From Sinomonas sp. ASV322 (lineage in GTDB: Bacteria > Actinomycetota > Actinomycetes > Actinomycetales > Micrococcaceae): a stretch of DNA of 64,000 bases. Positions 1 through 64,000 of this stretch are shown piece after piece. Position numbers and translations under genes: made by a program. The notes beneath the pieces were generated by a model. The model searched no databases and was not told where the DNA came from. It saw nothing but the letters and a program-made list of their open reading frames with translations. Location: the NCBI RefSeq assembly GCF_030908245.1, contig NZ_JAVFJJ010000005.1:124001-188000 (forward strand), in the 5' to 3' direction. The first letter of the stretch is position 1. Each line of letters opens with the position of its first letter.

Positions 1-152
1 GCGGCCACGTCCGTCCGGACCCCAGCCCCACCGTGTCCCAATGGCTCTGACCGGTGGGGACTGAGATAGCGCGACACACAGTCCCTCATGGCATCGAGGT
101 CGGCCTCGTGCAGGAGCGAGAAGCGCTCCAGCACCCCGATTCTCCCTGTCAC
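1..152 (-). CDS. Probable AraC-family regulator, N-terminal fragment (runs off the window)
   Basis: An open frame enters the window edge on the minus strand and reads about 50 codons without a stop. The proposed GTG start has an AGGAG-type ribosome site about 6 nt upstream; an in-frame GTG six codons earlier has none. The peptide contains LHEADLDAMRDCVSRYLSP followed by H-R. This resembles the start of the AraC-binding-like N-terminal domain found in AraC/XylS activators, where a conserved -RYL-PHR- stretch is common. The DNA-binding HTH would lie outside the window. The call rests on a short motif, so function is tentative; the frame itself is fairly convincing. Confidence 0.5.
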   Translation of the reverse strand, partial: MTGRIGVLERFSLLHEADLDAMRDCVSRYLSPHRSEPLGHGGAGVRTDVA

Positions 153-180
153 GCCGGACTCCTGGCTCACAATTGGCGCG

Positions 181-1533
181 TCAACTGACGCCATCATGGT
201 ACCGCCGCGGACCGCGGGCAACGCCTGATGCGGCGCCGAATCCATCGACCACCGCGCCTGACCGAGGCTCGCCCCTCGTCATCTTTGCTGGGCCGCTGCA
301 CCACCCCAGCTGGTCCCGGCGACGGGTCAGAAAGACGGTCTCGGCGGCATTGCCCGCGAGCTCGATGGCGCGGTCGTAGGCCGTGAGCGACTCGTGACTG
401 CGTCCCAGCCTGCGCAGCAGGTCGGCGCGCGCGGCATGGTAGGCGCGGTAGCCGGACAGCGTGTCCCCGAGGCGGTCGACGACGGCGAGCGCCACCTCCG
501 GGCCGTCGAGCTCGGCGACGGCGACCGCGCGATTGAGGGCGATGATCGGCGAGGGATCGAGGCGTACGAGCTGGTCGTAGAGCGCCACGATCTGCGACCA
601 GTCGGTATCGCCGACTTCGCGCGCAGAGGTGTGGACCGCGTTGATCGCGGCGAGAATCTGGTAGCGGCCAGGCGCCACCCCCGAGGCCAGCCGCTCGCGC
701 ACGAGCCGATGGCCCTCTGCGATGAGCGCCCCGTCCCACAGACCGCGGTCCTGCTCGCCGAGCGGGACCAACTCGCCGCGCGCCGAAACCCGGGCCGCGT
801 GACGGGCCTCGATGAGAAGCATGAGCGCGAGCAGCCCGGCCACCTCGCCGTCGTCCGGCATGAGGGCGCGGATCAGTCGGGTGAGCCGGATCGCCTCGGC
901 GGTCAGGTCGGGGCGCACGGGATCGGTGTCGGGGCCACTCGCGAGGTAGCCCTCGTTGAACACGAGGAAGAGGACGGCGAGCACGCCAGAGACCCGGGCC
1001 GGCAGATCCTCCGCGGACGGGACTCTGTAAGGAATGCGCGCCGCCTTGATCTTCGCCTTCGCGCGGGTAATCCGCCGCCCCATGGCGTCCTCCTGCACGA
1101 GGAAGGCCCGCGCGATCTCAGGCATGGTCAGGCCACCCACCATGCGGAGCGTAAGCGCCGTGCGCGCCTCCATCGCGAGCGCGGGGTGACAGCACGTGAA
1201 GATCAGCCTGAGCCGCTGGTCCTCGATGGCGCCGAGAGGCTCGGGAGGGTCGTCGTCGTGCAACGCGAGCGCCTCCCTCTGCTTGTCGTCGCGCTTGTTC
1301 TCGCGCCGGATCCGGTCGATGGCCTTGCGATTCGCCGTGGTGGTGAGCCAGGCACCTGGGTTGGGCGGCACGCCGTCGGCCGGCCACCGCTCGACGGCGG
1401 TCGCGAACGCCTCCGCAGCAGCCTCCTCGGCGAGGTCGAGGTCGCCGAAACGCCGCGTCAGGGTGGCGACCACCCGCGCCCACTCCTCGCGGTGGGCTCG
1501 GGTGATCGCCTCCCGCGCATCGCTCGCACTCAC
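181..1533 (-). CDS. ECF42-type RNA polymerase sigma factor with C-terminal TPR-like extension
   Basis: The protein has 450 aa from a GTG start. Residues about 10-75 form sigma region 2 (ending near NPGAWLTTTANRKAIDRIRR). Region 4 is at about 110-165 (TALTLRMVGGLTMPEIARAF). A long helical C-terminal extension of about 270 aa (VFNEGYLAS..., LIRALMPDDGEVAGLLALML...) follows. This long TPR-like extension is the hallmark of the ECF42 group, which lacks a classical anti-sigma factor and is controlled through the extension. The start overlaps the stop of the upstream DGPF gene by 4 nt (GTGA), so the two are translationally coupled, the standard ECF42 arrangement. The last ~35 residues after the repeat domain are low in family character and may be a read-through tail. 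Target genes are not visible here apart from the coupled partner. Confidence 0.9.
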   Translation of the reverse strand: MSASDAREAITRAHREEWARVVATLTRRFGDLDLAEEAAAEAFATAVERWPADGVPPNPGAWLTTTANRKAIDRIRRENKRDDKQREALALHDDDPPEPLGAIEDQRLRLIFTCCHPALAMEARTALTLRMVGGLTMPEIARAFLVQEDAMGRRITRAKAKIKAARIPYRVPSAEDLPARVSGVLAVLFLVFNEGYLASGPDTDPVRPDLTAEAIRLTRLIRALMPDDGEVAGLLALMLLIEARHAARVSARGELVPLGEQDRGLWDGALIAEGHRLVRERLASGVAPGRYQILAAINAVHTSAREVGDTDWSQIVALYDQLVRLDPSPIIALNRAVAVAELDGPEVALAVVDRLGDTLSGYRAYHAARADLLRRLGRSHESLTAYDRAIELAGNAAETVFLTRRRDQLGWCSGPAKMTRGEPRSGAVVDGFGAASGVARGPRRYHDGVS

Positions 1534-1853
1534 AGGAACGGCCGCACCTCGACCTTCCGGTTGCAGGCCTTCGACCCTTCGGCGGCGAGCTTGAGCGCGA
1601 CGTCGAGGTCGGGCGCCTCAAGGATCCAGAAGCCGACGATGTACTCCTTCGTCTCGACGAAGGGCCCGTCGGTGAACACCGGCGCCTCGCCGCGGTTGTC
1701 GAGGACGGTCGCCATGTCCGGCCCCCCGAGTCCGCCGGCGAACACCCAATAGCCGTCGGCGATGAGCTGCTCATTGAACACGTCGATGGCGGCCTGCTCG
1801 CTGTCGGTCGCGAGGTCAGAGCTGTCATTGATCACGGAAACCAGGTACTGCAT
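1530..1853 (-). CDS. YCII-related (DGPF domain) protein, ECF42 partner
   Basis: The 107-aa protein has the DGPF signature (TDGPFVETKEYIVGFWI) at about residues 58-74, which defines the YCII-related family. These proteins form ferredoxin-like dimers of unproven catalytic role. In many actinobacteria they lie directly before ECF42 sigma genes and belong to the regulon of that sigma factor. It is the first gene of a two-gene minus-strand operon, with start ATG preceded by GAAGGGAG. The stop overlaps the sigma GTG start. Length matches the family (about 110-120 aa). Confidence 0.9.
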   Translation of the reverse strand: MQYLVSVINDSSDLATDSEQAAIDVFNEQLIADGYWVFAGGLGGPDMATVLDNRGEAPVFTDGPFVETKEYIVGFWILEAPDLDVALKLAAEGSKACNRKVEVRPFL

Positions 1854-1975
1854 GTCGGTTCTCCCTTCGGTTGGGGGACACCCCGCGTGGGCGGCCGCTC
1901 ACCCATGCAACGAACAGCCCCGCGCCAATCCGACACCCTCTGGCGAGGTCTCTTCAAGTCCTTCCGCGGCGCTGG

Positions 1976-2665
1976 TCAGCTCAGCGTCGCGCTCGCGAGC
2001 GTCTTCTGCGATTCGTCGCGGACCTCGATGCTCCGAATCGAGGCGAGCTGATACGACGTCGCCCCGGTCAGGACGGCCTGGCCCGCATAGCCCGTCGAGC
2101 TCCAGCTCGCGGCGCGCTCCCGCTCGCCGTCCGCCGTCACGATCCACACGCTGAACACGCCTTCGCTCGGCATTCCCCGGCACACGAGGTCGAGCTCGGT
2201 GCCCCAGCCCTTGCGCACGAATGCGACGTCGATGTGCGCCCCGTCCGGGGAGACCAGGCTCGCGCTCGCGGCCGGCACGACGCTCTGCGTGGGAGTCGCG
2301 ATCGGCTCAGCCGGGGGCCGCCCGAGCGCGGGACCGAGCGCGATCCCCCCGGCGAGGGACGCCGCGGCGGCTCCCGCAACGACGCCGACCCAGCGCACCC
2401 GCAGCGAACGACGGCGGCCCCGCACCCTTGCGAGGAGGGCGGATGGGACGGCGACGGCCGCGGAAGCAGTCGAGAGGCCTGCGAGTGCCTCGGCGCGGGG
2501 CGCGGGGACGACGTCGAGCAGGGCCGGCAGAACGTCGAGCTGGTCGATCTCGGCGCGGCATTCGGGGCACGAGGCGAGATGGGCCTCGACGTCGCGCGCT
2601 TCCTCCGGTTCGAGCCCACCCAGAACATAGGCTCCGAGCGACATCCGGAAATCCCGATGGTTCAC
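1976..2665 (-). CDS. Anti-sigma factor, RskA/zinc-finger type, membrane-anchored
   Basis: The 229-aa protein starts at a GTG that overlaps the sigma stop codon (GTGA). The N-terminus holds an H-x3-C-x2-C-like anti-sigma zinc-finger motif (VEAHLASCPECRAEID, about residues 27-42), which binds the partner sigma factor. One membrane span follows (VGVVAGAAAASLAGGIALG, about residues 92-110). The extracytoplasmic C-terminal domain of about 120 aa is of RskA type (VFSVWIVTADGERERAASW). Coupling to the adjacent ECF gene and the shared minus-strand transcript indicate that it sequesters that sigma factor until released, probably by regulated proteolysis as in the SigK/RskA pair of mycobacteria. Confidence 0.9.
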   Translation of the reverse strand: MNHRDFRMSLGAYVLGGLEPEEARDVEAHLASCPECRAEIDQLDVLPALLDVVPAPRAEALAGLSTASAAVAVPSALLARVRGRRRSLRVRWVGVVAGAAAASLAGGIALGPALGRPPAEPIATPTQSVVPAASASLVSPDGAHIDVAFVRKGWGTELDLVCRGMPSEGVFSVWIVTADGERERAASWSSTGYAGQAVLTGATSYQLASIRSIEVRDESQKTLASATLS

Positions 2666-3165
2666 CGTTCCACCCCCAGTTCGTCGAGCGCCGCGCGCAG
2701 CGCCTTGAGCCCGTAGAAGCAGCGCGACTTGACCGTCCCGACGGGGACACCCAGCTCCTCCGCGGCCTCGGCGACGCTGAGGCGCCGATAGTGGACCGCG
2801 ACGAGGGCCTGGCGATGCTCCCGCGTGAGCCGCATGAGCGCCTCCTCCATGACGACCCGATCGAGGAGGTCGTCGACGCGTTCTGCGACGATCGCGGCGT
2901 CGAAGCTGTTCTCGATCGACGCGACGGTGCGTGGGCGGCGGGCCTGCGCCCGGTGCTGGTCCACGATGAGGTTCCGGACCGTGCGGTACAGGTAGGCCCG
3001 CAGTCCGGCGGTGGGCTCGGGCGCGAGCCGCCACACCCTGATGATGGCTTCCTGCACGATGTCCTCAGCCTGTTCGTCACTCTCGACGGCCCCGCGCGCA
3101 AAGCGTCTGAGCGCGGCGCCGTGGTCGCGGTAGATCGCCGCGACCGCATCCTCGTCCATCGGCAT
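2662..3165 (-). CDS. ECF RNA polymerase sigma factor (SigK/ECF19-like)
   Basis: The protein is about 167 aa from the chosen start. Region 2 contains AEDIVQEAIIRVWRLAP and the YRTVRNLIVDQHR segment; region 4 contains LSVAEAAEELGVPVGTVKSR, the -35-binding HTH. The upstream ATG at 3186 would add seven residues. The ATG at 3165 is preferred because GGGAGG lies 4 nt before it and because a promoter -10 at 3204-3209 leaves almost no leader for the earlier start. It is operonic with the RskA-like anti-sigma gene and divergent from a lipoprotein gene. The same promoter motif lies on both sides of the divergent gap, which suggests positive autoregulation. Confidence 0.88.
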   Translation of the reverse strand: MPMDEDAVAAIYRDHGAALRRFARGAVESDEQAEDIVQEAIIRVWRLAPEPTAGLRAYLYRTVRNLIVDQHRAQARRPRTVASIENSFDAAIVAERVDDLLDRVVMEEALMRLTREHRQALVAVHYRRLSVAEAAEELGVPVGTVKSRCFYGLKALRAALDELGVER

Positions 3166-3203
3166 GGGGCCTCCCGGCTGCCTCATCGAACCGTTCCCCC
3201 TCT

Positions 3204-3231
3204 AGACGACTCGCGCGTCCAAACGGTTCAC
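3204..3231 (-). promoter_or_regulatory. Predicted ECF promoter driving the sigma/anti-sigma operon
   Basis: On the minus strand GTGAACC (3231-3225) is followed by exactly 15 nt and then TCGTCT (3209-3204). The same two elements with the same 15-nt gap occur on the plus strand at 3268-3295. The CGTC core is typical of ECF -10 elements and GAAC-like -35 elements are common for this class. The match of sequence and spacing is seen directly; recognition by the adjacent sigma factor is inference. Confidence 0.7.
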
Positions 3232-3267
3232 AGCCATTGTCGCGCGGAGGAGCTGGTCCGCCGCGCC

Positions 3268-3295
3268 GTGAACCAAACGGCCCGGCCGGTCGTCT
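3268..3295 (+). promoter_or_regulatory. Predicted ECF promoter driving the lipoprotein gene
   Basis: GTGAACC (3268-3274), 15 nt, TCGTCT (3290-3295). It is a copy of the motif on the opposite strand at 3231-3204. A start about 7 nt downstream of the -10 would give a leader of roughly 38 nt with GGAAGG placed 7 nt before the lipoprotein ATG. Confidence 0.7.
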
Positions 3296-3339
3296 CATGG
3301 TCAGCGGCAGCAGCCGTCCCACGACCGGAAGGCGGAATC

Positions 3340-3909
3340 ATGAACAAGCGGGCAGCTCTCGCCCTCGCCGCGGTCTCGACGGCGCTCGCGCTCGCCGGAT
3401 GCGGCGGCAGCCCGGCAACGTCGCCATCGTCGTCCTCTCCGCCGGCGACGTCGTCATCCGCACCGAGCAGTTCGGGCTACGGGGCACAGGCGCCGTCGTC
3501 GTCCAGCTCGCCGTCGCACGCGGCGGAGCTCACCCTCACGACGGCGACCATCGGCGGGCAGAAGATCATCGTCGACGGCAAGGGCATGACGGTCTACGTC
3601 TACACGCGCGACAACCCAGGCACCGCGAAGAGTGCGTGCGTCGGCGGATGCGCCTCCCTGTGGCCCGCCGTGACGAGCAGCGAGCCGCCCGCGCTCCAGG
3701 GCGTCACGGGCAAGCTCGGCAGCATCCAGACGGCCGACGGGAAGATGCAGGTGACCGTCAACGGCATGCCGATCTACTACTACTCGAAGGACACCGGCCC
3801 CGGGAAGGCAACCGGGCAGGGCGTCGCGGGCGTGTGGTACGTCCTGGGCGCCGACGGGACCATGATCCAGGCCAAGCTTTCGGGCGGCTCGGACAACTTG
3901 GGCTACTGA
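3340..3909 (+). CDS. Secreted-repeat lipoprotein (Lipoprotein_15 / COG4315-like)
   Basis: The 189-aa protein begins with a lipoprotein signal peptide (MNKRAALALAAVSTALALAGC), whose cysteine at residue 21 follows a good lipobox. A Ser/Pro-rich linker of about 40 residues comes next. The folded part carries two copies of the secreted-repeat pattern: MTVYVYTRDNPGTAKSACVG with GGCASLWPA, then MPIYYYSKDTGPGKATGQG and VWYVLGADG. This family is known for COG4315 lipoproteins of unknown biochemical role, sometimes linked to redox or heme-like ligands. Genes of this family often sit beside SigK-like ECF/RskA pairs. The ECF-type promoter upstream supports membership of the local regulon. Confidence 0.88.
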   Translation: MNKRAALALAAVSTALALAGCGGSPATSPSSSSPPATSSSAPSSSGYGAQAPSSSSSPSHAAELTLTTATIGGQKIIVDGKGMTVYVYTRDNPGTAKSACVGGCASLWPAVTSSEPPALQGVTGKLGSIQTADGKMQVTVNGMPIYYYSKDTGPGKATGQGVAGVWYVLGADGTMIQAKLSGGSDNLGY

Positions 3910-3986
3910 TCGAGCGAGCTGCTCCGCGTCTGGTGGGCTCCTGAACCGGGGAGTAGATTGGATGTCCCCGAAAGCTAGGAGGAGTC

Positions 3987-4160
3987 ATGTCAGGCTTCCG
4001 GAGCTACACGGAAGAGGAGAGGCACACGTTCGTCGCCCCGACCTGCGAGCTGTGCGGGCAGCATCGCCACATCGTGTGGCGTGAAGAGGACGGACGCTGG
4101 ATCCCGCGCGACCATGGGTGCTCGAACGAGGCCTGTCCGCAGTTTGGCGGCGCGGCCTAG
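3987..4160 (+). CDS. Small probable zinc-ribbon protein (57 aa)
   Basis: An AGGAGGAG ribosome site stands 4-5 nt before the ATG of a 57-codon frame. The peptide has C-E-L-C near residue 20 and a C-x4-C pair (GCSNEAC) near residues 46-52, with H24, H26 and H44 between, a pattern expected for a small zinc-binding fold. It is charged and has no signal peptide. The strong ribosome site, the spaced cysteines and the terminator directly after the stop make it a likely real gene. Its role is unknown. Confidence 0.65.
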   Translation: MSGFRSYTEEERHTFVAPTCELCGQHRHIVWREEDGRWIPRDHGCSNEACPQFGGAA

Positions 4161-4163
4161 CCT

Positions 4164-4196
4164 GATGCGGGGCGCTCCCGGGGGACGCCCCGCATC
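4164..4196. terminator. Bidirectional hairpin terminator
   Basis: GATGCGGGGCG and CGCCCCGCATC form a perfect 11-bp stem around an 11-nt loop between two convergent genes. There is no U-tract, which is usual in high-GC actinobacteria. Confidence 0.7.
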
Positions 4197-4211
4197 GTCG
4201 CGTCTCAGCGG

Positions 4212-4952
4212 CTACTTCGCCGCGTTCTCGGGGGCGTGCTCGGCCGGCGCGTGCGCGTCATCCTTGTTTTCGGCGTCGTCGGCATCTTCGGCGTCGTCGG
4301 CATCTTCGGCGTCGTCGAGGTCATCGAAGTCGTCGTCGTAAGCGTCGCCGAAGCCCTCGTCGTCGAGCCCCTCCTCGAGCTCCGCCGCCTCGGCTCGCCG
4401 TTCCTCGAGGTCGGGGATGAGGCCGACGCGGCGAGCGATCTCGTCCTCGATGCCGTCGTCGTCGAGCGCGAGCAGGCCCTCCTGCGTGCGGAGCCATGCC
4501 GCGTTGAGGGCGACGAGGTCCTCGACGGCGAGGAGTTCCTCGAAGCGCTCGTCGAGGTCCTCGACGGCCTTGACGGCGTCGGTCGGCTCGCCGTCGCCCA
4601 CGATGTAGATCTCCTCATCGTTGTCGTCGAGCGCGTCGAACGCCGCGACGATCGCGTCGAAGAGCTCGAGGTGCTTCGCGGCGCCCATCTCGCGGAGTCC
4701 GTCGCGGACGTAGCCGTCGATCTCCTCGCGATCGCCCGCGCTCACGGCGTACTGGGCGAATCCGCCGTCGAGCACTTCCGTGAAGTAGAAGTCGACGTAG
4801 TAGCTGCGCAGGGCGTTGACCGCGATCTCTTCTTCGCCGAGCAGCTCGGAATACATCGCGTTGACGACGTCGATGTTCGCGTCGACGACTTCGTCGTCAG
4901 GCGCCTCGAGGACTTCGGCGGGCAGGACGACGGGGTGCTGGTTCGTGCTCAT
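4212..4952 (-). CDS. DUF4375 (DMP19-like) domain protein with acidic tail
   Basis: The 246-aa protein starts at ATG with GAGGAG 4 nt upstream. Residues about 40-140 hold the DUF4375 pattern, including YYVDFYFTEVLDGGFAQYAV, where families of this type conserve N/D-GG-F-QY. The protein is strongly acidic. The last ~45 residues are nearly all Asp/Glu/Ala with repeats of DDAED, encoded by a short imperfect tandem repeat near 4270-4330. DMP19, a member of this domain family in Neisseria, is a DNA-mimic protein; whether the acidic surface does the same here is speculation. It lies alone between a zinc-ribbon-like gene and the heat-shock operon. Confidence 0.75.
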   Translation of the reverse strand: MSTNQHPVVLPAEVLEAPDDEVVDANIDVVNAMYSELLGEEEIAVNALRSYYVDFYFTEVLDGGFAQYAVSAGDREEIDGYVRDGLREMGAAKHLELFDAIVAAFDALDDNDEEIYIVGDGEPTDAVKAVEDLDERFEELLAVEDLVALNAAWLRTQEGLLALDDDGIEDEIARRVGLIPDLEERRAEAAELEEGLDDEGFGDAYDDDFDDLDDAEDADDAEDADDAENKDDAHAPAEHAPENAAK

Positions 4953-5143
4953 GGGGCTCCTCGCTCAGGCTGGCCGGCAACGTTTCGACCGTACGACGGC
5001 GGAGCGTGCCCCACGCGGGAGGCCGAGGTGAACGTTGGGCGAACCTTGGGCGAGAACAAGAAGTGGCCACGGGTCCGGCGAGAGGTGGCGACTCGTCCGG
5101 GACGCGTGGCCGGATCTCGCCTTACGCGTGGTCAGATCGGTCC

Positions 5144-5198
5144 CGGGCCCTACTCGGGCCGGGCCCTCCTCGGGCCGGGACCTACTCGGGCCGGGGCC
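5144..5198. repeat. Three 16-bp tandem repeats overlapping the hspR 3' end
   Basis: CGGGCCCTACTCGGGC is repeated three times with one change per copy (5144, 5160, 5176), then part of a fourth. The array starts in the gap after hspR and runs into its last codons. It may encode part of the basic C-terminal tail (VVVWRPRPE) and could serve as 3' structure for the operon transcript. Confidence 0.6.
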
Positions 5199-5607
5199 GC
5201 CACACGACGACGGCGTGCGAGCGCTGCTCGGGCCGCTGCCCGCGGGCGAGGGTCACGACGTCGCCCCCGATTCCCGCAGCGAAGACGCGGCGGGACTCGG
5301 CGCCGCCGCGCCGCGCGTCCTCGACTTCGCGCTGGAGCTCGGCGACGCGGGATCTGAGGGCCGCGACCTGATTCTCGAGTTCGAGGATGCGCCTGATGCC
5401 TTCGAGCGAGACGCCGTCCTTCGAGAGGCGCTGCACCTCCCGCAGAAGCTCGACGTCGTGCTGCGAGTAGCGACGCTGGCGGCCTGGCTGCCGCGACGGC
5501 GAGACGAGCCCCAGGCGGTCGTACTGGCGGAGCGTCTGGGGGTGCATCTCGGCCAGCTCCGCCGCTACGGAGATCACGAAGATCGGAGCGTACGGATCGA
5601 TGGCCAT
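5182..5607 (-). CDS. hspR: Heat-shock repressor HspR (MerR family)
   Basis: The 141-aa protein has a winged-helix MerR HTH at residues about 9-75 (FVISVAAELAEMHPQTLRQY then DRLGLVSPSRQPGRQRRYS). A coiled coil follows (LENQVAALRSRVAELQREVED). HspR represses the dnaK operon by binding HAIR inverted repeats, with DnaK acting as co-repressor. It is the last gene of dnaK-grpE-dnaJ-hspR, 3 nt after dnaJ, the classic actinobacterial order, and two HAIR boxes lie upstream of dnaK. The last ~25 residues read into a small tandem repeat. Confidence 0.95.
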   Translation of the reverse strand: MAIDPYAPIFVISVAAELAEMHPQTLRQYDRLGLVSPSRQPGRQRRYSQHDVELLREVQRLSKDGVSLEGIRRILELENQVAALRSRVAELQREVEDARRGGAESRRVFAAGIGGDVVTLARGQRPEQRSHAVVVWRPRPE

Positions 5608-5610
5608 GGC

Positions 5611-6588
5611 TCAGAGCCTCGCTCTTGCTGCGAGCCCCGCGCGGGGGTTGGATTCGGAGTTCTTCGCGGTCGCCGCGGCGAAGGCACGCACGGCTTCCTC
5701 GGCTTCCTTCGAGAGGTTCTGGGGCACGACGACGTCGATCGTCACGAGGAGGTCTCCCGCGCCCTTGGTGGTCTTGACGCCTTGTCCCTTGACGCGGAGC
5801 GTCTTGCCGGAGCCCGTGCCCGCGGGGATCTTCATGGTGACGTGCTGGCCGTCGAGCGTGGGCACGTCGATCTTGGCGCCGAGGGCTGCTTCGTCGAAGC
5901 TCACGGGAACGTGGATGCGGATGTTGTCGCCGTCGCGCACGAAGAACTCGTGCGGCGTGACGTTGACAGTGACCATGAGGTCGCCGGGCCCGGCCGATCC
6001 TGGCCCGCCCTTGCCGCGCACGCGGACCTTCTGCCCGTCGCGGATGCCTGCGGGGATGCGGACGTCGATGACGTCGCCGTTCTGCTCGCGCAGGCCCACC
6101 GTCGTGCCGCGGATCGAGCCCGCGAAGGAGATCGTCGTCGTCGCCTGCCTGTCGGCGCCCTTCTGCTGCGGCGCCTGGAATCCGCCGCCCGTGCCGAAGC
6201 CGCCGAAGAGGTCGGCGAATTCCGGCGGGAGGTCGCCCGTGCTGAAGCCGCGCGAATGACGGCCCGCGGTTCCGCCGAACAGCCCACCGAAAAGATCCTC
6301 GAAGCCCCCCGCGCCAGCGCCGCCGCCGGGACCGCCGGCCGAGAATCGCGCCCCGCCCATGGCCCGGATCGCGTCGTACTGCTGACGCTCCTCGGCGTCG
6401 CTCAGCACAGAGTTGGCCTCGGTGATGTCCTTGAATTTCTTCTCGGCCTCGGCATCCCCGGGGTTCTGGTCCGGGTGGTACTGGCGGGCGAGCTTGCGAT
6501 AGGCCTTCTTGATATCGGCCTCAGAGGCGTCCTTGGGCACGCCGAGAATGGAGTAGAAGTCCTTCTCCACCCAATCCTGACTGGCCAC
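5611..6588 (-). CDS. dnaJ: Chaperone DnaJ, type lacking the zinc finger
   Basis: The 325-aa protein starts at GTG behind a strong GGAGG. The J domain spans residues about 8-75 with the HPD motif in [13 protein letters not shown] Gly/Phe-rich linker follows ([18 protein letters not shown]). No CxxCxGxG zinc repeats are present. The client-binding CTD I/II sheets follow ([15 protein letters not shown]..., [35 protein letters not shown]). It stimulates the DnaK ATPase and delivers unfolded substrates. The gap to grpE upstream (289 nt) is unusually long for this operon and contains the homopolymer block at 6765-6830. Confidence 0.95.
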
Positions 6589-6764
6589 AAGGGCCTCCTT
6601 TCACTGCATCGAAAACTAACGTTACGCCGACAGCCGCATAGGCGACCTGCACGCGAAAGCCGCGGCGGATGAGGGAGGGGCCCGGGAGTGACACAAGGAT
6701 CGCGGCCGAGGGACCCGGTGCGAGCTTGCGAGCTTCGGGAAGGCCGCATCCGCTGTCGGAGCGC

Positions 6765-6830
6765 GGGGGGGGGGGGGGGGGGGGGGCCCCCCCCCCCCCC
6801 CCCCCGGGGGGGGGCCCCCCCCCCCCCCCC
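6765..6830. repeat. G22-C19-G9-C16 homopolymer block
   Basis: Sixty-six consecutive G or C bases occur in four pure runs: G at 6765-6786, C at 6787-6805, G at 6806-6814, C at 6815-6830. The block is flanked on both sides by GCGC. It lies in the grpE-dnaJ gap, which is otherwise non-coding. Such a tract could fold into very stable hairpins or G-quadruplex/i-motif DNA. It is also exactly what mis-assembled poly-G reads of two-colour sequencing would create, so it should be treated with suspicion. Confidence 0.9.
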
Positions 6831-6877
6831 GCGCCAGGGGCGGGGCCCCTCATCCTCCGCGGCGTCCCGGCTCCGAG

Positions 6878-7579
6878 CTAAGGAACGGCGACGATGACCT
6901 GCGCAGCCCGCAGCACCCGAGCCTGCGTCCGGTAGCCGGAGCGCAGGACCTGCTGCACGGTGTCCACCGTGATGCCTTCGCCGGGCTGCTGGATGAGGGC
7001 CTCGTGGATGTTCGGGTCGAACTCGACGCCGGTCGCATCGATCCGCTCGAGCCCGTGGCTCGTGAGGATCTGCTCGAGTTTCGCGGCAATCGACGCGAAC
7101 GGCCCGTCGGACAGGTCGCCGTGGGCGCGCGCCGCGTCGATGTCGTCGAGCACGGGCAGGAGCGAGGTGAGGACGCCCATGACGGCGACCTCGCCCGCGA
7201 CCGCACGGTCGCGGTCCACACGCTTCCGGTAGTTGATGTACTCGGCCTGGAGGCGCTGGAGGTCCTCGCGGAGCTCGGCAGCCTCGTCCTGGATGCCGGC
7301 CGCCTCGCTCAGGATGCGCTCGGCCTGGGCGAGGACGTCCTCTGCGTCGTGGGCCTCGTCCACGGGACGGAGGTCCTCGTGCTCGGAGCCGCCGCGCTGC
7401 GGGCCGCCGGCGTCGGCCGAAGCCGCCCGGCCGCCGTCGTTCGCCTTCTCGCTCGCACCCTGGTCGGGCTGCCGCACCCCGCCGGTGACCGGATCAACCT
7501 TGCGGTTGTCCCGGATCACCGGCTTCTGCGGCTCGCCGCGAACCTCGTGCTCGTCGTCGTTGCCGTGGTGGGGAGCCAT
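6878..7579 (-). CDS. grpE: Nucleotide exchange factor GrpE
   Basis: The 233-aa protein has a long disordered N-terminus of about 85 residues. The coiled-coil segment follows (ILSEAAGIQDEAAELREDLQ), then the family core EYINYRKRVDRDRAV. The beta domain contains LLPVLDDIDAARAHGDL and GVEFDPNIHEALIQQ. GrpE dimers eject ADP from DnaK. The gene starts 3 nt after the dnaK stop, so the two are cotranscribed. Length is at the upper end for the family because of the disordered tail. Confidence 0.95.
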   Translation of the reverse strand: MAPHHGNDDEHEVRGEPQKPVIRDNRKVDPVTGGVRQPDQGASEKANDGGRAASADAGGPQRGGSEHEDLRPVDEAHDAEDVLAQAERILSEAAGIQDEAAELREDLQRLQAEYINYRKRVDRDRAVAGEVAVMGVLTSLLPVLDDIDAARAHGDLSDGPFASIAAKLEQILTSHGLERIDATGVEFDPNIHEALIQQPGEGITVDTVQQVLRSGYRTQARVLRAAQVIVAVP

Positions 7580-7582
7580 GGC

Positions 7583-9469
7583 CTACTTCTTCTTCTCGTC
7601 CTCGTCGACGATCTCCGCGTCGACGATGTCCTCTTCCTTGTGCCCGGCCGCCCCGGCCGAGCCGGCGCTGCTCGCGGTGTGCGAGCCGTCGCTCGAGGCA
7701 TCCGCGCCAGCGGCGCCCTGCGAGCCCGCGTAGATGGCCTCGCCGAGCTTGGACTGCGAGTGCTGGAGCTTCTCGAACGCGGCCTTCACGGCCTCGTCGT
7801 CGGTGCCCTCGAGCGCCTTCTTGAGGGCGTCGACGTCGGCCTGGACCTCCGTCTTGACCGCCTCGGGCAGCTTGTCCTTGTTGTCGGCGATGAGCTTGTC
7901 GACGGAGTAGGCGAGCTGCTCGGCCGTGTTGCGGCGGTCGGCGGCCTCGCGGCGCTTCTTGTCCTCGGCCGCGTGGGCCTCGGCGTCGGAGACCATGCGC
8001 TCGATGTCCTCCTTGGACAGCGCGGTGCCGCCAGTGATGGTCATCGACTGCTCCTTGCCCGTGCCCTTGTCCTTCGCGGAGACGTGGACGATGCCGTTCG
8101 CGTCGAGGTCGAACGTGACCTCGATCTGCGGGATGCCGCGCGGGGCCGGGGCGATGCCCGTGAGCTCGAACGTGCCGAGCGGCTTGTTGTCCCGGGTGAA
8201 CTCGCGCTCGCCCTGGAACACCTGGATGGAGACGGACGGCTGGTTGTCGTCGGCCGTCGTGAACGTCTCGGAGCGCTTGGTCGGGATGGCGGTGTTGCGC
8301 TCGATGAGCTTCGTCATGACGCCGCCCTTGGTCTCGATGCCGAGCGAGAGCGGGGTCACGTCGATGAGGAGGACGTCCTTGCGCTCGCCCTTGAGGACAC
8401 CGGCCTGGAGCGCGGCGCCGACGGCGACGACCTCGTCCGGGTTCACGCCCTTGTTGGGCTCCTTGCCTCCCGTGAGCTCCTTGACGAGCTCGGAGACGGC
8501 GGGCATGCGGGTCGAGCCGCCGACGAGGACCACGTGGTCGATGTCGGAGACCTTGATGCCGGCCTCGGCGATGACATCGTGGAACGGCTTCTTGGTGCGG
8601 TCCAGAAGGTCCTTCGTGAGGTCCTGGAGCTTCGCGCGGGTGAGGGCCTCATCGAGGTGCACCGGGCCGTCGGGGGTCACGGAGAGGTACTGGAGCGAGA
8701 TGTTCGTGCTCGTCGAGGACGAGAGCTCCTTCTTGGCCTGCTCGGCGGCCTCGCGGAGGCGCTGGAGGGCGATGCGGTCCTTCGAGAGGTCGATGCCCTT
8801 GAGCTTGAGCTGGCCGAGGAGGTACTCGACGACGCGCTGGTCCCAGTCGTCGCCGCCGAGGCGGTTGTCGCCCGCCGTCGCGCGGACCTGAATGGTCGAG
8901 AAGCCGTCCTCGTCCTTGCCGACCTCGAGGAGGGAGACGTCGAACGTGCCGCCGCCAAGGTCGAAGACGAGGATGAGCTCGTCTTCCTTCCCCTTGTCGA
9001 GGCCGTACGCGAGCGCGGCCGCGGTCGGCTCGTTGATGATGCGGAGCACGTTGAGGCCCGCGATCTCGCCGGCCTCCTTCGTGGCCTGGCGCTCGGCGTC
9101 GTTGAAGTACGCCGGGACGGTGACGACCGCGTCGGTGACCTTCTCGCCGAGGTACGACTCGGCGTCGTTCTTGAGCTTCATGAGAATGCGCGCCGAGATC
9201 TCCTGCGGCGTGTACTTCTTGTCATCGATGCCGATCGTCCAGTCGGTGCCCATGTGGCGCTTGACGGACGCGATGGTGCGCTCGATGTTGTTGACCGCCT
9301 GGCGCTTGGCGATCTCGCCGACGAGGACCTCGCCGGTCTTGGAGAACGCGACGACGGACGGCGTGGTGCGGCCGCCCTCGGCGTTGGCGATGACCGTCGG
9401 CTCGCCGCCCTCGAGGACGGAGACGACGGAGTTGGTGGTACCCAGGTCGATGCCGACTGCGCGGGACAT
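7583..9469 (-). CDS. dnaK: Molecular chaperone DnaK (Hsp70)
   Basis: The 628-aa protein starts at ATG with AGGAGGA 4 nt upstream. The open frame extends further, but upstream codons show no family similarity. The ATPase domain has the phosphate loop [17 protein letters not shown], then [19 protein letters not shown] and [13 protein letters not shown]. The substrate-binding domain follows ([20 protein letters not shown]). The lid ends in acidic [14 protein letters not shown]. It refolds proteins with DnaJ and GrpE and serves as co-repressor for HspR. As first gene of the operon it is preceded by two HAIR boxes. Confidence 0.98.
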
Positions 9470-9536
9470 AGTTCCTCCTGCTGTTTTGCTCATGGACAGA
9501 AGCCAACCGCCGAGGCACCCAGAAGAGGCCCGATCA

Positions 9537-9559
9537 AGTTGAGCGATCTGCACTCAAGT
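9537..9559. promoter_or_regulatory. HAIR box 1 (HspR operator)
   Basis: AGTTGAG-N9-CTCAAGT. This matches the HspR-associated inverted repeat (CTTGAGT-N7-ACTCAAG) in its TTGAG/CTCAA core and spacing. It lies 68 nt upstream of the dnaK ATG. Confidence 0.88.
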
Positions 9560-9588
9560 CTACGCAGCGGGTTCTGGATGTCAAATGA

Positions 9589-9611
9589 AGTTGAGTCGAG
9601 TGCGCTCAACT
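9589..9611. promoter_or_regulatory. HAIR box 2 (HspR operator)
   Basis: AGTTGAG-N9-CTCAACT, perfect 7-bp arms with HAIR spacing. It is centred 52 bp (about five helical turns) from box 1, which suits cooperative HspR binding. Confidence 0.88.
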
Positions 9612-9662
9612 TGGCCCAACCGGGGCATTTCGGCTAGTCTTTCTCGTGTATCGGAAGTAAGT

Positions 9663-9677
9663 TTCCATAATATGGAA
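9663..9677. promoter_or_regulatory. Inverted repeat, possible IclR/GntR-type operator
   Basis: TTCCAT-AAT-ATGGAA lies 20 nt upstream of the FAH-family hydrolase start, next to its ribosome site CGGAGG. Such TTCC-N-GGAA palindromes are used by IclR- and GntR-type regulators of aromatic and organic-acid pathways. No such regulator is adjacent, so the binder is unknown. Confidence 0.5.
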
Positions 9678-9696
9678 TATACGATTCGGAGGCCCG

Positions 9697-10590
9697 ATGA
9701 AGTTCCTCAGACTCGGCGACCGCGGCTCGGAGCAGCCCGCAGTGCTCGCCGTCGGCCCGGACGGCCGCGAGCACGCCTACAGCCTCAGCCCCCTCACCTC
9801 GGACATCGACGGAGCCTTCCTCGCGGACGACGGCGTCACGCGAGTCCGCGCGGCCCTCGCCGCCAGGGAGCTCTCCGAGATCGACGGCGCCGAGGGCCTT
9901 CGCGTCGGGGCACCCGTTGCGCGGCCGGGCAGCGTCATCGGCATCGGCCTCAACTACGCGGCGCACGCAGCCGAGTCCGGGCTCGACCTCCCGACGGCCC
10001 CGATCGTGTTCCTCAAGCCGAGCAACACGGTCGTCGGCCCGCACGATCCGGCGCCCATTCCGCCGTCGTCCGCTGCCTTCGACTGGGAAGCCGAGCTCGC
10101 GATCGTCGTCGGCCGCGCAGCGTCCTATCTGGCCACGGACGGCGAAGCCGCGGCCTGCATCGCGGGGTACACGCTCGCGGACGACCTCTCCGAACGCGAC
10201 TACCAGACGTCCGGCTCGGGCCAGTGGACCAAAGGGAAGTCCCTCCCGGGCTCGACGCCGCTCGGCCCGTGGCTCGTCCCCGCCGACGAGCTCGACGCGT
10301 CAGCCCTCCGCGTCCGCAGCTGGGTCAACGGCGAAGCCCGCCAGGACGCCCACACGGACGACCTCGTGTTCGGGCCCACCGAGCTCGTGCGCTACTGCAG
10401 CCAGTACATGCTCCTCGAGCCCGGCGACGTGATCCTCACGGGGACGCCCGCCGGCGTCGCGCTCTCGGGGAGGTTCCCGTACCTCGCGCCCGGGGACACG
10501 CTCGAGGCCGAGATCGAGGGGCTCGGGCGGCAGCGGCAGAAGCTCTACCGGGCCGGTGCGATATCGACTGCTCCAGAACTGTCGTTTTAG
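9697..10590 (+). CDS. Fumarylacetoacetate hydrolase family protein
   Basis: The 297-aa protein starts at ATG behind GGAGG. The FAH fold covers residues about 80-290. Residues of the metal site are visible in FDWEAELAIVVG (E-x-E pattern) and GYTLADDLSERDYQ (Asp ligand). The family substrate-loop sequence VIGIGLNYAAHAAESGL and the closing LEPGDVILTGTPAGVAL are also present. Members hydrolyse or decarboxylate beta-diketo or 2-oxo acids such as fumarylpyruvate or 2,4-diketo-3-deoxy sugar acids. The substrate is not clear here. The last ~9 codons form one arm of a long hairpin. It is divergent from dnaK but probably separately controlled. Confidence 0.9.
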   Translation: MKFLRLGDRGSEQPAVLAVGPDGREHAYSLSPLTSDIDGAFLADDGVTRVRAALAARELSEIDGAEGLRVGAPVARPGSVIGIGLNYAAHAAESGLDLPTAPIVFLKPSNTVVGPHDPAPIPPSSAAFDWEAELAIVVGRAASYLATDGEAAACIAGYTLADDLSERDYQTSGSGQWTKGKSLPGSTPLGPWLVPADELDASALRVRSWVNGEARQDAHTDDLVFGPTELVRYCSQYMLLEPGDVILTGTPAGVALSGRFPYLAPGDTLEAEIEGLGRQRQKLYRAGAISTAPELSF

Positions 10591-10620
10591 GCGCTCAAAA
10601 CGACAGTTACGGAGCAGTCG
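10565..10620. terminator. Long bidirectional hairpin spanning the hydrolase stop codon
   Basis: The outer arms CGACTGCTCC (10565-10574) and GGAGCAGTCG (10611-10620) pair, as do inner arms AACTGTCGTTTT and AAAACGACAGTT, around a short loop. The two genes on either side are convergent. The stop codon of the hydrolase lies inside the stem, so its last residues are dictated by the hairpin. Confidence 0.85.
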
Positions 10621-10636
10621 ATGCAGGTTGGCACGC

Positions 10637-12091
10637 TCAGCGCCTCCCGCTCACCTGGGTCCCTGCGTGGCGCGGGAGCAGGAGGCTGTCGGCGACGCTC
10701 ACGAGCATGAGCGCGGCGATCGCCACGAACGCAACGCGGTACGGCATCGCGTGGTCCGCGCCGTCCGGGCCGAAAGCCGCGCCGACGCGGATGAGGAGCG
10801 CCCCGACGGCCACGCCGAGCGCCGCCGCGAGCTGGACGAGCGTGTTCGCGATCGCATTGGCGCTCGGGAGCTGCGCGCCCGAGACGTCGGAGTACTGGAC
10901 GGTCATGTACGCCGAGAAGCCGATCGAGCGGAAGGCCCCGGACACGAGCAGAAGCCCGGCGATGAGCACGTCGGGGGTGGACGGCGTGAGCAGCGCGCAG
11001 GCCGCGAACGTCGCCGCGGAGACTGCCGCGGCGACCACGAGCACGGGCTTGAATCCGAAGCGGCGGATGAGCGGCGTCGTCGTCGGCTTGATCCCGATGT
11101 TCCCGACGAACACCGCCGCGACAAGGAGCCCCGAATGCACGGGGTCCCACCCGAAGCCGTCCTGGAACAGGAGCGGGAGGAGGAACGGGACGGCCATGAT
11201 GGTGAGCCGGTAGATGAAGCCGCCCGTCTGGGTCGCCCGGAACGTGCGCACGCCGAGGACGCGGAAGTCGAAGAGCGGCCGTGGGGCGCGCCGCATCCAC
11301 CACACGGCCGCGGCGAGCGCGCCGGCACCCGCGGCGAGCGCCGCCGTCGCCCATCCAGCGGGGCGCCCCTCCGAGAAGAGCTCGAGGCCGACGACGACGG
11401 CCGCAACCCCCGCGGTGGTCAGCACGAGCCCGGGCCAGTCGAGCCGCCGCTCGCGGTCCGATCCCCCGCGGGGCACGAGCCGCAGCGCCGCGAGGAACGC
11501 GGCCAGGCCGAGGGGGAGGTTGACGAGGAAGATCCAGTGCCACGAGAGGTACTGCGTGAGGGCGCCGCCCACGAGCGGGGCGATCACGGGCGCGAGGAGG
11601 CCCGGCCACACGAGGTAGGCGGTCGCCGTGAGGAGCTGGTCCTTGGGCGTGCCGCGCAGGACGACGAGCGAGCCGACCGGCACCATCATCGCGCCGCCGA
11701 AGCCCTGCAGGGCGCGGAACGCCGTGAGCGCGCCGAGGTTGGGACTGAGCGCGCACAGGAGCGAGGCGAGCGTGAAAACCGCGATCGCCGAGCAGAACAC
11801 GCGACGGGATCCGAAGCGCTCGGCAAGCCACGAGCTGAACGGGATGCCCATCGCGACGGCGACGAGGTACGCCGTCATGGCCACGTTGACGTCAGCGGGA
11901 ACGACCCGGAAGTCCGTGCCGATGGCGGGCAAGGCCGTCGAGAGGGCCGTGCCGTCGAGGAACTCCATGAAGTACGTCGCCGCGACGAGAAGCGCGAGCC
12001 GAGGGTTCCACGTGCCCGGCGCGGGGGTCGCTCGCCATGCCGACGGCGACGCGGAGTCGGCGGACGACGGCGTGGGCTCGGGTGTGGTCAT
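10637..12091 (-). CDS. MFS multidrug exporter, DHA2 (EmrB/QacA-like)
   Basis: The 484-aa membrane protein has about 14 predicted spans. The DHA2 N-terminal pattern is clear: YFMEFLDGTALSTALPAIGT (motif D1 area), then SWLAERFGSRRVF (motif A) and AFRALQGFGGAMMVPVG. Motif C is LLAPVIAPLVGGALTQYLSW. It would use the proton gradient to export lipophilic or cationic compounds; the substrate cannot be read from sequence. The gene ends at the shared hairpin and is followed upstream by a small membrane-anchored protein in the same direction. Confidence 0.88.
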   Translation of the reverse strand: MTTPEPTPSSADSASPSAWRATPAPGTWNPRLALLVAATYFMEFLDGTALSTALPAIGTDFRVVPADVNVAMTAYLVAVAMGIPFSSWLAERFGSRRVFCSAIAVFTLASLLCALSPNLGALTAFRALQGFGGAMMVPVGSLVVLRGTPKDQLLTATAYLVWPGLLAPVIAPLVGGALTQYLSWHWIFLVNLPLGLAAFLAALRLVPRGGSDRERRLDWPGLVLTTAGVAAVVVGLELFSEGRPAGWATAALAAGAGALAAAVWWMRRAPRPLFDFRVLGVRTFRATQTGGFIYRLTIMAVPFLLPLLFQDGFGWDPVHSGLLVAAVFVGNIGIKPTTTPLIRRFGFKPVLVVAAAVSAATFAACALLTPSTPDVLIAGLLLVSGAFRSIGFSAYMTVQYSDVSGAQLPSANAIANTLVQLAAALGVAVGALLIRVGAAFGPDGADHAMPYRVAFVAIAALMLVSVADSLLLPRHAGTQVSGRR

Positions 12092-12144
12092 CGACCAAGC
12101 CTATCGGCGCGGCGCCCTGCCTCTCAGGGTCGGGCCCCGCCGCG

Positions 12145-12558
12145 TCAGGACCCGGAATAGAGCGCCGTGGTCTGGTTGAAGACCTCGGGGCCGCTCGCCA
12201 TGCCGACGGTGACGACAAACGCGATGAACAGCGCCGAGGCGACCGCCCACGCGGCCGTCGCCCATCCCAGGGCCCTGAGGTCCTCTCGCGAGAATTCGTT
12301 CCGGACGTCCTGGACGTGCAGCGACAGGCGCTGGGCGGGCGTGAGCGCGAGGGCCGGGACGAGCGCGTTCGGCGCGTGGTCTGTCGAGCCGTCGACCAGG
12401 ACGGCGACCGTGCGGCCATTGCGGCGGTCGTTCGCAAAGTGGCGGATGCGGGCTCCGTGGCGCGCGAGGAGGATGTCTTCGCCCAGCGGAATCGCACGGT
12501 GGCGGCTGAAGAGGCCCTTGCGGCGGTGGCGGATGCTGCTTGTGTTGAGAACGGTCAT
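12145..12558 (-). CDS. Hypothetical protein with one C-terminal membrane helix
   Basis: The 137-aa protein starts at ATG with AAAGGAG 8 nt upstream. It is basic and soluble up to residue ~100, then has one hydrophobic segment (WATAAWAVASALFIAFVVTV) and a short tail. A Gly/Asp-containing stretch (NDRRNGRTVAVLVDGSTDHA) hints at a small folded domain. It lies 53 nt before the exporter gene in the same direction, so cotranscription is possible. No family was recognised. Confidence 0.6.
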   Translation of the reverse strand: MTVLNTSSIRHRRKGLFSRHRAIPLGEDILLARHGARIRHFANDRRNGRTVAVLVDGSTDHAPNALVPALALTPAQRLSLHVQDVRNEFSREDLRALGWATAAWAVASALFIAFVVTVGMASGPEVFNQTTALYSGS

Positions 12559-12775
12559 GGGAGTGCTCCTTTCGCTGCGAGAGGGCACCTTTGCCCACGG
12601 GGTATCCCAGGACATTTCCCAGGATGCTTGTCTCTTCAAGCTTAGGGCGGTAGGGTGGAGGATTTTCGCCGGATTCCGGGTTTCGTCGGCAAGCTCACGG
12701 TCCCGCGTAGCCAAACTCACAGGACCTTGTCGCGTCTGCCACGGGCCCGATACCCGGGGCGCGTAACGTGGTTCC

Positions 12776-13597
12776 ATGGACGGCCAGCAGAGCACTCCCG
12801 ACGATGTCTACACCCATGGGCACCACGAGAGCGTCGTGCGTGCGCATGCCGCACGAACCGCCGAGAACTCTGCGGGCTTCGTGCTCCCGCACCTCGCCCC
12901 CGGCCTCCGGGTGCTCGACGTCGGCTGCGGGCCAGGAAGCATCACGTGCGACTTCGCGGCGCTCACCGCGCCCGGCCAGGTCCTCGGCCTCGACCGCTCG
13001 GAAGACGTCGTCGCCCAGGCCCGTGCCCTCGCCGAGGACCGCGGAATCGAGAACGTGAGCTTCGCCATCGGCAACGTCTATGACCTCGACCTCGAAGACG
13101 AATCGTTCGACGTCGTCCACGCCCACCAGGTGCTCCAGCACCTGACGGATCCCGTCGCGGCGCTGCGCGAGATGCGCCGCGTCGCGGAGCCGGGCGGCAT
13201 CGTGGCCGTGCGCGACGCCGACTTCCACGGCATGAGCTGGTATCCCGAGATCTCGGAGCTCTCCGAGTGGATGGAGCTCTACCAGCGGATTGCCCGGCGC
13301 AACGGCGCGGAGCCGGACGCCGGCCGTCGGCTCGTGAGCTGGATGCAGGAGGCGGGGTTCACCGACGTCGCGCCGTCCAGCAGCAACTGGCTCTACGCGA
13401 CGCCCCAGCAGCGCACGTGGCAGGCGCGCGTGTGGAGCGAGCGGGTGCTCCACTCGGCGTTCGCGGAGCAGGCAGTCGCGTATGGCTTCGCCGAGCGCGC
13501 GGATCTCGAGCGGATCGCGGCCGGCTGGCACCGCTGGGGCTCGTCGTCCGACGGCTGGTTCCTCATCCCGAACGGGGAGGTCATCGGGCGGGCCTGA
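12776..13597 (+). CDS. Class I SAM-dependent methyltransferase (UbiE-like)
   Basis: The 273-aa protein has the Rossmann methyltransferase motifs. Motif I is LRVLDVGCGPGSITCDFAAL (residues about 45-64), with the acidic ribose-binding VLGLDRSEDVV and the Asn-containing VSFAIGNVYDLDLED. The post-motif VVHAHQVLQHLTDPVAALRE is of the ubiquinone/menaquinone or secondary-metabolite methyltransferase type. The C-terminal third differs from UbiE proper, so the substrate is open. It is monocistronic, ended by a hairpin at 13650-13685. Confidence 0.88.
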   Translation: MDGQQSTPDDVYTHGHHESVVRAHAARTAENSAGFVLPHLAPGLRVLDVGCGPGSITCDFAALTAPGQVLGLDRSEDVVAQARALAEDRGIENVSFAIGNVYDLDLEDESFDVVHAHQVLQHLTDPVAALREMRRVAEPGGIVAVRDADFHGMSWYPEISELSEWMELYQRIARRNGAEPDAGRRLVSWMQEAGFTDVAPSSSNWLYATPQQRTWQARVWSERVLHSAFAEQAVAYGFAERADLERIAAGWHRWGSSSDGWFLIPNGEVIGRA

Positions 13598-13649
13598 GGG
13601 CTGCCGTTTCCCCTCCACACAATGCCTCCGCGCGTGTCTTCCACATACG

Positions 13650-13685
13650 ACGGCGCCGCTCCCCTTCCGCGGGGTGCGGCGCCGT
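13650..13685. terminator. Hairpin terminator
   Basis: ACGGCGCCGC pairs with GCGGCGCCGT (10 bp), with an inner CCCC/GGGG stem, 53 nt after the methyltransferase stop. Confidence 0.7.
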
Positions 13686-13753
13686 AGCGTCGAGGCATGA
13701 GAACTTCCGGAGCTGGTTCTGCCGTGGGCATTGACCAAGTAGGGTTGATCAAC

Positions 13754-14017
13754 ATGGGGACCTACAACATCCTTGACGCCAAGACGCGGCTGTCCGAGCT
13801 GCTCCATCGCATGGACGCCGGGGAGGACGTGATCATCGCGAAGGCGGGCCGCCCCGTGGCGCGCCTCGTCAAGATCGAGTCCCCCAAGAAGCGGCCGCTC
13901 GGCTTCATCAAGGGGCACCTGCCAGAGAACTTTCTCGAGCCGATGAGTGAGGAGGAACTCGCCGAATGGGAAGGACCCCTTATCTCCTCGACACCCATAC
14001 ACTCGTCTGGGCACTGA
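13754..14017 (+). CDS. Antitoxin, Phd/YefM (VapB-like) family
   Basis: The 87-aa protein begins MGTYNILDAKTRLSELL, a textbook Phd/YefM start (N-x-x-x-A-K-x-x-L-S-x-L). A short beta hairpin follows (EDVIIAKAGRPVARLV). The C-terminal half is the toxin-neutralising tail. An in-frame ATG 19 codons earlier would add residues outside the family. The gene overlaps the PIN toxin gene by 52 nt in another frame, so the pair is translationally coupled. The N-terminal domain normally binds its own promoter to repress the operon. Confidence 0.9.
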   Translation: MGTYNILDAKTRLSELLHRMDAGEDVIIAKAGRPVARLVKIESPKKRPLGFIKGHLPENFLEPMSEEELAEWEGPLISSTPIHSSGH

Positions 14018-14364
14018 CCGAACCGCGAAGGCTCTCCCGCAGGGCGCGAGCGGCTCTCGAATCGTGGGACTCGAAGCTCATTGCTTCAGCCGTCTCCGGG
14101 TTCGAACTCGCCAACAAGCGCCGCATCGGCAAACTCGCAGATCTCGACGGACTTCTTACGGGCTATGAGAAACACGTGCTCGCCCTCGTGTCTGAGGAGC
14201 TTCCGATAACGGCCGGACACGCTCTCGAAGCAGGACGCCTCGCGTGGGATCATCGCGACCCGTTCGATCGGATCATCGCGGCACAGGCGCTCGTCGAGGG
14301 CTACACGCTCGTCACCGCTGATTCAGCCTTCTCGGCCCTGCCCGGCCTCGACATCCTCTGGTGA
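13966..14364 (+). CDS. PIN-domain toxin (VapC-like ribonuclease)
   Basis: The 132-aa protein carries the PIN-domain acidic residues in order: Asp in YLLDTHTLVWALTEP, Glu in SAVSGFELANKRRIGKL, Asp in WDHRDPFDRIIAAQAL, and Asp in TLVTADSAFSAL. These coordinate metal for RNA cleavage, usually of tRNA or rRNA. Sequence style is that of the PIN subgroup paired with Phd-type antitoxins. The start lies inside the antitoxin gene. Its codon use resembles neighbours only moderately (more A/T-ending codons), which fits lateral acquisition of toxin-antitoxin pairs. Confidence 0.9.
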   Translation: MGRTPYLLDTHTLVWALTEPRRLSRRARAALESWDSKLIASAVSGFELANKRRIGKLADLDGLLTGYEKHVLALVSEELPITAGHALEAGRLAWDHRDPFDRIIAAQALVEGYTLVTADSAFSALPGLDILW

Positions 14365-14386
14365 TCCGCGGCCGTAATCTGGAGGG

Positions 14387-15007
14387 GTGCCTTTTTCGAT
14401 CTGGGCCGCCCTCCTGGGCGCCTGCCTCCTCATCAGCTTCACCCCCGGCGCGGGCGCCATCAACACGATGAGCAACTCGCTCAACGCGGGATTCCGCCGC
14501 GCCATCTGGGGAGTGCTCGGGCAGCAGGCGGCCCTCGTCGTGCATCTGGCCGTCGTGGCGGCGGGCCTCGGGGTGCTCGTCGCGAGCTCACCGGTCGCGT
14601 TCAACGTCATCCGCTACCTCGGAGCCGCCTACCTCATGTTCCTCGGGGTCAGGCAGTTCCTCCGCAGGCCGGACGTCACCCAGGAAGCCGCGCAGGCTCT
14701 CGGGAACGAGCCCGCATTCTCCATGTTCCAACGGGGACTCTGGGTCAACCTCCTCAACCCGAAGGCAATCGTCTTCTTCCTCGCCTTCATCCCCGGGTTC
14801 GTCCGGCCCGAGCTTCCGCTCTGGAGCCAGTACGCCGTCATCGGGGCAACGATCGTTGGAGTGGACATCGTCGTGATGTGGTTCTTCTTCGCCCTCGCGG
14901 CCAAGAGCTTCCAGCGGTTCACACGGGACGAGCGCGGCCAGCGCCTGCTCAATCGCATCTTCGGCACCCTCTTCGTGGGCGTCGGCGTCCTGCTCGCCGT
15001 TGTCTAA
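14387..15007 (+). CDS. LysE/RhtB-family amino-acid exporter
   Basis: The 206-aa protein starts at GTG and has six predicted membrane spans. The LysE signature is near the N-terminus (LISFTPGAGAINTMSNSLNAG), where most members have the P-G-P/A-x-N/D pattern. GLWVNLLNPKAIVFFLAFIPGF, the family's conserved N-P-K-A segment, is in the middle. The family exports amino acids such as lysine, threonine or homoserine lactone. It follows the VapC gene by 22 nt but is unlikely to be functionally linked. Confidence 0.92.
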   Translation: MPFSIWAALLGACLLISFTPGAGAINTMSNSLNAGFRRAIWGVLGQQAALVVHLAVVAAGLGVLVASSPVAFNVIRYLGAAYLMFLGVRQFLRRPDVTQEAAQALGNEPAFSMFQRGLWVNLLNPKAIVFFLAFIPGFVRPELPLWSQYAVIGATIVGVDIVVMWFFFALAAKSFQRFTRDERGQRLLNRIFGTLFVGVGVLLAVV

Positions 15008-15068
15008 GCGCTTTCATCTTCCGCCGCTGATTCCGGCTCGGCGATCCGCGGACCCTATGCTTAGTCGC

Positions 15069-15602
15069 ATGAACTCGACGGCGAGCCCCTACCGGATCAT
15101 CACGGTCTGCACCGGGAACATCTGCCGCTCGCCCATGGCCGAGTTCATGCTCGTCGAAGCCCTCGCCGCCGCAGGCCTTTCGGAGCGCACAGTGGTCGAT
15201 TCGGCGGGCACCACCAGCTACGAGGTCGGTCGGCCGATCGACCCGCGCGCCGCGCGCGTCCTCGACGCGCACGGCATCCACTCGCACGCCCACATCGCCC
15301 AGAAGTTCCGGCCGGAATGGTTCGACGAGCGCGACCTCATCCTGGCGCTCGACGTCGACCATTACGGCCACCTGCGCGAGATCGCCCCCGCCGGGACAGA
15401 GCACAAGGTGCGCATGATGCGCGAGTTCGATCCCGCCGTCGCGCATCTCGACCACCTCGACCAGGGCATCGAAGACCCCTGGTTCGGCGGTCAGAGCGAC
15501 TTCGAGCTCACGTGGGAGCTCATCGACGCGGCAGTGCCCGGCGTCGTCGAGCACGTGCGCGCCGAGCTCTCCCAGCGGCCTCCGGCCTTCGCCGAGGCGT
15601 GA
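15069..15602 (+). CDS. Low-molecular-weight protein tyrosine phosphatase
   Basis: The 177-aa protein starts at ATG 15069 (an ATG at 15057 is an alternative). The catalytic loop VCTGNICRSPMAEF is at about residues 14-27, with nucleophile Cys and phosphate-binding Arg of C-x5-R-S. The general acid Asp is in GIEDPWFGG near residue 140. These enzymes remove phosphate from tyrosine on proteins in the cytoplasm or, when exported, from host targets. The stop overlaps the start of the next gene (GTGA), coupling the two. Confidence 0.92.
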   Translation: MNSTASPYRIITVCTGNICRSPMAEFMLVEALAAAGLSERTVVDSAGTTSYEVGRPIDPRAARVLDAHGIHSHAHIAQKFRPEWFDERDLILALDVDHYGHLREIAPAGTEHKVRMMREFDPAVAHLDHLDQGIEDPWFGGQSDFELTWELIDAAVPGVVEHVRAELSQRPPAFAEA

Positions 15603-17749
15603 CCAGCAGCCGCCCCTCCCGCCCGACCGTCATCGCCGTCGACGGCCGCTCGGGTGCGGGCAAGACGTCCCTCGCCGTTGAGCTCGCGGCCGCCCTCCGC
15701 GAGCACCGCTCCGTCACACTCGTCCACCTCGAAGACCTCTACACCGGGTGGGACGGCCTCGCGCAAGGCATCCGGCGCTGCGCCGACGACGTGCTCGGCC
15801 GGCTCCGCCGCGGCGAGGACGCGCGCTGGCGGGCGTGGGATTGGCTCGCCGACGCGTACGGCGAGGAGCGCGTGACCGAGCCGGGCGACGTCGTCGTCCT
15901 CGAAGGCGTGGGCGCAGGCGCCGAGCCCTTGCGCGCGCTCGCGGACGCCGTCGTCTGGGTCGAGGCGTCCACGGCCGAGCGCAAGAGCCGGGCCCTCGCG
16001 CGCGACGGCGAGACGTATGTGCCGCACTGGGACCGCTGGGCGGCGCAGGAGGACGCCTGGCTCGCCGCCGACGACGTACCATCCGCCGCCGCGGTCACCG
16101 TCATCGCGGGAGCCGGCGAGGCCCGCCCGGACGGGGCGACGGCCCGCGTCCTCGACGCGCTCGCCGAGCTCCCCGCGCTGCGCGAGGCCCTCGCGCCCGA
16201 GCGCGCGGCACGGGAGTCCGGGACCGTCTCAGCCCGGCGTCTCGCGGCCACCCCCGACCCCGAAGCCCTCTTCGCGTCGCTCTTCGGCGAATCGACTTAC
16301 GCGGTGTGGCTCGATTCCTCCGACGCATGCACGGACAGCGCAGGGCAGCGCAGCCGCTTCAGCATCATGGCCGACGACGGCGGAGCCCGCGGCAGGCGCA
16401 TGACGCACCGCGGCGGACGCACGAAGGTCACGTTCGGCCCGGAATGGGGCACTCCGACGACCGCCGTCTTTGAGCAGCCCTTCTTCCGTTGGCTCGACGC
16501 GGCATGGGGCCGCCCGTCCCTCCCCCGAGTCGGCGTCGAAGGGCTCGAATGCGGGTTCGCGCTCGGCTGGCTCGGTTATCTCGGGTACGAGCTCAAGCGC
16601 GAATGCGGTGGGAACGACGTGAGCCCCGGTTCGTTCCGCGGCACGCCCTCCGAGGATGCGCAGCTGGTGTTCGCTGCGCGCGCCGTCGTGCTCGACCACG
16701 AGCTCGGCGAGACCTGGCTCCTCGCCCTCGACGCGCCGGGCGCCGTCGGGTGGCTGGACGAGGCCGAGCGCGCCGTGCGCGGGGCGACCCCGCCTGCCCC
16801 CGCAACGCCGCCGGCCCCCGCGACGCCGGCCGCCGTCGCGCCGCCGGCCGCCGCTGCGCCGCCTGCCGCCGTCGGGGAGGCACCCCGCTTCACCGCCCGA
16901 GACTCGGCGGACGCCTACCGCGACAAGGTACGGGACGCGAAGGCCGAGATCGCCGAGGGCAATACCTACGAGGTGTGCCTCACGACGACGCTCGAGGCCG
17001 AGGTCGCCCCCGGCTCGGCGCCCGACCCCTGGCTCGCCTACCGAGCGCTCCGCCGCCGCAGCCCTGCCCCCTTCGCCGCATTTGCGCGCTTCGGGCCACT
17101 CGCCGTCGCGAGCACGTCCCCCGAGCGCTTCCTGAGCCTCGCGGACGACGGCCGGCTTCGCGCCGAGCCGATCAAGGGCACGCGCCGGCGGGCGCCCGGC
17201 GCCGACGCCGCCGAGGACGCCCGCGTGCGCGCGGAGCTGGCCGCGAACCCCAAGGACCGGGCCGAGAACCTCATGATCGTGGACCTTCTCCGCAACGATC
17301 TGAGCCATTTCGCGGTCCCCGGCTCCGTGGCCGTCTCGCGGCTCTTCGCCGTCGAGACGTACGCAACCGTCCATCAGCTCGTCAGCACGGTCGACGCGCA
17401 GCTGCGCCCCGACGCGTCGCGCGCCGAAGCCGTTGCTGCGGCATTCCCTCCCGGATCGATGACCGGCGCGCCCAAGATCAGCACGATGCGCATCCTCGAC
17501 CGCCTCGAGGCAGGCCCTCGAGGCGTGTACTCCGGCGCGATCGGCTACTTTTCGCGGACGGGCGCCGCAGACCTTTCCGTCGTCATCCGGACGCTCGTCG
17601 TCCAGAGCGCGGCCGACGGATCGGCGCGGCTCACGCTCGGGGTGGGCGGCGCCGTCGTCGCCGATTCCGATCCCGACGCCGAACACGACGAAATCCGGGC
17701 CAAAGCGTTCGCGGTGCTGACCACGCTCGGGGCCGAGTTTCCCGACTGA
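15599..17749 (+). CDS. pabB: Fusion of P-loop kinase-like domain and aminodeoxychorismate synthase component I (PabB)
   Basis: The 716-aa protein starts at GTG overlapping the phosphatase stop. Residues about 10-190 form a uridine-kinase-like P-loop NTPase with Walker A GRSGAGKTS and a downstream HLEDLYTGWDGL loop. From ~210 an anthranilate-synthase-I N-terminal domain follows. A Pro/Ala linker (about residues 395-425) leads to the chorismate-binding domain with PIKGTRRR, DLLRNDLSHF and GSMTGAPKISTMRILDR. PIKGTR is the PabB form (TrpE has PIAGTR). It would make aminodeoxychorismate for folate from chorismate and ammonia. No PabA glutaminase is near. A PabC-like lyase lies at 19389. The kinase part has no known folate role. 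Confidence 0.88.
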   Translation: MTSSRPSRPTVIAVDGRSGAGKTSLAVELAAALREHRSVTLVHLEDLYTGWDGLAQGIRRCADDVLGRLRRGEDARWRAWDWLADAYGEERVTEPGDVVVLEGVGAGAEPLRALADAVVWVEASTAERKSRALARDGETYVPHWDRWAAQEDAWLAADDVPSAAAVTVIAGAGEARPDGATARVLDALAELPALREALAPERAARESGTVSARRLAATPDPEALFASLFGESTYAVWLDSSDACTDSAGQRSRFSIMADDGGARGRRMTHRGGRTKVTFGPEWGTPTTAVFEQPFFRWLDAAWGRPSLPRVGVEGLECGFALGWLGYLGYELKRECGGNDVSPGSFRGTPSEDAQLVFAARAVVLDHELGETWLLALDAPGAVGWLDEAERAVRGATPPAPATPPAPATPAAVAPPAAAAPPAAVGEAPRFTARDSADAYRDKVRDAKAEIAEGNTYEVCLTTTLEAEVAPGSAPDPWLAYRALRRRSPAPFAAFARFGPLAVASTSPERFLSLADDGRLRAEPIKGTRRRAPGADAAEDARVRAELAANPKDRAENLMIVDLLRNDLSHFAVPGSVAVSRLFAVETYATVHQLVSTVDAQLRPDASRAEAVAAAFPPGSMTGAPKISTMRILDRLEAGPRGVYSGAIGYFSRTGAADLSVVIRTLVVQSAADGSARLTLGVGGAVVADSDPDAEHDEIRAKAFAVLTTLGAEFPD

Positions 17750-17890
17750 TCCCGCGCTCCAGCCCGTTTCTTCGCCCGGGACACGGGCGGAACGCGCGAC
17801 GCGCCGGGTTCCTGACTGATCGGGAAGGTTCAAGCGGGCAGGAGCGCGCGGCCGGCGGTGCGCGGGCCTCCGGCGGCGCGAGCCTCGGTC

Positions 17891-19366
17891 CTACTGAACG
17901 GTCGCCGTAAGCCGCGCCACGTTGTCGACGTAGCGGCTCAGGATCGGCCGGCTCCGCCACGCCTCGAGGTCAAGTGGCAGGCTGACCTTGCGGTACATGT
18001 CCTCGACTTGGCGCATCTGGGCCACAATCCCGGCGCCCGGAAGCATGAGCGAGACCTCCATGTTGAGCGAGAACGAGCGCATGTCCATGTTCGAGGAGCC
18101 CAGGACGGCCACGTCGTCATCGACGGTGAAGTGCTTCGCGTGGAGCACGAACGGCTTGGGGTAGCGGTAGATCTTGACGCCCGCGGCGAGCAGCACCTCG
18201 TAGTACGACTGCTGCGCGTGGTGGACCAGGAACTGGTCGCCCTGCTCGGAGACGAACAGCTCGACGTGGACCCCGCGCTGGGCTGCCGTGGTCACGGCGT
18301 AGAGGAGCGAATCGTCGGGGACGAAGTACGGGCTGCAGATCGACAGCCGGTGCTGAGCCGAGTAGATGAGCGTGTTGAACAGCCGAAGATTATTCTCATT
18401 CGCGAAGGCGGGGCCGCTGGGCACGACCTGCGCCGCGACCGATCCCGCCGCAGAAGGCGGCGCCATCTGCTCTGCGAGGAGCTGGCCGGTCTCGCCGAGC
18501 CAGTCGGTCGCGAAGACGACGTTGAGCGTCGTCACGGCGGGCCCGTCGAGGCGCGCCATGAGCTCGACCCATTGCCGCCCCGCGCGGCGGTGCCGCGGGT
18601 TGCGGTACGAACGCTCGATGAGGTTGAGCGACCCGGTGAACGCGACCTCGCCGTCGACGACGAGGATCTTGCGGTGATTCCGCAGATCTGGCCGGCGCCA
18701 CTGGCCCAAGAGCGGCAGAAGCGGCAGCATGCGCCGCCATTGGATCTTCGAGGCCCGGAGCCGACGCAGCAGCCCGCGGTATCCGCGGATCCGGGCGGTC
18801 CCGATGTGGTCGAAGAGGAGCCGCACCTCGACCCCGCGCTCGGCGGCCTCCTCGAGGGCGGCGAAGAACTCGTCCGTCAGCTCGTCCGAGCTCATGATGT
18901 AGAACTCGGCGTTGACGAAGCGCTTCGCGTTCCGGACTGCCTCCGCCATGGCCGCGAGGGCGTCCTCGTACCCGGGGATGAGGCGCACAGAATTGCCATC
19001 CACCATGGGCAGCGCCCCGAGCTGCTGATTGAGCTTCGACGCCGAATGCAGCCATTCCGCGCCGGCGAACGCAGAGGCGGGTTCGCCGCCGTCGGACTCG
19101 GCGACCAGGGCGCGAACCTGCTCGTCGACCTCCTGCTGCTGTTCGCGCCGCTTCCGGGAGAGACGGAAGTTGCCGAACATGAGGAAGAGGAGCAGCCCGA
19201 CAGTCGGGATGAAGAAGATGGCCAAGAGCCAGGCCATGGCAGTGGTGGGACGGCGGTTGCCGGGGATGATGCCGACGACGGCGACACGGATCACGAGATC
19301 GACGACGGCGAGCAAGAACGTTATCCAGTTGGGCAGGACCCCCACAAGCGGCAGCTGGAAGAGCAT
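17891..19366 (-). CDS. cls: Cardiolipin synthase (phospholipase D family)
   Basis: The 491-aa protein has two N-terminal membrane helices (LPNWITFLLAVVDLVIRVAV; MAWLLAIFFIPTVGLLLFLM) and two catalytic HKD motifs. The first is NHRKILVVDGEVAFTGSLNL near residue 225; the second is LHAKHFTVDDDVAVLGSSNM near residue 405. It joins phosphatidylglycerol (or CDP-diacylglycerol) units into cardiolipin in the membrane. A GTG two codons upstream is an alternative start. The start lies only 22 nt from that of the divergent lyase gene, so at least one promoter must sit inside the opposite gene. Confidence 0.93.
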   Translation of the reverse strand: MLFQLPLVGVLPNWITFLLAVVDLVIRVAVVGIIPGNRRPTTAMAWLLAIFFIPTVGLLLFLMFGNFRLSRKRREQQQEVDEQVRALVAESDGGEPASAFAGAEWLHSASKLNQQLGALPMVDGNSVRLIPGYEDALAAMAEAVRNAKRFVNAEFYIMSSDELTDEFFAALEEAAERGVEVRLLFDHIGTARIRGYRGLLRRLRASKIQWRRMLPLLPLLGQWRRPDLRNHRKILVVDGEVAFTGSLNLIERSYRNPRHRRAGRQWVELMARLDGPAVTTLNVVFATDWLGETGQLLAEQMAPPSAAGSVAAQVVPSGPAFANENNLRLFNTLIYSAQHRLSICSPYFVPDDSLLYAVTTAAQRGVHVELFVSEQGDQFLVHHAQQSYYEVLLAAGVKIYRYPKPFVLHAKHFTVDDDVAVLGSSNMDMRSFSLNMEVSLMLPGAGIVAQMRQVEDMYRKVSLPLDLEAWRSRPILSRYVDNVARLTATVQ

Positions 19367-19388
19367 GGGCACAGCCTAAGCTGTGACC

Positions 19389-20303
19389 ATGACTCAGACC
19401 GTGCTTGTCTTCCTCGATCCCGCTCACCCGGACGGACGCATCGAGGATGCCAGCAAGCCCACGCTCTACGCGACCGACCAGGGCGTGAACCGGGGCGACG
19501 GCGTGTTCGAGACTCTCCTCGTCCTCGACGGGCACGTGCGCAAGCTCCCGGCGCACCTCTCACGGCTCGCCTCGAGCGCCGGGATGATCCACCTCGACGT
19601 GCCCGGCCACGAGCAGTGGGAGCGCGCGATCGTGACGGCGCTCGCCGAGTACCAGCGAACGGTCGGCGTCCTCGACGAGGTCGTCGTGCGGCTCGTCGCG
19701 ACGCGCGGAGTGGAGGGCACGCACGTGCCGACCTGCTGGGTCGCCGCGTTCCCGCCCGCGCACTCGGCGAAGCGACAGCGCGAACACGGCATCGACGTCC
19801 TCCTCCTCGACCGCGGCTACGACTCCGACCTCGCCGAGCGCGCCCCCTGGCTCCTGCTCGGGGCCAAGACGCTCAGCTACGCCGTCAACATGGCGGCCCT
19901 CCGCTTCGCCCACGACCGCGGCGCCGACGACGTCATCTTCACCTCCCGCGATGGCAAGGTCCTCGAGGGCCCCACCTCGACGGTCTTGGTCGCCCATGCG
20001 GAAACGGACGACGCCGGCCGGGTCACCTTCAAGCGGCTCGTGACCCCTGAGCTTGACTCGGGGATCCTGCCGGGCACCTCCCAGGGAGCGCTCTTCGCGG
20101 CGGCCAAGAAGGAAGGATGGGAGCTCGGCTACGGGCCTCTCGAGCCCGACGACCTGTTCGACGCCGACGCCGTGTGGCTCATCTCGTCGGTCCGGCTGCT
20201 CACCCCGGTCAATCACATCGACGGCAAGCCGATCGGCACGAACCCCGCCCTCGTCAAGGCTCTCACCGAGGAGCTCGCGGGGCTCTTCGACCGGATCGCG
20301 TAG
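19389..20303 (+). CDS. Aminodeoxychorismate lyase-like PLP enzyme (class IV aminotransferase)
   Basis: The 304-aa protein belongs to fold-type IV PLP enzymes. It has YATDQGVNRGDGVFETLLVL near the N-terminus, the PLP lysine in LGAKTLSYAVNMAALRFA, and the closing EGPTSTVLVAH and TPELDSGILPGTSQGAL segments that hold cofactor phosphate. Members are PabC lyases, branched-chain aminotransferases or D-amino acid transaminases. The PabB fusion 1.6 kb upstream favours PabC, which would release p-aminobenzoate. Start ATG is chosen over the GTG two codons earlier. The stop is followed at once by a 32-bp repeat array. Confidence 0.88.
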   Translation: MTQTVLVFLDPAHPDGRIEDASKPTLYATDQGVNRGDGVFETLLVLDGHVRKLPAHLSRLASSAGMIHLDVPGHEQWERAIVTALAEYQRTVGVLDEVVVRLVATRGVEGTHVPTCWVAAFPPAHSAKRQREHGIDVLLLDRGYDSDLAERAPWLLLGAKTLSYAVNMAALRFAHDRGADDVIFTSRDGKVLEGPTSTVLVAHAETDDAGRVTFKRLVTPELDSGILPGTSQGALFAAAKKEGWELGYGPLEPDDLFDADAVWLISSVRLLTPVNHIDGKPIGTNPALVKALTEELAGLFDRIA

Positions 20304-20542
20304 CACCGTCCAGGGGTCACCTCCCGCGGGTCCCGCACCGTCCAGGGGTCACCTCCCGCGGGTCCCGCACCATCCAGGGGTCACCTCCCGCGGGTCCCGC
20401 ACCGTTCAGGGGTCACCTCCCGCGGGTCCCGCACCATCCAGGGGTCACCTCCCGCGGGTGTTGAGCGAACGACGACGCCACGCACCCACGGGACGTGACC
20501 CCCAAAGCGCCACGCACCCACGGGACGTGACCCCTGAACGGG
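20304..20542. repeat. 32-bp repeat array A (5 forward + 2 inverted units)
   Basis: The array begins at the base after the lyase stop codon. Five contiguous 32-bp units have the core GGGGTCACCTCCCGCGGGT (starts 20304, 20336, 20368, 20400, 20432). A 15-bp spacer follows, then two 32-bp units in the opposite orientation (20479, 20511). Read on the minus strand these carry GGGGTCACGTCCCGTGGGT. Units have no unique spacers. Inverted units can form CACG-TCC-CGTG. The rest of the 346-nt gap holds the mmsA promoter region. Confidence 0.95.
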
Positions 20543-20649
20543 GGATGCGCGCCGGCTCTGGCACTTACTTGGAAGTCCGAGTATCTTCGGAACTGGGCTT
20601 TCCATGAGATGTAAGTCACACCCCAATCGGATGCAAAGGAGCGTTCGCC

Positions 20650-22170
<1,521 letters not shown>

Positions 22171-22174
22171 TGAC

Positions 22175-23116
22175 ATGAGCGACGGCGAAGCCACAGAAGT
22201 CACGGGCGGGACGATCGCGTTCCTGGGTCTCGGCCACATGGGCGGTCCCATGGCCGCGAACCTCGTCAAGGCGGGACGCGACGTCGTCGGCTTCGACCCG
22301 TTCCCCGCGGCCGCGGAAGCCGCGCGGGCCCACGGGGTAGAAGTAGCCCAGTCAGCGGAAGAGGCGGCCAAAGGCGCCGCGATCATTCTCACTATGCTCC
22401 AGAAGGGAGAGCAGGTCCTCGAGCTCTACCGCGGAACCGAGGAGCAGTGGGGCCTCCTCGCGAGCGCCGCGCCCGGGACGCTCTTCCTCGACTGCTCGAC
22501 GATCAACGTCGACGATGCCCGCGAGGCCGCCGAGGCGGCGACGGCCGCAGGCCATCGGTTCATCGACGCGCCCGTCTCAGGCGGTGTGATGGGCGCCGAG
22601 GCGGCCACGCTCACCTTCATGGTCGGGGCCAGCGACGAGGACTTCGCACAGGTCGAGCCCCTGCTCGGGCTCATGGGCAAGCGGATCGTGCACTGCGGCG
22701 ACCACGGCGCTGGCCAGGCGGCGAAGGTGTGCAACAACATGATCCTCGGCGCCTCGATGATCGCCGTGTGCGAGGCGTTCGTCCTCGCGGAGAAGCTCGG
22801 CCTCAAGGACGACGTGCTGTTCGACGTCGCCGCCCACGCCTCCGGCCAATGCTGGGCCCTCACGACGAACTGCCCGGTCCCCGGCCCTGTCCCGGCGAGC
22901 CCCGCCAACCGGAACTACGAGCCGGGATTCACGGGCGCCCTCATGTCCAAGGACCTGCACCTCGCGCTCCAGGCCATCGAGAGCACGGGCACGATCGCGC
23001 CCTTGGGCACGCTCGCGGCGAAGATCTACGACGAGTTCGCGACGCATGGCGGCGCGACCCGCGATTTCTCGGGCATCATCACGGACATCCGCTACCGCTC
23101 GAACCCGCAGATCTGA
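22175..23116 (+). CDS. mmsB: 3-hydroxyisobutyrate dehydrogenase
   Basis: The 313-aa beta-hydroxyacid dehydrogenase has an N-terminal NAD-binding fold, IAFLGLGHMGGPMAANLVKA. The substrate signature is DAPVSGGVMGAEAATLTFMV and the catalytic lysine lies in GAGQAAKVCNNMILGASM. The C-terminal segment GFTGALMSKDLHLALQAIES is typical of MmsB. It oxidises 3-hydroxyisobutyrate to methylmalonate semialdehyde for the adjacent MmsA. It ends 16 nt from the stop of the convergent marR gene. Confidence 0.95.
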   Translation: MSDGEATEVTGGTIAFLGLGHMGGPMAANLVKAGRDVVGFDPFPAAAEAARAHGVEVAQSAEEAAKGAAIILTMLQKGEQVLELYRGTEEQWGLLASAAPGTLFLDCSTINVDDAREAAEAATAAGHRFIDAPVSGGVMGAEAATLTFMVGASDEDFAQVEPLLGLMGKRIVHCGDHGAGQAAKVCNNMILGASMIAVCEAFVLAEKLGLKDDVLFDVAAHASGQCWALTTNCPVPGPVPASPANRNYEPGFTGALMSKDLHLALQAIESTGTIAPLGTLAAKIYDEFATHGGATRDFSGIITDIRYRSNPQI

Positions 23117-23132
23117 AGGCGGGCGCGGGCAC

Positions 23133-23642
23133 TCACGGGTCCACGAAGTCGCCGGCCCTGCGGCGAAAGGCGCCGAGCACGCGGATGAGCTGATCGACGT
23201 CGTCGTCCGTGAAGCCCGAGCGCGCGAAAACCTCGGTGTTGAGCGCCGCCGTCGCCCGCTCGGCGAGCGCCCGCCCACCGCCGGTAAGCCCGACGAGCGT
23301 CGTGCGACCGTCCGTGGGGTGCGGCGTGCGCTCAACGAGACCCGCCTGCTCAAGGCGGTCGACGGCGTTGGTCACCGACGTCGGATGGACCTGGAGGAGT
23401 GCGCTGGCCCGGCTCATGGGCAGCGCGCCGCCGCGGGCGAAGCTCAGGAGCGCGAGCAGCTCGTAGCGCGCGAACGTCAGCCCGTGCGGCTTGAGGACCT
23501 CCTCGATGCGTGCGAGGAGGATCTGCTGGGTCCGCATGATCGCCGTGATCGCCGCCATGGGCGCGGCGACGTCGCCCCACCCGTGCCGCTCCCAGTTGCG
23601 ACGGGCGTCATCGATCGGGTCGCGGGGAAGCGGGGTGCTCAT
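23133..23642 (-). CDS. MarR-family transcriptional regulator
   Basis: The 169-aa protein has the MarR winged helix. GLTFARYELLALLSFARGG precedes the recognition helix in LQVHPTSVTNAVDRLEQAGL, and the wing is ERTPHPTDGRTTLVGLTGGG. It lies 2 nt after the acyl-CoA synthetase stop, so both come from one transcript. It may regulate that gene and the neighbouring mmsAB genes in response to an acyl or phenolic ligand. This is inference from position. Confidence 0.9.
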   Translation of the reverse strand: MSTPLPRDPIDDARRNWERHGWGDVAAPMAAITAIMRTQQILLARIEEVLKPHGLTFARYELLALLSFARGGALPMSRASALLQVHPTSVTNAVDRLEQAGLVERTPHPTDGRTTLVGLTGGGRALAERATAALNTEVFARSGFTDDDVDQLIRVLGAFRRRAGDFVDP

Positions 23643-23644
23643 GG

Positions 23645-25471
23645 CTAGTCCTTGAGGCCCGGAAAATCCGCCTCGGAATACTCGACACCCGCAGCCTGCA
23701 AGGCACCGGCGCCCGGCCCCGCATGCCGGGCCTCCTCGCCGTGCCGCAGCTCGACGCGGCGGATCTTCCCCGAGATCGTCTTGGGCAGCTCCGAGAATTC
23801 GAGGCGGCGGATGCGCTTGAACGGCGCGAGGTGCTCGCGCGCAAAGCGGAGGATCTCCTCGGCGAGCGCGGGGCTGGCCTCGTAGCCGCGCGCGAGGACC
23901 ACGAATGCCTTGGGTACCGAGAGCCTCACCGGATCCGGCGACGGCACGACCGCGGCCTCCGCGACCGCCGGGTGCTCGATGAGAACGCTCTCGAGCTCGA
24001 ACGGCGAGAGCCGGTAGTCCGAGGACTTGAAGACGTCGTCGTCGCGGCCCACGTAGGTGATGACGCCGTCCGCCGCCCGGCGCGCCATGTCCCCGGTGTG
24101 GTAGTAGCCGCCGCGGAACGCCTCGGCCGTGCGCTCGGGGTCGCCGTGATAGCCAGCCATGAGGCCCACGGGACGGGGGTCGAGGCGGAGGCACAGTTCG
24201 CCGTCGTCCGTCTCCTCACCCGTCGCGGGGTCCACGAGAACGACGTCGTAGCCCGGGAGCGGGCGTCCCATCGCACCGGCGGTGACGGGCTGGCCGGGCG
24301 TGTTCGCGACCTGGACTGTGGTCTCGGTCTGGCCGAAGCCGTCCCGGATCGTCACGCCCCACGCCTTCTTCACCTGGTCGATGACCTCCGCGTTGAGCGG
24401 CTCCCCCGCCGAGACGACCTTGCGGGGCGGTGCGCCGAGCTTCGTGAGATCGGACTGGATGAGCATGCGCCACACGGTGGGCGGGGCACAGAAGCTCGTG
24501 ACTCCTTCGCGGCCCATCTGCTCCATGAGGGCCGCGGGGTCGAAGCGCTCGTAGTTGTAGATGAAGACCGTGGCCTCGGCGATCCACGGCGCGAACACGT
24601 TCGACCATGCGTGCTTGGCCCAGCCCGGCGAGGCGACATTGAGATGCACATCGCCCGGTTCGAGGCCGATCCAGTACGCGGTCGAGAGGTGACCGACCGG
24701 GTAGGACGTGTGCGTGTGCTCGACGAGCTTGGGCTTCGACGTGGTGCCGGAGGTGAAGTAGAGCAGGAGCGTCTCGTCGGCGTGGGTTCGCGCGTCGGGC
24801 TCGAAATCGGGGCTCGCGTCGGCCGAATCCGCATAGTCGAGCACAGCGCGGCCGGAACGGGCGACGCCGCCCTGCCGCCCGCCGTCGTCGTCGTGCGCTG
24901 CGTCGGGCTCGGCGGCTTCCTCACCCACCCCGGTGGACTCACCCACCCCGGCTTCCTCACCCACCCTTCCCACCCTGATGAGCGTGTAGTCGCCGGCCAC
25001 GTTGTCGAACTTGGCGAGATGCGCCGCACCCACCGCGGCCCAGCGCGCGGCGCCGCGCTCCACGCGGTCTTGGAGGTCGCGCGGGCCCATGAGGGTCGTG
25101 GTCGGGATCATGACGGCGCCGAGCCGAATGCTTGCGAGGATGAGCTCCCAGAGCTCCACCTGGTTGCCGAGCATGATGATGACGTGGTCGCCGCGGCGGA
25201 CACCCTGCTCGTGGAGCCACGTCGCGGCGCGGCGCGAGGCCTCGGCGAGTTCGGCAAAGGTGCGACGGGTCGAGCTGCCGTCCTGCTCGACGATGATGAG
25301 CGCCGGCTGCTGGCCGCGGTCCGGATCTGCTGCGAGGGCGTCGAACCAGTCGGTCGCGAAGTTGAACTCGTCGAAGCGGGGCCACACGAAGGCGCGGCGC
25401 GCCTCGTCGTAGTTCTCGCTCAGCGCGAGGAGCCTGTCGCGAGCCTGCCTGAAGTCGTCGGTGACCGTCAT
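23645..25471 (-). CDS. Acyl-CoA synthetase (AMP-forming)
   Basis: The 608-aa adenylating enzyme has the P-loop LLYFTSGTTSKPKLVEHTHT (residues about 242-261), then RDGFGQTETTVQVAN, YYHTGDMARRAADGVITYVGRDDDVFKSS and the C-terminal catalytic lysine in LPKTISGKIRRVELR. It makes an acyl-CoA from a carboxylic acid, ATP and CoA, probably medium-chain or aromatic. The pairing with MarR and valine genes suggests organic-acid use. At about residues 175-205 an Asp/Gly/Val-rich insertion (VGEEAGVGESTGVGEEAAE) interrupts the N-domain. It is encoded by a C-rich short repeat near 24925-24970. Confidence 0.92.
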   Translation of the reverse strand: MTVTDDFRQARDRLLALSENYDEARRAFVWPRFDEFNFATDWFDALAADPDRGQQPALIIVEQDGSSTRRTFAELAEASRRAATWLHEQGVRRGDHVIIMLGNQVELWELILASIRLGAVMIPTTTLMGPRDLQDRVERGAARWAAVGAAHLAKFDNVAGDYTLIRVGRVGEEAGVGESTGVGEEAAEPDAAHDDDGGRQGGVARSGRAVLDYADSADASPDFEPDARTHADETLLLYFTSGTTSKPKLVEHTHTSYPVGHLSTAYWIGLEPGDVHLNVASPGWAKHAWSNVFAPWIAEATVFIYNYERFDPAALMEQMGREGVTSFCAPPTVWRMLIQSDLTKLGAPPRKVVSAGEPLNAEVIDQVKKAWGVTIRDGFGQTETTVQVANTPGQPVTAGAMGRPLPGYDVVLVDPATGEETDDGELCLRLDPRPVGLMAGYHGDPERTAEAFRGGYYHTGDMARRAADGVITYVGRDDDVFKSSDYRLSPFELESVLIEHPAVAEAAVVPSPDPVRLSVPKAFVVLARGYEASPALAEEILRFAREHLAPFKRIRRLEFSELPKTISGKIRRVELRHGEEARHAGPGAGALQAAGVEYSEADFPGLKD

Positions 25472-25762
25472 CCCGCGCCCTTCTCCGCTGCGGCCGGGCC
25501 CTTCGACCCGCCCCGAAAGTGATTCACGTCACCCTGAAATCTACTAGGACGTCCAAGGGCTTGGAAGGGGTGCGGGGTCTCAGAGCCGTCGGCCTCGGCT
25601 GGCAGAATCCGGGGAATGAAGATCGGGAGAACGAGTACGGGACCTACGTCGAGCGGGTTGCGACTTCCCCCTAGCCACAGCTGGACGTGGCGGGCGGTCG
25701 ATTCTGAGTCGGGCGACGTGGCGCCTCATGGTCAGGGATGGAACAAATGGTGATGTTCCGGG

Positions 25763-25778
25763 GGCTACGTTTGTAGCC
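25763..25778. promoter_or_regulatory. Inverted repeat upstream of the adenosine deaminase gene
   Basis: GGCTAC-GTTT-GTAGCC lies 35 nt before the ATG. Another weak repeat, GAAC-N10-GTTC (25741-25758), precedes it. Either could be an operator or leader hairpin. The remaining sequence back to 25472 (about 270 nt) shows no gene I can support. Confidence 0.4.
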
Positions 25779-25812
25779 TCAGTGTCTCGGCGCGAGAAGG
25801 GAAGTGACGGCC

Positions 25813-26880
25813 ATGGCGCCCTCATTAGGAGAGAGATCTATCAGCGGCCTCCAAGCGGACCGGGTAGCGCGGATCCGGGCCCTCCCGACTGCGGAACTGC
25901 ATCTCCACATCGAAGGCACGCTCGAACCGGAGCTGGCATTCGAGCTCGCGGCCCGCAACGGAATCGCCCTGCCGTTCGATTCGCTCGACGACCTGCGCAG
26001 CCGCTACGAGTTCACCGATCTGCAGTCGTTCCTCGACCTGTACTACGAGTGCATGGCCGTGCTGCGGACCCGGGACGACTTCCGCACGCTCGGCGAGCGG
26101 TACGTGCAGCGGGCCTTCGAGCAGGGCGTGCGCCACGTCGAGATCTTCTTCGACGCCCAAGCCCACACGGTCCGCGGGGTCAACGCCGAGGACGTCCTCG
26201 ACGGTCTTCTCGACGCCCTCGAGACCGGCAGGCAGAGGGGGATGAGCGGCGGGCTCATCCTTTCGTTCCTGCGCGACCGTCCGGTGCTGGAGGCGATGGA
26301 CACCTTGGAGTCCTTGGCCCATCGGGCCGCAGACCTCTTGGCCGTCGGGCTCGACTCCGCCGAGGTCGGCTACCCGCCGCAGCTCTTCGTCCCCGTCTTC
26401 GCTCGCGCAAAAGAGCTGGGGCTTCACCGCGTCGCTCACGCGGGCGAGGAAGGTCCCGCCGAGTACGTGCGGGACGCCCTCGACCTCCTCGGCGCCGAGC
26501 GCATCGACCATGGCGTCCGTTCCCTCGAGGACCCGGAGCTGATCAAGCGTCTGCGCGATGAGCGGATCCCGCTCACGGTGTGCCCGTTCTCCAACGTGAG
26601 GCTCGCCGTCGTACCGGACCTCACGAAGCACCCGATCCTGGACCTGCTCGCCGCGGGAGTCCTCGCGACCGTCAACTCGGACGATCCGGCCTATTTCGGC
26701 GGCTACCTCGCCGACAATATGGCCGGCCTCGCCGAGGCCTTCGACCTTGGCGACGACGTCCTCGTGCGGCTCGCGCGCAACTCCGTCGAGGGATCGTTCG
26801 CGAGCGTCGAACGCAAGGCCGAACTCCACGCCCTCATCGACGAATGGGCGCGGGGAGGCGGCGGCGAATTGTTGGGTTGA
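25813..26880 (+). CDS. add: Adenosine/adenine deaminase
   Basis: The 355-aa TIM-barrel amidohydrolase has the zinc motif ELHLHIEGTLEPELAFELA (H-x-H plus Glu near residue 35), the catalytic HRVAHAGEEGPAEYVRDAL, HGVRSLEDPELIKRL and the zinc-binding Asp pair in TVNSDDPAYFGGYL. It hydrolyses adenosine to inosine or adenine to hypoxanthine. The HIEGTLEP form and length fit the adenine-deaminase-like branch as well, so substrate is not fixed. ATG 25813 is preferred over GTG 25804 because AAGGGA lies 10 nt before it. The last codons lie inside a 57-nt hairpin. Confidence 0.9.
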   Translation: MAPSLGERSISGLQADRVARIRALPTAELHLHIEGTLEPELAFELAARNGIALPFDSLDDLRSRYEFTDLQSFLDLYYECMAVLRTRDDFRTLGERYVQRAFEQGVRHVEIFFDAQAHTVRGVNAEDVLDGLLDALETGRQRGMSGGLILSFLRDRPVLEAMDTLESLAHRAADLLAVGLDSAEVGYPPQLFVPVFARAKELGLHRVAHAGEEGPAEYVRDALDLLGAERIDHGVRSLEDPELIKRLRDERIPLTVCPFSNVRLAVVPDLTKHPILDLLAAGVLATVNSDDPAYFGGYLADNMAGLAEAFDLGDDVLVRLARNSVEGSFASVERKAELHALIDEWARGGGGELLG

Positions 26881-26922
26881 GCAGGGTGAACGCACGTTCC
26901 ACTCTGCTCAACCCAACAATTC
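26866..26922. terminator. Long perfect hairpin spanning the deaminase stop codon
   Basis: Arms 26866-26884 and 26904-26922 are perfectly complementary over 19 bp (GAATTGTTGGGTTGAGCAG and its complement). The loop itself contains an inner GTGAACG/CGTTCCAC pairing. The stop codon TGA lies in the left arm. Confidence 0.8.
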
Positions 26923-26994
26923 CCGAATGACACAAGCGCCCGGCGAGGCGAACGCCTCTGGCGCGCGGCGCCGTCGTCCGTCTACGGTGCCTTT

Positions 26995-27294
26995 ATGGAA
27001 CACCCCGCCCCCACGGAACAGAGCGATCGCGTGGCCCCTCCCCCGGGCCTCGCCGCGTTCGACCGGGACGCGCCGCTCGACGAGGGCTACAACCAGGACG
27101 ACCACTACGGCCACAACCAGGACTTCCTCCTGCTGCGCGATCCCCGCGAGGGCGACGAGACACAGCCCGAGCCCGCCCACCGCGAGCGACGGCGGCGCAT
27201 CGCGGGGATCGGCCTCGGCACGGCTGGCGCCGCGGGTATCCCCGACGGCGAGGGACACACGCACACCGGTTTCGGGGACTCGGACCGGGACTAG
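26995..27294 (+). CDS. Hypothetical protein (99 aa), hydrophilic
   Basis: The frame encodes a disordered, acidic and Gly/Pro-rich protein without signal peptide or membrane span. It contains a Tyr/Asn/His-rich stretch (GYNQDDHYGHNQDFLLLRD) and an Arg cluster (HRERRRRIAG). No family was recognised. Its stop overlaps the stop of the convergent tetR gene by 4 nt. Codon use is like its neighbours, and the middle motif looks conserved in style rather than random. It is probably real but of unknown function. Confidence 0.5.
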   Translation: MEHPAPTEQSDRVAPPPGLAAFDRDAPLDEGYNQDDHYGHNQDFLLLRDPREGDETQPEPAHRERRRRIAGIGLGTAGAAGIPDGEGHTHTGFGDSDRD

Positions 27295-27875
27295 TCGTTC
27301 GCGACGGAGACGAGCGCGGCCACGGCCGCGCGCAGGTCCTCCGGGGTGCTGGGCCGCTTGGGCGCGCTGCTGTCGGCCTGGAGCACGAGAGCGGCATACA
27401 CGAGGGTCACGGCGAGGCGCGCCCTGCGCGGCTCCGTCCGCTGCTCGGCGAGCCCGATGACCTGCTCGCGCAGCGCCGTCGCCCATTGATGGACCTCGCG
27501 CAGGAGGTCGGGCTCGTGGGCCATGAGCTTCTTGAGGCTCATGACGTCTCCTCGCGCCCCCGCGGTGTCGGCGACGAGCTTGCACAGGTCATCGATGAGT
27601 GGATTCGTGCTCGCGAGGAAGCGCTGCTCGTACTCCTCGGTGATCGCGACGGGCGGGAGCCCGAGCGCGGCGGCGGCCTTCGACGGGAAGTAGTTGAAGA
27701 ACGTCCGCTCGGAAATCTCGGCGCGGGCGCAGACATCCGCGATGGTGATATTCGCGAAGCCGCGCTCCATCACGAGGTCCCGGGCCGCCTCGTGGATCGA
27801 CTGCCGCGTCTGGAGCTTCTTGCGCTCGCGCAGTGACGTGGTCTTGCCCTCAAGGGGCGTGGCGTTGGTGCTCAC
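27291..27875 (-). CDS. TetR-family transcriptional regulator
   Basis: The 194-aa protein starts at GTG with AGGA 7 nt upstream. The N-terminal HTH is at residues about 18-65 (ITIADVCARAEISERTFFNYFPSK). The C-terminal part resembles the TetR_C domain of regulators beside drug exporters. It lies downstream of the 707-aa exporter gene in the same direction. A perfect palindrome upstream of that exporter (30120-30134) is its likely operator. Confidence 0.92.
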   Translation of the reverse strand: MSTNATPLEGKTTSLRERKKLQTRQSIHEAARDLVMERGFANITIADVCARAEISERTFFNYFPSKAAAALGLPPVAITEEYEQRFLASTNPLIDDLCKLVADTAGARGDVMSLKKLMAHEPDLLREVHQWATALREQVIGLAEQRTEPRRARLAVTLVYAALVLQADSSAPKRPSTPEDLRAAVAALVSVAND

Positions 27876-27897
27876 GTGCTTATCCTGTCGCACCGCT

Positions 27898-27930
27898 CCC
27901 CGGGGCCCCGCGTGCGGCGGGGCCCCGGGG
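27898..27930 (-). terminator. Strong hairpin between exporter and tetR genes
   Basis: CCCCGGGGCCCCGC and GCGGGGCCCCGGGG form a perfect 14-bp stem with a 5-nt loop. It lies 7 nt after the exporter stop and 22 nt before the tetR start. It could end the exporter transcript or reduce read-through into tetR. Confidence 0.75.
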
Positions 27931-27937
27931 CAACGGA

Positions 27938-30061
27938 TCAAGGCCTGTGGACTCGGATAGGCCCGGTCGCGGGCGCGGTCGGCGCCCCGGTCTCCGCGGC
28001 GGCCGCGACGGCGTAGACCTCGAGGTCGTCGGCGGTGTTCTGCTGGTCAGCCTGCTCCTGCAAAGCCGAGCGCTGGCGCAGCGGCGGCGTCTTGAAGAAC
28101 CAGCTCAGGATGAACGCGAGCAGGATCACACCGAGGCCCACCCAGTAGATGCTCACGGCGGAGGCGTTGAAGCCCGCCATGAACGGCCGCGTGAGCCGCG
28201 AGTCGGCCCCCTTGAGGTACGACGTGTCCGAGGTGTTCGACGATGAGGACTGGCCCGAGGACGTCGCGCCCTTGAGCTTGTCGATCATCGTCGGCACAAG
28301 CTTGTCCACGATCGCGGAGCGCTGGGCCTGGTCCGCGTAGTTCACCGCGAGACCGCCGTTGACGACGGCGGCGCCCGCCTTCTGCGCGGCCGTTTCGAGG
28401 GCCTTCTGCTCGGCGGCAGGCTTGGCGGCGGCGACCTGCTGCTCGATGACCGACGGCGCGGCTGCGGCCGGGACGCGGCCCGCAGCGACCTGCTGCTGGA
28501 CGGCGGCCGTCACCTGCTGCGTGACTGCCTGGTCGGCGGCCTGCTTCGCGGCGGCCGTGCCCTGGTCGAGGCCCGCCTGCACCTGCTGCTTGATCGGGGT
28601 CACGATGGGGTTCCAGATCTGCTGCATGACGCCCGCGTTGGCGGGGTCGGTGGCGACGGACGGCGTGAGGGCCGCGTCGAGCGCGCTCGTGAGGTCGTCC
28701 TTGTTCTGCATCGCGGTCGTGATGTTGGTCGGCATGACCGCGAACAGGATCGAGAGCAGGACGGCGGTGCCCATGGTGCCGCCGATCTGCCGGAAGAACG
28801 TCGACGAACTCGTCGCAACGCCCATGTCCTGCGGCGTCACTGAGTTCTGCGACGCGAGGGTGAGCGACTGCATGAGCTGGCCGAGGCCCAAGCCGATGAG
28901 GAACATCGCGATCATGAGGTACCACAGCGGCTTGTCGATGGTCATGAAGGTCAGGACCAGGTAGCCGAAGGCCGTGAAGAGGGTGCCCGTGATCGGGAAG
29001 ATGCGGTACTTGCCGGTGCGCGCCACGATCTGGCCCGAGACGATCGAGGCCACCATGAGACCGCCGACCATGGGAAGGGTCGCGAAGCCGGACTCGGTCG
29101 GGGTGAGGCCGGTCACGAGCTGCAGGTACAGCGGGAGCGTGAGCATGGCGCCGAACATCGCGAAGCCGACGAGGAAGCCGAGGATCGTCGACATCGAGAA
29201 CGTGCTCGAGTGGAAGAGCCGCAGCGGGATGATCGCGTCATCCTTCATGGCCGCCTCGACGAGGATGAACGCGACGAGGCCGACGCCGCCGATCACGAAG
29301 CATGCGATCGAGCCCACCGAGGTCCAGCCCCATTCGCGGCCCTGTTCGGCAACGAGGAGGAGCGGCACCAGGGTCGCGATGACGGCGGTTGCGCCCCACC
29401 AGTCGATGCGCGCCGTCGAACGATCGTGGAACTTGGGCAGGTGCAGGAACGCGAGGACCATGCTCAGGGCAATGAGGCCGACCGGCACGTTCACGAGAAA
29501 CACCCAGCGCCACCCGGCGACGAACAGGATCTCGTTCGCGCCCGCGAAGACGCCGCCGATGAGCGGGCCAATGACCGCGGAGACGCCGAACACGGCGAGG
29601 AACAGGCCCTGGTACTTCGCACGCTCGCGGGGCGCGAGCATGTCCCCCATGATCGCGAGCGGGAGCGACATGAGCGCGCCCGCGCCGATGCCCTGGACCG
29701 CACGGAACGCGGCCAGCATGAGCATGGACGTCGAGAAGGACGAGAGCACCGACCCGAGGATGAACACGCCGAGGCCGAAGATGTACAGCGGCCGGCGCCC
29801 AAAGAGGTCGGAGAGCTTCCCGTAGATCGGCGTCGCGATCGTCGACGTGATGAGGTACGCGGTCGTGACCCAAGCCTGCTGGTCGAGGCCGTGGAGGTCG
29901 TCGCCGATCGTGCGGATCGCGGTGCCGACGATCGTCTGGTCGAGCGAGGAGAGGAACATGCCGGCCATGAGGCCGTACATGACAAGCAGGATCTGCCGGT
30001 GGGTCATCACCGGATTCGTCGATCCACCGGATGCCCCGGGGTGGGAGGCTGCGCTAGACAT
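27938..30061 (-). CDS. MFS multidrug exporter, DHA2 family, with long extracytoplasmic loop
   Basis: The 707-aa protein has the 14-span DHA2 layout. Motif D1 is FLSSLDQTIVGTAIRTIGDDL, motif A KLSDLFGRRPLYI, and FRAVQGIGAGALMSLPLAIM is near motif B. Motif C is GVSAVIGPLIGGVF. Between the last two spans lies an Ala/Gln-rich domain of about 180 residues (KQAADQAVTQQVTAAVQQQV) that would face outside. This loop is typical of a subgroup of actinobacterial exporters. The adjacent TetR and the upstream palindrome suggest drug-inducible expression. Substrate is unknown. Confidence 0.92.
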   Translation of the reverse strand: MSSAASHPGASGGSTNPVMTHRQILLVMYGLMAGMFLSSLDQTIVGTAIRTIGDDLHGLDQQAWVTTAYLITSTIATPIYGKLSDLFGRRPLYIFGLGVFILGSVLSSFSTSMLMLAAFRAVQGIGAGALMSLPLAIMGDMLAPRERAKYQGLFLAVFGVSAVIGPLIGGVFAGANEILFVAGWRWVFLVNVPVGLIALSMVLAFLHLPKFHDRSTARIDWWGATAVIATLVPLLLVAEQGREWGWTSVGSIACFVIGGVGLVAFILVEAAMKDDAIIPLRLFHSSTFSMSTILGFLVGFAMFGAMLTLPLYLQLVTGLTPTESGFATLPMVGGLMVASIVSGQIVARTGKYRIFPITGTLFTAFGYLVLTFMTIDKPLWYLMIAMFLIGLGLGQLMQSLTLASQNSVTPQDMGVATSSSTFFRQIGGTMGTAVLLSILFAVMPTNITTAMQNKDDLTSALDAALTPSVATDPANAGVMQQIWNPIVTPIKQQVQAGLDQGTAAAKQAADQAVTQQVTAAVQQQVAAGRVPAAAAPSVIEQQVAAAKPAAEQKALETAAQKAGAAVVNGGLAVNYADQAQRSAIVDKLVPTMIDKLKGATSSGQSSSSNTSDTSYLKGADSRLTRPFMAGFNASAVSIYWVGLGVILLAFILSWFFKTPPLRQRSALQEQADQQNTADDLEVYAVAAAAETGAPTAPATGPIRVHRP

Positions 30062-30119
30062 GTGAAGAAGATCCGAATCTCTCGAGGGACGGATGCCGTG
30101 GAGTGCTTTGGCAAGATTT

Positions 30120-30134
30120 TTGCAGACTCTGCAA
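30120..30134. promoter_or_regulatory. Putative TetR operator upstream of the exporter gene
   Basis: TTGCAGA-C-TCTGCAA is a perfect 7-1-7 palindrome in the gap between the exporter and the divergent thioesterase gene. A further half site TCTGCAA recurs at 30145-30151. Position next to both starts suggests control of the exporter by the downstream TetR protein. Confidence 0.65.
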
Positions 30135-30207
30135 GTTTACGCACTCTGCAAGAAAACGTCCAGCGACACAGTCGCGACACCGGGCTCGCTTGGGCGAGAC
30201 TGGCCCC

Positions 30208-31194
30208 ATGCACGAGAGCACCCATGCCGCTCTGAACCCCACGGTCACCCTCCGCTTCCTCGCCGCGCCGACCGACGTCGGCCATTCCGGCTCCGTCGAC
30301 GCCGGCATGGTCCTCGAGTGGGTCGACAAAGCCGCCTATGCGGCCGCCGTCGGCTGGGCGAAGTCGTATTGCGTGACGGCCTACGTGGGGAACATCCACT
30401 TCGCGGATCCCGTGAACGTGGGCGACATGGTCGAGGTCACGGCGTCGATCGTCTACACGGGCCGCTCCTCGATGCACATCCGCACGGTCGTCTCGTCCGG
30501 CGACCCGAAGGGCGGAGCCCCGACGATGCGGAGCGACTGCCTCGTGATCTTCGTCGCCGTCGACACGGACGGCAAGCCGATCCAGGTGCCCAAGTTCACG
30601 CCGGGCACCGAGGCGGAGCGCGAGTCCGAGCAGCACGCGATCGCGCGCATCGGGGTGCGCGACGAGATCGTGATGGCGATGGGCCGCCAGGAGTACACAG
30701 ACGCGGGAACCGGCGAGCGCGTCGTCCTGCGCTTTCTCGCCGCGCCCACGGACGTGAACTGGGGCGGAAAGGTCCACGGCGGCACGGTCATGAAGTGGAT
30801 CGACGAGGCGGCCTACGTGTGCTCCGCGAGATATTCCGGGCGCGACACCGTGGCGGTGTTCTCGGGAGGCGTGCGCTTCTACCGACCGCTGCTCATCGGC
30901 GACGTCGTCGAGGTCGAGGCCCGTCTCGTGTACACGGGCAACAAGGGCATGCACATCGCCGTCCACGTGCGCTCGGGCAGTCCCAAGGGCACGGAGCTGA
31001 ACCTCACGACGTACTGCCTCACGGTCATGGTGGCCCGCGACGAGAGCGGAACCGCGGTGCCGATCACGCCGTGGACCCCCACCTCCGATGAGGACAAGCG
31101 ACTGTGGGCGCATGCGCGCGAGCTCCTCGAGATCCGTGGACGCGCCCCGGGCAACCGGCTCCCTAACCACCTTCAGGAGAACGGCTACACGTAG
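30208..31194 (+). CDS. Acyl-CoA thioesterase with two hotdog domains
   Basis: The 328-aa protein contains two similar hotdog domains. The first (residues about 10-130) includes VTLRFLAAPTDVGHSGSVDAG and VGNIHFADPVNVGDMVEV. The second (about 165-290) repeats VLRFLAAPTDVNWGGKVHGG and GVRFYRPLLIGDVVEVEARL, with closely parallel YTG-MHI segments. Double-hotdog enzymes of this type hydrolyse acyl-CoA to acid and CoA in the cytoplasm. The conserved catalytic Asn/Asp is clearest in the second domain (VNWGGKVHGG); the first has HSG in its place, so it may be degenerate or specialised. It is divergent from the exporter. Confidence 0.88.
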   Translation: MHESTHAALNPTVTLRFLAAPTDVGHSGSVDAGMVLEWVDKAAYAAAVGWAKSYCVTAYVGNIHFADPVNVGDMVEVTASIVYTGRSSMHIRTVVSSGDPKGGAPTMRSDCLVIFVAVDTDGKPIQVPKFTPGTEAERESEQHAIARIGVRDEIVMAMGRQEYTDAGTGERVVLRFLAAPTDVNWGGKVHGGTVMKWIDEAAYVCSARYSGRDTVAVFSGGVRFYRPLLIGDVVEVEARLVYTGNKGMHIAVHVRSGSPKGTELNLTTYCLTVMVARDESGTAVPITPWTPTSDEDKRLWAHARELLEIRGRAPGNRLPNHLQENGYT

Positions 31195-31491
31195 GATCTC
31201 GCGGGCGAGTTATCGTGATGCAGCCCTGATCAGGCCGTTCGACGCCCTCTCGGCCCTCGTCGCCCGGAACCCGTTCGAGGGCCGCGGCGACGAGCGGACC
31301 TATCGCGAGACATTCACGTTCTTCGACGGCGGCTCGCCGCTGACCGCTTCTCCACTGGGCGCCCTTTCCCGCATCGGGGCTGCGGACCGGCGGACCCAAA
31401 GCGGGGACGGAGCACCGGTGCAGGGAAAGAGCACCATTACCGCCGAGTAGGCGAACCCGCGACTGAGCTGGGATGACGTCTCCGTGAACAT

Positions 31492-31507
31492 CGGCGAACG
31501 TTCGCCG
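31492..31507. promoter_or_regulatory. Perfect 16-bp palindrome, possible LacI-type operator
   Basis: CGGCGAACGTTCGCCG lies about 100 nt before the MHS transporter gene. The central AACGTT with flanking GCG arms fits LacI-family sites. It is the clearest element of the 413-nt gap 31195-31607, in which I see no supportable gene. Confidence 0.55.
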
Positions 31508-31607
31508 CTTTCGCAGTCTCAGCCCTCAGCAGAACCGTAGAGTCGCTTGCGCACGCACCACCGCACGCCCCCGACCAGCGCGGGCGTGTTCATACGGGGA
31601 GGAACAC

Positions 31608-32984
31608 ATGACCAACGAAAAAGCCATGCCCGCTGCCATGGCGCTGACCGAAACCAGGCCGGACGGCGGAGCGACGATCGAGCGCTCCGACTTCATCCGG
31701 GCCACCGTGTCCGTGTGGCTCGGGACCACGATGGAGTACGTCGACTTCGCGCTCTACGGGCTCGCCGCGGGCCTCGTCTTCGGCGACCTGTTCTTCCCCG
31801 GAACGGACCCGGCGATTGCGCTCCTCTCAGGGTTCGCGACGTACGCGGTGGGCTTCCTCGCACGGCCGGTCGGCGCCGTCGTCCTCGGCAGGCTCGGGGA
31901 CAAGCACGGCCGCAAGGCGGTCCTCGTGGCGACGATCATCCTCATGGGCGGATCGACGACCCTCATCGGCGCCCTCCCGACCTTCGGGCAGGTCGGCCTC
32001 TTGGCCCCGGCGCTCCTCGTGTTCCTGCGGATCTGCCAGGGCTTCGGCGCGGGCGCGGAGCTTTCGGGCGGCGCCATCATGCTCGCCGAGTCGTCGCCGA
32101 GCCGCATCCGCGGCTTCCTGTCCGCGTTCATCGCGCTCGGCTCGAACAGCGGAACGCTTCTCGCCTCGGGAGTCTGGCTCCTCGTGACGCAGCTCCCGAA
32201 GGGCGACCTCATCAGCTGGGGCTGGCGCATCCCGTTCCTCTGCAGCATTGTGATCACGCTCGTCGCGCTCGTCATCCGCCGGCTCATGAAGGAGAGCCCC
32301 GTCTTCCTCGCGGAGAGGGAGCGCCGCCTCGAGCACGCCGAGACCGCGGCGCCGGCTCAGCAGGACGGCCGCGGATTCCTCGCCCGCAACAAGGCCTTCT
32401 TCGTGATGCTCGGGCTCCGCATCGGGGAGAACGGACCGTCGTACCTCGCGCAGACCTTCGTCGTCGGCTACGTCACGAAGGTCCTCGCGCTCGACAAGTC
32501 CCTTTCGCCCACCGCGGTCTTCGTCGCCTCGCTCATCGGCTTCGCGGTCATCCCGCTCGCGGGCTACGCATCCGATCGCTTCGGACGCCGCGTGACCTAC
32601 CGCGCCTTCTGCGTTGCCCTGGTGCTCTTCGCCTTCCCCGCGTTCATGCTCATGGACACGAAGAATCCCGCGATTGTCTTCGCCACGATCGTCGTCGGCA
32701 TGGCCCTCGCGAGCCTCGGCATCTTCGCGGTCCAGGCCGCGTACGGCGTCGAGCTCTTCGGCGCGTCGAACAGGTACACGAAGATGGCGACCGCGAAGGA
32801 GGTCGGTTCGCTCCTCTCGGGCGGCACGGCCCCGCTCTTCGCCTCGGCCCTCCTCGTCCAGTTCGGGCACTGGTGGCCCATCGCCGTTTACTTCGCCCTC
32901 ACGGCGGGCATCGGACTCGTGACCACGTTCTTCGCCCCCGAGACGCGTGGCCGGGACCTGACACTCGAAGGTGACGCAATCTGA
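31608..32984 (+). CDS. MFS transporter, metabolite:H+ symporter (MHS) family
   Basis: The 458-aa protein starts at ATG behind GGGGAGGAACAC. It has 12 spans with the MHS pattern: VSVWLGTTMEYVDFALYGLAAGLVFGDLF-like N-terminus, motif A RLGDKHGRKAVLVATIILMG, and RICQGFGAGAELSGGAIMLAES. The second motif A is SDRFGRRVTYR. MHS members import organic acids, betaines or similar compounds with protons. Because the next gene, 11 nt away, is a nucleoside hydrolase, uptake of a nucleoside or related substrate is possible but unproven. Confidence 0.92.
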   Translation: MTNEKAMPAAMALTETRPDGGATIERSDFIRATVSVWLGTTMEYVDFALYGLAAGLVFGDLFFPGTDPAIALLSGFATYAVGFLARPVGAVVLGRLGDKHGRKAVLVATIILMGGSTTLIGALPTFGQVGLLAPALLVFLRICQGFGAGAELSGGAIMLAESSPSRIRGFLSAFIALGSNSGTLLASGVWLLVTQLPKGDLISWGWRIPFLCSIVITLVALVIRRLMKESPVFLAERERRLEHAETAAPAQQDGRGFLARNKAFFVMLGLRIGENGPSYLAQTFVVGYVTKVLALDKSLSPTAVFVASLIGFAVIPLAGYASDRFGRRVTYRAFCVALVLFAFPAFMLMDTKNPAIVFATIVVGMALASLGIFAVQAAYGVELFGASNRYTKMATAKEVGSLLSGGTAPLFASALLVQFGHWWPIAVYFALTAGIGLVTTFFAPETRGRDLTLEGDAI

Positions 32985-32995
32985 CGCGAGGCTCC

Positions 32996-34018
32996 ATGCG
33001 CATCGTCATCGACTGCGACCCCGGAAATGGGGTACCCGGCGCGAACACGGACGACGGGCTCGCGCTCGGGCTCGCCATGGCCTCCCCCGCGATCGATCTC
33101 GAGCTCGTCACCACGGTGGCCGGGAACGTCCCGGCCACCGTCGGGGCAAGCGTCGCGCGCGGGCTCCTCGCGGAGTGGGGCGCGGACGTACCGGTCGTCG
33201 CTGGGGCCCGCACGCCCCTCGTGCGGGATCCGGCCCCTTGGCGGCGGATCCTCGACCGCTCCGGGATGTCGGCTGAGCACCGGCGCCTGTGGGACGGCGT
33301 CCCCAGGCCCGCGTCGCCGGCCGGCCATAACGGCGGAACGGGCGACGGCGGAACGGGCGACGGCGGTCCGGGCGGCGGCGGGGCGAGCGACGGCGACCCG
33401 CTCGCGGCGGCCCACGCGATCGGCCGTCTCGTGACGGCCAACCCCGGCGCGATCACCGTCGTCGCCATCGGTCCGACCACCAACCTCGCGCACGCCCTCC
33501 GCCTCTATCCGAACCTCGCCCGGGACGTGGCGGGCATCGCCGTCATGGGCGGGGCAATGGCCGTCCCAGGCCGCCCGGTTGACACGAACTTCGGCTACGA
33601 CCCGCACGCCGCCCACGCCGTCCTCGCGGCGGGCGCTCCGGTCACGGTCGTCCCGCTCGATACGACCGTGAAGACGATGTTCACCGACGCCGAGCTCAAG
33701 CGCCTGCGCGAGATCGGGACGCCCATCACATCGAGCCTCGCCCGCACGACCGCGCCGTGGCTGCGCTATTCGGCGGAGACCCGCGGGATTCCGGGCTGTT
33801 GGCTGCACGACGTCCTCGTCGTCGCGATGCTCGTCGACCCGGCGATCGTGACGCGCAGGCCCGCACGCCTCGCGGTGAACCTCGACGACGGCCCCGACCA
33901 GGGCGCGACGATCCGCCTCCCGGACGACGAGAGCCATGCCGGCCACACCGTGACGCTCGTCGACGGCGTCGACAACGCGCGGCTGCTCGAGGTCTTCTTC
34001 GCGGCGCTGGAGGCGTAG
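32996..34018 (+). CDS. Nucleoside hydrolase (IunH/RihA family)
   Basis: The 340-aa protein begins MRIVIDCDPGNGVPGANTDDG, a variant of the family calcium loop (usually DTDPGIDDA) with a longer insertion between the first and later Asp residues. Further family segments are TTVAGNVPATVGASV, VVAIGPTTNLAHAL and VMGGAMAVPGRPVDTNFGYDP, which provides base and ribose contacts. It splits the N-glycosidic bond of ribonucleosides. A Gly/Asp-rich insertion (GGTGDGGTGDGGPGGGG, near residue 113) is low complexity. It forms an operon with the MHS transporter, followed by a strong hairpin. Confidence 0.88.
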   Translation: MRIVIDCDPGNGVPGANTDDGLALGLAMASPAIDLELVTTVAGNVPATVGASVARGLLAEWGADVPVVAGARTPLVRDPAPWRRILDRSGMSAEHRRLWDGVPRPASPAGHNGGTGDGGTGDGGPGGGGASDGDPLAAAHAIGRLVTANPGAITVVAIGPTTNLAHALRLYPNLARDVAGIAVMGGAMAVPGRPVDTNFGYDPHAAHAVLAAGAPVTVVPLDTTVKTMFTDAELKRLREIGTPITSSLARTTAPWLRYSAETRGIPGCWLHDVLVVAMLVDPAIVTRRPARLAVNLDDGPDQGATIRLPDDESHAGHTVTLVDGVDNARLLEVFFAALEA

Positions 34019-34054
34019 GGCAGGGACGGGCAAGGCAGGGCTCGGTCGGTGGAA

Positions 34055-34111
34055 AGACGCGCTGTGGCCGAGAAGCGGTCCTCAGGCCGTCTTCTCGGCC
34101 ACAAGGCGTCT
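34055..34111 (+). terminator. Long hairpin terminator
   Basis: TGTGGCCGAGAAG (34063-34075) pairs perfectly with CTTCTCGGCCACA (34091-34103). Outer arms AGACGC and GCGTCT extend the stem across a 2x2 internal loop. It follows the nucleoside hydrolase gene. Confidence 0.8.
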
Positions 34112-34240
34112 CGCGGACGGACTTCAGGCACCGTTCATCCGGGCTTCACCGGGCCGCGCCCTGCGCATTCACGCCCAGCCGATAGCCTCAGGACGTCAGC
34201 GTCGACATGTCCTGAACCGCGACCGTGAGGTACTCAAGCC

Positions 34241-34612
34241 ATGACTCCAGCTGCCCGCCCGCTCAGCCTCGACGAAGCCCTCCCCGTGCTCGCCCGCACG
34301 CGGGTTGCCGCGAAGACGGCCGGCCTCGACGCCATGGGAGACACGGCTGCGTCACTCGAGGCACGCATCGAGGGACTCCTCGGCGCCGAGACGCCGTCCT
34401 CGTCTGAGGCCTGCGAGCGGACGCTCGCCCGGGCCGAGCAGGCGGCGCGCGCCGCCGCCGATCTCATGCGCTCCTCCGGCGCTTCTCAGGGATTCGCCGA
34501 TGCCCACTCCCTCGACCTCATGCTCGTGAGCGAGGCAGTGAGCCAGCACGTGAGCCGCCTCGAGATGCTCGCGCGCACCTATCGCGCTGAGGCCGGCCAG
34601 CTCGCCGGCTGA
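34241..34612 (+). CDS. Hypothetical helical protein (123 aa)
   Basis: The protein is mostly alpha-helical and Ala-rich with heptad-like stretches (ACERTLARAEQAARAAADLM; MLVSEAVSQHVSRLEMLAR). It has no membrane span, signal or known motif. A GAGG lies 11 nt before the ATG and a hairpin terminator follows at 34641-34680, so it looks like a single-gene unit. Function is unknown. Confidence 0.55.
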   Translation: MTPAARPLSLDEALPVLARTRVAAKTAGLDAMGDTAASLEARIEGLLGAETPSSSEACERTLARAEQAARAAADLMRSSGASQGFADAHSLDLMLVSEAVSQHVSRLEMLARTYRAEAGQLAG

Positions 34613-34640
34613 CGTCGCCTAGCGCACCCAGACAACCCGA

Positions 34641-34680
34641 GCGGACGACGACGGCGGGCGGCCCCGGCGTCGTCGTCCGC
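34641..34680 (+). terminator. Hairpin terminator
   Basis: GCGGACGACGACG (34641-34653) and CGTCGTCGTCCGC (34668-34680) form a perfect 13-bp stem after the hypothetical gene. Confidence 0.75.
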
Positions 34681-34747
34681 CGTCCTCTGTGCGCACCCCG
34701 GCGCGCCGTCTCAGCGCAGCCTCCCACGCGCGCCGCCCCATGCGCAC

Positions 34748-34826
34748 CGTCCCACGCGCCGTCCCACGCGCCGTCCCACGCGCGCCGTCTCAGCGCACCC
34801 CGGGCGCGCCGTCCCACGCGCCCGGG
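34748..34826. repeat. GC-rich 12-bp tandem repeat and hairpin
   Basis: CGTCCCACGCGC occurs three times in tandem (34748, 34760, 34772), inside a wider region of GCGC-CGTC words from 34690. At its end CCCGGGCGCG (34799-34808) pairs with CGCGCCCGGG (34817-34826). This is part of a 420-nt gap with no gene. Confidence 0.7.
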
Positions 34827-34872
34827 ACCATAGCCCAGACCACCGCGCGGTCGCTGCCACCCCTAGCCTGCG

Positions 34873-34947
34873 ATTGGTATACCTACAAGCTCGCACAGGC
34901 CAGTGATTTACATCTCTCCGATCACACTCTAAAGTGATTTGGTATAC
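34873..34947. promoter_or_regulatory. Two GGTATAC direct repeats, possible GntR-type operators
   Basis: ATTGGTATACC (34873-34883) and TTTGGTATACA (34938-34948) are spaced about 65 bp apart upstream of the DUF3100 gene. GGTATACC is palindromic and resembles FCD-type GntR sites. The AT-rich stretch between them (TGATTTACATC..., CACTCTAAAGTG) probably holds the promoter. No GntR gene is near. Confidence 0.5.
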
Positions 34948-35032
34948 AGAAATCGCGAAGGGCGACGAAGCCCTCCGCGATCGCGCGGCCACACAGGGCC
35001 CGCAGAAGTCTTCCCCAAAGGACAGTGATCAC

Positions 35033-36406
35033 ATGGCGCCACAACCGCAGACGGTTGGCCAGAACACCGAACAGAGAACGAGCCAGCAGACAGGGATCAC
35101 GCGAGGGCACTGGACGACCGTGATCGTCGTGTCCGCCGTCATCTCCGTCGTCGCGGTGCTTATCGGAACGTACAAGTTCCAGATCGGTCCCGCCGCCCTC
35201 GTGCTGCTCCCCATCATCTGGGCGGTCATCATCGGGGGGATCGTCGGGACGCAGCGCGTGCGGCGGCTCTCGGCGTCGAGCCGCGCCGTGGCGACGCTCC
35301 TGCTCGAGATCGGCATCATCGTCTTCCTCGCGCGGCTCGGCCTGGGGATCGGCCCGTCGCTCGCGAAGATCACCGAGACCGGGCCGGCCGTGCTCCTCCA
35401 GGAGGCCGGGCACATCTTCGGCACGGTCATCCTGGCCCTGCCCATCGCGGTTGCGCTCGGCCTCGGGCGGGTCGCGATCGGCGCGACGTGGTCGATCGAC
35501 CGGGAGTCCTTCCTCGCCTACGCCCTCCAGCGCTTCGGCGTCCGCTCGGGCGAATACCGCGGCGTCTTCTCGGTGTGGCTCCTCGGGAGCCTCTTCGGCG
35601 CCGTCTTCATCTCGCTCCTCGCCGGGACGATCGGCAACCTCGGCATCCTCGACCCGCGGGCCCTCGCGCTCGGCCTGGGCCTCGGCTCGGCGTCGATGAT
35701 GCTCGGCGGCGTGGGCGCGCTGTCCATCATCTACCCGCAGCACGCGGGCGAGATCGCGGCCCTCGCAGCCCTCTCCAACCTCGTGACCAACATCGTGGGC
35801 TTCTATGCTGGCGTCTTCCTGTCCCTTCCCCTGGGCCGCAGGCTGTACCGCTTCTGGAGCCGCCTGTTCGGCCGGAACGACGAGGGCAAATCCATCAGGA
35901 AGCTGGCCGCGAACGCCGAAGCCTCGACCAACGAAGGCGTGGCCCCCGTGGCCGTCGAGAACGACCCGACGGTCAAGACCAGGCCCCGGACCCTCGTCTT
36001 CGCGTACGCCGTCATGGGCGCCATGGCCCTCCTGACGAATGCCGTGGGCACGAAGGGCTTCCACGCCGAGGATGTCCTCGGCGTCGTCGTGCTGCTCGCG
36101 CTCACCGGGGTGTCGTTCGCGCTGGCCAAGCTCGTGCCCTCCGTCCCGTCGAGCGTGTGGGTCCTCTCGCTCGCGACGATCGTCTCGGCGCCCTTCATGC
36201 CGACCGCGGGATTCGTCGCCGGCATCAGCCAGCACCTCGACTCGACCCTCGTGGGCCTTCCGTCGCTCACGCTCATCGGCCTGACGCTGGGCCGCGACGT
36301 CGCGGCCCTCAAGTCGCTGAGCTGGAAGATCATCGTCGTCGCCCTCGTGACGTACAGCGCGTCGTTCATCGCGGCCGCCGTGCTCGGGCAGCTCGCCCTG
36401 CACTGA
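35033..36406 (+). CDS. DUF3100 family membrane protein
   Basis: The 457-aa protein starts at ATG with AAAGGA 10 nt upstream. It has about 10-12 hydrophobic segments, for example WTTVIVVSAVISVVAVLIGT and AVIIGGIVGTQRV. The middle holds a conserved-looking loop, LGLGLGSASMMLGGVGALS, and the C-terminal half repeats the layout of the first (PHTAGFVAGISQ-like and TLIGLTLGRDVAAL). This matches DUF3100, a family of presumed transporters of unknown substrate. It stands alone behind possible GntR operators and ends in a strong terminator, so it is a self-contained regulated unit. Confidence 0.8.
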   Translation: MAPQPQTVGQNTEQRTSQQTGITRGHWTTVIVVSAVISVVAVLIGTYKFQIGPAALVLLPIIWAVIIGGIVGTQRVRRLSASSRAVATLLLEIGIIVFLARLGLGIGPSLAKITETGPAVLLQEAGHIFGTVILALPIAVALGLGRVAIGATWSIDRESFLAYALQRFGVRSGEYRGVFSVWLLGSLFGAVFISLLAGTIGNLGILDPRALALGLGLGSASMMLGGVGALSIIYPQHAGEIAALAALSNLVTNIVGFYAGVFLSLPLGRRLYRFWSRLFGRNDEGKSIRKLAANAEASTNEGVAPVAVENDPTVKTRPRTLVFAYAVMGAMALLTNAVGTKGFHAEDVLGVVVLLALTGVSFALAKLVPSVPSSVWVLSLATIVSAPFMPTAGFVAGISQHLDSTLVGLPSLTLIGLTLGRDVAALKSLSWKIIVVALVTYSASFIAAAVLGQLALH

Positions 36407-36416
36407 ACCTGACAAG

Positions 36417-36458
36417 GCGAGGGGACGACGGCGGGGCCTCCCGCCGTCGTCCCCTCGC
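36417..36458 (+). terminator. Hairpin terminator
   Basis: GCGAGGGGACGACGGCGGG (36417-36435) is fully complementary to 36440-36458 over 19 bp with a 4-nt loop, just after the DUF3100 stop. Confidence 0.85.
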
Positions 36459-36543
36459 GTGTGCGGGCGCCCACGGACCGATGTTGCCAATCGTTACTGG
36501 CCTCCCATGGCTGGCCTCATCGGGGCATGCTACGTTCGACGAA

Positions 36544-36650
36544 GAGTAACGAGAGCCAGCGCGCGACGGCGGAGCCATCCTTCCCGTCGCACTGCCCTGA
36601 CACGCTGGCCGGCAACCCTCCGCCCGGCGGGGTGCCTCAGGTGACGACTC
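36544..36650 (+). promoter_or_regulatory. SAM-IV riboswitch
   Basis: The leader contains CGCTGGCCGGCAACCCTCC (36603-36621) and GGCGGGGTGCCTCAGGTGA (36626-36644), the most conserved block of the SAM-IV class. GCCAGCG (36555-36561) pairs with CGCTGGC (36603-36609), and GAGT (36544-36547) pairs with ACTC (36647-36650) as the closing stem. SAM-IV riboswitches are known from actinobacteria upstream of methionine or cysteine genes. Here the operon ends in metZ, which fits. Ligand-dependent shut-off at the ribosome site is the likely mode. Confidence 0.88.
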
Positions 36651-36690
36651 GGCATTCGACGATCGATACGCAAGCCCGAAGGAGCCCGCC

Positions 36691-37017
36691 ATGCCCGAGA
36701 CAGCCATCGAGACGGGAGAGGCGGCCACCACACCGCTCAACGATCCCGCCGCCCCGGCCGACCCCTCCGAGGAACGCCTCGCCTACCGGCTGCTCACCGG
36801 CCCGGACACCCGCGAATTCTGCGCCCGCATCTCACAGGCCCTCGCAGACGGCTACGTTCTCCACGGAAGCCCCGCCGCGACGTTCAACGGGACAGACGTC
36901 ATCGTGGCGCAGGCCGTAATCCTCCCGCACGCCGTCGCGCGCGCCGATGCCGCGGTGGCCTCCGCCGTCGAGGGATTGACCGTGGACGGCGAGTACGACG
37001 GGGAGGGCCACGCGTGA
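36691..37017 (+). CDS. DUF1737 domain protein
   Basis: The 108-aa protein has a disordered N-terminus and a C-terminal domain with LAYRLLTGPDTREFCARISQ followed by LADGYVLHGSPAATFNG. That is the DUF1737 pattern (Y-L-T/G, then G-W/Y-x-L-x-G-P/S). The family has no known biochemistry. It is first in the SAM-IV-controlled operon, and its stop overlaps the rhodanese start (GTGA). A link to sulfur metabolism is suggested by context only. Confidence 0.8.
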   Translation: MPETAIETGEAATTPLNDPAAPADPSEERLAYRLLTGPDTREFCARISQALADGYVLHGSPAATFNGTDVIVAQAVILPHAVARADAAVASAVEGLTVDGEYDGEGHA

Positions 37018-37427
37018 GCTACGCGGGAGACATCACGCCGGACGAGGCGTGGAAGAAGCTCAAGTCCGGCGCCGCCGTCCTCGTGGACGTGCGCACGGAA
37101 GAGGAATGGGCCGTCATCGGCATCCCGGACACGCGGCAGACCGACAACGACCCGCTCTTCATCCCGTGGGTCTTCGCGGGGGGCGTCCCGAACCCGGACT
37201 TCATCATGGAGCTCGAGCTCCAAGGCCCCGAGGACAAGAACACCGAACTGCTGTTCCTGTGCCGCTCGGGCCACCGCTCCGCGGCCGCGGCGGCGGTCGC
37301 GACGAACCTCGGCTTCACCGCATACAACGTGTCCGAAGGCTTCGAGGGCGTCCCGGGCCCCGACGGGCGCCGCAACGTCAACGGCTGGAAGAACCGGGGT
37401 CTCCCCACGAACGTAGGACAAGAGTAA
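37014..37427 (+). CDS. Rhodanese-like sulfurtransferase
   Basis: The 137-aa single-domain protein starts at GTG overlapping the previous stop. The N-terminal LVDVRTEEEWAVIGIPD and the active-site loop LLFLCRSGHRSAAAAA (cysteine in C-R-S-G-H-R-S) define a rhodanese able to carry a persulfide. The sequence style is like sulfurtransferases next to sulfhydrylase genes. It may supply or scavenge sulfur for the MetZ reaction encoded 4 nt downstream; that role is inference. Confidence 0.9.
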   Translation: MSYAGDITPDEAWKKLKSGAAVLVDVRTEEEWAVIGIPDTRQTDNDPLFIPWVFAGGVPNPDFIMELELQGPEDKNTELLFLCRSGHRSAAAAAVATNLGFTAYNVSEGFEGVPGPDGRRNVNGWKNRGLPTNVGQE

Positions 37428-37431
37428 GTCA

Positions 37432-38634
37432 GTGACCTTCAACATCAACGCCGCAAGCTGGAGCGAAGACACCAAGGCTGTGCGCGGCGGGCTCGACCGC
37501 ACCAATTTCCAGGAGACCTCCGAGGCGGTCTTCCTCAACTCGGGGTTCGTCTACGAATCCGCCGAGGCCGCCGAGCGTGCTTTCACGGGCGAGGACGAAC
37601 GCTTCGTCTACTCCCGGTACGGCAACCCCTCGGTGGCCACCTTCCAAGAGCGGCTGCGCCTGCTCGAGGGCACGGAGGCATGCTTCGCGACGGCGTCCGG
37701 GATGTCGGCGGTGTTCACGGCGCTCGGGGCTCTGTTGGCTGCGGGCGATCGAGTCGTGGCCGCGCGGAGCCTGTTCGGCTCGTGCTTCGTCATCCTCAAC
37801 GAGATCCTGCCGCGCTGGGGCGTCGAGACGGTGTTCGTCGACGGCCCGGACCTTGAGCAGTGGCGCGACGCGCTCTCCGTGCCGACGACGGCGGTGTTCT
37901 TCGAGTCGCCGTCGAACCCCATGCAGGAGCTCGTCGACGTCCAGGCCGTCGCGGACCTCGCGCATGCCGCGGGGGCAACCGTCGTCGTCGACAACGTCTT
38001 CGCGACCCCCATCCTCCAGCGGAGCCTCGACTTCGGCGCGGACGTCGTCGTGTACTCGGGCACGAAGCACATCGACGGCCAGGGCCGCGTGCTCGGCGGC
38101 GCGATACTCGGCACCAAGGACTTCATCGACGGCCCGGTCAAGCAGCTCATGCGCCACACCGGGCCCTCACTCAGCGCGTTCAATGCGTGGGTCCTCACGA
38201 AGGGCCTCGAGACCCTGGCCCTGCGCGTGCGGCACTCGTCCGCGAGCGCGCTCGCGATCGGCGAATGGCTCGAGGCGCAGCCCGAGGTCAGCTGGGTCAA
38301 GTACCCGTTCCTTCCCTCGCATCCCCAGTACGAGCTCGCGCGCAAGCAGATGAGCGCCGGCGGGACCGTGCTGACGTTCGAGCTCAACGCGCCCGACGGC
38401 GGCGGCAAGGACGCGGCCTTCCGGCTCCTCAACGGCCTCCAGATCATCGACATCTCGAACAATCTGGGCGATTCGAAGTCCCTCATCACGCATCCGGCGA
38501 CGACGACGCACCGCGCCATGGGTGCCGAAGGCCGGGCCGCGATCGGGCTGGGCGACGGCGTGCTGCGGCTCAGCGTGGGCCTCGAGGACGTCGGGGACCT
38601 CATTGGTGACCTCGAGCGGGCGCTGCGCGGGTAG
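37432..38634 (+). CDS. metZ: O-succinylhomoserine sulfhydrylase
   Basis: The 400-aa protein starts at GTG and belongs to the Cys/Met-metabolism PLP family. The PLP lysine is in VVVYSGTKHIDGQGRVLGG. Other signatures are YSRYGNPSVATFQERLRLLEG, VFFESPSNPMQELVDVQAVA and SNNLGDSKSLITHPATTTH. The HIDGQGR sequence after the lysine is the MetZ form. It makes homocysteine from activated homoserine and sulfide in methionine synthesis. The SAM-IV riboswitch upstream gives feedback by SAM. Confidence 0.93.
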   Translation: MTFNINAASWSEDTKAVRGGLDRTNFQETSEAVFLNSGFVYESAEAAERAFTGEDERFVYSRYGNPSVATFQERLRLLEGTEACFATASGMSAVFTALGALLAAGDRVVAARSLFGSCFVILNEILPRWGVETVFVDGPDLEQWRDALSVPTTAVFFESPSNPMQELVDVQAVADLAHAAGATVVVDNVFATPILQRSLDFGADVVVYSGTKHIDGQGRVLGGAILGTKDFIDGPVKQLMRHTGPSLSAFNAWVLTKGLETLALRVRHSSASALAIGEWLEAQPEVSWVKYPFLPSHPQYELARKQMSAGGTVLTFELNAPDGGGKDAAFRLLNGLQIIDISNNLGDSKSLITHPATTTHRAMGAEGRAAIGLGDGVLRLSVGLEDVGDLIGDLERALRG

Positions 38635-38727
38635 GCCTGTGCCCCTCCCAATGCGTGGCCACCTCGCACCCAACCGGGGCCCACGCCGGCGAGGGCCCCG
38701 GCCTGAGCATGCGAAGGCTGGGAGCCG

Positions 38728-39246
38728 GTGGGGATGGCCACGTCCCACCCGACCGGTGGCCACGTGAAGCGGTTCGAGCTGCGACTCGAGTCGCATCTGC
38801 CCGCGGCGCAGGCGTGGGCGCGGATCCTCAATCTCCGCGCCCACGACCGCCTCATCCCCTTCACCCACATCGTCGAGGGCATCGCCTCCGCGGACGAGCT
38901 GCGGCCGGGCCACCGCTTCGTCGCGTGCACGATGATCGACGGCGTCAGGTTCCGGGGCCGGCGGCTGGGCTTCTTCGACGTCATGACGATCGAGGAGATC
39001 TCGCCTCCGTCGGCCGACGCCCCCGGCCACGCGCGGATCGTGAAGTCTGGGAAGCTCATCCGCGGTTCGGTGGAGGTCACGGTCTCGCCGAGTCGCGCGG
39101 GCGCTTCGACTGCGGCGGGCGCCTCGACGATCCTTTGGGCCCAGGAGTTCGGCCTCGCCCGGTTTCCCCGCGTGATCGGCGCTATCGCTCAACAGGTCGC
39201 GCCCGTCGCGTACCGGTCGATGCTCAAGCGCCTGCTCCGGGGCTAG
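38728..39246 (+). CDS. SRPBCC (START-like) domain protein
   Basis: The protein has 172 aa from the outer start or 160 aa from a GTG at 38764, which begins exactly at the domain (VKRFELRLESHLPAAQAWAR). The fold pattern is the polyketide-cyclase/START type: a first strand, a helix-loop (LNLRAHDRLIPFTHIVEG), several strands (RFVACTMIDGVRFRGRRLGF) and a long final helix (RVIGAIAQQVAPVAYRSML). Such proteins bind small hydrophobic ligands in a closed cavity. No partner is obvious. It follows metZ by about 90 nt but is outside the methionine theme. Confidence 0.75.
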   Translation: MGMATSHPTGGHVKRFELRLESHLPAAQAWARILNLRAHDRLIPFTHIVEGIASADELRPGHRFVACTMIDGVRFRGRRLGFFDVMTIEEISPPSADAPGHARIVKSGKLIRGSVEVTVSPSRAGASTAAGASTILWAQEFGLARFPRVIGAIAQQVAPVAYRSMLKRLLRG

Positions 39247-39306
39247 GGCACCACGCGCGACGGCGTCCCCGTCACCTGAAACCTTGCGGCGGGAGAGACG
39301 TGGCGG

Positions 39307-39927
39307 CTACTCGCCGATCGATTCGGCCCGCCTGATGACTTCCGTCATGAGAGCGGCCGCGGCGGCCTGAAGCGTGGCCACGTCGTGCTTGCCGCCCGTG
39401 TGGGTCTGCCACGTGTGGCGGTTCCGGTCGAGCTGGTACTTGAACGCCGAGGAGACCTGCGTCGCGGGGACCGTCAGATAGCACGTGAATGACTCCCTGT
39501 TCGCGGCCAGGGCGCAGTTCATCATGGATTTGACCTGGTTGTACGTCGCCTCCATGAGTTCCGGACCATCCGGCACCCCCTGCCGAGGGGTCAGAACGAC
39601 CTCGGCTACGTCCGGGATCGTCAGCCCGCCCGGGTTCGGAAAGTACTTGCAGGTCGGGTCGGCGTATTGGTACTGCGTGACGCTGAGCCCGGCGATCTGC
39701 GCAACCTCTCCCGCGCTCAACCGGAGGCGGTCGCAGTTCAGGCCGGATTCCGACGGGGTCCTAGATGGCGGCGCGGAGGATTGGGCGCCCCGCGCGCTCG
39801 GAGACGGCGTTTCTGTCGCGCTTGCCTGCCCGACGGCTTGGCTCGGCGGCGTGCAGCCGACGACGGCCAGCATGAGAGCGCAGCCCAAGGCCGCAGAGGC
39901 GAAGAGGCGCGCGCGTAATTGATGCAT
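39307..39927 (-). CDS. Putative lipoprotein, DUF3558-like
   Basis: The 206-aa protein starts at ATG with GGGGGA 5 nt upstream. The signal peptide LRARLFASAALGCALMLAVV ends in a lipobox with Cys25 (VVGC). A Ser/Pro linker follows, then a domain with paired cysteines (LNCDRLRLSAGEVAQIAGL and DPTCKYFPNPGG; MMNCALAANRESFTCYLTV). The fold resembles DUF3558-type actinobacterial lipoproteins, with helix-sheet repeats and cysteine pairs likely to form disulfides outside the cell. Role is unknown. Confidence 0.75.
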   Translation of the reverse strand: MHQLRARLFASAALGCALMLAVVGCTPPSQAVGQASATETPSPSARGAQSSAPPSRTPSESGLNCDRLRLSAGEVAQIAGLSVTQYQYADPTCKYFPNPGGLTIPDVAEVVLTPRQGVPDGPELMEATYNQVKSMMNCALAANRESFTCYLTVPATQVSSAFKYQLDRNRHTWQTHTGGKHDVATLQAAAAALMTEVIRRAESIGE

Positions 39928-40007
39928 GTTTCCCCCAAGAACGTTGGCCTGCGCGGTGCGATGCGCAGGTGCCGTTCCACCGATCCTAGCGCGAGGCGCG
40001 GCGGCGC

Positions 40008-40104
40008 CATGACCGTCCCTCAGGGGCATAACCGTCCCTGAGACCACGGAGCGAGGGACGGTTATGGTGCCCACCGACGGTCATGCAGCCTAGGGACGGT
40101 TATG
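40008..40104. repeat. Four copies of a 13-bp motif in alternating orientation
   Basis: CATAACCGTCCCT (one base varied in the first copy) occurs at 40008-40020 and 40027-40039. Its complement AGGGACGGTTATG occurs at 40054-40066 and 40092-40104. The inner two form a perfect 13-bp hairpin with a 14-nt loop. The cluster lies between the divergent lipoprotein and the ligase gene's 3' end. Confidence 0.85.
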
Positions 40105-40130
40105 CGCGACAGCACCCTAGCCACCCGGCC

Positions 40131-40219
40131 GCGCCCCGCCGTCGCCCGCGCCCCGCCGTCACCCGCCGACCCGCCCGCGCCCCGCCGTCGCCCGCCGACC
40201 CGGCCGCGCCCCGCCGTCT
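40131..40219. repeat. Degenerate CGCCCCGCCGTC repeat region
   Basis: CGCCCCGCCGTC occurs four times at uneven spacing up to the stop codon of the ligase gene. It is low-complexity 3' sequence for that minus-strand transcript. With 40008-40104 it fills the 290-nt gap. Confidence 0.6.
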
Positions 40220-41348
40220 ACCGCCGTCGCACGATGCTCAGGGTGGCGCGCGCGCCGTCGTTCCAACTGCCGGTGGGCGAGGCGGTGCGCGAGAGGGCCA
40301 TCTCGACGACGGCGGCGAGCCCGCCCTTGCCCGCCGCTTGGCGCTGGGCCCGCTCCCCGGAGCCCCGCGCGAGGAGCTCGGCGACGGCGAGCTCCGTCCG
40401 CGCATATTCGCCCCCGTCCCGCAGCACGGGCCCGATGTAGGCCATGAGGGCCTCGACCGCGACGCCGGCGGGGACGGGAATGCCCTCGACCGGGTGCACG
40501 AGGTCTCCGTCGAGACCCGAGCGGCTCGCCCTCCACGCGGCGAGGCGCAGGACGGCGACGGGCGTGCCGAGGGGGGCGACGCCGTCGGCCGCCTCACGCG
40601 CGGTCGTCTCGACGAGGGCGCGGACGAGGACGGCGAAGAGCGCCGAATCGCCCGCGACGAGCGGGACATCGGGCACGCGCACCTCGACGGTCGGATGGTT
40701 CCGAGACAGGCGGGCGTCGAAATAGGCCATCGCCTCGTCGAAGATCGAACCCGTCGCGATCATCGCGGCGATCCGCTCGCGGTACGCCGCGGCCCTCCCG
40801 TACAGCTCTTGGGGGCCGGACGAGGGCCAGCGGTTCCACGCCTGGGTGCGGTAGCTCGCGTACCCGGTCGCGTCGCCGAACCAGAACGGCGAGTTCGCGC
40901 TCAAGGCCACGACGAGCGGGAGCCACTCGCGGATCCTGTCGAGCACGGCCACACCCTCGTCCGGTGAGGCGACCCCCACATGCACGTGCAGGCCACACGT
41001 GAGCTGCTCGCGCGACGTGAGGCGGAATTCCTCGGCCATGCGGGCGTAGCGATCGCCGGGCGAGAGGGTCGTCGGGCTGCTCATGGGCGAGGTCGCGAGG
41101 GCGACGACGCGTCCCCCACACCGCCGCGCGGCACGGTCGGCGAGCTGCCGTCCCGCGTAGAGGCACTCGAGCAGCTCGTCGTGATCGCGGCACGGCGGGG
41201 TCTGGACCTCGATCTGCTCGAGCTTGAACTCGCGCACCATGTCGGGCGGCCTGCCCGTGACCGCGAGCATGCGGTCGGCGAGGGCTGCCGGCTGGCCCGT
41301 CGCCGGGTCGACGATGAGCAGCTCTTCCTCCACCCCGAAGGTCCGCAT
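40218..41348 (-). CDS. Carboxylate-amine ligase, GCS2/YbdK family
   Basis: The 376-aa protein begins MRTFGVEEELLIVDPATGQP, the GCS2 signature (G-V-E-E-E). It also has FKLEQIEVQTPPCRDHDEL, the catalytic core HVHVGVASPDEGV, and SRNHPTVEVRVPDVPL. YbdK-type enzymes join a carboxylate and an amine with ATP and are weak glutamate-cysteine ligases. In actinobacteria related genes also act in ergothioneine or other thiol routes, but no such neighbours occur here. It is divergent from the MerR/membrane pair. Confidence 0.9.
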   Translation of the reverse strand: MRTFGVEEELLIVDPATGQPAALADRMLAVTGRPPDMVREFKLEQIEVQTPPCRDHDELLECLYAGRQLADRAARRCGGRVVALATSPMSSPTTLSPGDRYARMAEEFRLTSREQLTCGLHVHVGVASPDEGVAVLDRIREWLPLVVALSANSPFWFGDATGYASYRTQAWNRWPSSGPQELYGRAAAYRERIAAMIATGSIFDEAMAYFDARLSRNHPTVEVRVPDVPLVAGDSALFAVLVRALVETTAREAADGVAPLGTPVAVLRLAAWRASRSGLDGDLVHPVEGIPVPAGVAVEALMAYIGPVLRDGGEYARTELAVAELLARGSGERAQRQAAGKGGLAAVVEMALSRTASPTGSWNDGARATLSIVRRR

Positions 41349-41428
41349 GCGGCCATTGTGGCAGGAGCTGGCGCACGCCTGAATGGGGCGATTGCCGAAG
41401 TGTTCCCCGAGGGCCAGAGTAGTGAAGC

Positions 41429-41797
41429 ATGGGCCTGACCATTGCCGAAGTCTCCGAACGCACCGGGCTGAGCGCGCACACCCTCCGGTACTACGAGCGC
41501 GACGGACTCATGCTCCACGAGGTGGACCGCACGCCGTCCGGGCGCCGCGAGTACACGGATCAGGACGTCACCGGGATCCTTATGGTCGCGCGTCTCCGGG
41601 CCACAGGGATGCCCGTGCGCGAAATCCGCCGCTACGCAGGGCTCGTCAGAGCCGGCGAGGGCAACGAACGGGAACGCCTTGCGCTGCTCGAGGCCCACCG
41701 CGAGCGCGTCCTCGCGCAGCTCGCCGAGATCACGGAGAACCTCAACGCGGTCGAGACCAAGATCGGCCTGTACCGGTCGCTTCTCGAGGAGAGGTGA
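41429..41797 (+). CDS. MerR-family transcriptional regulator
   Basis: The 122-aa protein has the MerR HTH at its start (GLTIAEVSERTGLSAHTLRY; YERDGLMLHEV) and the wing RRYTD-like RREYTDQDV. A coiled coil follows (LLEAHRERVLAQLAEITENL). There are no cysteine metal ligands in the C-terminus. It is close to the adhR/SoxR-unrelated aldehyde or drug-responsive subgroup. Its stop overlaps the start of the next gene (GTGA), so regulator and membrane protein are made together. Confidence 0.92.
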   Translation: MGLTIAEVSERTGLSAHTLRYYERDGLMLHEVDRTPSGRREYTDQDVTGILMVARLRATGMPVREIRRYAGLVRAGEGNERERLALLEAHRERVLAQLAEITENLNAVETKIGLYRSLLEER

Positions 41798-42513
41798 GCC
41801 CCGCCCGGGCGGGCGGGCGCGGCGGTCGCGGCGGGCGCGGCTCGGGGGTCGCCGGCAACGAACGGCTGACGGCGTTGGCCGGGTCCATTCTGCTTGTCTT
41901 GTTCGCCGCAGAAATCATCACAATCGTCCTGCTCCGCGAGCTCATGCTGTGGCATTTCGTCGTCGGAGTCCTTCTCGTTGGCCCCGTGGCGGTCAAGACC
42001 GCAAGCACGGGATGGCGCTTCCTGCGTTATTACATGCGAGATGCCGCCTACCGCCGGAAGGGGCCGCCGCTGCTGCTCATGCGTGTGCTCTCCCCGATCC
42101 TCATCCTGGCCACGTTCACGGTGATCGGAAGCGGGATCGCCCTCGCGATCACGGGCCCGGCCCCCGACGTCCTCCTGAAGATGCACGTCGTGAGTTTCCT
42201 CGTGTGGCTCGTGCTCGTGATCGCGCACGTCGTCGCGTACGGGGCGCGGGCGGTGACGTCGGTCCGCGAGGACTGGCGGCGCCGAACCGCCGGTGTGCCG
42301 CGCGAGCCAGCCGGCCGCGGGGCCCGCCTCGCCGTCAACACCGCGGCCTTCGCGTGCGCGATCCTCCCGGCGGCCCTCATCGCACCCACCGCGGCGGCGT
42401 GGGACGGATGGTTCGGGCAGCCGTTGACCGGTTTCGGCGTCCTCGCCGTGATCGCCATCGCGGCGACGGCCCTCGCCGTGATCGCCGCGCGCGGCGCGCG
42501 CCGTCGTCGTTAG
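41794..42513 (+). CDS. Hypothetical membrane protein coupled to MerR, possible cytochrome b561-like
   Basis: The 239-aa protein starts at GTG overlapping the MerR stop. It opens with a Gly/Arg repeat (ARAGGRGGRGGRGSG) and has five predicted spans. Two spans carry histidines at similar depth (LMLWHFVVGVLLVGPVAV; MHVVSFLVWLVLVIAHVVAYG), a layout seen in heme-binding cytochrome b561/DUF4405-like proteins. No heme-binding claim can be proven from this. Its stop overlaps the stop of the convergent FUSC gene by 4 nt. Confidence 0.7.
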   Translation: MSPARAGGRGGRGGRGSGVAGNERLTALAGSILLVLFAAEIITIVLLRELMLWHFVVGVLLVGPVAVKTASTGWRFLRYYMRDAAYRRKGPPLLLMRVLSPILILATFTVIGSGIALAITGPAPDVLLKMHVVSFLVWLVLVIAHVVAYGARAVTSVREDWRRRTAGVPREPAGRGARLAVNTAAFACAILPAALIAPTAAAWDGWFGQPLTGFGVLAVIAIAATALAVIAARGARRRR

Positions 42514-43652
42514 TCCGCGGCCGCAGCGGCCGAGCGCGGGCCGCGCACGAAAACCGCGACCGCGACGCCGATCGCGACCCCCAAGAGGTTGTCGATCCCC
42601 CGGTCGCGCAGGAGCGCAAAGGGCTCCGCGGGCTTCGCGAGCTCGGTCATGACCAGGATGAGGGGCGTGAAGAACGCGAGCGCAAGCCCGTAGTGGTAGC
42701 CCATGAACAGCTCAGTGGGAAACAGGAGCGCGACGACGATGAGCGCGAGCCACAGCGGTTCGAGGCGCGGCACGAGCAGGAGGGCCGTCACGGCGAGGCC
42801 CACGAGCGTTCCGAGGACGCGGTGCAGACTTCGGTGCACGACGCTGCGGAGGCCCGGGTGGAGGCGGCTCCCGGGATCCGCGGCGGCGAGCGGAACGATC
42901 GCGGCGGCCATGGCCCAGTTTGCGTGGTCGAGCCCGAGGAGCACGCCGACGGCGCCCGCGACCGAAATCGCGAGGGCGTAGCGGCCAGCGTTGACAACGG
43001 CGTGCAGGATGGGGCGGCCGTCGTCCCGCACGAGGCTCGCCGAATCCCCGGGGAGGACGACGACGGGGCGGGCGACGCCGTCGTCGTCCGCGGGAGGCTG
43101 CGCGCCGACCACGCCGACCCGAGTGCCGCCGGCGTAGCCGACGAGGACCGCGAAGAGGACCGAGGCGAGGCAGATGAGGACGGCGACCCACGGCGCGACG
43201 CGGTCCGGCGGCACCGAGGCCATCGCACCGAGCGCGAAGACCCCGAAGAACGGGCCTTGCGGGACGAGGCCGAGCCGATTCGTCACCAGCGCACCGGCGA
43301 ACGCGAAGCAGACCTCCGTGAGGACCAGTACCCACGGCGCCGCGTGGACGGCGGCGAGGAGCACGCCGAGACCCACGCCCGCCACGAGCACGCCGCCGGC
43401 CTGGAGCTGATGGCGCAGTCGGAGGCCGCGGGACTCCGCCCGCCCGTACATGCCCGTGAACGAGCCGAAGACTGCGCAGATCATGAGGTCCGGGCGCCCG
43501 GCCACGATGAGTGCCAGACCCGGGACCGCGAGCCCGACGGCGACGCGGCGCGCGTGATGCCAGTCCCTGCCCGGAGGCCCGAGCCTCGAAAGCCTCCCGG
43601 CCGGGGTGCGGGCAGCGCGCACAGGGTCTCCGATCGTCGTCGTCAAGGACAC
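42510..43652 (-). CDS. FUSC-family membrane protein (aromatic acid exporter-like)
   Basis: The 380-aa protein starts at GTG. Two six-helix halves are visible: VAVGLAVPGLALIVAGRPDL followed by MICAVFGSFTGMYGR, and later ALAISVAGAVGVLLGLDHAN followed by WAMAAAIVPLAA. The FUSC motif around RSVVHRSLHRVLGTLVGLAV is in the second half. FUSC proteins export aromatic acids or related toxic compounds. It is divergent from the aldo/keto reductase gene. The gap contains a palindrome and a hairpin. Confidence 0.85.
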   Translation of the reverse strand: MSLTTTIGDPVRAARTPAGRLSRLGPPGRDWHHARRVAVGLAVPGLALIVAGRPDLMICAVFGSFTGMYGRAESRGLRLRHQLQAGGVLVAGVGLGVLLAAVHAAPWVLVLTEVCFAFAGALVTNRLGLVPQGPFFGVFALGAMASVPPDRVAPWVAVLICLASVLFAVLVGYAGGTRVGVVGAQPPADDDGVARPVVVLPGDSASLVRDDGRPILHAVVNAGRYALAISVAGAVGVLLGLDHANWAMAAAIVPLAAADPGSRLHPGLRSVVHRSLHRVLGTLVGLAVTALLLVPRLEPLWLALIVVALLFPTELFMGYHYGLALAFFTPLILVMTELAKPAEPFALLRDRGIDNLLGVAIGVAVAVFVRGPRSAAAAAD

Positions 43653-43680
43653 TGTGTCGGACGGCGGGGGTGCTGTCCAC

Positions 43681-43704
43681 CCGGCCCCTCGGGTGAGGGG
43701 CCGG
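43681..43704. repeat. 10-bp hairpin in a divergent promoter gap
   Basis: CCGGCCCCTC-GGGT-GAGGGGCCGG is a perfect 10-bp stem. It sits between divergent FUSC and reductase genes, so it is more likely a leader structure or regulatory site than a terminator. Confidence 0.5.
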
Positions 43705-43710
43705 CTTGAC

Positions 43711-43726
43711 TTAGAGCGCGCTCTAA
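43711..43726. promoter_or_regulatory. Perfect palindrome, probable TetR-family operator
   Basis: TTAGAGCGCGCTCTAA overlaps a TTGACT -35 element (43706-43711) and lies 17 nt before the reductase ATG. This palindrome style is typical of TetR repressor sites. No TetR gene is adjacent; the nearest, at 27291, has a different predicted site. Confidence 0.7.
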
Positions 43727-43742
43727 GCGATTGGCTGGGGGC

Positions 43743-44741
<999 letters not shown>

Positions 44742-44762
44742 CCCTCGCGGGCCCCTCCCGTT

Positions 44763-45007
44763 GCGCCGTCACCTCCAGCGGGTGACCAACCGTTCAAGGG
44801 TCACGTTCCGCGGGTCCTCCCGCGTTCAAGGGTCACGTTCCGCGGGTTCCATCCACCGAAGGTGACCCCCAAACGACCGCGCACCCACCGAAGGTGACCC
44901 CTGGACGGAGGCGCACCCACCGAAGGTGACCCCCAAACGACCGCGCACCCACCGAAGGTGACCCCTGGACGGAGGCGCACCCACCGAAGGTGACCCCCAA
45001 ACGACGA
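44763..45007. repeat. 32-bp repeat array B (3 forward + 5 inverted units)
   Basis: Three forward units carry GTCAC at 32-bp spacing (44768, 44800, 44832). The first can form GTCACC-N7-GGTGAC. Five inverted units start at 44851, 44883, 44915, 44947 and 44979, with core ACCCACCGAAGGTGACCCC. They alternate between CCAAACGACCGCGC and CTGGACGGAGGCGC endings, so a 64-bp higher-order repeat is visible. The array lies between convergent genes and ends at a terminator. Confidence 0.95.
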
Positions 45008-45008
45008 C

Positions 45009-45040
45009 GGCGGGCCCGCAGGAAGTCCTGCGGGCCCGCC
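45009..45040. terminator. Strong hairpin terminator
   Basis: GGCGGGCCCGCAGGA (45009-45023) pairs perfectly with TCCTGCGGGCCCGCC (45026-45040). It lies next to repeat array B and about 95 nt after the stop of the minus-strand binding-protein gene. The gap 45041-45135 holds nothing else I can support. Confidence 0.8.
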
Positions 45041-45135
45041 GTGCGGAGGAGGTGCTCGGGCTGAACCTCGCACCCGCCTCTCTATCCCCGGGCAAAGCGG
45101 GAGCTGCGCCCCGGGGGTCCTATGCGGCGACCGGT

Positions 45136-46242
45136 TTAGCCGTCAGAGCCGGCCGGGGTCGTCGTGGGCGTGAGGCCGAGGGTCTTGTTCGCCTCAAGCG
45201 CGTACTTGTTGGTGAACGTGCCGCCGAGCGCGATCTTCGACGTGTCCATGCCGAGCAGGTTCTCCATCGCGCCGATCGTCTTGGGGCCGCCTGCAGGCAT
45301 GATGCCGTCCGGGAGGAACTGGGTCTTATCCTGCTCGAGGGCCTTGACGTAGTCCTCCTTCTTGATGTTCTTGTTCTGCGTGTAGTCGGCCGGCAGCTTG
45401 TCCGCGATCTCCTGCGCGGAGTGCGTGTTGATCCAGTGCATCGTCTCGACGAGGGCGTTGACGACCTTCTGCACCGCGTCCTCGTGCGACTTGACCCAAT
45501 CGGCGTTCGCGATGACGCTTGCCGCGGGCCAGTTGCCGCCGACGGCCTTCGTGGCGCCGTCGGTCGAGGCGAGGTCGATCGCGGACTGCGCGATGCCCTG
45601 GTTCTGCATGGCCACGACCGTCGGCTGGGTCGTCATGACGCAGTCGGCCGCACCGGTCTTGATGGCCGCGATCGCGGTCGCTCCGGCGCCCGCCTTGACG
45701 GTCGTGTAGTCCGACTTCTTGAGGCCCGCCTTCGCCGCGATGAACTGCGTGAGGGAGTCCGTGCCGGAGCCGAGGTCCGTCACGCCCATCTTCTTGCCCT
45801 TGAAGTCGGCGCCTGAGTGGACGCCGGCGTTCGGGTTGCACATGACTCGCTCGCCGGGCGCACCCGAGAGCTGGACGATGTCGATGACGTTCTTGCCCTT
45901 GGACTGGAAGTCGAAGGTGTGGATGTACCACGCGCCGGCCATGTCGACCTGACCGGACGCCATCGCGTCCTCGGCGCCGACGCCGCCCTCGGTCTCGGTC
46001 GAGAGCTCCATGTCCACGCCGTACTTCTTGTACAGGCCAAGCTGCTCGGCGAGCTTGTACGGGAGGTAGATCTGCTTGTCGATGCCGCCGATCATCATCT
46101 TGACGTTCACCGGCGCGGCGTTCGTCGCAGCGCCGCCACTGCTCGAGCCTCCGTTGGCAGCAGGGGTGCTGCTGCCACACGCCGCGAGGCTGAGCGCGAC
46201 CGCGCTCGCAGCGGCGGCGGCAAAGATAGTGCGCTTCATCAT
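45136..46242 (-). CDS. ABC transporter substrate-binding lipoprotein (nitrate/taurine type)
   Basis: The 368-aa protein starts at the ATG after AAAGGATG; an ATG four codons earlier overlaps that ribosome site. The signal peptide ends in LAAC with lipid Cys near residue 22. The NMT1/SsuA-like domain follows: VKMMIGGIDKQIYLPYKLAE and LGLYKKYGVDMELSTETEGG. The ligand-sensing region is GVTDLGSGTDSLTQFIAAKAG. Such proteins bind sulfonates, nitrate, pyrimidine precursors or similar ions outside the cell and feed the permease. It is last in the order ATPase-permease-binding protein. Confidence 0.9.
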   Translation of the reverse strand: MMKRTIFAAAAASAVALSLAACGSSTPAANGGSSSGGAATNAAPVNVKMMIGGIDKQIYLPYKLAEQLGLYKKYGVDMELSTETEGGVGAEDAMASGQVDMAGAWYIHTFDFQSKGKNVIDIVQLSGAPGERVMCNPNAGVHSGADFKGKKMGVTDLGSGTDSLTQFIAAKAGLKKSDYTTVKAGAGATAIAAIKTGAADCVMTTQPTVVAMQNQGIAQSAIDLASTDGATKAVGGNWPAASVIANADWVKSHEDAVQKVVNALVETMHWINTHSAQEIADKLPADYTQNKNIKKEDYVKALEQDKTQFLPDGIMPAGGPKTIGAMENLLGMDTSKIALGGTFTNKYALEANKTLGLTPTTTPAGSDG

Positions 46243-46335
46243 TGTTTTACGCATCCTTTGTTTGATCCACAGGGGAATTGATTGTTTTTGGGTGAGAACG
46301 GATTATCTGCTAGGCGCGAGAACTCTGTTGCGGCA

Positions 46336-47223
46336 TCAGATCGACTGGGCCTCCGAGCGGTTCGGCGGACGCCACTTGAGCAGCTTCTTTTCGAGCAGGC
46401 CGATGAGGTACTCGGCAGAAAGCGTGACGACGGCGATGATGATCATGCACGCGTAGACCGTGTCTGGGTCGAAGCTGCCCTGTGCTTGGCTGATGATGAG
46501 GCCCAGGCCCCTTTGAGCGCCGAGCACCTCGGAGACCAGCGCACCGATGATCGAAAAGCCAAGCGCCGTGTGGAGGCTCGCGATGATCCAGGTCGTCGCG
46601 GACGGGATGGTCACGTGCACCGCCACCTGGAGCGGCGAGGCACCCAGCACCCGCACGTTGGCCACGAGGTTCTGGTCGACCTCTCGAACGCCCTGGAAGG
46701 CGTTGAAGAACACGACGAAGAACACGAGCACGGCCGCGAGGAGGATCTTCGGGAAAATGCCGAGGCCGAACGCGACGACGAAGATCGAGCCGAGCACGAT
46801 GCGGGGAATCGAGTTGACGATGCGGATATACGGACCCACCACCGCCGCAAGATACTTGTTCGAGCCCAGAAGGATCCCCAGAATGGCCCCGGCGAGCGTG
46901 CCGACGATAAAGCCGTACAGGGCTTCCTGCATGGTGACCCAGATGTTCTCCCAGATGGAACCGAATGCGGTTCCCTCGGTGAAGAGCTTGACGAGGCTGT
47001 CCCAGATCTGCGTGGGCTGGCCGAAGAAGAACTTGTCGACCCAACCGACCTCGGTGAACCACTGCCATCCGCCGAACACGATAACGGAGAGCAAGATCCT
47101 TCCGATCCAGACGAGCGTCGTCCTCCGCCGCGCCGCCCGTCGGGCGATCGCCTTCCCGTCGAGCGCCTGAGCTTCGTTGCGCGCATTGCCGTTGCGCGCT
47201 TCTCCGTGCGTGAGAGTTGTCAT
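46336..47223 (-). CDS. ABC transporter permease (SsuC/TauC-like)
   Basis: The 295-aa protein has six spans and the BPD_transp_1 loop (EAA motif) near residue 195: VDQNLVANVRVLGASPLQVAV with the G about 10 residues before the end. It continues HVTIPSATTWIIASLHTALG. It forms the membrane channel of the importer with the adjacent ATPase and lipoprotein. The start overlaps the ATPase stop (ATGA). Confidence 0.92.
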   Translation of the reverse strand: MTTLTHGEARNGNARNEAQALDGKAIARRAARRRTTLVWIGRILLSVIVFGGWQWFTEVGWVDKFFFGQPTQIWDSLVKLFTEGTAFGSIWENIWVTMQEALYGFIVGTLAGAILGILLGSNKYLAAVVGPYIRIVNSIPRIVLGSIFVVAFGLGIFPKILLAAVLVFFVVFFNAFQGVREVDQNLVANVRVLGASPLQVAVHVTIPSATTWIIASLHTALGFSIIGALVSEVLGAQRGLGLIISQAQGSFDPDTVYACMIIIAVVTLSAEYLIGLLEKKLLKWRPPNRSEAQSI

Positions 47224-48071
47224 GCTGCACCTGCCGTTCGCGCGTAGGCGCGGGTCACTTCGTCCTTGAGGGATTCCCAGATCTGTCCTTGGAGTTCGAT
47301 GAAGCGCTGCTCGTGGCGGATCTGCTGGACGTTGCCGCGCGGACGCGGGAGATCGATGTCGAAGACGTCCTTCACGGATCCAGGGCTGCTCGTCATGATG
47401 ACAACGCGGTCCGAGAGCGCGACGGCCTCGTCGAGGTCGTGCGTGATGAAGAGGACCGACGGACGCAGTTCCTCCCAGAGCTGGAGCAGCTCGTTCTGCA
47501 TGATGGCCTTGGTCTGGACGTCGAGCGCGCCGAACGGCTCGTCCATGAGAAGGATCCGCGGGTTGTTGATGAGCGCCGCGGCCATCGCCACGCGCTTGCG
47601 CATGCCGCCCGAGAGCTGGTGCGGGTAGCGGTCCTCAAACCCGGCGAGGCCCACGCGGCGCAGCCAGTCCCTCGCGAGCTCCGTGGCCTCGCGCTTGGGC
47701 ATGCCGACGAGCGTGGGGCCCATCATGACGTTGCTCAGGACGCTCTTCCACGGGAACAGGGCATCGGCCTGGAACATGTAGCTCACGCCGTCCGTGACTC
47801 CGTCGACGACATTGCCGCCCACCTTGACCGAGCCCGCGCTCGGCTTCTCGAGGCCGGACACCTGGGCGAGCGTCGTGGACTTGCCGCAGCCGGTCGGGCC
47901 GACAATCGAGCAGAACTGCCCGGGCTCGATGGTCAGCGTCACATCGCGGATCGCCGTGAACGTCTCGCCCTTCGGCGTGAGGTAGCGCTTGGTCAATCCC
48001 GCGATCTCGATGCGCGCCTGTCCGTCAGCCCCCTCTCGGGCCGCGGGCGGGCGAATTGGATTGTCACCCAT
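47220..48071 (-). CDS. ABC transporter ATP-binding protein (SsuB/TauB-like)
   Basis: The 283-aa protein starts at ATG behind GAGAGG; the open frame extends 27 codons upstream without family similarity. It has Walker A VGPTGCGKSTTLAQVSGLEK, signature PHQLSGGMRKRVAMAAAL, Walker B ILLMDEPFGALD and the switch THDLDEAVALSDRVVIM. It powers the importer encoded downstream. The nitrate/sulfonate/taurine class is indicated by overall pattern, but the ligand is open. Confidence 0.93.
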   Translation of the reverse strand: MGDNPIRPPAAREGADGQARIEIAGLTKRYLTPKGETFTAIRDVTLTIEPGQFCSIVGPTGCGKSTTLAQVSGLEKPSAGSVKVGGNVVDGVTDGVSYMFQADALFPWKSVLSNVMMGPTLVGMPKREATELARDWLRRVGLAGFEDRYPHQLSGGMRKRVAMAAALINNPRILLMDEPFGALDVQTKAIMQNELLQLWEELRPSVLFITHDLDEAVALSDRVVIMTSSPGSVKDVFDIDLPRPRGNVQQIRHEQRFIELQGQIWESLKDEVTRAYARTAGAA

Positions 48072-48382
48072 CTGGGAAGACCTCTCTGTCTTTTCGGGAA
48101 AGACACCTGCGTCTTTCAGTGCAAAAACCTGTGGATTCTGGGCTTCGGGCATTCAGGACCCCGCGAACGGTTCAATCGGACGCCATACGGTTCGTGGCCG
48201 ATGGGAATTTGCCTCGACGTCGCCTTCTGCGGGATCCTTTCTGTATGCCCCGGTGAGCTGAATCACAGTGGCTTCACCAACCATAGAAAGGGCCGCGAAG
48301 ATGCAGCCAGAGTTGCGCGGATTGCGAGGGTTCTTAGCTTTCATTCAGGTTTTGAGCCTTTTGATCGCCCGGTGAGAATCCC
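48072..48382. other. Divergent promoter region, no gene seen
   Basis: The 311-nt gap separates the ABC operon and the two-component genes. It is less GC-rich than its surroundings and holds repeated GTCTTT words near 48090-48115. No clear operator or coding frame could be assigned. Control of the importer by the adjacent response regulator is a fair guess. Confidence 0.5.
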
Positions 48383-50005
48383 GTGAATCTCGGTCGTTGG
48401 TGGCGCGCTCGGCCACTCGCTTCACAGATCCTCGTGTGGACCCTGTGCATCCTTCTCCTCACCGTGGCGCTCGGCGGCTTCGTGACGAGCCGGATCGTGC
48501 GGCAGACGCTCGACGACCAGTACCGCCTGCGCGCCCTGGGCATCGCGACGACCGTTGCGCAGATGCCGGAGATCGCGACCGATCTCGAAACCGGCGATCC
48601 GTCCAAGCGCATCCAGGCCATCGCCGAGGAGGTCCGGATCCAGGCGCACCCCGACTACGTCGTCGTCGCCGACCGCAACGGCATCCGCTTCTCCCACCCC
48701 AACCCCGCGCTCATCGGGAAGGCACTCGAAGAACCGGTGGCCGCGCTCGACGGGGAGACGCACGTGGGCACGGACCCGGGCAGCCTCGGGGTGTCCGCGA
48801 ATGCCAAGGCCCCCATTCGCGACGCCGAAGGAAACATCGTCGGCCAGGTCTCCGTGGGCATCCTCGAGGCTGCGGTGGACACGGCGATCGGCGAGGAGGC
48901 CGGCCTCATCGTCGGCTACTCGGCACTCGTCCTGCTCATCGGCACGGCGAGTTCCGTGCTGCTCGCGCGGGCCATCAAGCGGGCCACCTTCGGACTCGAG
49001 CCGGCTGAGATCAGCTCGCTCCTCCAGGACCGGGAGGCGCTCCTCCATGGAATCCGCGAGGCGATGATCGGGCTCGACGACGACCACCGCATCACGGTCA
49101 TCAACAACGAGGCCCGGCACCTGCTCGGCGTCGAGGGCAACGCGCTCGGCCAGCCCATCGAAGAAGTCCTGCCCGCCGGTCGCCTGCTGGACATCCTCAC
49201 GGGCAAGGCCGAGGGCGCGGACCAGACGGTGCTGACCGAGGACGCGCTCCTCGTGGCCAACCGCATGCCGGTGAGCGTCGGCGGGCGGAGCGTCGGCGCC
49301 GTCGTCACCCTTCGCGACCGCACCGAAGTCGAGGCGCTCGTCCGCGACCTCCGGTCGACTGAGGGGCTCATCCAGGCCCTCAGGGCCCAAGAGCACGAGT
49401 ACGCGAATCGCCTTCACGTCGTGAGCGGGCTGCTCGACCTCGGCGACGTCGACCAGGCGAGGACGTTCATCTCCGGTGTCTCGGACACGTCCCGATCGCT
49501 CGGCGAAGGCCTTCGCGCACGCGTCGAGCCGCCCGAGCTCGCCGCGCTCATCCTCGCCAAGATCACGATCGCGGGAGAGCAGGACATCAACCTGTCCATC
49601 ACCGACGATTCCCGCCTTCGCCAGCCATTCCTCGGCACCCAGGATCTGCTCACGATCGTCGGCAACCTCCTCGACAATGCGATGGACGCCGTCGTCCCCC
49701 AGCCCGAGCCTCGCAGCGTCACGCTCCAGCTCGACGACTCGTCCGGCATCTTCATCTCGGTGACGGACAGCGGGCCGGGCGTGCCCGCCGAGGCGATCGA
49801 CGACGTCGTCCGCGACGGCTACACGACAAAGCCGGTCAAGCCAGGCAAGCGGCCCGATCTGCGCCGCGGGATCGGCCTCGCGCTCGTCGCGCGGATCGTC
49901 CACCGGGCTGGTGGCACGATGGACGTGTTCGCGGGCCCGGGCGGACGGTTCGAAGTATGGATTCCGGTGCCCGCATCGGTGAGTGAAGGAGTGGTTCAGG
50001 GATGA
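48383..50005 (+). CDS. Sensor histidine kinase, CitA/DcuS-like
   Basis: The 540-aa protein starts at GTG. A first span (ILVWTLCILLLTVALGGFVT) is followed by an extracytoplasmic sensor domain of about 140 aa (DYVVVADRNGIRFSHPNP and VSANAKAPIRDAEGNIVGQV, the CitA-type PAS). A second span (GYSALVLLIGTASSVLL), a cytoplasmic PAS, the phospho-acceptor His in ALRAQEHEYANRLHVVSGLL, and the ATPase with NLLDNAMDAV and GIGLALVARIV follow. This family senses citrate or C4-dicarboxylates. It overlaps the response regulator gene (ATGA). Confidence 0.93.
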   Translation: MNLGRWWRARPLASQILVWTLCILLLTVALGGFVTSRIVRQTLDDQYRLRALGIATTVAQMPEIATDLETGDPSKRIQAIAEEVRIQAHPDYVVVADRNGIRFSHPNPALIGKALEEPVAALDGETHVGTDPGSLGVSANAKAPIRDAEGNIVGQVSVGILEAAVDTAIGEEAGLIVGYSALVLLIGTASSVLLARAIKRATFGLEPAEISSLLQDREALLHGIREAMIGLDDDHRITVINNEARHLLGVEGNALGQPIEEVLPAGRLLDILTGKAEGADQTVLTEDALLVANRMPVSVGGRSVGAVVTLRDRTEVEALVRDLRSTEGLIQALRAQEHEYANRLHVVSGLLDLGDVDQARTFISGVSDTSRSLGEGLRARVEPPELAALILAKITIAGEQDINLSITDDSRLRQPFLGTQDLLTIVGNLLDNAMDAVVPQPEPRSVTLQLDDSSGIFISVTDSGPGVPAEAIDDVVRDGYTTKPVKPGKRPDLRRGIGLALVARIVHRAGGTMDVFAGPGGRFEVWIPVPASVSEGVVQG

Positions 50006-50676
50006 TCCGGACCCTCGTAGTCGACGACGACTACCGGGTAGCGCGCATCCACGCGACCCATGTGGCCCGCGTGGCCGGCTACGAATGCATCGGCGAGGCG
50101 CATTCGGCGGTTGAGGCGCGCGCCGCCGTCGCCCGCCTCAAGCCCGATCTCCTGCTCCTCGACGTGTATCTCCCGGACGAAGACGGGATCGCGCTCCTCC
50201 GCTCCCTGCGCGAGTCGGGCGAGGACGTCGACGCCATCATCATCACGGCGGCGCGCGACGTCGCGACCGTGCGTGCCGCGATGCGCAGCGGCGCCGTCTA
50301 CTACCTCGTGAAGCCGTTCACGTTCGACCAGCTCACGATCCAGCTCGAGGCCTACCGGCGGTGGCGCGCAGAGACGGAGTCGCGGCATATCTCGGGGCAG
50401 ACCGACGTCGACGCCCTCTTCGCCTCGCGCCACGCCCCCGCGCCCAAAGCGAGCGCCCGGACCCTCCCGCCCACGATGCAGAAGGTGCTCGACGCCGTCC
50501 GCGCGGCGGAGCGCCCGCTCGGAGCCCAGGACGTCTCGGACCTCATCGGCATCTCTCGGCCGACCGCGCAGCGGTACCTGAGCGAGCTCGAGCGGAAGGG
50601 CCGGCTCGAGCTGCGGCTCGAGTACGGGACTACGGGACGGCCGGTCAACACGTACACGGTGCGTGCGGGTATCTAA
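50002..50676 (+). CDS. Response regulator, CitB/DcuR-like
   Basis: The 224-aa protein has a receiver domain with Asp in KPDLLLLDVYLPDEDGIAL, Thr-like in AIIITAARDVATVRAAM and Lys in YYLVKPFTFDQLTIQLEAYR. The C-terminal HTH is of the CitB/DcuR type (LGAQDVSDLIGISRPTAQRY). It is phosphorylated by the coupled kinase and activates transporter genes in its family. Its stop is 8 nt before repeat array C. The best local target candidates are the divergent ABC genes. Confidence 0.93.
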   Translation: MIRTLVVDDDYRVARIHATHVARVAGYECIGEAHSAVEARAAVARLKPDLLLLDVYLPDEDGIALLRSLRESGEDVDAIIITAARDVATVRAAMRSGAVYYLVKPFTFDQLTIQLEAYRRWRAETESRHISGQTDVDALFASRHAPAPKASARTLPPTMQKVLDAVRAAERPLGAQDVSDLIGISRPTAQRYLSELERKGRLELRLEYGTTGRPVNTYTVRAGI

Positions 50677-50684
50677 CCGTCTGG

Positions 50685-50978
50685 GGGTCACCTCCCGCGG
50701 GTGCCCGCGCATCCAAGGGTCACCTCCCGCGGGTGCCCGCGCATCCAAGGGTCACCTCCCGCGGGTGCCCGCGCATCCAAGGGTCACCTCCCGCGGGTGC
50801 CCGCGCATCCAAAGGTCACCTCCCGCGGGTGGTGAGCGCACGACGACGACGCGCACCCACCGAAGGTGACCCCCAAAACCCCGCGCACCCACCGAAGGTG
50901 ACCCCCAAAACCCCGCGCACCCACCGAAGGTGACCCCCAAAACCCCGCGCACCCACAGAAGGTGACCCCTGAACGGCT
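50685..50978. repeat. 32-bp repeat array C (5 forward + 4 inverted units)
   Basis: Five forward units start at 50685, 50717, 50749, 50781 and 50813 with core GGGTCACCTCCCGCGGGTG and spacing of exactly 32 bp. After a 20-bp spacer, four inverted 32-bp units start at 50851, 50883, 50915 and 50947 with core CACCCACCGAAGGTGACCC. The array fills the gap between convergent genes. Each inverted unit contains CACC-GAA-GGTG and each forward unit can pair CACC with GGTG across 7 nt. Confidence 0.97.
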
Positions 50979-50982
50979 TGCC

Positions 50983-51492
50983 CTACGCGAGGCTCCGCTG
51001 GAACAAGAACGTGTCGATCCACCGCCCGCGCTTGTAGCCGACGCCGCTCAGGTGCCCGGCGTTCGCGAATCCCAGGCGCTCGTGCAGCCGAGCCGAGGGT
51101 CCGGTCGCGGAGTCGGCGATGACGGCGATCATCTCGCGCATTCCAGCGCGGGCCGAGTGCGCGACAAGCTCCCCGAGCAGGACGGTGCCCCAGCCGCGCC
51201 CGCCCGCGTCGGGCGCGAGGTAGATCGTGTCCTCGACGGTGTGCCGGTAGGCGGGCTTGGCGCGCCACGGAGCGGCGTAGGCGAAGCCGCGCACCGACCC
51301 GGCGTGGTCGGCGACGAGGAACGGAAGGCCCAACGCCGCCAGATCGCCGAGCTTTCGCTCCCAGGCGTCGACGGTCCACGGGACCTCTTCGAACGTCGCG
51401 ACCGTGTTGAGCACGTAGTGCTCGTAGATTCCGGCCACGTCCGCGAGATCCTCCGGGCCAGCTGGCCGGATGTCGAGCTGATCCGATGTCAC
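50983..51492 (-). CDS. GNAT-family N-acetyltransferase (phosphinothricin acetyltransferase-like)
   Basis: The 169-aa protein starts at GTG. The family pattern of bar/pat-type enzymes is visible: DIRPAGPEDLADVAGIYEHYV at the start, GFAYAAPWRAKPAYRHTVEDTIYL-like centre, acetyl-CoA loop YLAPDAGGRGWGTVLLGELV and LHERLGFANAGHLSGVGYKR. It acetylates an amine, possibly methionine sulfoximine or phosphinothricin analogues or amino acids. It is the last gene of an operon with the aminotransferase and EamA exporter. Confidence 0.92.
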   Translation of the reverse strand: MTSDQLDIRPAGPEDLADVAGIYEHYVLNTVATFEEVPWTVDAWERKLGDLAALGLPFLVADHAGSVRGFAYAAPWRAKPAYRHTVEDTIYLAPDAGGRGWGTVLLGELVAHSARAGMREMIAVIADSATGPSARLHERLGFANAGHLSGVGYKRGRWIDTFLFQRSLA

Positions 51493-51505
51493 GAGCGCGA
51501 ATCTA

Positions 51506-52738
51506 CTACGACGCCGCCCCCACACGCCCGGACGACGGCGCCCACGCACCCTCCGCATGCACGGAACCGATCGCCGCGCCCACCTCCGCGACGCGGGACT
51601 CGGGAATCCCCGCGAGGTTGATACGGCCGGACGGAATCCCGTACACGGCCGCGCGGTCCCGGAGCACGGCCATCTGCGCCGCGTCGAGCGGGAGCCGGAG
51701 GAACATGCCCCGCTGCCCGCCCATGGCGCGCCACGCCGGGGAATCGACGCTGGCCACGAGGCCCGCACGAAGCCGGGCCAGCCGGAGGCGCATCGACTCA
51801 AGCTCGTCGCGCCACGCGGAGCGCAACACGGGGGAGCCGAGCACTTCCGCCACGACGTCCGCGCCGTGGCCCGGCGGCTGGGAGTAGCTCGAGCGCGCGA
51901 TGCCCTCGAGCAGCGTGCGGGCCGCGGCGCCCTCCCCCGGGGTCCGCGCGAACACGTACGCCGCGCCGACGCGCTCGCTGTACAGGCCGAACGCCTTCGA
52001 GCACGAGACGGCCACGACCGCCTCGGGCACGTTCGCGAGGAGGCGACGCATCCCCGCCAGGTCGGCGTCGAGGCCGTCGCCGAGCCCGTAATAGGCCTGG
52101 TCGATGAACGGCACGACGCCGGCCGCGGCGAGTGCAACGGCCAGGTCGCCCCATGCGTCCGCGGGCAGGGAGAGGCCCGTCGGGTTGTGGCAGCAGCCTT
52201 GCAGGAGGAGGACGTCGCCCGGCCTCGCGTGCCGAATCGCGTCGAGGGTTGCCGCGACGTCGAGGGTGCCGTCACCCCCGACGAGGGGATAGGTCCGAAC
52301 GGCCAGGCCCGCGGCCGTGAGGATCGGGACGTGGTTGACGTACGCGGGCGTCCCGACGAGCACGGTCCGCCCGGGCCCGGTAACGGCGATGAGCTCGGAG
52401 AGCATGCGCAGCGCACCGGTGCCCGCGACGCTCTGGATGCCGACGGCCCGCGCCGCGAGGTCGGGCCCGAGGACGAGGTCGCCGAGCAGACGCGTGAAGA
52501 CCTCGCTTCCACCCAGCCCGCGGTATTCCTTCGACGCCGGCCCCGGGTTCGCCGCGGTGCCTCGCGCGAGCCGCAGCTCCGCGGCGCGGACCGCGCCCAT
52601 GACGGGGCACACGCCGTCGTCGTCCCGGTAGACGCCGAGGATGAGGTCGAGCTTGCCGGGCCGCGGGTCGGCGTCGTACACCTCGCGGAGGGCCCACAGC
52701 GGGTCGGCTTCGACGGCGGGAAGGTCGATGAGGAGCAT
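51506..52738 (-). CDS. Aromatic/aspartate aminotransferase (class I)
   Basis: The 410-aa PLP enzyme has the AspC/TyrB pattern: YRDDDGVCPVMGAVRAAEL, Asn in QGCCHNPTGLSLPADAWGDL, Tyr in IDQAYYGLGDGLDADL and the PLP lysine in VVAVSCSKAFGLYSERVGA. R in SGRINLAGI binds the substrate carboxylate. It moves amino groups between aromatic or acidic amino acids and 2-oxo acids. Its start is 1 nt after the exporter stop. With the Lrp gene opposite, a role in amino-acid turnover is likely. Confidence 0.92.
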   Translation of the reverse strand: MLLIDLPAVEADPLWALREVYDADPRPGKLDLILGVYRDDDGVCPVMGAVRAAELRLARGTAANPGPASKEYRGLGGSEVFTRLLGDLVLGPDLAARAVGIQSVAGTGALRMLSELIAVTGPGRTVLVGTPAYVNHVPILTAAGLAVRTYPLVGGDGTLDVAATLDAIRHARPGDVLLLQGCCHNPTGLSLPADAWGDLAVALAAAGVVPFIDQAYYGLGDGLDADLAGMRRLLANVPEAVVAVSCSKAFGLYSERVGAAYVFARTPGEGAAARTLLEGIARSSYSQPPGHGADVVAEVLGSPVLRSAWRDELESMRLRLARLRAGLVASVDSPAWRAMGGQRGMFLRLPLDAAQMAVLRDRAAVYGIPSGRINLAGIPESRVAEVGAAIGSVHAEGAWAPSSGRVGAAS

Positions 52739-52739
52739 G

Positions 52740-53708
52740 TCACAGGGCTTTCTCGTGGGCTTCGGACCGGACGACGGCGTGGGGCGGGTGTGGCTCGGCC
52801 GCCGGCGACGGCGTGGGGCGGGGTCGCGGGGCAAGGAGGGTGAAGGCGAGGACGCCGGCGACGATCGTCACGAGGGCTGCAATGGCAGCCGAACCCGGCA
52901 GCTCCCCGAAAAGCGGCACGGCAGCGAGGGCCGTCGCGACGGGGCTGAGCGCGCCGAAGGCCGCGGCCGGCCGGGGCCCGAGGGAGCGGACCGCGACGGC
53001 GTAGCACAGCCCTGCTACAACACCGACGCCAAGGCCCTGCACGACGACGAATTCGACGACGTCGCCCGCCGCCGCCGTCCCAGCGGCGAGGCGGCTCGGG
53101 AGCCAGCCGAGCGCGATCCCCGCGGCCACGGCCACAGCCGACGGAACGCAGAGGACGAGGGCCGCGCTCACGGGGTCGAGGCTCGTGCGCCGCAGGCCGA
53201 GCGTGTAGATGCTCCAGAGGAGGCCCGCGGCCAGGAGGACTCCGATCCCTGCCGAGACGCTCGACGCCGAGCCGGCCGCGGCGATCCCCACCCCGGCGAC
53301 GATCACGACGACGGCAATCACCTGCGTGCGCGCGAGGCGGTCACGCCACACGACGGCGGAGATGGCACTCACGAAGAGCGGCACGCTGCCGGGGATGACG
53401 AGCCCTACCAGGGCCGCGCTCGTCATCGACCCGCCGAGGGAGGCCAGGAGAAGGAAGGGAGCCCCCGCCCCTGCGGCGATCGCGGCGAGCGTGCGGGGAT
53501 TCTCGCCGCGCAGCGCACGGACCGTCCGCGGGAGCCACGGCGCGAGCACGAGAATCGGCACCGCGAACCGGAGCAGCGCGACGTCGGCGGACGTGAGCGT
53601 CGAGGAGCCGATCCCCCGCACGCTCAGCGCGAAGCCGGCCCACACCGCGACGGTGAGGAGCATCGCCACCGCGCCGCGCGCCGTCGTACGCCCGATCCTC
53701 GCGTCCAT
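52740..53708 (-). CDS. EamA/DMT-family transporter
   Basis: The 322-aa protein starts at ATG with GGGAGG 7 nt upstream. It has ten predicted spans in two EamA repeats (AVAMLLTVAVWAGFALSVRG; AGIGVLLAAGLLWSIYTLGL). Family members export amino acids or metabolites. It heads the operon exporter-aminotransferase-acetyltransferase, divergent from an Lrp/AsnC regulator 128 nt away, a classic setting for amino-acid exporters. Confidence 0.9.
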   Translation of the reverse strand: MDARIGRTTARGAVAMLLTVAVWAGFALSVRGIGSSTLTSADVALLRFAVPILVLAPWLPRTVRALRGENPRTLAAIAAGAGAPFLLLASLGGSMTSAALVGLVIPGSVPLFVSAISAVVWRDRLARTQVIAVVVIVAGVGIAAAGSASSVSAGIGVLLAAGLLWSIYTLGLRRTSLDPVSAALVLCVPSAVAVAAGIALGWLPSRLAAGTAAAGDVVEFVVVQGLGVGVVAGLCYAVAVRSLGPRPAAAFGALSPVATALAAVPLFGELPGSAAIAALVTIVAGVLAFTLLAPRPRPTPSPAAEPHPPHAVVRSEAHEKAL

Positions 53709-53784
53709 CCCACCGTCCTCCCGCCTCCGGGCGAGCACCGCCCGATGCCACGATGCTAGGACGAAACCCGCGGCAGGCGATTGC

Positions 53785-53823
53785 GAATCTGCCCCAGTCA
53801 GCCGCCGAATTGGCAGAATCTGC
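53785..53823. promoter_or_regulatory. Two GAATCTGC repeats, possible Lrp sites
   Basis: GAATCTGC occurs at 53785-53792 and 53816-53823, 31 bp (about three turns) apart, in the gap between the Lrp gene and the exporter operon. The second is part of the near-palindrome GGCAGAATCTGCT. Helical phasing and position suit an Lrp-type octamer. Confidence 0.5.
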
Positions 53824-53836
53824 TAAGTTCAGGTTC

Positions 53837-54295
53837 ATGGACAGCATCGACCGCGCGATCGTGACCGAGCTGCAGCGGGATGGCCGGCTCAGCAACCAAG
53901 ACCTCGCGGACCGGGTGGGGCTCTCGCCCTCGCCGTGCCTGCGGCGCGTGCGGCAGCTCGAGACGGACGGCGTGATCACCGGCTACCGCGCGGACGTGAG
54001 CGCGAAGGCACTCGGCCTGCCCATCACCGTGTTCGTCACGCTGACCCTCGAGCGTCACGCGGTCGAGACGACCGAGGTCGTCGAGGAGCGCATCAACGCG
54101 CTCGAGAACGTCACCGAGTGCTATCTCCTCGCGGGCGACGGCGACTACCTCCTCAAAGTCGCGATCGGAAGCCTCGAGGAGTACGAGGACCTCGTGCGGT
54201 CGAAGCTCCGCTCGATCCCGGCCATCGCCTCGATCCGAACGAGCTTCGCCTATTCGACAATCAAGAAGCCATCGCCGCTTCCGGTGCGCGCATAG
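53837..54295 (+). CDS. Lrp/AsnC-family regulator
   Basis: The 152-aa protein has an N-terminal HTH (MDSIDRAIVTELQRDGRLSN then QDLADRVGLSPSPCLRRVRQ) and a RAM ligand domain ending with ECYLLAGDGDYLLKVAIGSL. Family members sense amino acids and control transport and metabolism genes. It very likely regulates the divergent exporter operon and itself. Confidence 0.93.
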   Translation: MDSIDRAIVTELQRDGRLSNQDLADRVGLSPSPCLRRVRQLETDGVITGYRADVSAKALGLPITVFVTLTLERHAVETTEVVEERINALENVTECYLLAGDGDYLLKVAIGSLEEYEDLVRSKLRSIPAIASIRTSFAYSTIKKPSPLPVRA

Positions 54296-54428
54296 GCCCA
54301 CCCGAACGCAGTGCAAGGCTTTCCCAAGGTTCACCCGAGATTCGGCCACCGGCACCGCCCGCCCCCGTACCGTCGAAATCGACGCTGGCACACCGCCCAG
54401 CACGGAACGACAGAAACGGGGGATACCC

Positions 54429-55631
54429 ATCAAAAAGCTACTGTCCTTCGCCGGCGCGGGCCTTCTGCTCGCGGCCGCCCTTGCCGCCGGGAGCACTCCG
54501 GCCGTAGCGGGACCGAACCTCCACGCGCTCGAGAACAGCGTCCGGGTCTGTTCCCTCCCCGTCGCTGGCGAGGCGGCCTGCACGGCACGGCAGGCCACGC
54601 CCAATGGCAAGGCCGCTCCCCGACTGAGCGCCCCGCCGTCGTCCGGCCTCACCCCCGCCCAGCTCCGCGACGCCTATAAGCTCACGGGCACCGCCTCGGG
54701 CGGCCGAACGGTCGCGATCGTCGATGCGTACGGCTACCCGAACCTTACGGCCGACCTCGCGACGTATCGCGCGCAGTTCGGCCTGCCCGCGTGCACCGTC
54801 GCGAGCGGATGCCTGCGCATCCTGAACCAGAACGGCGGCACCGCGCTTCCGGCCTTCAACCTCGGCTGGGCCCAGGAACAGGCGCTCGACGTCGACGCCG
54901 TCTCGGCCGCGTGCCCCGACTGCAAGATCGTGGTCGTCCAGGCGAACTCGGCGTCGTTCACCGACCTCGGGACAGCGGTGCAGACCGCGGCCAAGGTCCC
55001 GGGCGTCGTCGCGATCTCGAACAGCTATGGCGGCTCCGATGCCTCCGACGCCTACTACGGGAAGTACTACAACTTCCCCGGCATCGCCGTGACCGCGAGC
55101 GCGGGCGACAGCGGCTACCAAGGCGCGTCGTACCCGGCGACGTCGAGCTACGTGACGGCCGTCGGCGGCACCTCGCTCGTCGCGGCTCCCGGCACGGCGC
55201 GCGGCTGGACCGAGTCGGTGTGGAGCGGCACGGGCTCCGGCTGCTCGGCCTACAACGCGGCCCTTCCGGCGGCGGCCTCCTACAACACGGGCTGCTCGAA
55301 GCGCGCGATGAACGACGTCGCCGCGGCCTCCGATCCGAACCACGGCGGCCTCGCGGTGGTCTACCCGACGTCGAGCTCGTCCTCGACATGGGGCCAGTTC
55401 GGCGGAACGAGCGAGGCCTCGCCCATCATCGCGTCGGTGTACGCACTGTCGGGGAACACGGGTTCCGGGTCCATCTACGCGAACAGCATCCCGTACGCGC
55501 ATCCCGGCGCGCTGTTCGACGTCACGTCGGGCTCCAACGGGACCTGCCCGACCGCCCAGTGGTGCGCCGCCCGCACCGGCTGGGACGGCCCGACCGGGCT
55601 CGGTACCCCGAACGGCGTGGGCGGCTTCTGA
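54429..55631 (+). CDS. Secreted S53 (sedolisin/kumamolisin-like) serine-carboxyl protease, ATC start inferred
   Basis: The frame holds a signal peptide (I/M-KKLLSFAGAGLLLAAALAAG) and a catalytic domain of about 310 aa. The sedolisin Glu/Asp pair is in LGWAQEQALDVDAVSAAC, the oxyanion Asp in VTASAGDSGYQGAS, and the nucleophile Ser in FGGTSEASPIIASVYAL. No ATG, GTG or TTG lies in frame between the Lrp stop and residue ~168. The best start is ATC at 54429, preceded by GGGGGA at 6 nt. The usual large propeptide domain is absent; only about 60 residues separate the signal from the domain. It would act outside the cell, often at acid pH. Confidence 0.8.
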   Translation: MKKLLSFAGAGLLLAAALAAGSTPAVAGPNLHALENSVRVCSLPVAGEAACTARQATPNGKAAPRLSAPPSSGLTPAQLRDAYKLTGTASGGRTVAIVDAYGYPNLTADLATYRAQFGLPACTVASGCLRILNQNGGTALPAFNLGWAQEQALDVDAVSAACPDCKIVVVQANSASFTDLGTAVQTAAKVPGVVAISNSYGGSDASDAYYGKYYNFPGIAVTASAGDSGYQGASYPATSSYVTAVGGTSLVAAPGTARGWTESVWSGTGSGCSAYNAALPAAASYNTGCSKRAMNDVAAASDPNHGGLAVVYPTSSSSSTWGQFGGTSEASPIIASVYALSGNTGSGSIYANSIPYAHPGALFDVTSGSNGTCPTAQWCAARTGWDGPTGLGTPNGVGGF

Positions 55632-55643
55632 CCCACGCCCTGC

Positions 55644-55681
55644 GAGGCCCGGGACGCACGATGGGGGGCGTCCCGGGCCTC
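55644..55681. terminator. Bidirectional hairpin terminator
   Basis: GAGGCCCGGGACGC (55644-55657) pairs with GCGTCCCGGGCCTC (55668-55681) over 14 bp between convergent genes. Confidence 0.8.
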
Positions 55682-55688
55682 ATCCGTG

Positions 55689-56072
55689 TCATCGGCCCCC
55701 GGCCGCCAAGTATTCGGTGGCGTTGTAGTGAATGCGGAGCGACTTGATTTCGCCGCCGTCGAGTTCGAAGAATTCGGCGAAGCGGACTGTGCCGCCCGGA
55801 AGGACGGCGTCATAGAGCACCGCGGCGCTGTGCGCGGTCACCACGGCTTGGATCATGTCGATCTTGCGCACCGCCTCGATGAAGCCCCGCACCCCGCGGG
55901 CAAAGCGCTCCGCGCCGGAAACAGTCCCCGCGATAGGGCCTTCGAAGACAAAGCCCGCGCCCAGGAAGGGAATAAGCTCGAGCCCTTCGCCATATCGGTC
56001 GACTCCGCCCGTGAGAATCGAATAGTAGGCGCGGAGAACGGGCGATGCGTCGACGATCTCTTCAGCGGACAT
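55689..56072 (-). CDS. SnoaL/NTF2-like protein
   Basis: The 127-aa protein starts at ATG with AAGGAG 6 nt upstream. It has the SnoaL cone fold pattern: an N-terminal helix (SPVLRAYYSILTGGVDRYGE), a strand-loop with EGPIAGTVSGAERFARGVRG, and final strands (RFAEFFELDGGEIKSLRIHY ending in YNATEYL). Such proteins bind or isomerise small molecules, for example polyketides or steroids, or act as partner subunits. No neighbour fixes its role. Confidence 0.8.
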   Translation of the reverse strand: MSAEEIVDASPVLRAYYSILTGGVDRYGEGLELIPFLGAGFVFEGPIAGTVSGAERFARGVRGFIEAVRKIDMIQAVVTAHSAAVLYDAVLPGGTVRFAEFFELDGGEIKSLRIHYNATEYLAAGGR

Positions 56073-56134
56073 GATGCGCTCCTTGTTCGGGCTGTGTCTT
56101 CAGTATGAGGAACCCGGCTGGAAGGATGGAGGCC

Positions 56135-56593
56135 ATGAGCCAAGACCAGACCGCCCGGTTGTCCACCGCGTCCCGCGAGATCAACGCGCCCGCCGCCGCG
56201 ATCTTCGAGCTGATCGCCGATCCATCCCGCCAGCCCGAATGGGACGGCAACGACAACCTGGGCGAGGCCGCGCCCGGCCAGCGGGTTCACGCCGTCGGCG
56301 ACGTCTTCACGATGGCGCTCACGGCCGGGGTCCTGCGCGAGAACACGATCGTCGAGTTCGAGGAAGGCCGCCGGGTCGCGTGGCTGCCTAGCGAGCCGGG
56401 TCACCCTGCGCCGGGCCATCTGTGGCGCTGGGAACTGGCTCCCCTCGACGAGCAGCGCACCCTTGTCACGCACACCTACGACTGGACGAACCTGACCGAC
56501 GCGAACCGCTTCGAACGCGCCCGACGGACCACGTCGGAGCGCCTGCTGGCCTCGATCGACCGGCTGGCTGCGCTCGCGGAGGCTCGCGCCTAG
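56135..56593 (+). CDS. SRPBCC family protein (polyketide cyclase/dehydrase-like)
   Basis: The 152-aa protein starts at ATG following AAGGATGGAGG. The START-like pattern is clear: SREINAPAAAIFELIADPSR then QPEWDGNDNL, strand VGDVFTMALTAGVLRENTIV, RRVAWLPSEPG and RTLVTHTYDWTNL, with a long C-terminal helix. It probably binds a hydrophobic ligand. It is divergent from the SnoaL-like gene (62 nt gap), so the two may be coregulated. Confidence 0.85.
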   Translation: MSQDQTARLSTASREINAPAAAIFELIADPSRQPEWDGNDNLGEAAPGQRVHAVGDVFTMALTAGVLRENTIVEFEEGRRVAWLPSEPGHPAPGHLWRWELAPLDEQRTLVTHTYDWTNLTDANRFERARRTTSERLLASIDRLAALAEARA

Positions 56594-56645
56594 CGCAGGG
56601 GTCACGGCGGGCCCGGCAGCTCCATCGGATCCTCCGTGAAAACCG

Positions 56646-56675
56646 TTGACAAGCTTGTACAACTCTTTCCATACT
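56646..56675 (+). promoter_or_regulatory. Promoter and near-palindromic operator of the LacI gene
   Basis: TTGACA (56646-56651) and CATACT (56670-56675) are spaced 18 nt. The near-palindrome GTTGACAAG/CTTGTACAAC (56645-56663) overlaps the -35 region and has the AAGCTT centre usual for LacI-family sites. Autoregulation by the gene product is likely. Confidence 0.65.
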
Positions 56676-56712
56676 GGGTGAGGACAAGCTCGACGACGCG
56701 CACGGAGGATCG

Positions 56713-57723
56713 ATGGCAGCCACCCTGACGGATGTAGCGAAACTCGCAGGAGTCTCGCTCGCCACGGCCTCGCGAGCATTCAGCGACCCCGGCCGGCTCG
56801 CAGCCGAGACCCGGCAGAGAGTGCTTTCCGCCGCGGCGGCCCTGGGATACGAGGCGGCCACGGTGTCGACGGGAGCCCGCACTCTCGGCGTCGTCGTCCC
56901 GGACGTGTCAAACGCCGTCTTCGCCGCGTTGATCAAGTCCGTGCAGGAGCGCGCGTGGCCCGGCCGGCACCGGATGATCGTCGCGGACACGGCGGAGTCC
57001 ACCGACCGCGAGCGCGAGCATCTCGCGGCCCTCGCGAGCTCCGTGGACGGCATTATCCTGTGCTCGCCGCGTCTGCCCGCCGAGGAGGTCCGCGAGCTCG
57101 CGGGCCGGACCCCGCTCGTCGTGATCAACGGCGAGGCCGTCGGCGCCGCACGGGTCCTCATGGACGCGGGCGAGGGCCTCCGCCAGGCGGTCGAGCACCT
57201 CTTCTCCCTCGGACACCGGCGCTTCGCGTACGTGCCCGGCCCGGCGTCGTCGTGGGCCAACGGCCAGCGCCTCGCCGCGGTGACCCGGCTGTGCGAGGAG
57301 TGGGGAGTCGAACTCGTCACCGTGGGCAATCAGAACGCAACGGTCGACGGCGGCCTTGCGGCGGCGGCGTCGGTCGTCGCGAGCGGGGCCACGGCCGCCA
57401 TCGCGTACAACGACCTTGTCGCTGTCGGCCTCCTCGCCGGCGCCCGCACGCTCGGCTACCACTGCCCGGAAGACCTGAGCGTCGTCGGGATCGACGACCT
57501 CGACATCGCCGCCGCGGCCGAGCCCGGCCTCACGTCAGTGCGCGTCGCGATCGAGCGCAGCGGCGCCCTCGGCCTCGACCTCCTCCTCGAGCAGCTGGCA
57601 GGCAAGTCCCGGGCCACAGAGGCGGTCCACTTGACCTCGCAGCTCATCGTCCGAGGCTCGACGTTCGCCGCCCGCGGCGCGGACTCCGCCCTCCGGGGCG
57701 GCCAGCACAGAGGCCGCAAGTGA
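56713..57723 (+). CDS. LacI-family transcriptional regulator
   Basis: The 336-aa protein begins with the LacI HTH (TLTDVAKLAGVSLATASRAF then SDPGRLAAETRQRV) and continues with a periplasmic-binding-protein-like ligand domain (RTLGVVVPDVSNAVFAALIK; VVGIDDLDIAAAAEPGLTSV). It heads a cluster of sugar-acid genes. The next start overlaps its stop (GTGA), so it is translated with the enzymes. It probably represses the operon until a hexuronate-derived ligand binds. Confidence 0.93.
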   Translation: MAATLTDVAKLAGVSLATASRAFSDPGRLAAETRQRVLSAAAALGYEAATVSTGARTLGVVVPDVSNAVFAALIKSVQERAWPGRHRMIVADTAESTDREREHLAALASSVDGIILCSPRLPAEEVRELAGRTPLVVINGEAVGAARVLMDAGEGLRQAVEHLFSLGHRRFAYVPGPASSWANGQRLAAVTRLCEEWGVELVTVGNQNATVDGGLAAAASVVASGATAAIAYNDLVAVGLLAGARTLGYHCPEDLSVVGIDDLDIAAAAEPGLTSVRVAIERSGALGLDLLLEQLAGKSRATEAVHLTSQLIVRGSTFAARGADSALRGGQHRGRK

Positions 57724-58724
57724 GCCCCACGGTGCATGCGGACATGAGGGTCGTCATCGCGGACAGCAATCTCCTGCCCCATCGCACGCTTCTCGAGGAG
57801 GCCCTTCCCGCGGGCACGGCGACCTCCTGGCACGACACGTGGAACGAGGCCGCCCTCGTCGACGACCTGCGCGACGCCGACGTGTACGTGGGCCCGCGCT
57901 TCACGGCGCGCATGGGCTCGGCCGCGGAGAAGCTCCGCCTCGTCCACGTGGCGGGCGCCGGGTACGACGGCATCGACGCCGACGCCCTGCCCGCGGCCTG
58001 CGTGTGCGCAAACACGTTCCACCACGAGAACTCGATCGCCGAGCACATCGCGGCCGTCCTCGTGGCTCTCCGGCGCAACCTCCTGGGCCAGGACGCAGCG
58101 CTCCGCACGGGCGCATGGGCCTCGTCGGTGTACTCGCCGGCCATCCCGCAGCCGGAGACGCTGCGCGAATCAGTTGTCGCTTTCCTCGGCTTCGGCCACA
58201 TCGGCCAGGCGTCGTGGAGCCTCCTGCGCGCGTTCGGCGCCGAGGGCATCGCGGTCACCCGAAGCGGAGCGGTCGACGCCGCGGCGCACGACCTCCGCTG
58301 GGCGGGAACGACGGCGCAGCTCGGCGCGGCGCTGACCGAGGCGGACGTGCTCGTGGTGAGCATCCCGCTCGGCGACGAGACACGCTCGGTGATCGGCGCC
58401 GTCGAACTCGACGAGCTCGGCCCCGCGGGGCTGCTCGTCAACGTTGCGCGCGGGCCTGTCGTCGATGAGGCCGCGCTTTACGAGGCCCTCCGCGACCGCC
58501 GCATCGCCGGGGCCGCGATCGACGTCTGGTACCGCTACCCCGGCGGCGACGGCAAGGCGGAGCCCGCGAACCTGCCCTTCGGCCGCCTCGACAACGTCAT
58601 CATGACGCCCCACTCGTCCGGCGTGACAGCCGAGACCTTCCGCGGCCGCGTCCGCGACATCGCCGCGAACATCACGAGTCTGTCCCGCAACGAACCCCTC
58701 AAGAACGTGGTAATCCCCTCATGA
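57720..58724 (+). CDS. D-isomer-specific 2-hydroxyacid dehydrogenase
   Basis: The 334-aa protein starts at GTG overlapping the LacI stop; an ATG at 57744 is an alternative. The NAD-binding loop is [20 protein letters not shown]. The catalytic residues are in [19 protein letters not shown] (Arg), [18 protein letters not shown] and [15 protein letters not shown] (His). Members interconvert 2-oxo acids and D-2-hydroxyacids, for example glyoxylate/hydroxypyruvate. In this operon it may reduce a sugar-acid breakdown product. It overlaps the dehydratase gene (ATGA). Confidence 0.9.
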
Positions 58725-59938
58725 CCCGAAAGATCGTGGACGTCGACGTCCTCATCACCAGCCCGTCCCGGAACTTCGTCACGCTCAAGATCACGACCGA
58801 CGACGGGATCGTCGGCTGGGGCGACGCGACCCTCAACGGCCGCGAGCTCTCCGTGGCGAGCTACCTCCGCGACCACCTCGCGCCCGCGCTCCTGGGCCGG
58901 GACGCGGACCGCATCGAGGACACGTGGCAGTTCCTCTACCGCGGTGCCTATTGGCGCCGCGGCCCCGTGACCATGGCGGCCATCGGCGCCGTCGACCTCG
59001 CCCTGTGGGACATCAAGGGCAAGGCCCACGGCGTCCCCGTGTACCAGCTCCTCGGCGGGGCGGCACGGGACAAGATCCTCACCTACACGCATGCGACCGG
59101 CTGGGACGTGCCCGAGCTGCTCGACTCCATCGAACGACGGCGGGAGCAGGGCTTCCGCGCGGTCCGCGCCCAATCGGGCGTGCCGGGACTCGACAAGGTC
59201 TACGGCGTGACGCGCGGCGCGGCGAGCTACGAGCCCGCGGGGCGCGGCGGCGGGCCGGCCGAGGAAACCTGGGACACGTCCGCGTACTTGCGCCACGCGC
59301 CCAAGGTCCTCTCCGCGGTGCGCGAGCACGTGGGCCCCGAGCTCAAGCTCCTCCACGACGTGCACCACCGCCTCAACCCCACCGAGGCAGCCCGGCTCGC
59401 GAAGTCGCTCGAGGACGTCGACCTGTTCTGGCTCGAGGACGTCACGCCAGCCGAGAACCAGCGCCTCCTCCGGGCCGTCCGCGCGCAGACCACGGTCCCG
59501 CTCGCGATCGGCGAGGTCTTCAACACGATCTGGGACTGCGAGGCGCTCCTCACCGAGCGGCTCATCGACTACATCCGCACCGCCGTCGTGCACGCGGGCG
59601 GCATCTCCCACGTCCGCAAGATCCTCGCCCTCGCCGAGGTCTACCAGGTCAAGGGCGCCCCGCACGGCCCGTCCGATGTTTCACCGATCAACCTTTCCGC
59701 GTCGCTCCACGTGGGCCTCGCCACGACGAACTTCGGCATCCAGGAGTACATGGGCTACGACCCGCTCGTCTCCGAGGTGTTCCGCAGCAGCTTCACGTTC
59801 GAGGACGGCTACCTCCACCCCGGCGACGAGCCCGGCCTCGGCGTCGAGGTCGACGAGGCCGCCGCCGCACGCTTCCCCTACTCCCCCGCCTACCTGCCGA
59901 TCGCCCGCGAGCTCGACGGCACCATGAAGGACTGGTGA
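58721..59938 (+). CDS. manD: D-mannonate dehydratase, ManD/RspA type (enolase superfamily)
   Basis: The 405-aa protein has the capping domain of the RspA subgroup ([53 protein letters not shown]). Metal ligands are in [14 protein letters not shown] (Asp), [11 protein letters not shown] (Glu) and [12 protein letters not shown] (Glu), with catalytic His in [13 protein letters not shown]. It removes water from D-mannonate to give 2-keto-3-deoxy-D-gluconate, though some members act slowly on gluconate. The adjacent fructuronate reductase, which makes mannonate, supports this call. Confidence 0.92.
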
Positions 59939-59940
59939 GC

Positions 59941-61494
59941 ATGGCGCACCTCGACCCCGCACCGTCCGCAGCGCTTCCCCCGCTGTCCGCAGCGTACGAC
60001 GACGGCGCCGCACCCCGCCGTCGTCCGTCCGCCGCGGGCATCGTCCACCTGGGCCTCGGCAACTTCCACCGGGCGCACCAGGCCGTCTACACGCGGGCGG
60101 CGCTCGACGCCGCAGGGGCGGGAGGGGCGGGTGAGGCCGGGGCCGGGGATGACGCGTGGGGCATCATCGGCGTCTCTAGCCGCTCGGACACGATTCCGAC
60201 GGCCATGAAGGCGCAGGACCTCCTGTACACGGTCGTCGAGATCTCACCCGAGGGCGAGTCGTTCTCCGTGCCGGGCGTGCACACGGACGCGTTCGTGGGC
60301 GCGGCCGAGCCCGAGCGGGTCGTTGCGTCCATCGCCGCGGCGGGCACGCGCATCGTCTCGCTCACCGTCACGGAGAACGGCTACTTCTATAGCCCGCGCA
60401 CGGGGCATCTGGCCGTCGACGATCCCGCGATCCAGCACGATCTGCGCACTCCGGGACGGCCGACGACGCCGATCGGCCAGATCGTCCGCGGCCTCCAAGA
60501 GCGGGCCCGCAGCCACGGCGAACCGGTCACAATCCTGAGCTGCGACAACCTCACGGACAACGGCCATCACACCGAGCGCCTCGTCAAGGAATTCGCGGGC
60601 CTCCTGCCTGGGCCCGAGGCGGCAGAAACGCTCGCGTTCATTGAGGATCACGTCACTTTTCCGTCCACGATGGTGGACCGGATCGTCCCGGCGACCACGG
60701 ACCACTATCGCGAGCTCGTCGCGCACGGGCTCGGCTACGCCGACGGGGTTCCTGTTCCCGCTGAACCTTTCAGCATGTGGGTCCTCGAGGACCGGTTTGC
60801 CGCGGGACGTCCCGCGTGGGAGGCCGGCGGAGCCGTGTTCTCCGACGAGGTGGCCCTGTACGAGCAGCTCAAGGTCCGGCTCCTCAACGGCACGCACTCG
60901 CTCATCGCCTACCTCGGGGCGCTGTGCGGCGTCGCGACCATCTCCGAGGCCGTGAGCTCGGGGCCCATCGAGGTCGCGGCCCGGACGGTGCTGCGCGAGG
61001 AATACCTCCCGAGCGTCACGGCCCCGCGCGGCGTCGACCTCGCGGCCTACGAAGAACAGCTGTTCGTGCGGTGGCGGAACACGGCGCTCGGCCACCGGAC
61101 GAGCCAGGTCGGCACCGACGGTTCGGTCAAGCTGCGCCAGCGGGTTCCCGCGCCCGCGCTCTCCTTGCTCGACGCCGGCACGATGCCGCACTTCCTCGCC
61201 CTCACGACGGCCGCGTATCTCGCGTGTCTCGCGCCGCTCAAGGGCTTCGACCCCGGACCGCACGCCGCCGCGATGGTCGATCCCGCGCGGCCGATGCTCG
61301 CCCGCGCTGCAGCCGAGTCAGCGACGGGCCACGACCTCGCGCGGCGCGTTCTCCGCGACCACCACCTTCTCGGCGAGGCTCTCGCCGGCCGCGACGACTT
61401 CATCCAGCGGACTGGCGAACTCCTCGACACCATCCACCGTCACGGCGCGTCGGCCGCAGCCGCAGAGGCCGGCGCCGCCGCGGCCAACCGCTGA
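59941..61494 (+). CDS. Fructuronate reductase / mannitol dehydrogenase family protein
   Basis: The 517-aa protein has the N-terminal NAD site (GIVHLGLGNFHRAHQAVYTR), VTILSCDNLTDNGHHTERLV, the catalytic Lys region VRLLNGTHSLIAYLGALCG and DRIVPATTDHY. Polyol-specific long-chain dehydrogenases of this class act on mannitol, tagaturonate or fructuronate. Next to mannonate dehydratase, reduction of D-fructuronate to D-mannonate (UxuB activity) is most likely. A Gly/Ala insert (AAGAGGAGEAGAGDD, near residue 60) is low complexity. The start is ATG 2 nt after the dehydratase stop. Confidence 0.9.
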   Translation: MAHLDPAPSAALPPLSAAYDDGAAPRRRPSAAGIVHLGLGNFHRAHQAVYTRAALDAAGAGGAGEAGAGDDAWGIIGVSSRSDTIPTAMKAQDLLYTVVEISPEGESFSVPGVHTDAFVGAAEPERVVASIAAAGTRIVSLTVTENGYFYSPRTGHLAVDDPAIQHDLRTPGRPTTPIGQIVRGLQERARSHGEPVTILSCDNLTDNGHHTERLVKEFAGLLPGPEAAETLAFIEDHVTFPSTMVDRIVPATTDHYRELVAHGLGYADGVPVPAEPFSMWVLEDRFAAGRPAWEAGGAVFSDEVALYEQLKVRLLNGTHSLIAYLGALCGVATISEAVSSGPIEVAARTVLREEYLPSVTAPRGVDLAAYEEQLFVRWRNTALGHRTSQVGTDGSVKLRQRVPAPALSLLDAGTMPHFLALTTAAYLACLAPLKGFDPGPHAAAMVDPARPMLARAAAESATGHDLARRVLRDHHLLGEALAGRDDFIQRTGELLDTIHRHGASAAAAEAGAAAANR

Positions 61495-61516
61495 TCTGAG
61501 AATCCAGGAGACCTCC

Positions 61517-62569
61517 ATGACTGCACCAACTCACTCCATTGTCTGGGATACCGGACATCTTGGCCGCACCGAAGCCGCCGTCCTCCATGCCGCGCGCGAT
61601 ATCCGCGTCGAGGACCGGCCCCTTCCGCCGCTCGGGGTACGCGACGTCCTCGTCGAGATGAAGTCCGGCGGCATCTGCGGCTCGGACATGCACTACTTCG
61701 CGGACGGCCAGAACGGCACCAATGTCCTCCAAAAGCCCACGGTCCTCGGGCACGAGGCCGCCGGGGTGATCATCGCGAGCGGCGAGGAATCGGCGCTCGA
61801 GCCGGGCACCGCCGTCGTCATCGAGCCGAGCCTCCCGTGCGGTACGTGCGCGACGTGCCTCTCGGGGCATTCCAACGTCTGCCCCAACGGCCGGTGCTTC
61901 GGTTCGCCGCCCACGGACGGGCTGTTCGCGCGGCACACCGTGGTTCCGGCGTCGTCGGTCCACGTCCTGCCCGACGCGATCCCCGCCGAGATCGGTGCGG
62001 CCGTCGAGCCGCTCGCCGTCGCGGTGTGGGCCGTGGAACGGGCTCAGGTCGAGCCGGGGCACCGCGTGCTCGTGACGGGGGCCGGGCCCATCGGGCTGCT
62101 GGTCGTCCAGGTCCTCGCGGCGCGGGGCGTGCGCGAGATCGTCGTGACGGACGTCAACGACGCGCGGCTCGCCGTCGCCGCCGGGCTCGGGGCGACCGAC
62201 GCCGTCAACACAGCGACTCAGCACCTCGCCGCCGCGGGCTTCGACTGCCTCATCGAATGCTCGGGCGTGACCCGCGCCCTTGCCGACGGCATCCTGGCCC
62301 TCCGCCCGGCGGCGCGTGCCGTCGTCGTCGGCCAGGCGAAGGCCGCGGTGGACGGCATCCCGCTCGGGTTCCTGCAGCGCTACGAAATCGACCTCGTGAC
62401 TGCGTTCCGGTACAACAATGCGTTCCCCACGGCCATCGAGCTCGCGGCCTCGGGGAAGGTCGATCTCCGGTCGATCATCACGAGCACGTATCCCCTGTCC
62501 GATGTCGCGGCGGCGCTCGAGGCGCCCGTGAGCGACCCGAGCAATCTCAAAGTGCTGATCAGGTACTAA
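61517..62569 (+). CDS. Zinc-dependent alcohol dehydrogenase (L-idonate 5-dehydrogenase-like)
   Basis: The 350-aa MDR enzyme has the catalytic zinc ligands in SGGICGSDMHYFADGQNG (Cys) and VLGHEAAGVI (His-Glu). The structural zinc cysteines are in LPCGTCATCLSGHSNVCPNG. The NAD fold is VLVTGAGPIGLLVVQVLAA. C-G-S-D-x-H is the sorbitol/idonate dehydrogenase form. It oxidises a polyol or sugar acid such as L-idonate to 5-ketogluconate. It is fourth enzyme in the LacI cluster. Confidence 0.9.
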   Translation: MTAPTHSIVWDTGHLGRTEAAVLHAARDIRVEDRPLPPLGVRDVLVEMKSGGICGSDMHYFADGQNGTNVLQKPTVLGHEAAGVIIASGEESALEPGTAVVIEPSLPCGTCATCLSGHSNVCPNGRCFGSPPTDGLFARHTVVPASSVHVLPDAIPAEIGAAVEPLAVAVWAVERAQVEPGHRVLVTGAGPIGLLVVQVLAARGVREIVVTDVNDARLAVAAGLGATDAVNTATQHLAAAGFDCLIECSGVTRALADGILALRPAARAVVVGQAKAAVDGIPLGFLQRYEIDLVTAFRYNNAFPTAIELAASGKVDLRSIITSTYPLSDVAAALEAPVSDPSNLKVLIRY

Positions 62570-62582
62570 CCCGCGCCTTTAC

Positions 62583-62664
62583 ACCCACCCCGCCACCCAT
62601 ACCCACCCCCGCCACCCATACCCACCCCCGCCACCCACACCCACCCCCGCCACCCACACCCACC
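62583..62664. repeat. 19-bp C-rich tandem repeat
   Basis: ACCCACCCCCGCCACCCAT (last base T or C) is repeated four times (62583, 62601, 62620, 62639; the first lacks one C) plus a partial copy. It lies between dehydrogenase and transporter genes, within the transcribed leader of the latter if the operon continues. Confidence 0.85.
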
Positions 62665-62704
62665 AAGAAGAAAACCCTGTCGTTCCATTCAAAGGAGTTT
62701 GGAC

Positions 62705-64000
62705 ATGACCGCAGCACCCGCACCCCGAGGCCACACCGCCGTCGATCGGTCGATCGATCAGGCCAAGGTCCGCAAAGCCGCCTTCGCCGGGCTCGTCGGC
62801 ACGACGCTCGAGCTGTATGACTTCGTCATCTACGGCGCGGCGTCCGCGCTCGTCTTCAGCAAGCTCTTCTTCCCCAACGTCTCCCCTGCGGCGGGGCTCC
62901 TCGCGAGCTTCAGCACGTTCGCCGTCGGCTTCCTGTTCCGGCCGGTGGGCGGGATCTTCTTCTCGCATTTCGGCGACCGCCTCGGTCGCAAGTGGGTGCT
63001 CGTGACCACGCTGTTCCTCATGGGCGGCTCGACGCTGGCGATCGGCGTCCTGCCCACCTTTGACCAGGTCGGCCTCCTCGCGCCCGTTCTGCTCATTCTG
63101 TGCCGCGCGCTGCAGGGCTTCGGTGCGGGCGCTGAGCAGTCGGGCGGCGCGACGCTGCTCACTGAATCGGCGGCACCCGGGACCCGCGGGCGCCTCGCGT
63201 CGCTCATCATGGTCGGTGCCGCCGCGGGCACCGCGCTCGGCGCGCTCGTGTGGATCGCGGCGCAGTCGCTCGCGCCGAACGACATGATGTCGTGGGGCTG
63301 GCGGCTCGTGTTCCTCTCCAGCATCTTCGTGACCGTCGCGGCGATGATCATGCGGCGCAAGCTCGACGAATCGCCCGTGTTCGAGGAGATCAAGCAGGAT
63401 CGCACCGAGCCGCCCGCGCCGCTGCGCGAGGTGGTGAGGCACGGCAAAGCGAACGTCTTGCGGGTCATCCTCATGAACCTCGGGGTGAGCACGCAGTCGT
63501 ACACGATCCAGGTGTTCATGGCCTCGTACCTCATCACGGTCGTCAAGACCGACCCGAAGTACATCCCTGTCGTCCTGCTCATCGGCTCGCTGTGCGGCGG
63601 CGGCGCGGCGTTCGCGTTCGGCATCCTGTCGGACCGCATCGGCCGGCGCCGCGTTGTCTCCCTCATCACCGGCGCGCTCGTGCTGTTCCCGGCGCCCGCT
63701 TTCCTGCTCCTCACGACGGGCGATCCGGTTGCGATCCTGCTCGTGATCGTCATCGGCTTCATGCTCGCGTGCCAGGGCGTTGTGGGTGTTCACATGAGCT
63801 ACTTCCCGGAGGTCTTCGGGAGCCGGTACCGGTATGCCGGCGTGACGCTCGGGCGCGAATTCTCGGCGATCATCGGCGGCGGCATCGCGCCGATGGTGTG
63901 CGCGGGCCTGCTCGCGGCGTTCAACAACTCGTGGGTTCCCGTGGCCGTGTACATGGGCGCGACGATGCTGGTGAGCTTCATTGCGACGCGCATGACACCG
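62705..64000 (+). CDS. MFS transporter, MHS family (3' end beyond the window)
   Basis: The frame reads 432 codons to the window end without a stop. The start ATG follows AAAGGAG at 8 nt. The MHS pattern is clear: FAGLVGTTLELYDFVIYGAA, motif A FGDRLGRKWVLVTTLFLMGG, CRALQGFGAGAEQSGGATLL and the second motif A SDRIGRRRVVSLITGALVL. It would import the sugar acid or related organic acid used by the upstream enzymes with protons. The truncated part is probably only the last one or two spans. Confidence 0.92.
   Translation, partial: MTAAPAPRGHTAVDRSIDQAKVRKAAFAGLVGTTLELYDFVIYGAASALVFSKLFFPNVSPAAGLLASFSTFAVGFLFRPVGGIFFSHFGDRLGRKWVLVTTLFLMGGSTLAIGVLPTFDQVGLLAPVLLILCRALQGFGAGAEQSGGATLLTESAAPGTRGRLASLIMVGAAAGTALGALVWIAAQSLAPNDMMSWGWRLVFLSSIFVTVAAMIMRRKLDESPVFEEIKQDRTEPPAPLREVVRHGKANVLRVILMNLGVSTQSYTIQVFMASYLITVVKTDPKYIPVVLLIGSLCGGGAAFAFGILSDRIGRRRVVSLITGALVLFPAPAFLLLTTGDPVAILLVIVIGFMLACQGVVGVHMSYFPEVFGSRYRYAGVTLGREFSAIIGGGIAPMVCAGLLAAFNNSWVPVAVYMGATMLVSFIATRMTP

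Follow-up and report, generated by a model that had tools for sequence, protein, structure and literature searches.

Mirrored arrays of 32-bp units behind stop codons in Sinomonas: hints of a gene-boundary system not yet described, or of a repeat that spreads by itself

What kind of element are the repeat arrays that stand behind genes in Sinomonas sp. ASV322, and what could their mirrored layout do there? The window, meaning the whole stretch of 64,000 nucleotides that was analysed, had been reported in a preliminary description to hold three gaps with repeats running in one orientation and then in the other, and three such arrays (A, B and C) were present at those places. A search for the core GGTCACNTNNNGNGGGT, one mismatch being allowed, gave 24 matches in the window, all of them within arrays A to C, against 0.39 expected from shuffles. 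The arrays and their neighbours are listed below, the genes having been called with our own codon-usage script and not with an established annotator.

19389-20303, +: left neighbour gene of array A; the first array head lies 3 nt past its TAG
20307..20459, +: left half of array A, five + units with cores at 20315, 20347, 20379, 20411 and 20443
20460..20483, no strand: centre of array A, similar to the centre of array C, of the GGTGAGCG.ACGACGACG type
20484..20540, -: right half of array A, two - units (cores 20484-20500 and 20516-20532) plus an outer head
20650-22170, +: right neighbour gene of array A, co-directional
44759..44847, +: left half of array B, three + units, the first of which, CGTTGCGCCGTCACCTCCAGCGGGT, is deviant
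44851..45005, -: right half of array B, five - units with a 64-bp super-period, two unit types alternating
45009..45040, no strand: G+C-rich hairpin of ordinary type, lying between array B and its right neighbour gene
45136-46242, -: right neighbour gene of array B
50002-50676, +: left neighbour gene of array C; the array head lies 1 nt past its TAA
50678..50830, +: left half of array C, five + units with cores from 50686 to 50830
50831..50854, no strand: centre of array C
50855..50975, -: right half of array C, four - units plus an outer head
50983-51492, -: right neighbour gene of array C, convergent, its end 7 nt beyond the array

The + and - units number 5 and 2 in array A, which bears out the two inverted units previously reported for it, 3 and 5 in array B, and 5 and 4 in array C. 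One mismatch occurs in the first + unit of array B, which is similar to solitary pairs in relatives, and one in one of its five - units. From the last + core to the first - core there are 24 nt in arrays A and C and 3 nt in array B. The left edge, taken at the start of the CGT head, lies 3 nt (TAG), 17 nt (TGA) and 1 nt (TAA) past the stop codon in A, B and C; the proposed closeness to the stop codon was right, and the range of 1 to about 25 nt given for it is corrected to these values. Two unrelated tandem repeats are also found in the window (62581-62664, 19 bp x4.5, and 40143-40226, 29 bp x2.9). An Rfam search of positions 19000-52500 at the gathering score gave no match in the arrays, its sole match being a SAM-IV riboswitch outside them (36545-36682, +; RF00634, 51.7 bits, cut-off 38).

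Each 32-bp unit consists of a polar conserved motif of about 25 nt (CGTYYRGGGGTCACSTYCSGYGGGT) followed by about 7 nt of free sequence. In 195 distinct 41-mers the conserved part read CGTYYRGGGGTCACSTYCSGYGGGTG, where 12 core letters appear fixed because the search pattern imposes them, and the head was C in 90%, G in 77% and T in 95%, followed by T (61%) or C (37%). Positions 11 and 13 inside the unit were linked (0/1000 shuffles). The 7 nt that directly follow the core differed by 0.36 of 7 letters within arrays and by 4.35 of 7 between arrays, letter composition alone predicting about 4.2, whereas the step between units was constant: among consecutive same-strand cores at most 70 bp apart, 114 of the 123 steps of 30-33 bp measured exactly 32 bp, and 10 further steps measured 51, 63 or 64 bp. 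The spacer is therefore constrained in length and free in its letters, and since it is nearly identical within arrays and nearly unrelated between them, the 32-bp period described earlier stands but the absence of spacers does not quite. A CRISPR-like nature was rejected, because within any one array the sequence separating the motifs hardly varies.

The core occurs 231 times exactly (107 forward, 124 reverse) in the 4.34-Mb, 33-contig genome, and the reversed pattern not once. The 224 exact units that were analysed, the other seven lying outside the stretches examined, formed 56 clusters, of which 27 ran + then -, one ran +-+-+-, and 28 had exact cores in a single orientation. All 28 two-orientation clusters begin with + and finish with -, and none of the 56 begins with - and turns to +, indicating that the mirrored arrangement is inherent in the element and is not set by the genes; the idea that orientation follows the genes also failed in 19 co-directional gaps, where 39 units were sense and 31 antisense. 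The innermost arms were 3-5 nt apart in 13 of the 28 two-orientation elements and 35, 36, 67 or 99 nt apart in eight more, so that 21 of 28 show a gap of 3-5 nt, or of 3-4 nt plus a multiple of 32, suggesting a basic element of two arms set tail to tail, each of which has grown on its own. Contigs C4, C10 and C14 start inside motif I arrays (L033, L041 and L072), so that some of the array content is hidden by assembly breaks. A four-unit array at the terminus of contig C11 lies 0.33 kb from a partial gene (L043, 6155-6979, -) which we take, by eye, to be transposase-like.

Placement at gene 3' ends, first suggested by the three arrays, held throughout the genome. Forty-eight clusters lie free between two called genes (five that overlap gene calls and three at contig ends were left out): 26 in convergent gaps, 10 in ++, 9 in -- and 3 in divergent ones. 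Of the 252 gaps that are 60 bp or longer and hold no array, 38 were convergent and 83 divergent, so that clusters were enriched in convergent gaps (Fisher p = 3e-8) and depleted in divergent ones (Fisher p = 8e-5), although divergent gaps are mostly of the same length as the others. The facing stop codon was a median of 15 nt from the nearest core and at most 25 nt away in 28 of the 45 clusters in convergent or co-directional gaps. Preference for gene ends over gene interiors was likewise confirmed: of the five clusters that overlap gene calls, only the lone 17-mer at L080 is plainly intragenic (1/56), the other four falling in low-scoring calls or in the 3' part of a call.

Related species share this layout but differ in the sequence of the repeat. 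Three motifs, I (GGTCACNTNNNGNGGGT), II (CGTYTCGGGTACANNNA) and III (CGTTGCGGGGTCNC), all with a CGTY head, were counted as exact matches in 15 genomes of the genus, motif II having emerged as intergenic words that were enriched in samples of 340 kb from G001 and from G014. The counts of motifs I, II and III, in this order, were:

G000 (window genome): 231, 0, 0
G001: 0, 173, 75
G002: 29, 1, 0
G003: 4, 1, 2
G004: 34, 0, 10
G005: 28, 8, 18
G006: 63, 13, 15
G007: 1, 37, 0
G008 (S. humi): 42, 36, 0
G009: 0, 0, 85
G010: 1, 0, 5
G011: 8, 0, 34
G012: 10, 0, 39
G013: 0, 52, 1
G014: 2, 84, 2

Control patterns for each motif gave 0 or 1 per genus genome. Outside the genus, motif II occurred as a single copy in each of six of 380 genomes, and motif I mostly 0 to 3 times per genome, as did its control, with maxima in G390 (8), G234 (7) and G200 (5).

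Motif II forms mirrored arrays with a 31-bp step, and its free flanked clusters in the stretches of G001, G014 and G013 were convergent in nine of 11 cases (two of the nine lying in one gap) and never divergent, against a background of 63/424. Arrays of motif III (CGTTGCGGGGTC) have a 22-bp step in G001 (L160, L161, L166 and L167) and a 21-bp step in G009 (L205); in the small sample of four G001 clusters one was convergent, two were -- and one was divergent. A 14-bp-step version of motif I is found in G006, a genome in which nine of 16 clusters were convergent and none divergent (background gaps, 6 and 21 of 71) and two of 16 ran in the order - then +. Steps of 32 bp recur in S. humi, with the head CGTTTGTT, and in two Arthrobacter species, with the head CGGACGCCC. 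A contig scan for paired cores, restricted to steps of 30-33 bp and possibly omitting records very near the window, found 16 stretches, nine in S. humi, five in A. alkaliphilus and two in A. bambusae; Micrococcaceae, the family proposed earlier, is consistent with Sinomonas and Arthrobacter as the named relatives. A very long one-orientation array, with 30 exact + cores in about 1.1 kb, was seen in A. alkaliphilus (L105, 5655-6720).

The - units of motif I (e.g. 44851-45005) read AGGTGACC, and in G006 AGGAGGTGACC, a near-perfect Shine-Dalgarno sequence, and the + units resemble the 3' end of 16S rRNA; this likeness is probably a coincidence, since it is absent from motifs II and III. Species dialects and inverted pairs at gene ends are also features of the DNA uptake sequences of Neisseria, and the arrays might accordingly be read as uptake or species-recognition sequences. 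Uptake sequences reach densities far above 231 per 4.3 Mb, however, and the units here are both sparse and clumped in tandem arrays, which makes such a role very improbable.

Another reading takes the mirrored pair as an RNA hairpin, a terminator-like or mRNA-stabilising stem of convergent genes, with tandem growth being functionless replication slippage. Full mirrored arrays folded far more strongly than shuffles, on both strands (z -3.0 to -16.8, five strands), but nine single units from five dialects folded like shuffles (z -2.1 to +1.6), half arrays gave z from -4.6 to -0.2, and the right half of array C was at chance level. Evolution preserving the stems was rejected in the arrays, as the arms do not co-vary: 82.4 agreements were expected among 140 comparisons of variable letters and 79 were observed, a figure equalled or exceeded in 4040 of 5000 shuffles. 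Taken together, the lack of co-variation and the shuffle-like folding of units mean that pairing alone leaves the conserved letters unexplained, and a step that stays constant while the spacers are unrelated is not accounted for by slippage alone. As for a standard terminator, a scan of 44700-51000 for G+C-rich hairpins followed by a T run found none inside arrays B or C, and a further perfect hairpin was present in four of 26 array-bearing and three of 38 array-free convergent gaps; neither result favours taking the arrays for such terminators. Solitary pairs speak for the hairpin, intergenic hairpins with GTCA[CG] in both arms making up 14/74 in G000 (one unrelated), 1/36 in G001, 5/29 in G014 and 6/20 in G006, with none in G013 (0/19), G007 (0/19), G009 (0/26) or G012 (0/16); this survey demanded good pairing and is hence unusable as a test of stem-preserving evolution. 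On the whole we consider the hairpin reading possible, though rather unlikely.

Orthologous gene ends bear both on the hairpin and on a third explanation, that of a REP-like parasite, copied by an enzyme and tolerated without host function past stop codons, where it is least harmful. On the 3' side of aceE in the window genome an array comes first and an ordinary hairpin after it, and G001, G008 and G007, whose AceE part (499 aa) is 90%, 92% and 92% identical to that of the window genome, have in the same place, no more than about 15 nt from the stop, one hairpin each, akin in sequence but not identical (GGTCAGCTCCCGTGGGT, GGTCAGCTCCGCAGG and CCGTCAGCTTTGCAGGGT), as the hairpin reading would have it; G001 carries an additional 22-bp motif III array there. 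Between ettA and tesB the array of the window genome stands between an ordinary ettA hairpin and tesB; G001 has the ordinary hairpin without an array, despite a 99% identical EttA, and G014 has a mirrored pair of different sequence. No array was found in G014 following the orthologue of array A's left gene or that of either gene of array B, the latter two keeping an ordinary hairpin, which for the right gene is similar to that in the window, and at the orthologue of the L086 array G014 has a solitary motif-I-like pair. The comparison indicates that some sites are common to species and were amplified in only one, and the ordinary hairpins beside the arrays at aceE, ettA and array B show that the arrays need not be terminators.

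An ettA gap with an array in the window genome and without one in G001, beside EttA proteins 99% identical, fits a selfish repeat, as does a motif I copy number ranging from 0 to 231 within one genus. Spacers, moreover, matched the local upstream flank in 2.65 of 7 letters, slightly above the 2.27 of 7 expected by chance (p = 0.012 with 40 clean arrays; p = 0.0004 with all 47, before unit-like upstream flanks were removed), as if the arrays had grown in place. The enzyme expected of a REP system of the GTAG type did not turn up, however: the RAYT transposase (Y1_Tnp, PF01797) was found in none of the 15 genus genomes by a search that was positive in five of 14 control genomes, and REPs with a RAYT were therefore ruled out. 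No target-site duplication was noticed by eye. A phage or plasmid origin was rejected as well, array C being unmatched in phages and plasmids and the tandem pattern in IMG/VR. The strong avoidance of divergent gaps also speaks against a selfish repeat, although harm to promoters could account for it. A purely selfish repeat seems to us unlikely.

Our preferred reading, to which we give a tentative probability of about 0.45, is that the arrays belong to a BIME-like family of polar sites that are recognised and form a two-way boundary at transcript ends. The layout, the 3'-end placement, the fixed step with free spacer and the species-specific motifs are observed directly. Arrays A, B and C would then be loci of a dispersed family operating like the BIMEs of E. 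coli, which are mosaics of REP units. Its basic element would be two polar units of about 25 nt whose tails face each other, usually at a distance of 3-4 nt, just past a stop codon and most often between convergent genes. Its units would have multiplied at the 32-bp step, independently on each side, with a unit sequence proper to each species. Each unit may be recognised by a putative sequence-specific partner, DNA- or RNA-binding, as suggested by a conservation that neither unit folding nor arm pairing explains, and the mirrored array may stop or insulate transcription arriving from either side, as suggested by elements that abut stop codons and favour convergent gaps. Relief of supercoils, as proposed for REPs and gyrase, would be an alternative role.

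Some of the data fit the boundary reading loosely. For the phased protein sites suggested earlier the spacings give a divided picture: steps of 32, 31, 22 and 21 bp come close to whole turns of the helix, but those of 14 bp (G006), 17 bp (the distance between hits in S. humi and G007) and two of 15 bp (G001) do not. The - then + clusters of G006 (2/16) and the motif III clusters of G001 (1/4 convergent) count against a strict boundary layout, and the strong folding of full mirrored arrays is equally consistent with a hairpin. A bolder version, in which each Sinomonas species has a sequence-specific protein that blocks polymerases from both sides at polar, evenly stepped, mirrored sites past stop codons, would be a boundary system new to bacteria, with protein and sites changing together so that the architecture is kept and the motif swapped genome-wide among species; we hold it to be distinctly doubtful.

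One mirrored fixed-step architecture past stop codons appears with clearly different motifs within a single genus, and the contrast between 231 copies of motif I and none of motif II in the window genome and 0 and 173 in G001 amounts to a natural experiment on the upkeep of REP-like repeats. Should the dialect be set by a trans factor, the 15 genomes would be expected to vary in gene content in step with their motifs. The contrast thereby opens to testing the long-standing problem of why repeats persist at bacterial gene ends. Arrays of this kind would further be candidates for two-way boundaries in high-GC hosts.

Among known systems, TRIT, the mycobacterial terminator motif, is a sequence-conserved 3'-end element of Actinobacteria that forms a hairpin downstream of the stop codon, and the Sal-box arrays of TTF-I are protein roadblock terminators, with polar repeated sites behind the transcription unit. 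With such roadblocks (review, PMC10310618) the Sinomonas arrays are compared in layout only. Clustered-hairpin intrinsic terminators also lie downstream of stop codons, but in the part of the account drawn on here they are hairpins, not mirrored in-register arrays with species dialects (PMC8355165). The TAACTGA heptamer arrays of Beggiatoaceae are similar in being many intergenic direct-repeat arrays for which a trans factor has been proposed; unlike those of Sinomonas they are described, in the sections considered, as 7-bp units upstream of start codons, in 169 direct sets and one indirect, and not as mirrored at 3' ends (PMC4679880).

A search of mostly open-access literature listed no publication with such arrays described in its title or abstract, which is weak evidence of absence. 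The statement that no described family has this layout holds for the exact layout in the literature searched, but much of the behaviour is shared with REPs and BIMEs, whose GTAG and CGTC super-families were treated by Di Nocera et al. (2013; PMC3733652). In the parts of that paper used here, the repeats are dispersed, and their polar units carry GTAG or CGTC as a terminal tetranucleotide tag, the latter resembled by the CGTY head of motifs I to III, in place of which the two Arthrobacter species have CGGACGCCC; they stand mostly in inverted pairs, located in convergent and co-directional gaps, as are 45 of our 48 free clusters, and often no more than 20 bp from the stop; CGTC repeats likewise have no dedicated transposase (PMC3733652). 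Neither "actinobacteria" nor "arthrobacter" occurs in its main text. Single REP units are palindromic, with CGTC stems of 8-9 bp and loops of 4-5, whereas in Sinomonas only the mirrored pair is, the nine single units folding like shuffles; clusters of CGTC repeats are rare, and the description given there of that family contains no in-register tandem arrays (PMC3733652). E. coli REPs are gyrase targets that may relieve supercoils at ORF ends (PMC3733652), which would also suit the convergent gaps seen here. The Sinomonas arrays, then, are not REPs by their units, but they behave like the BIMEs of E. coli.
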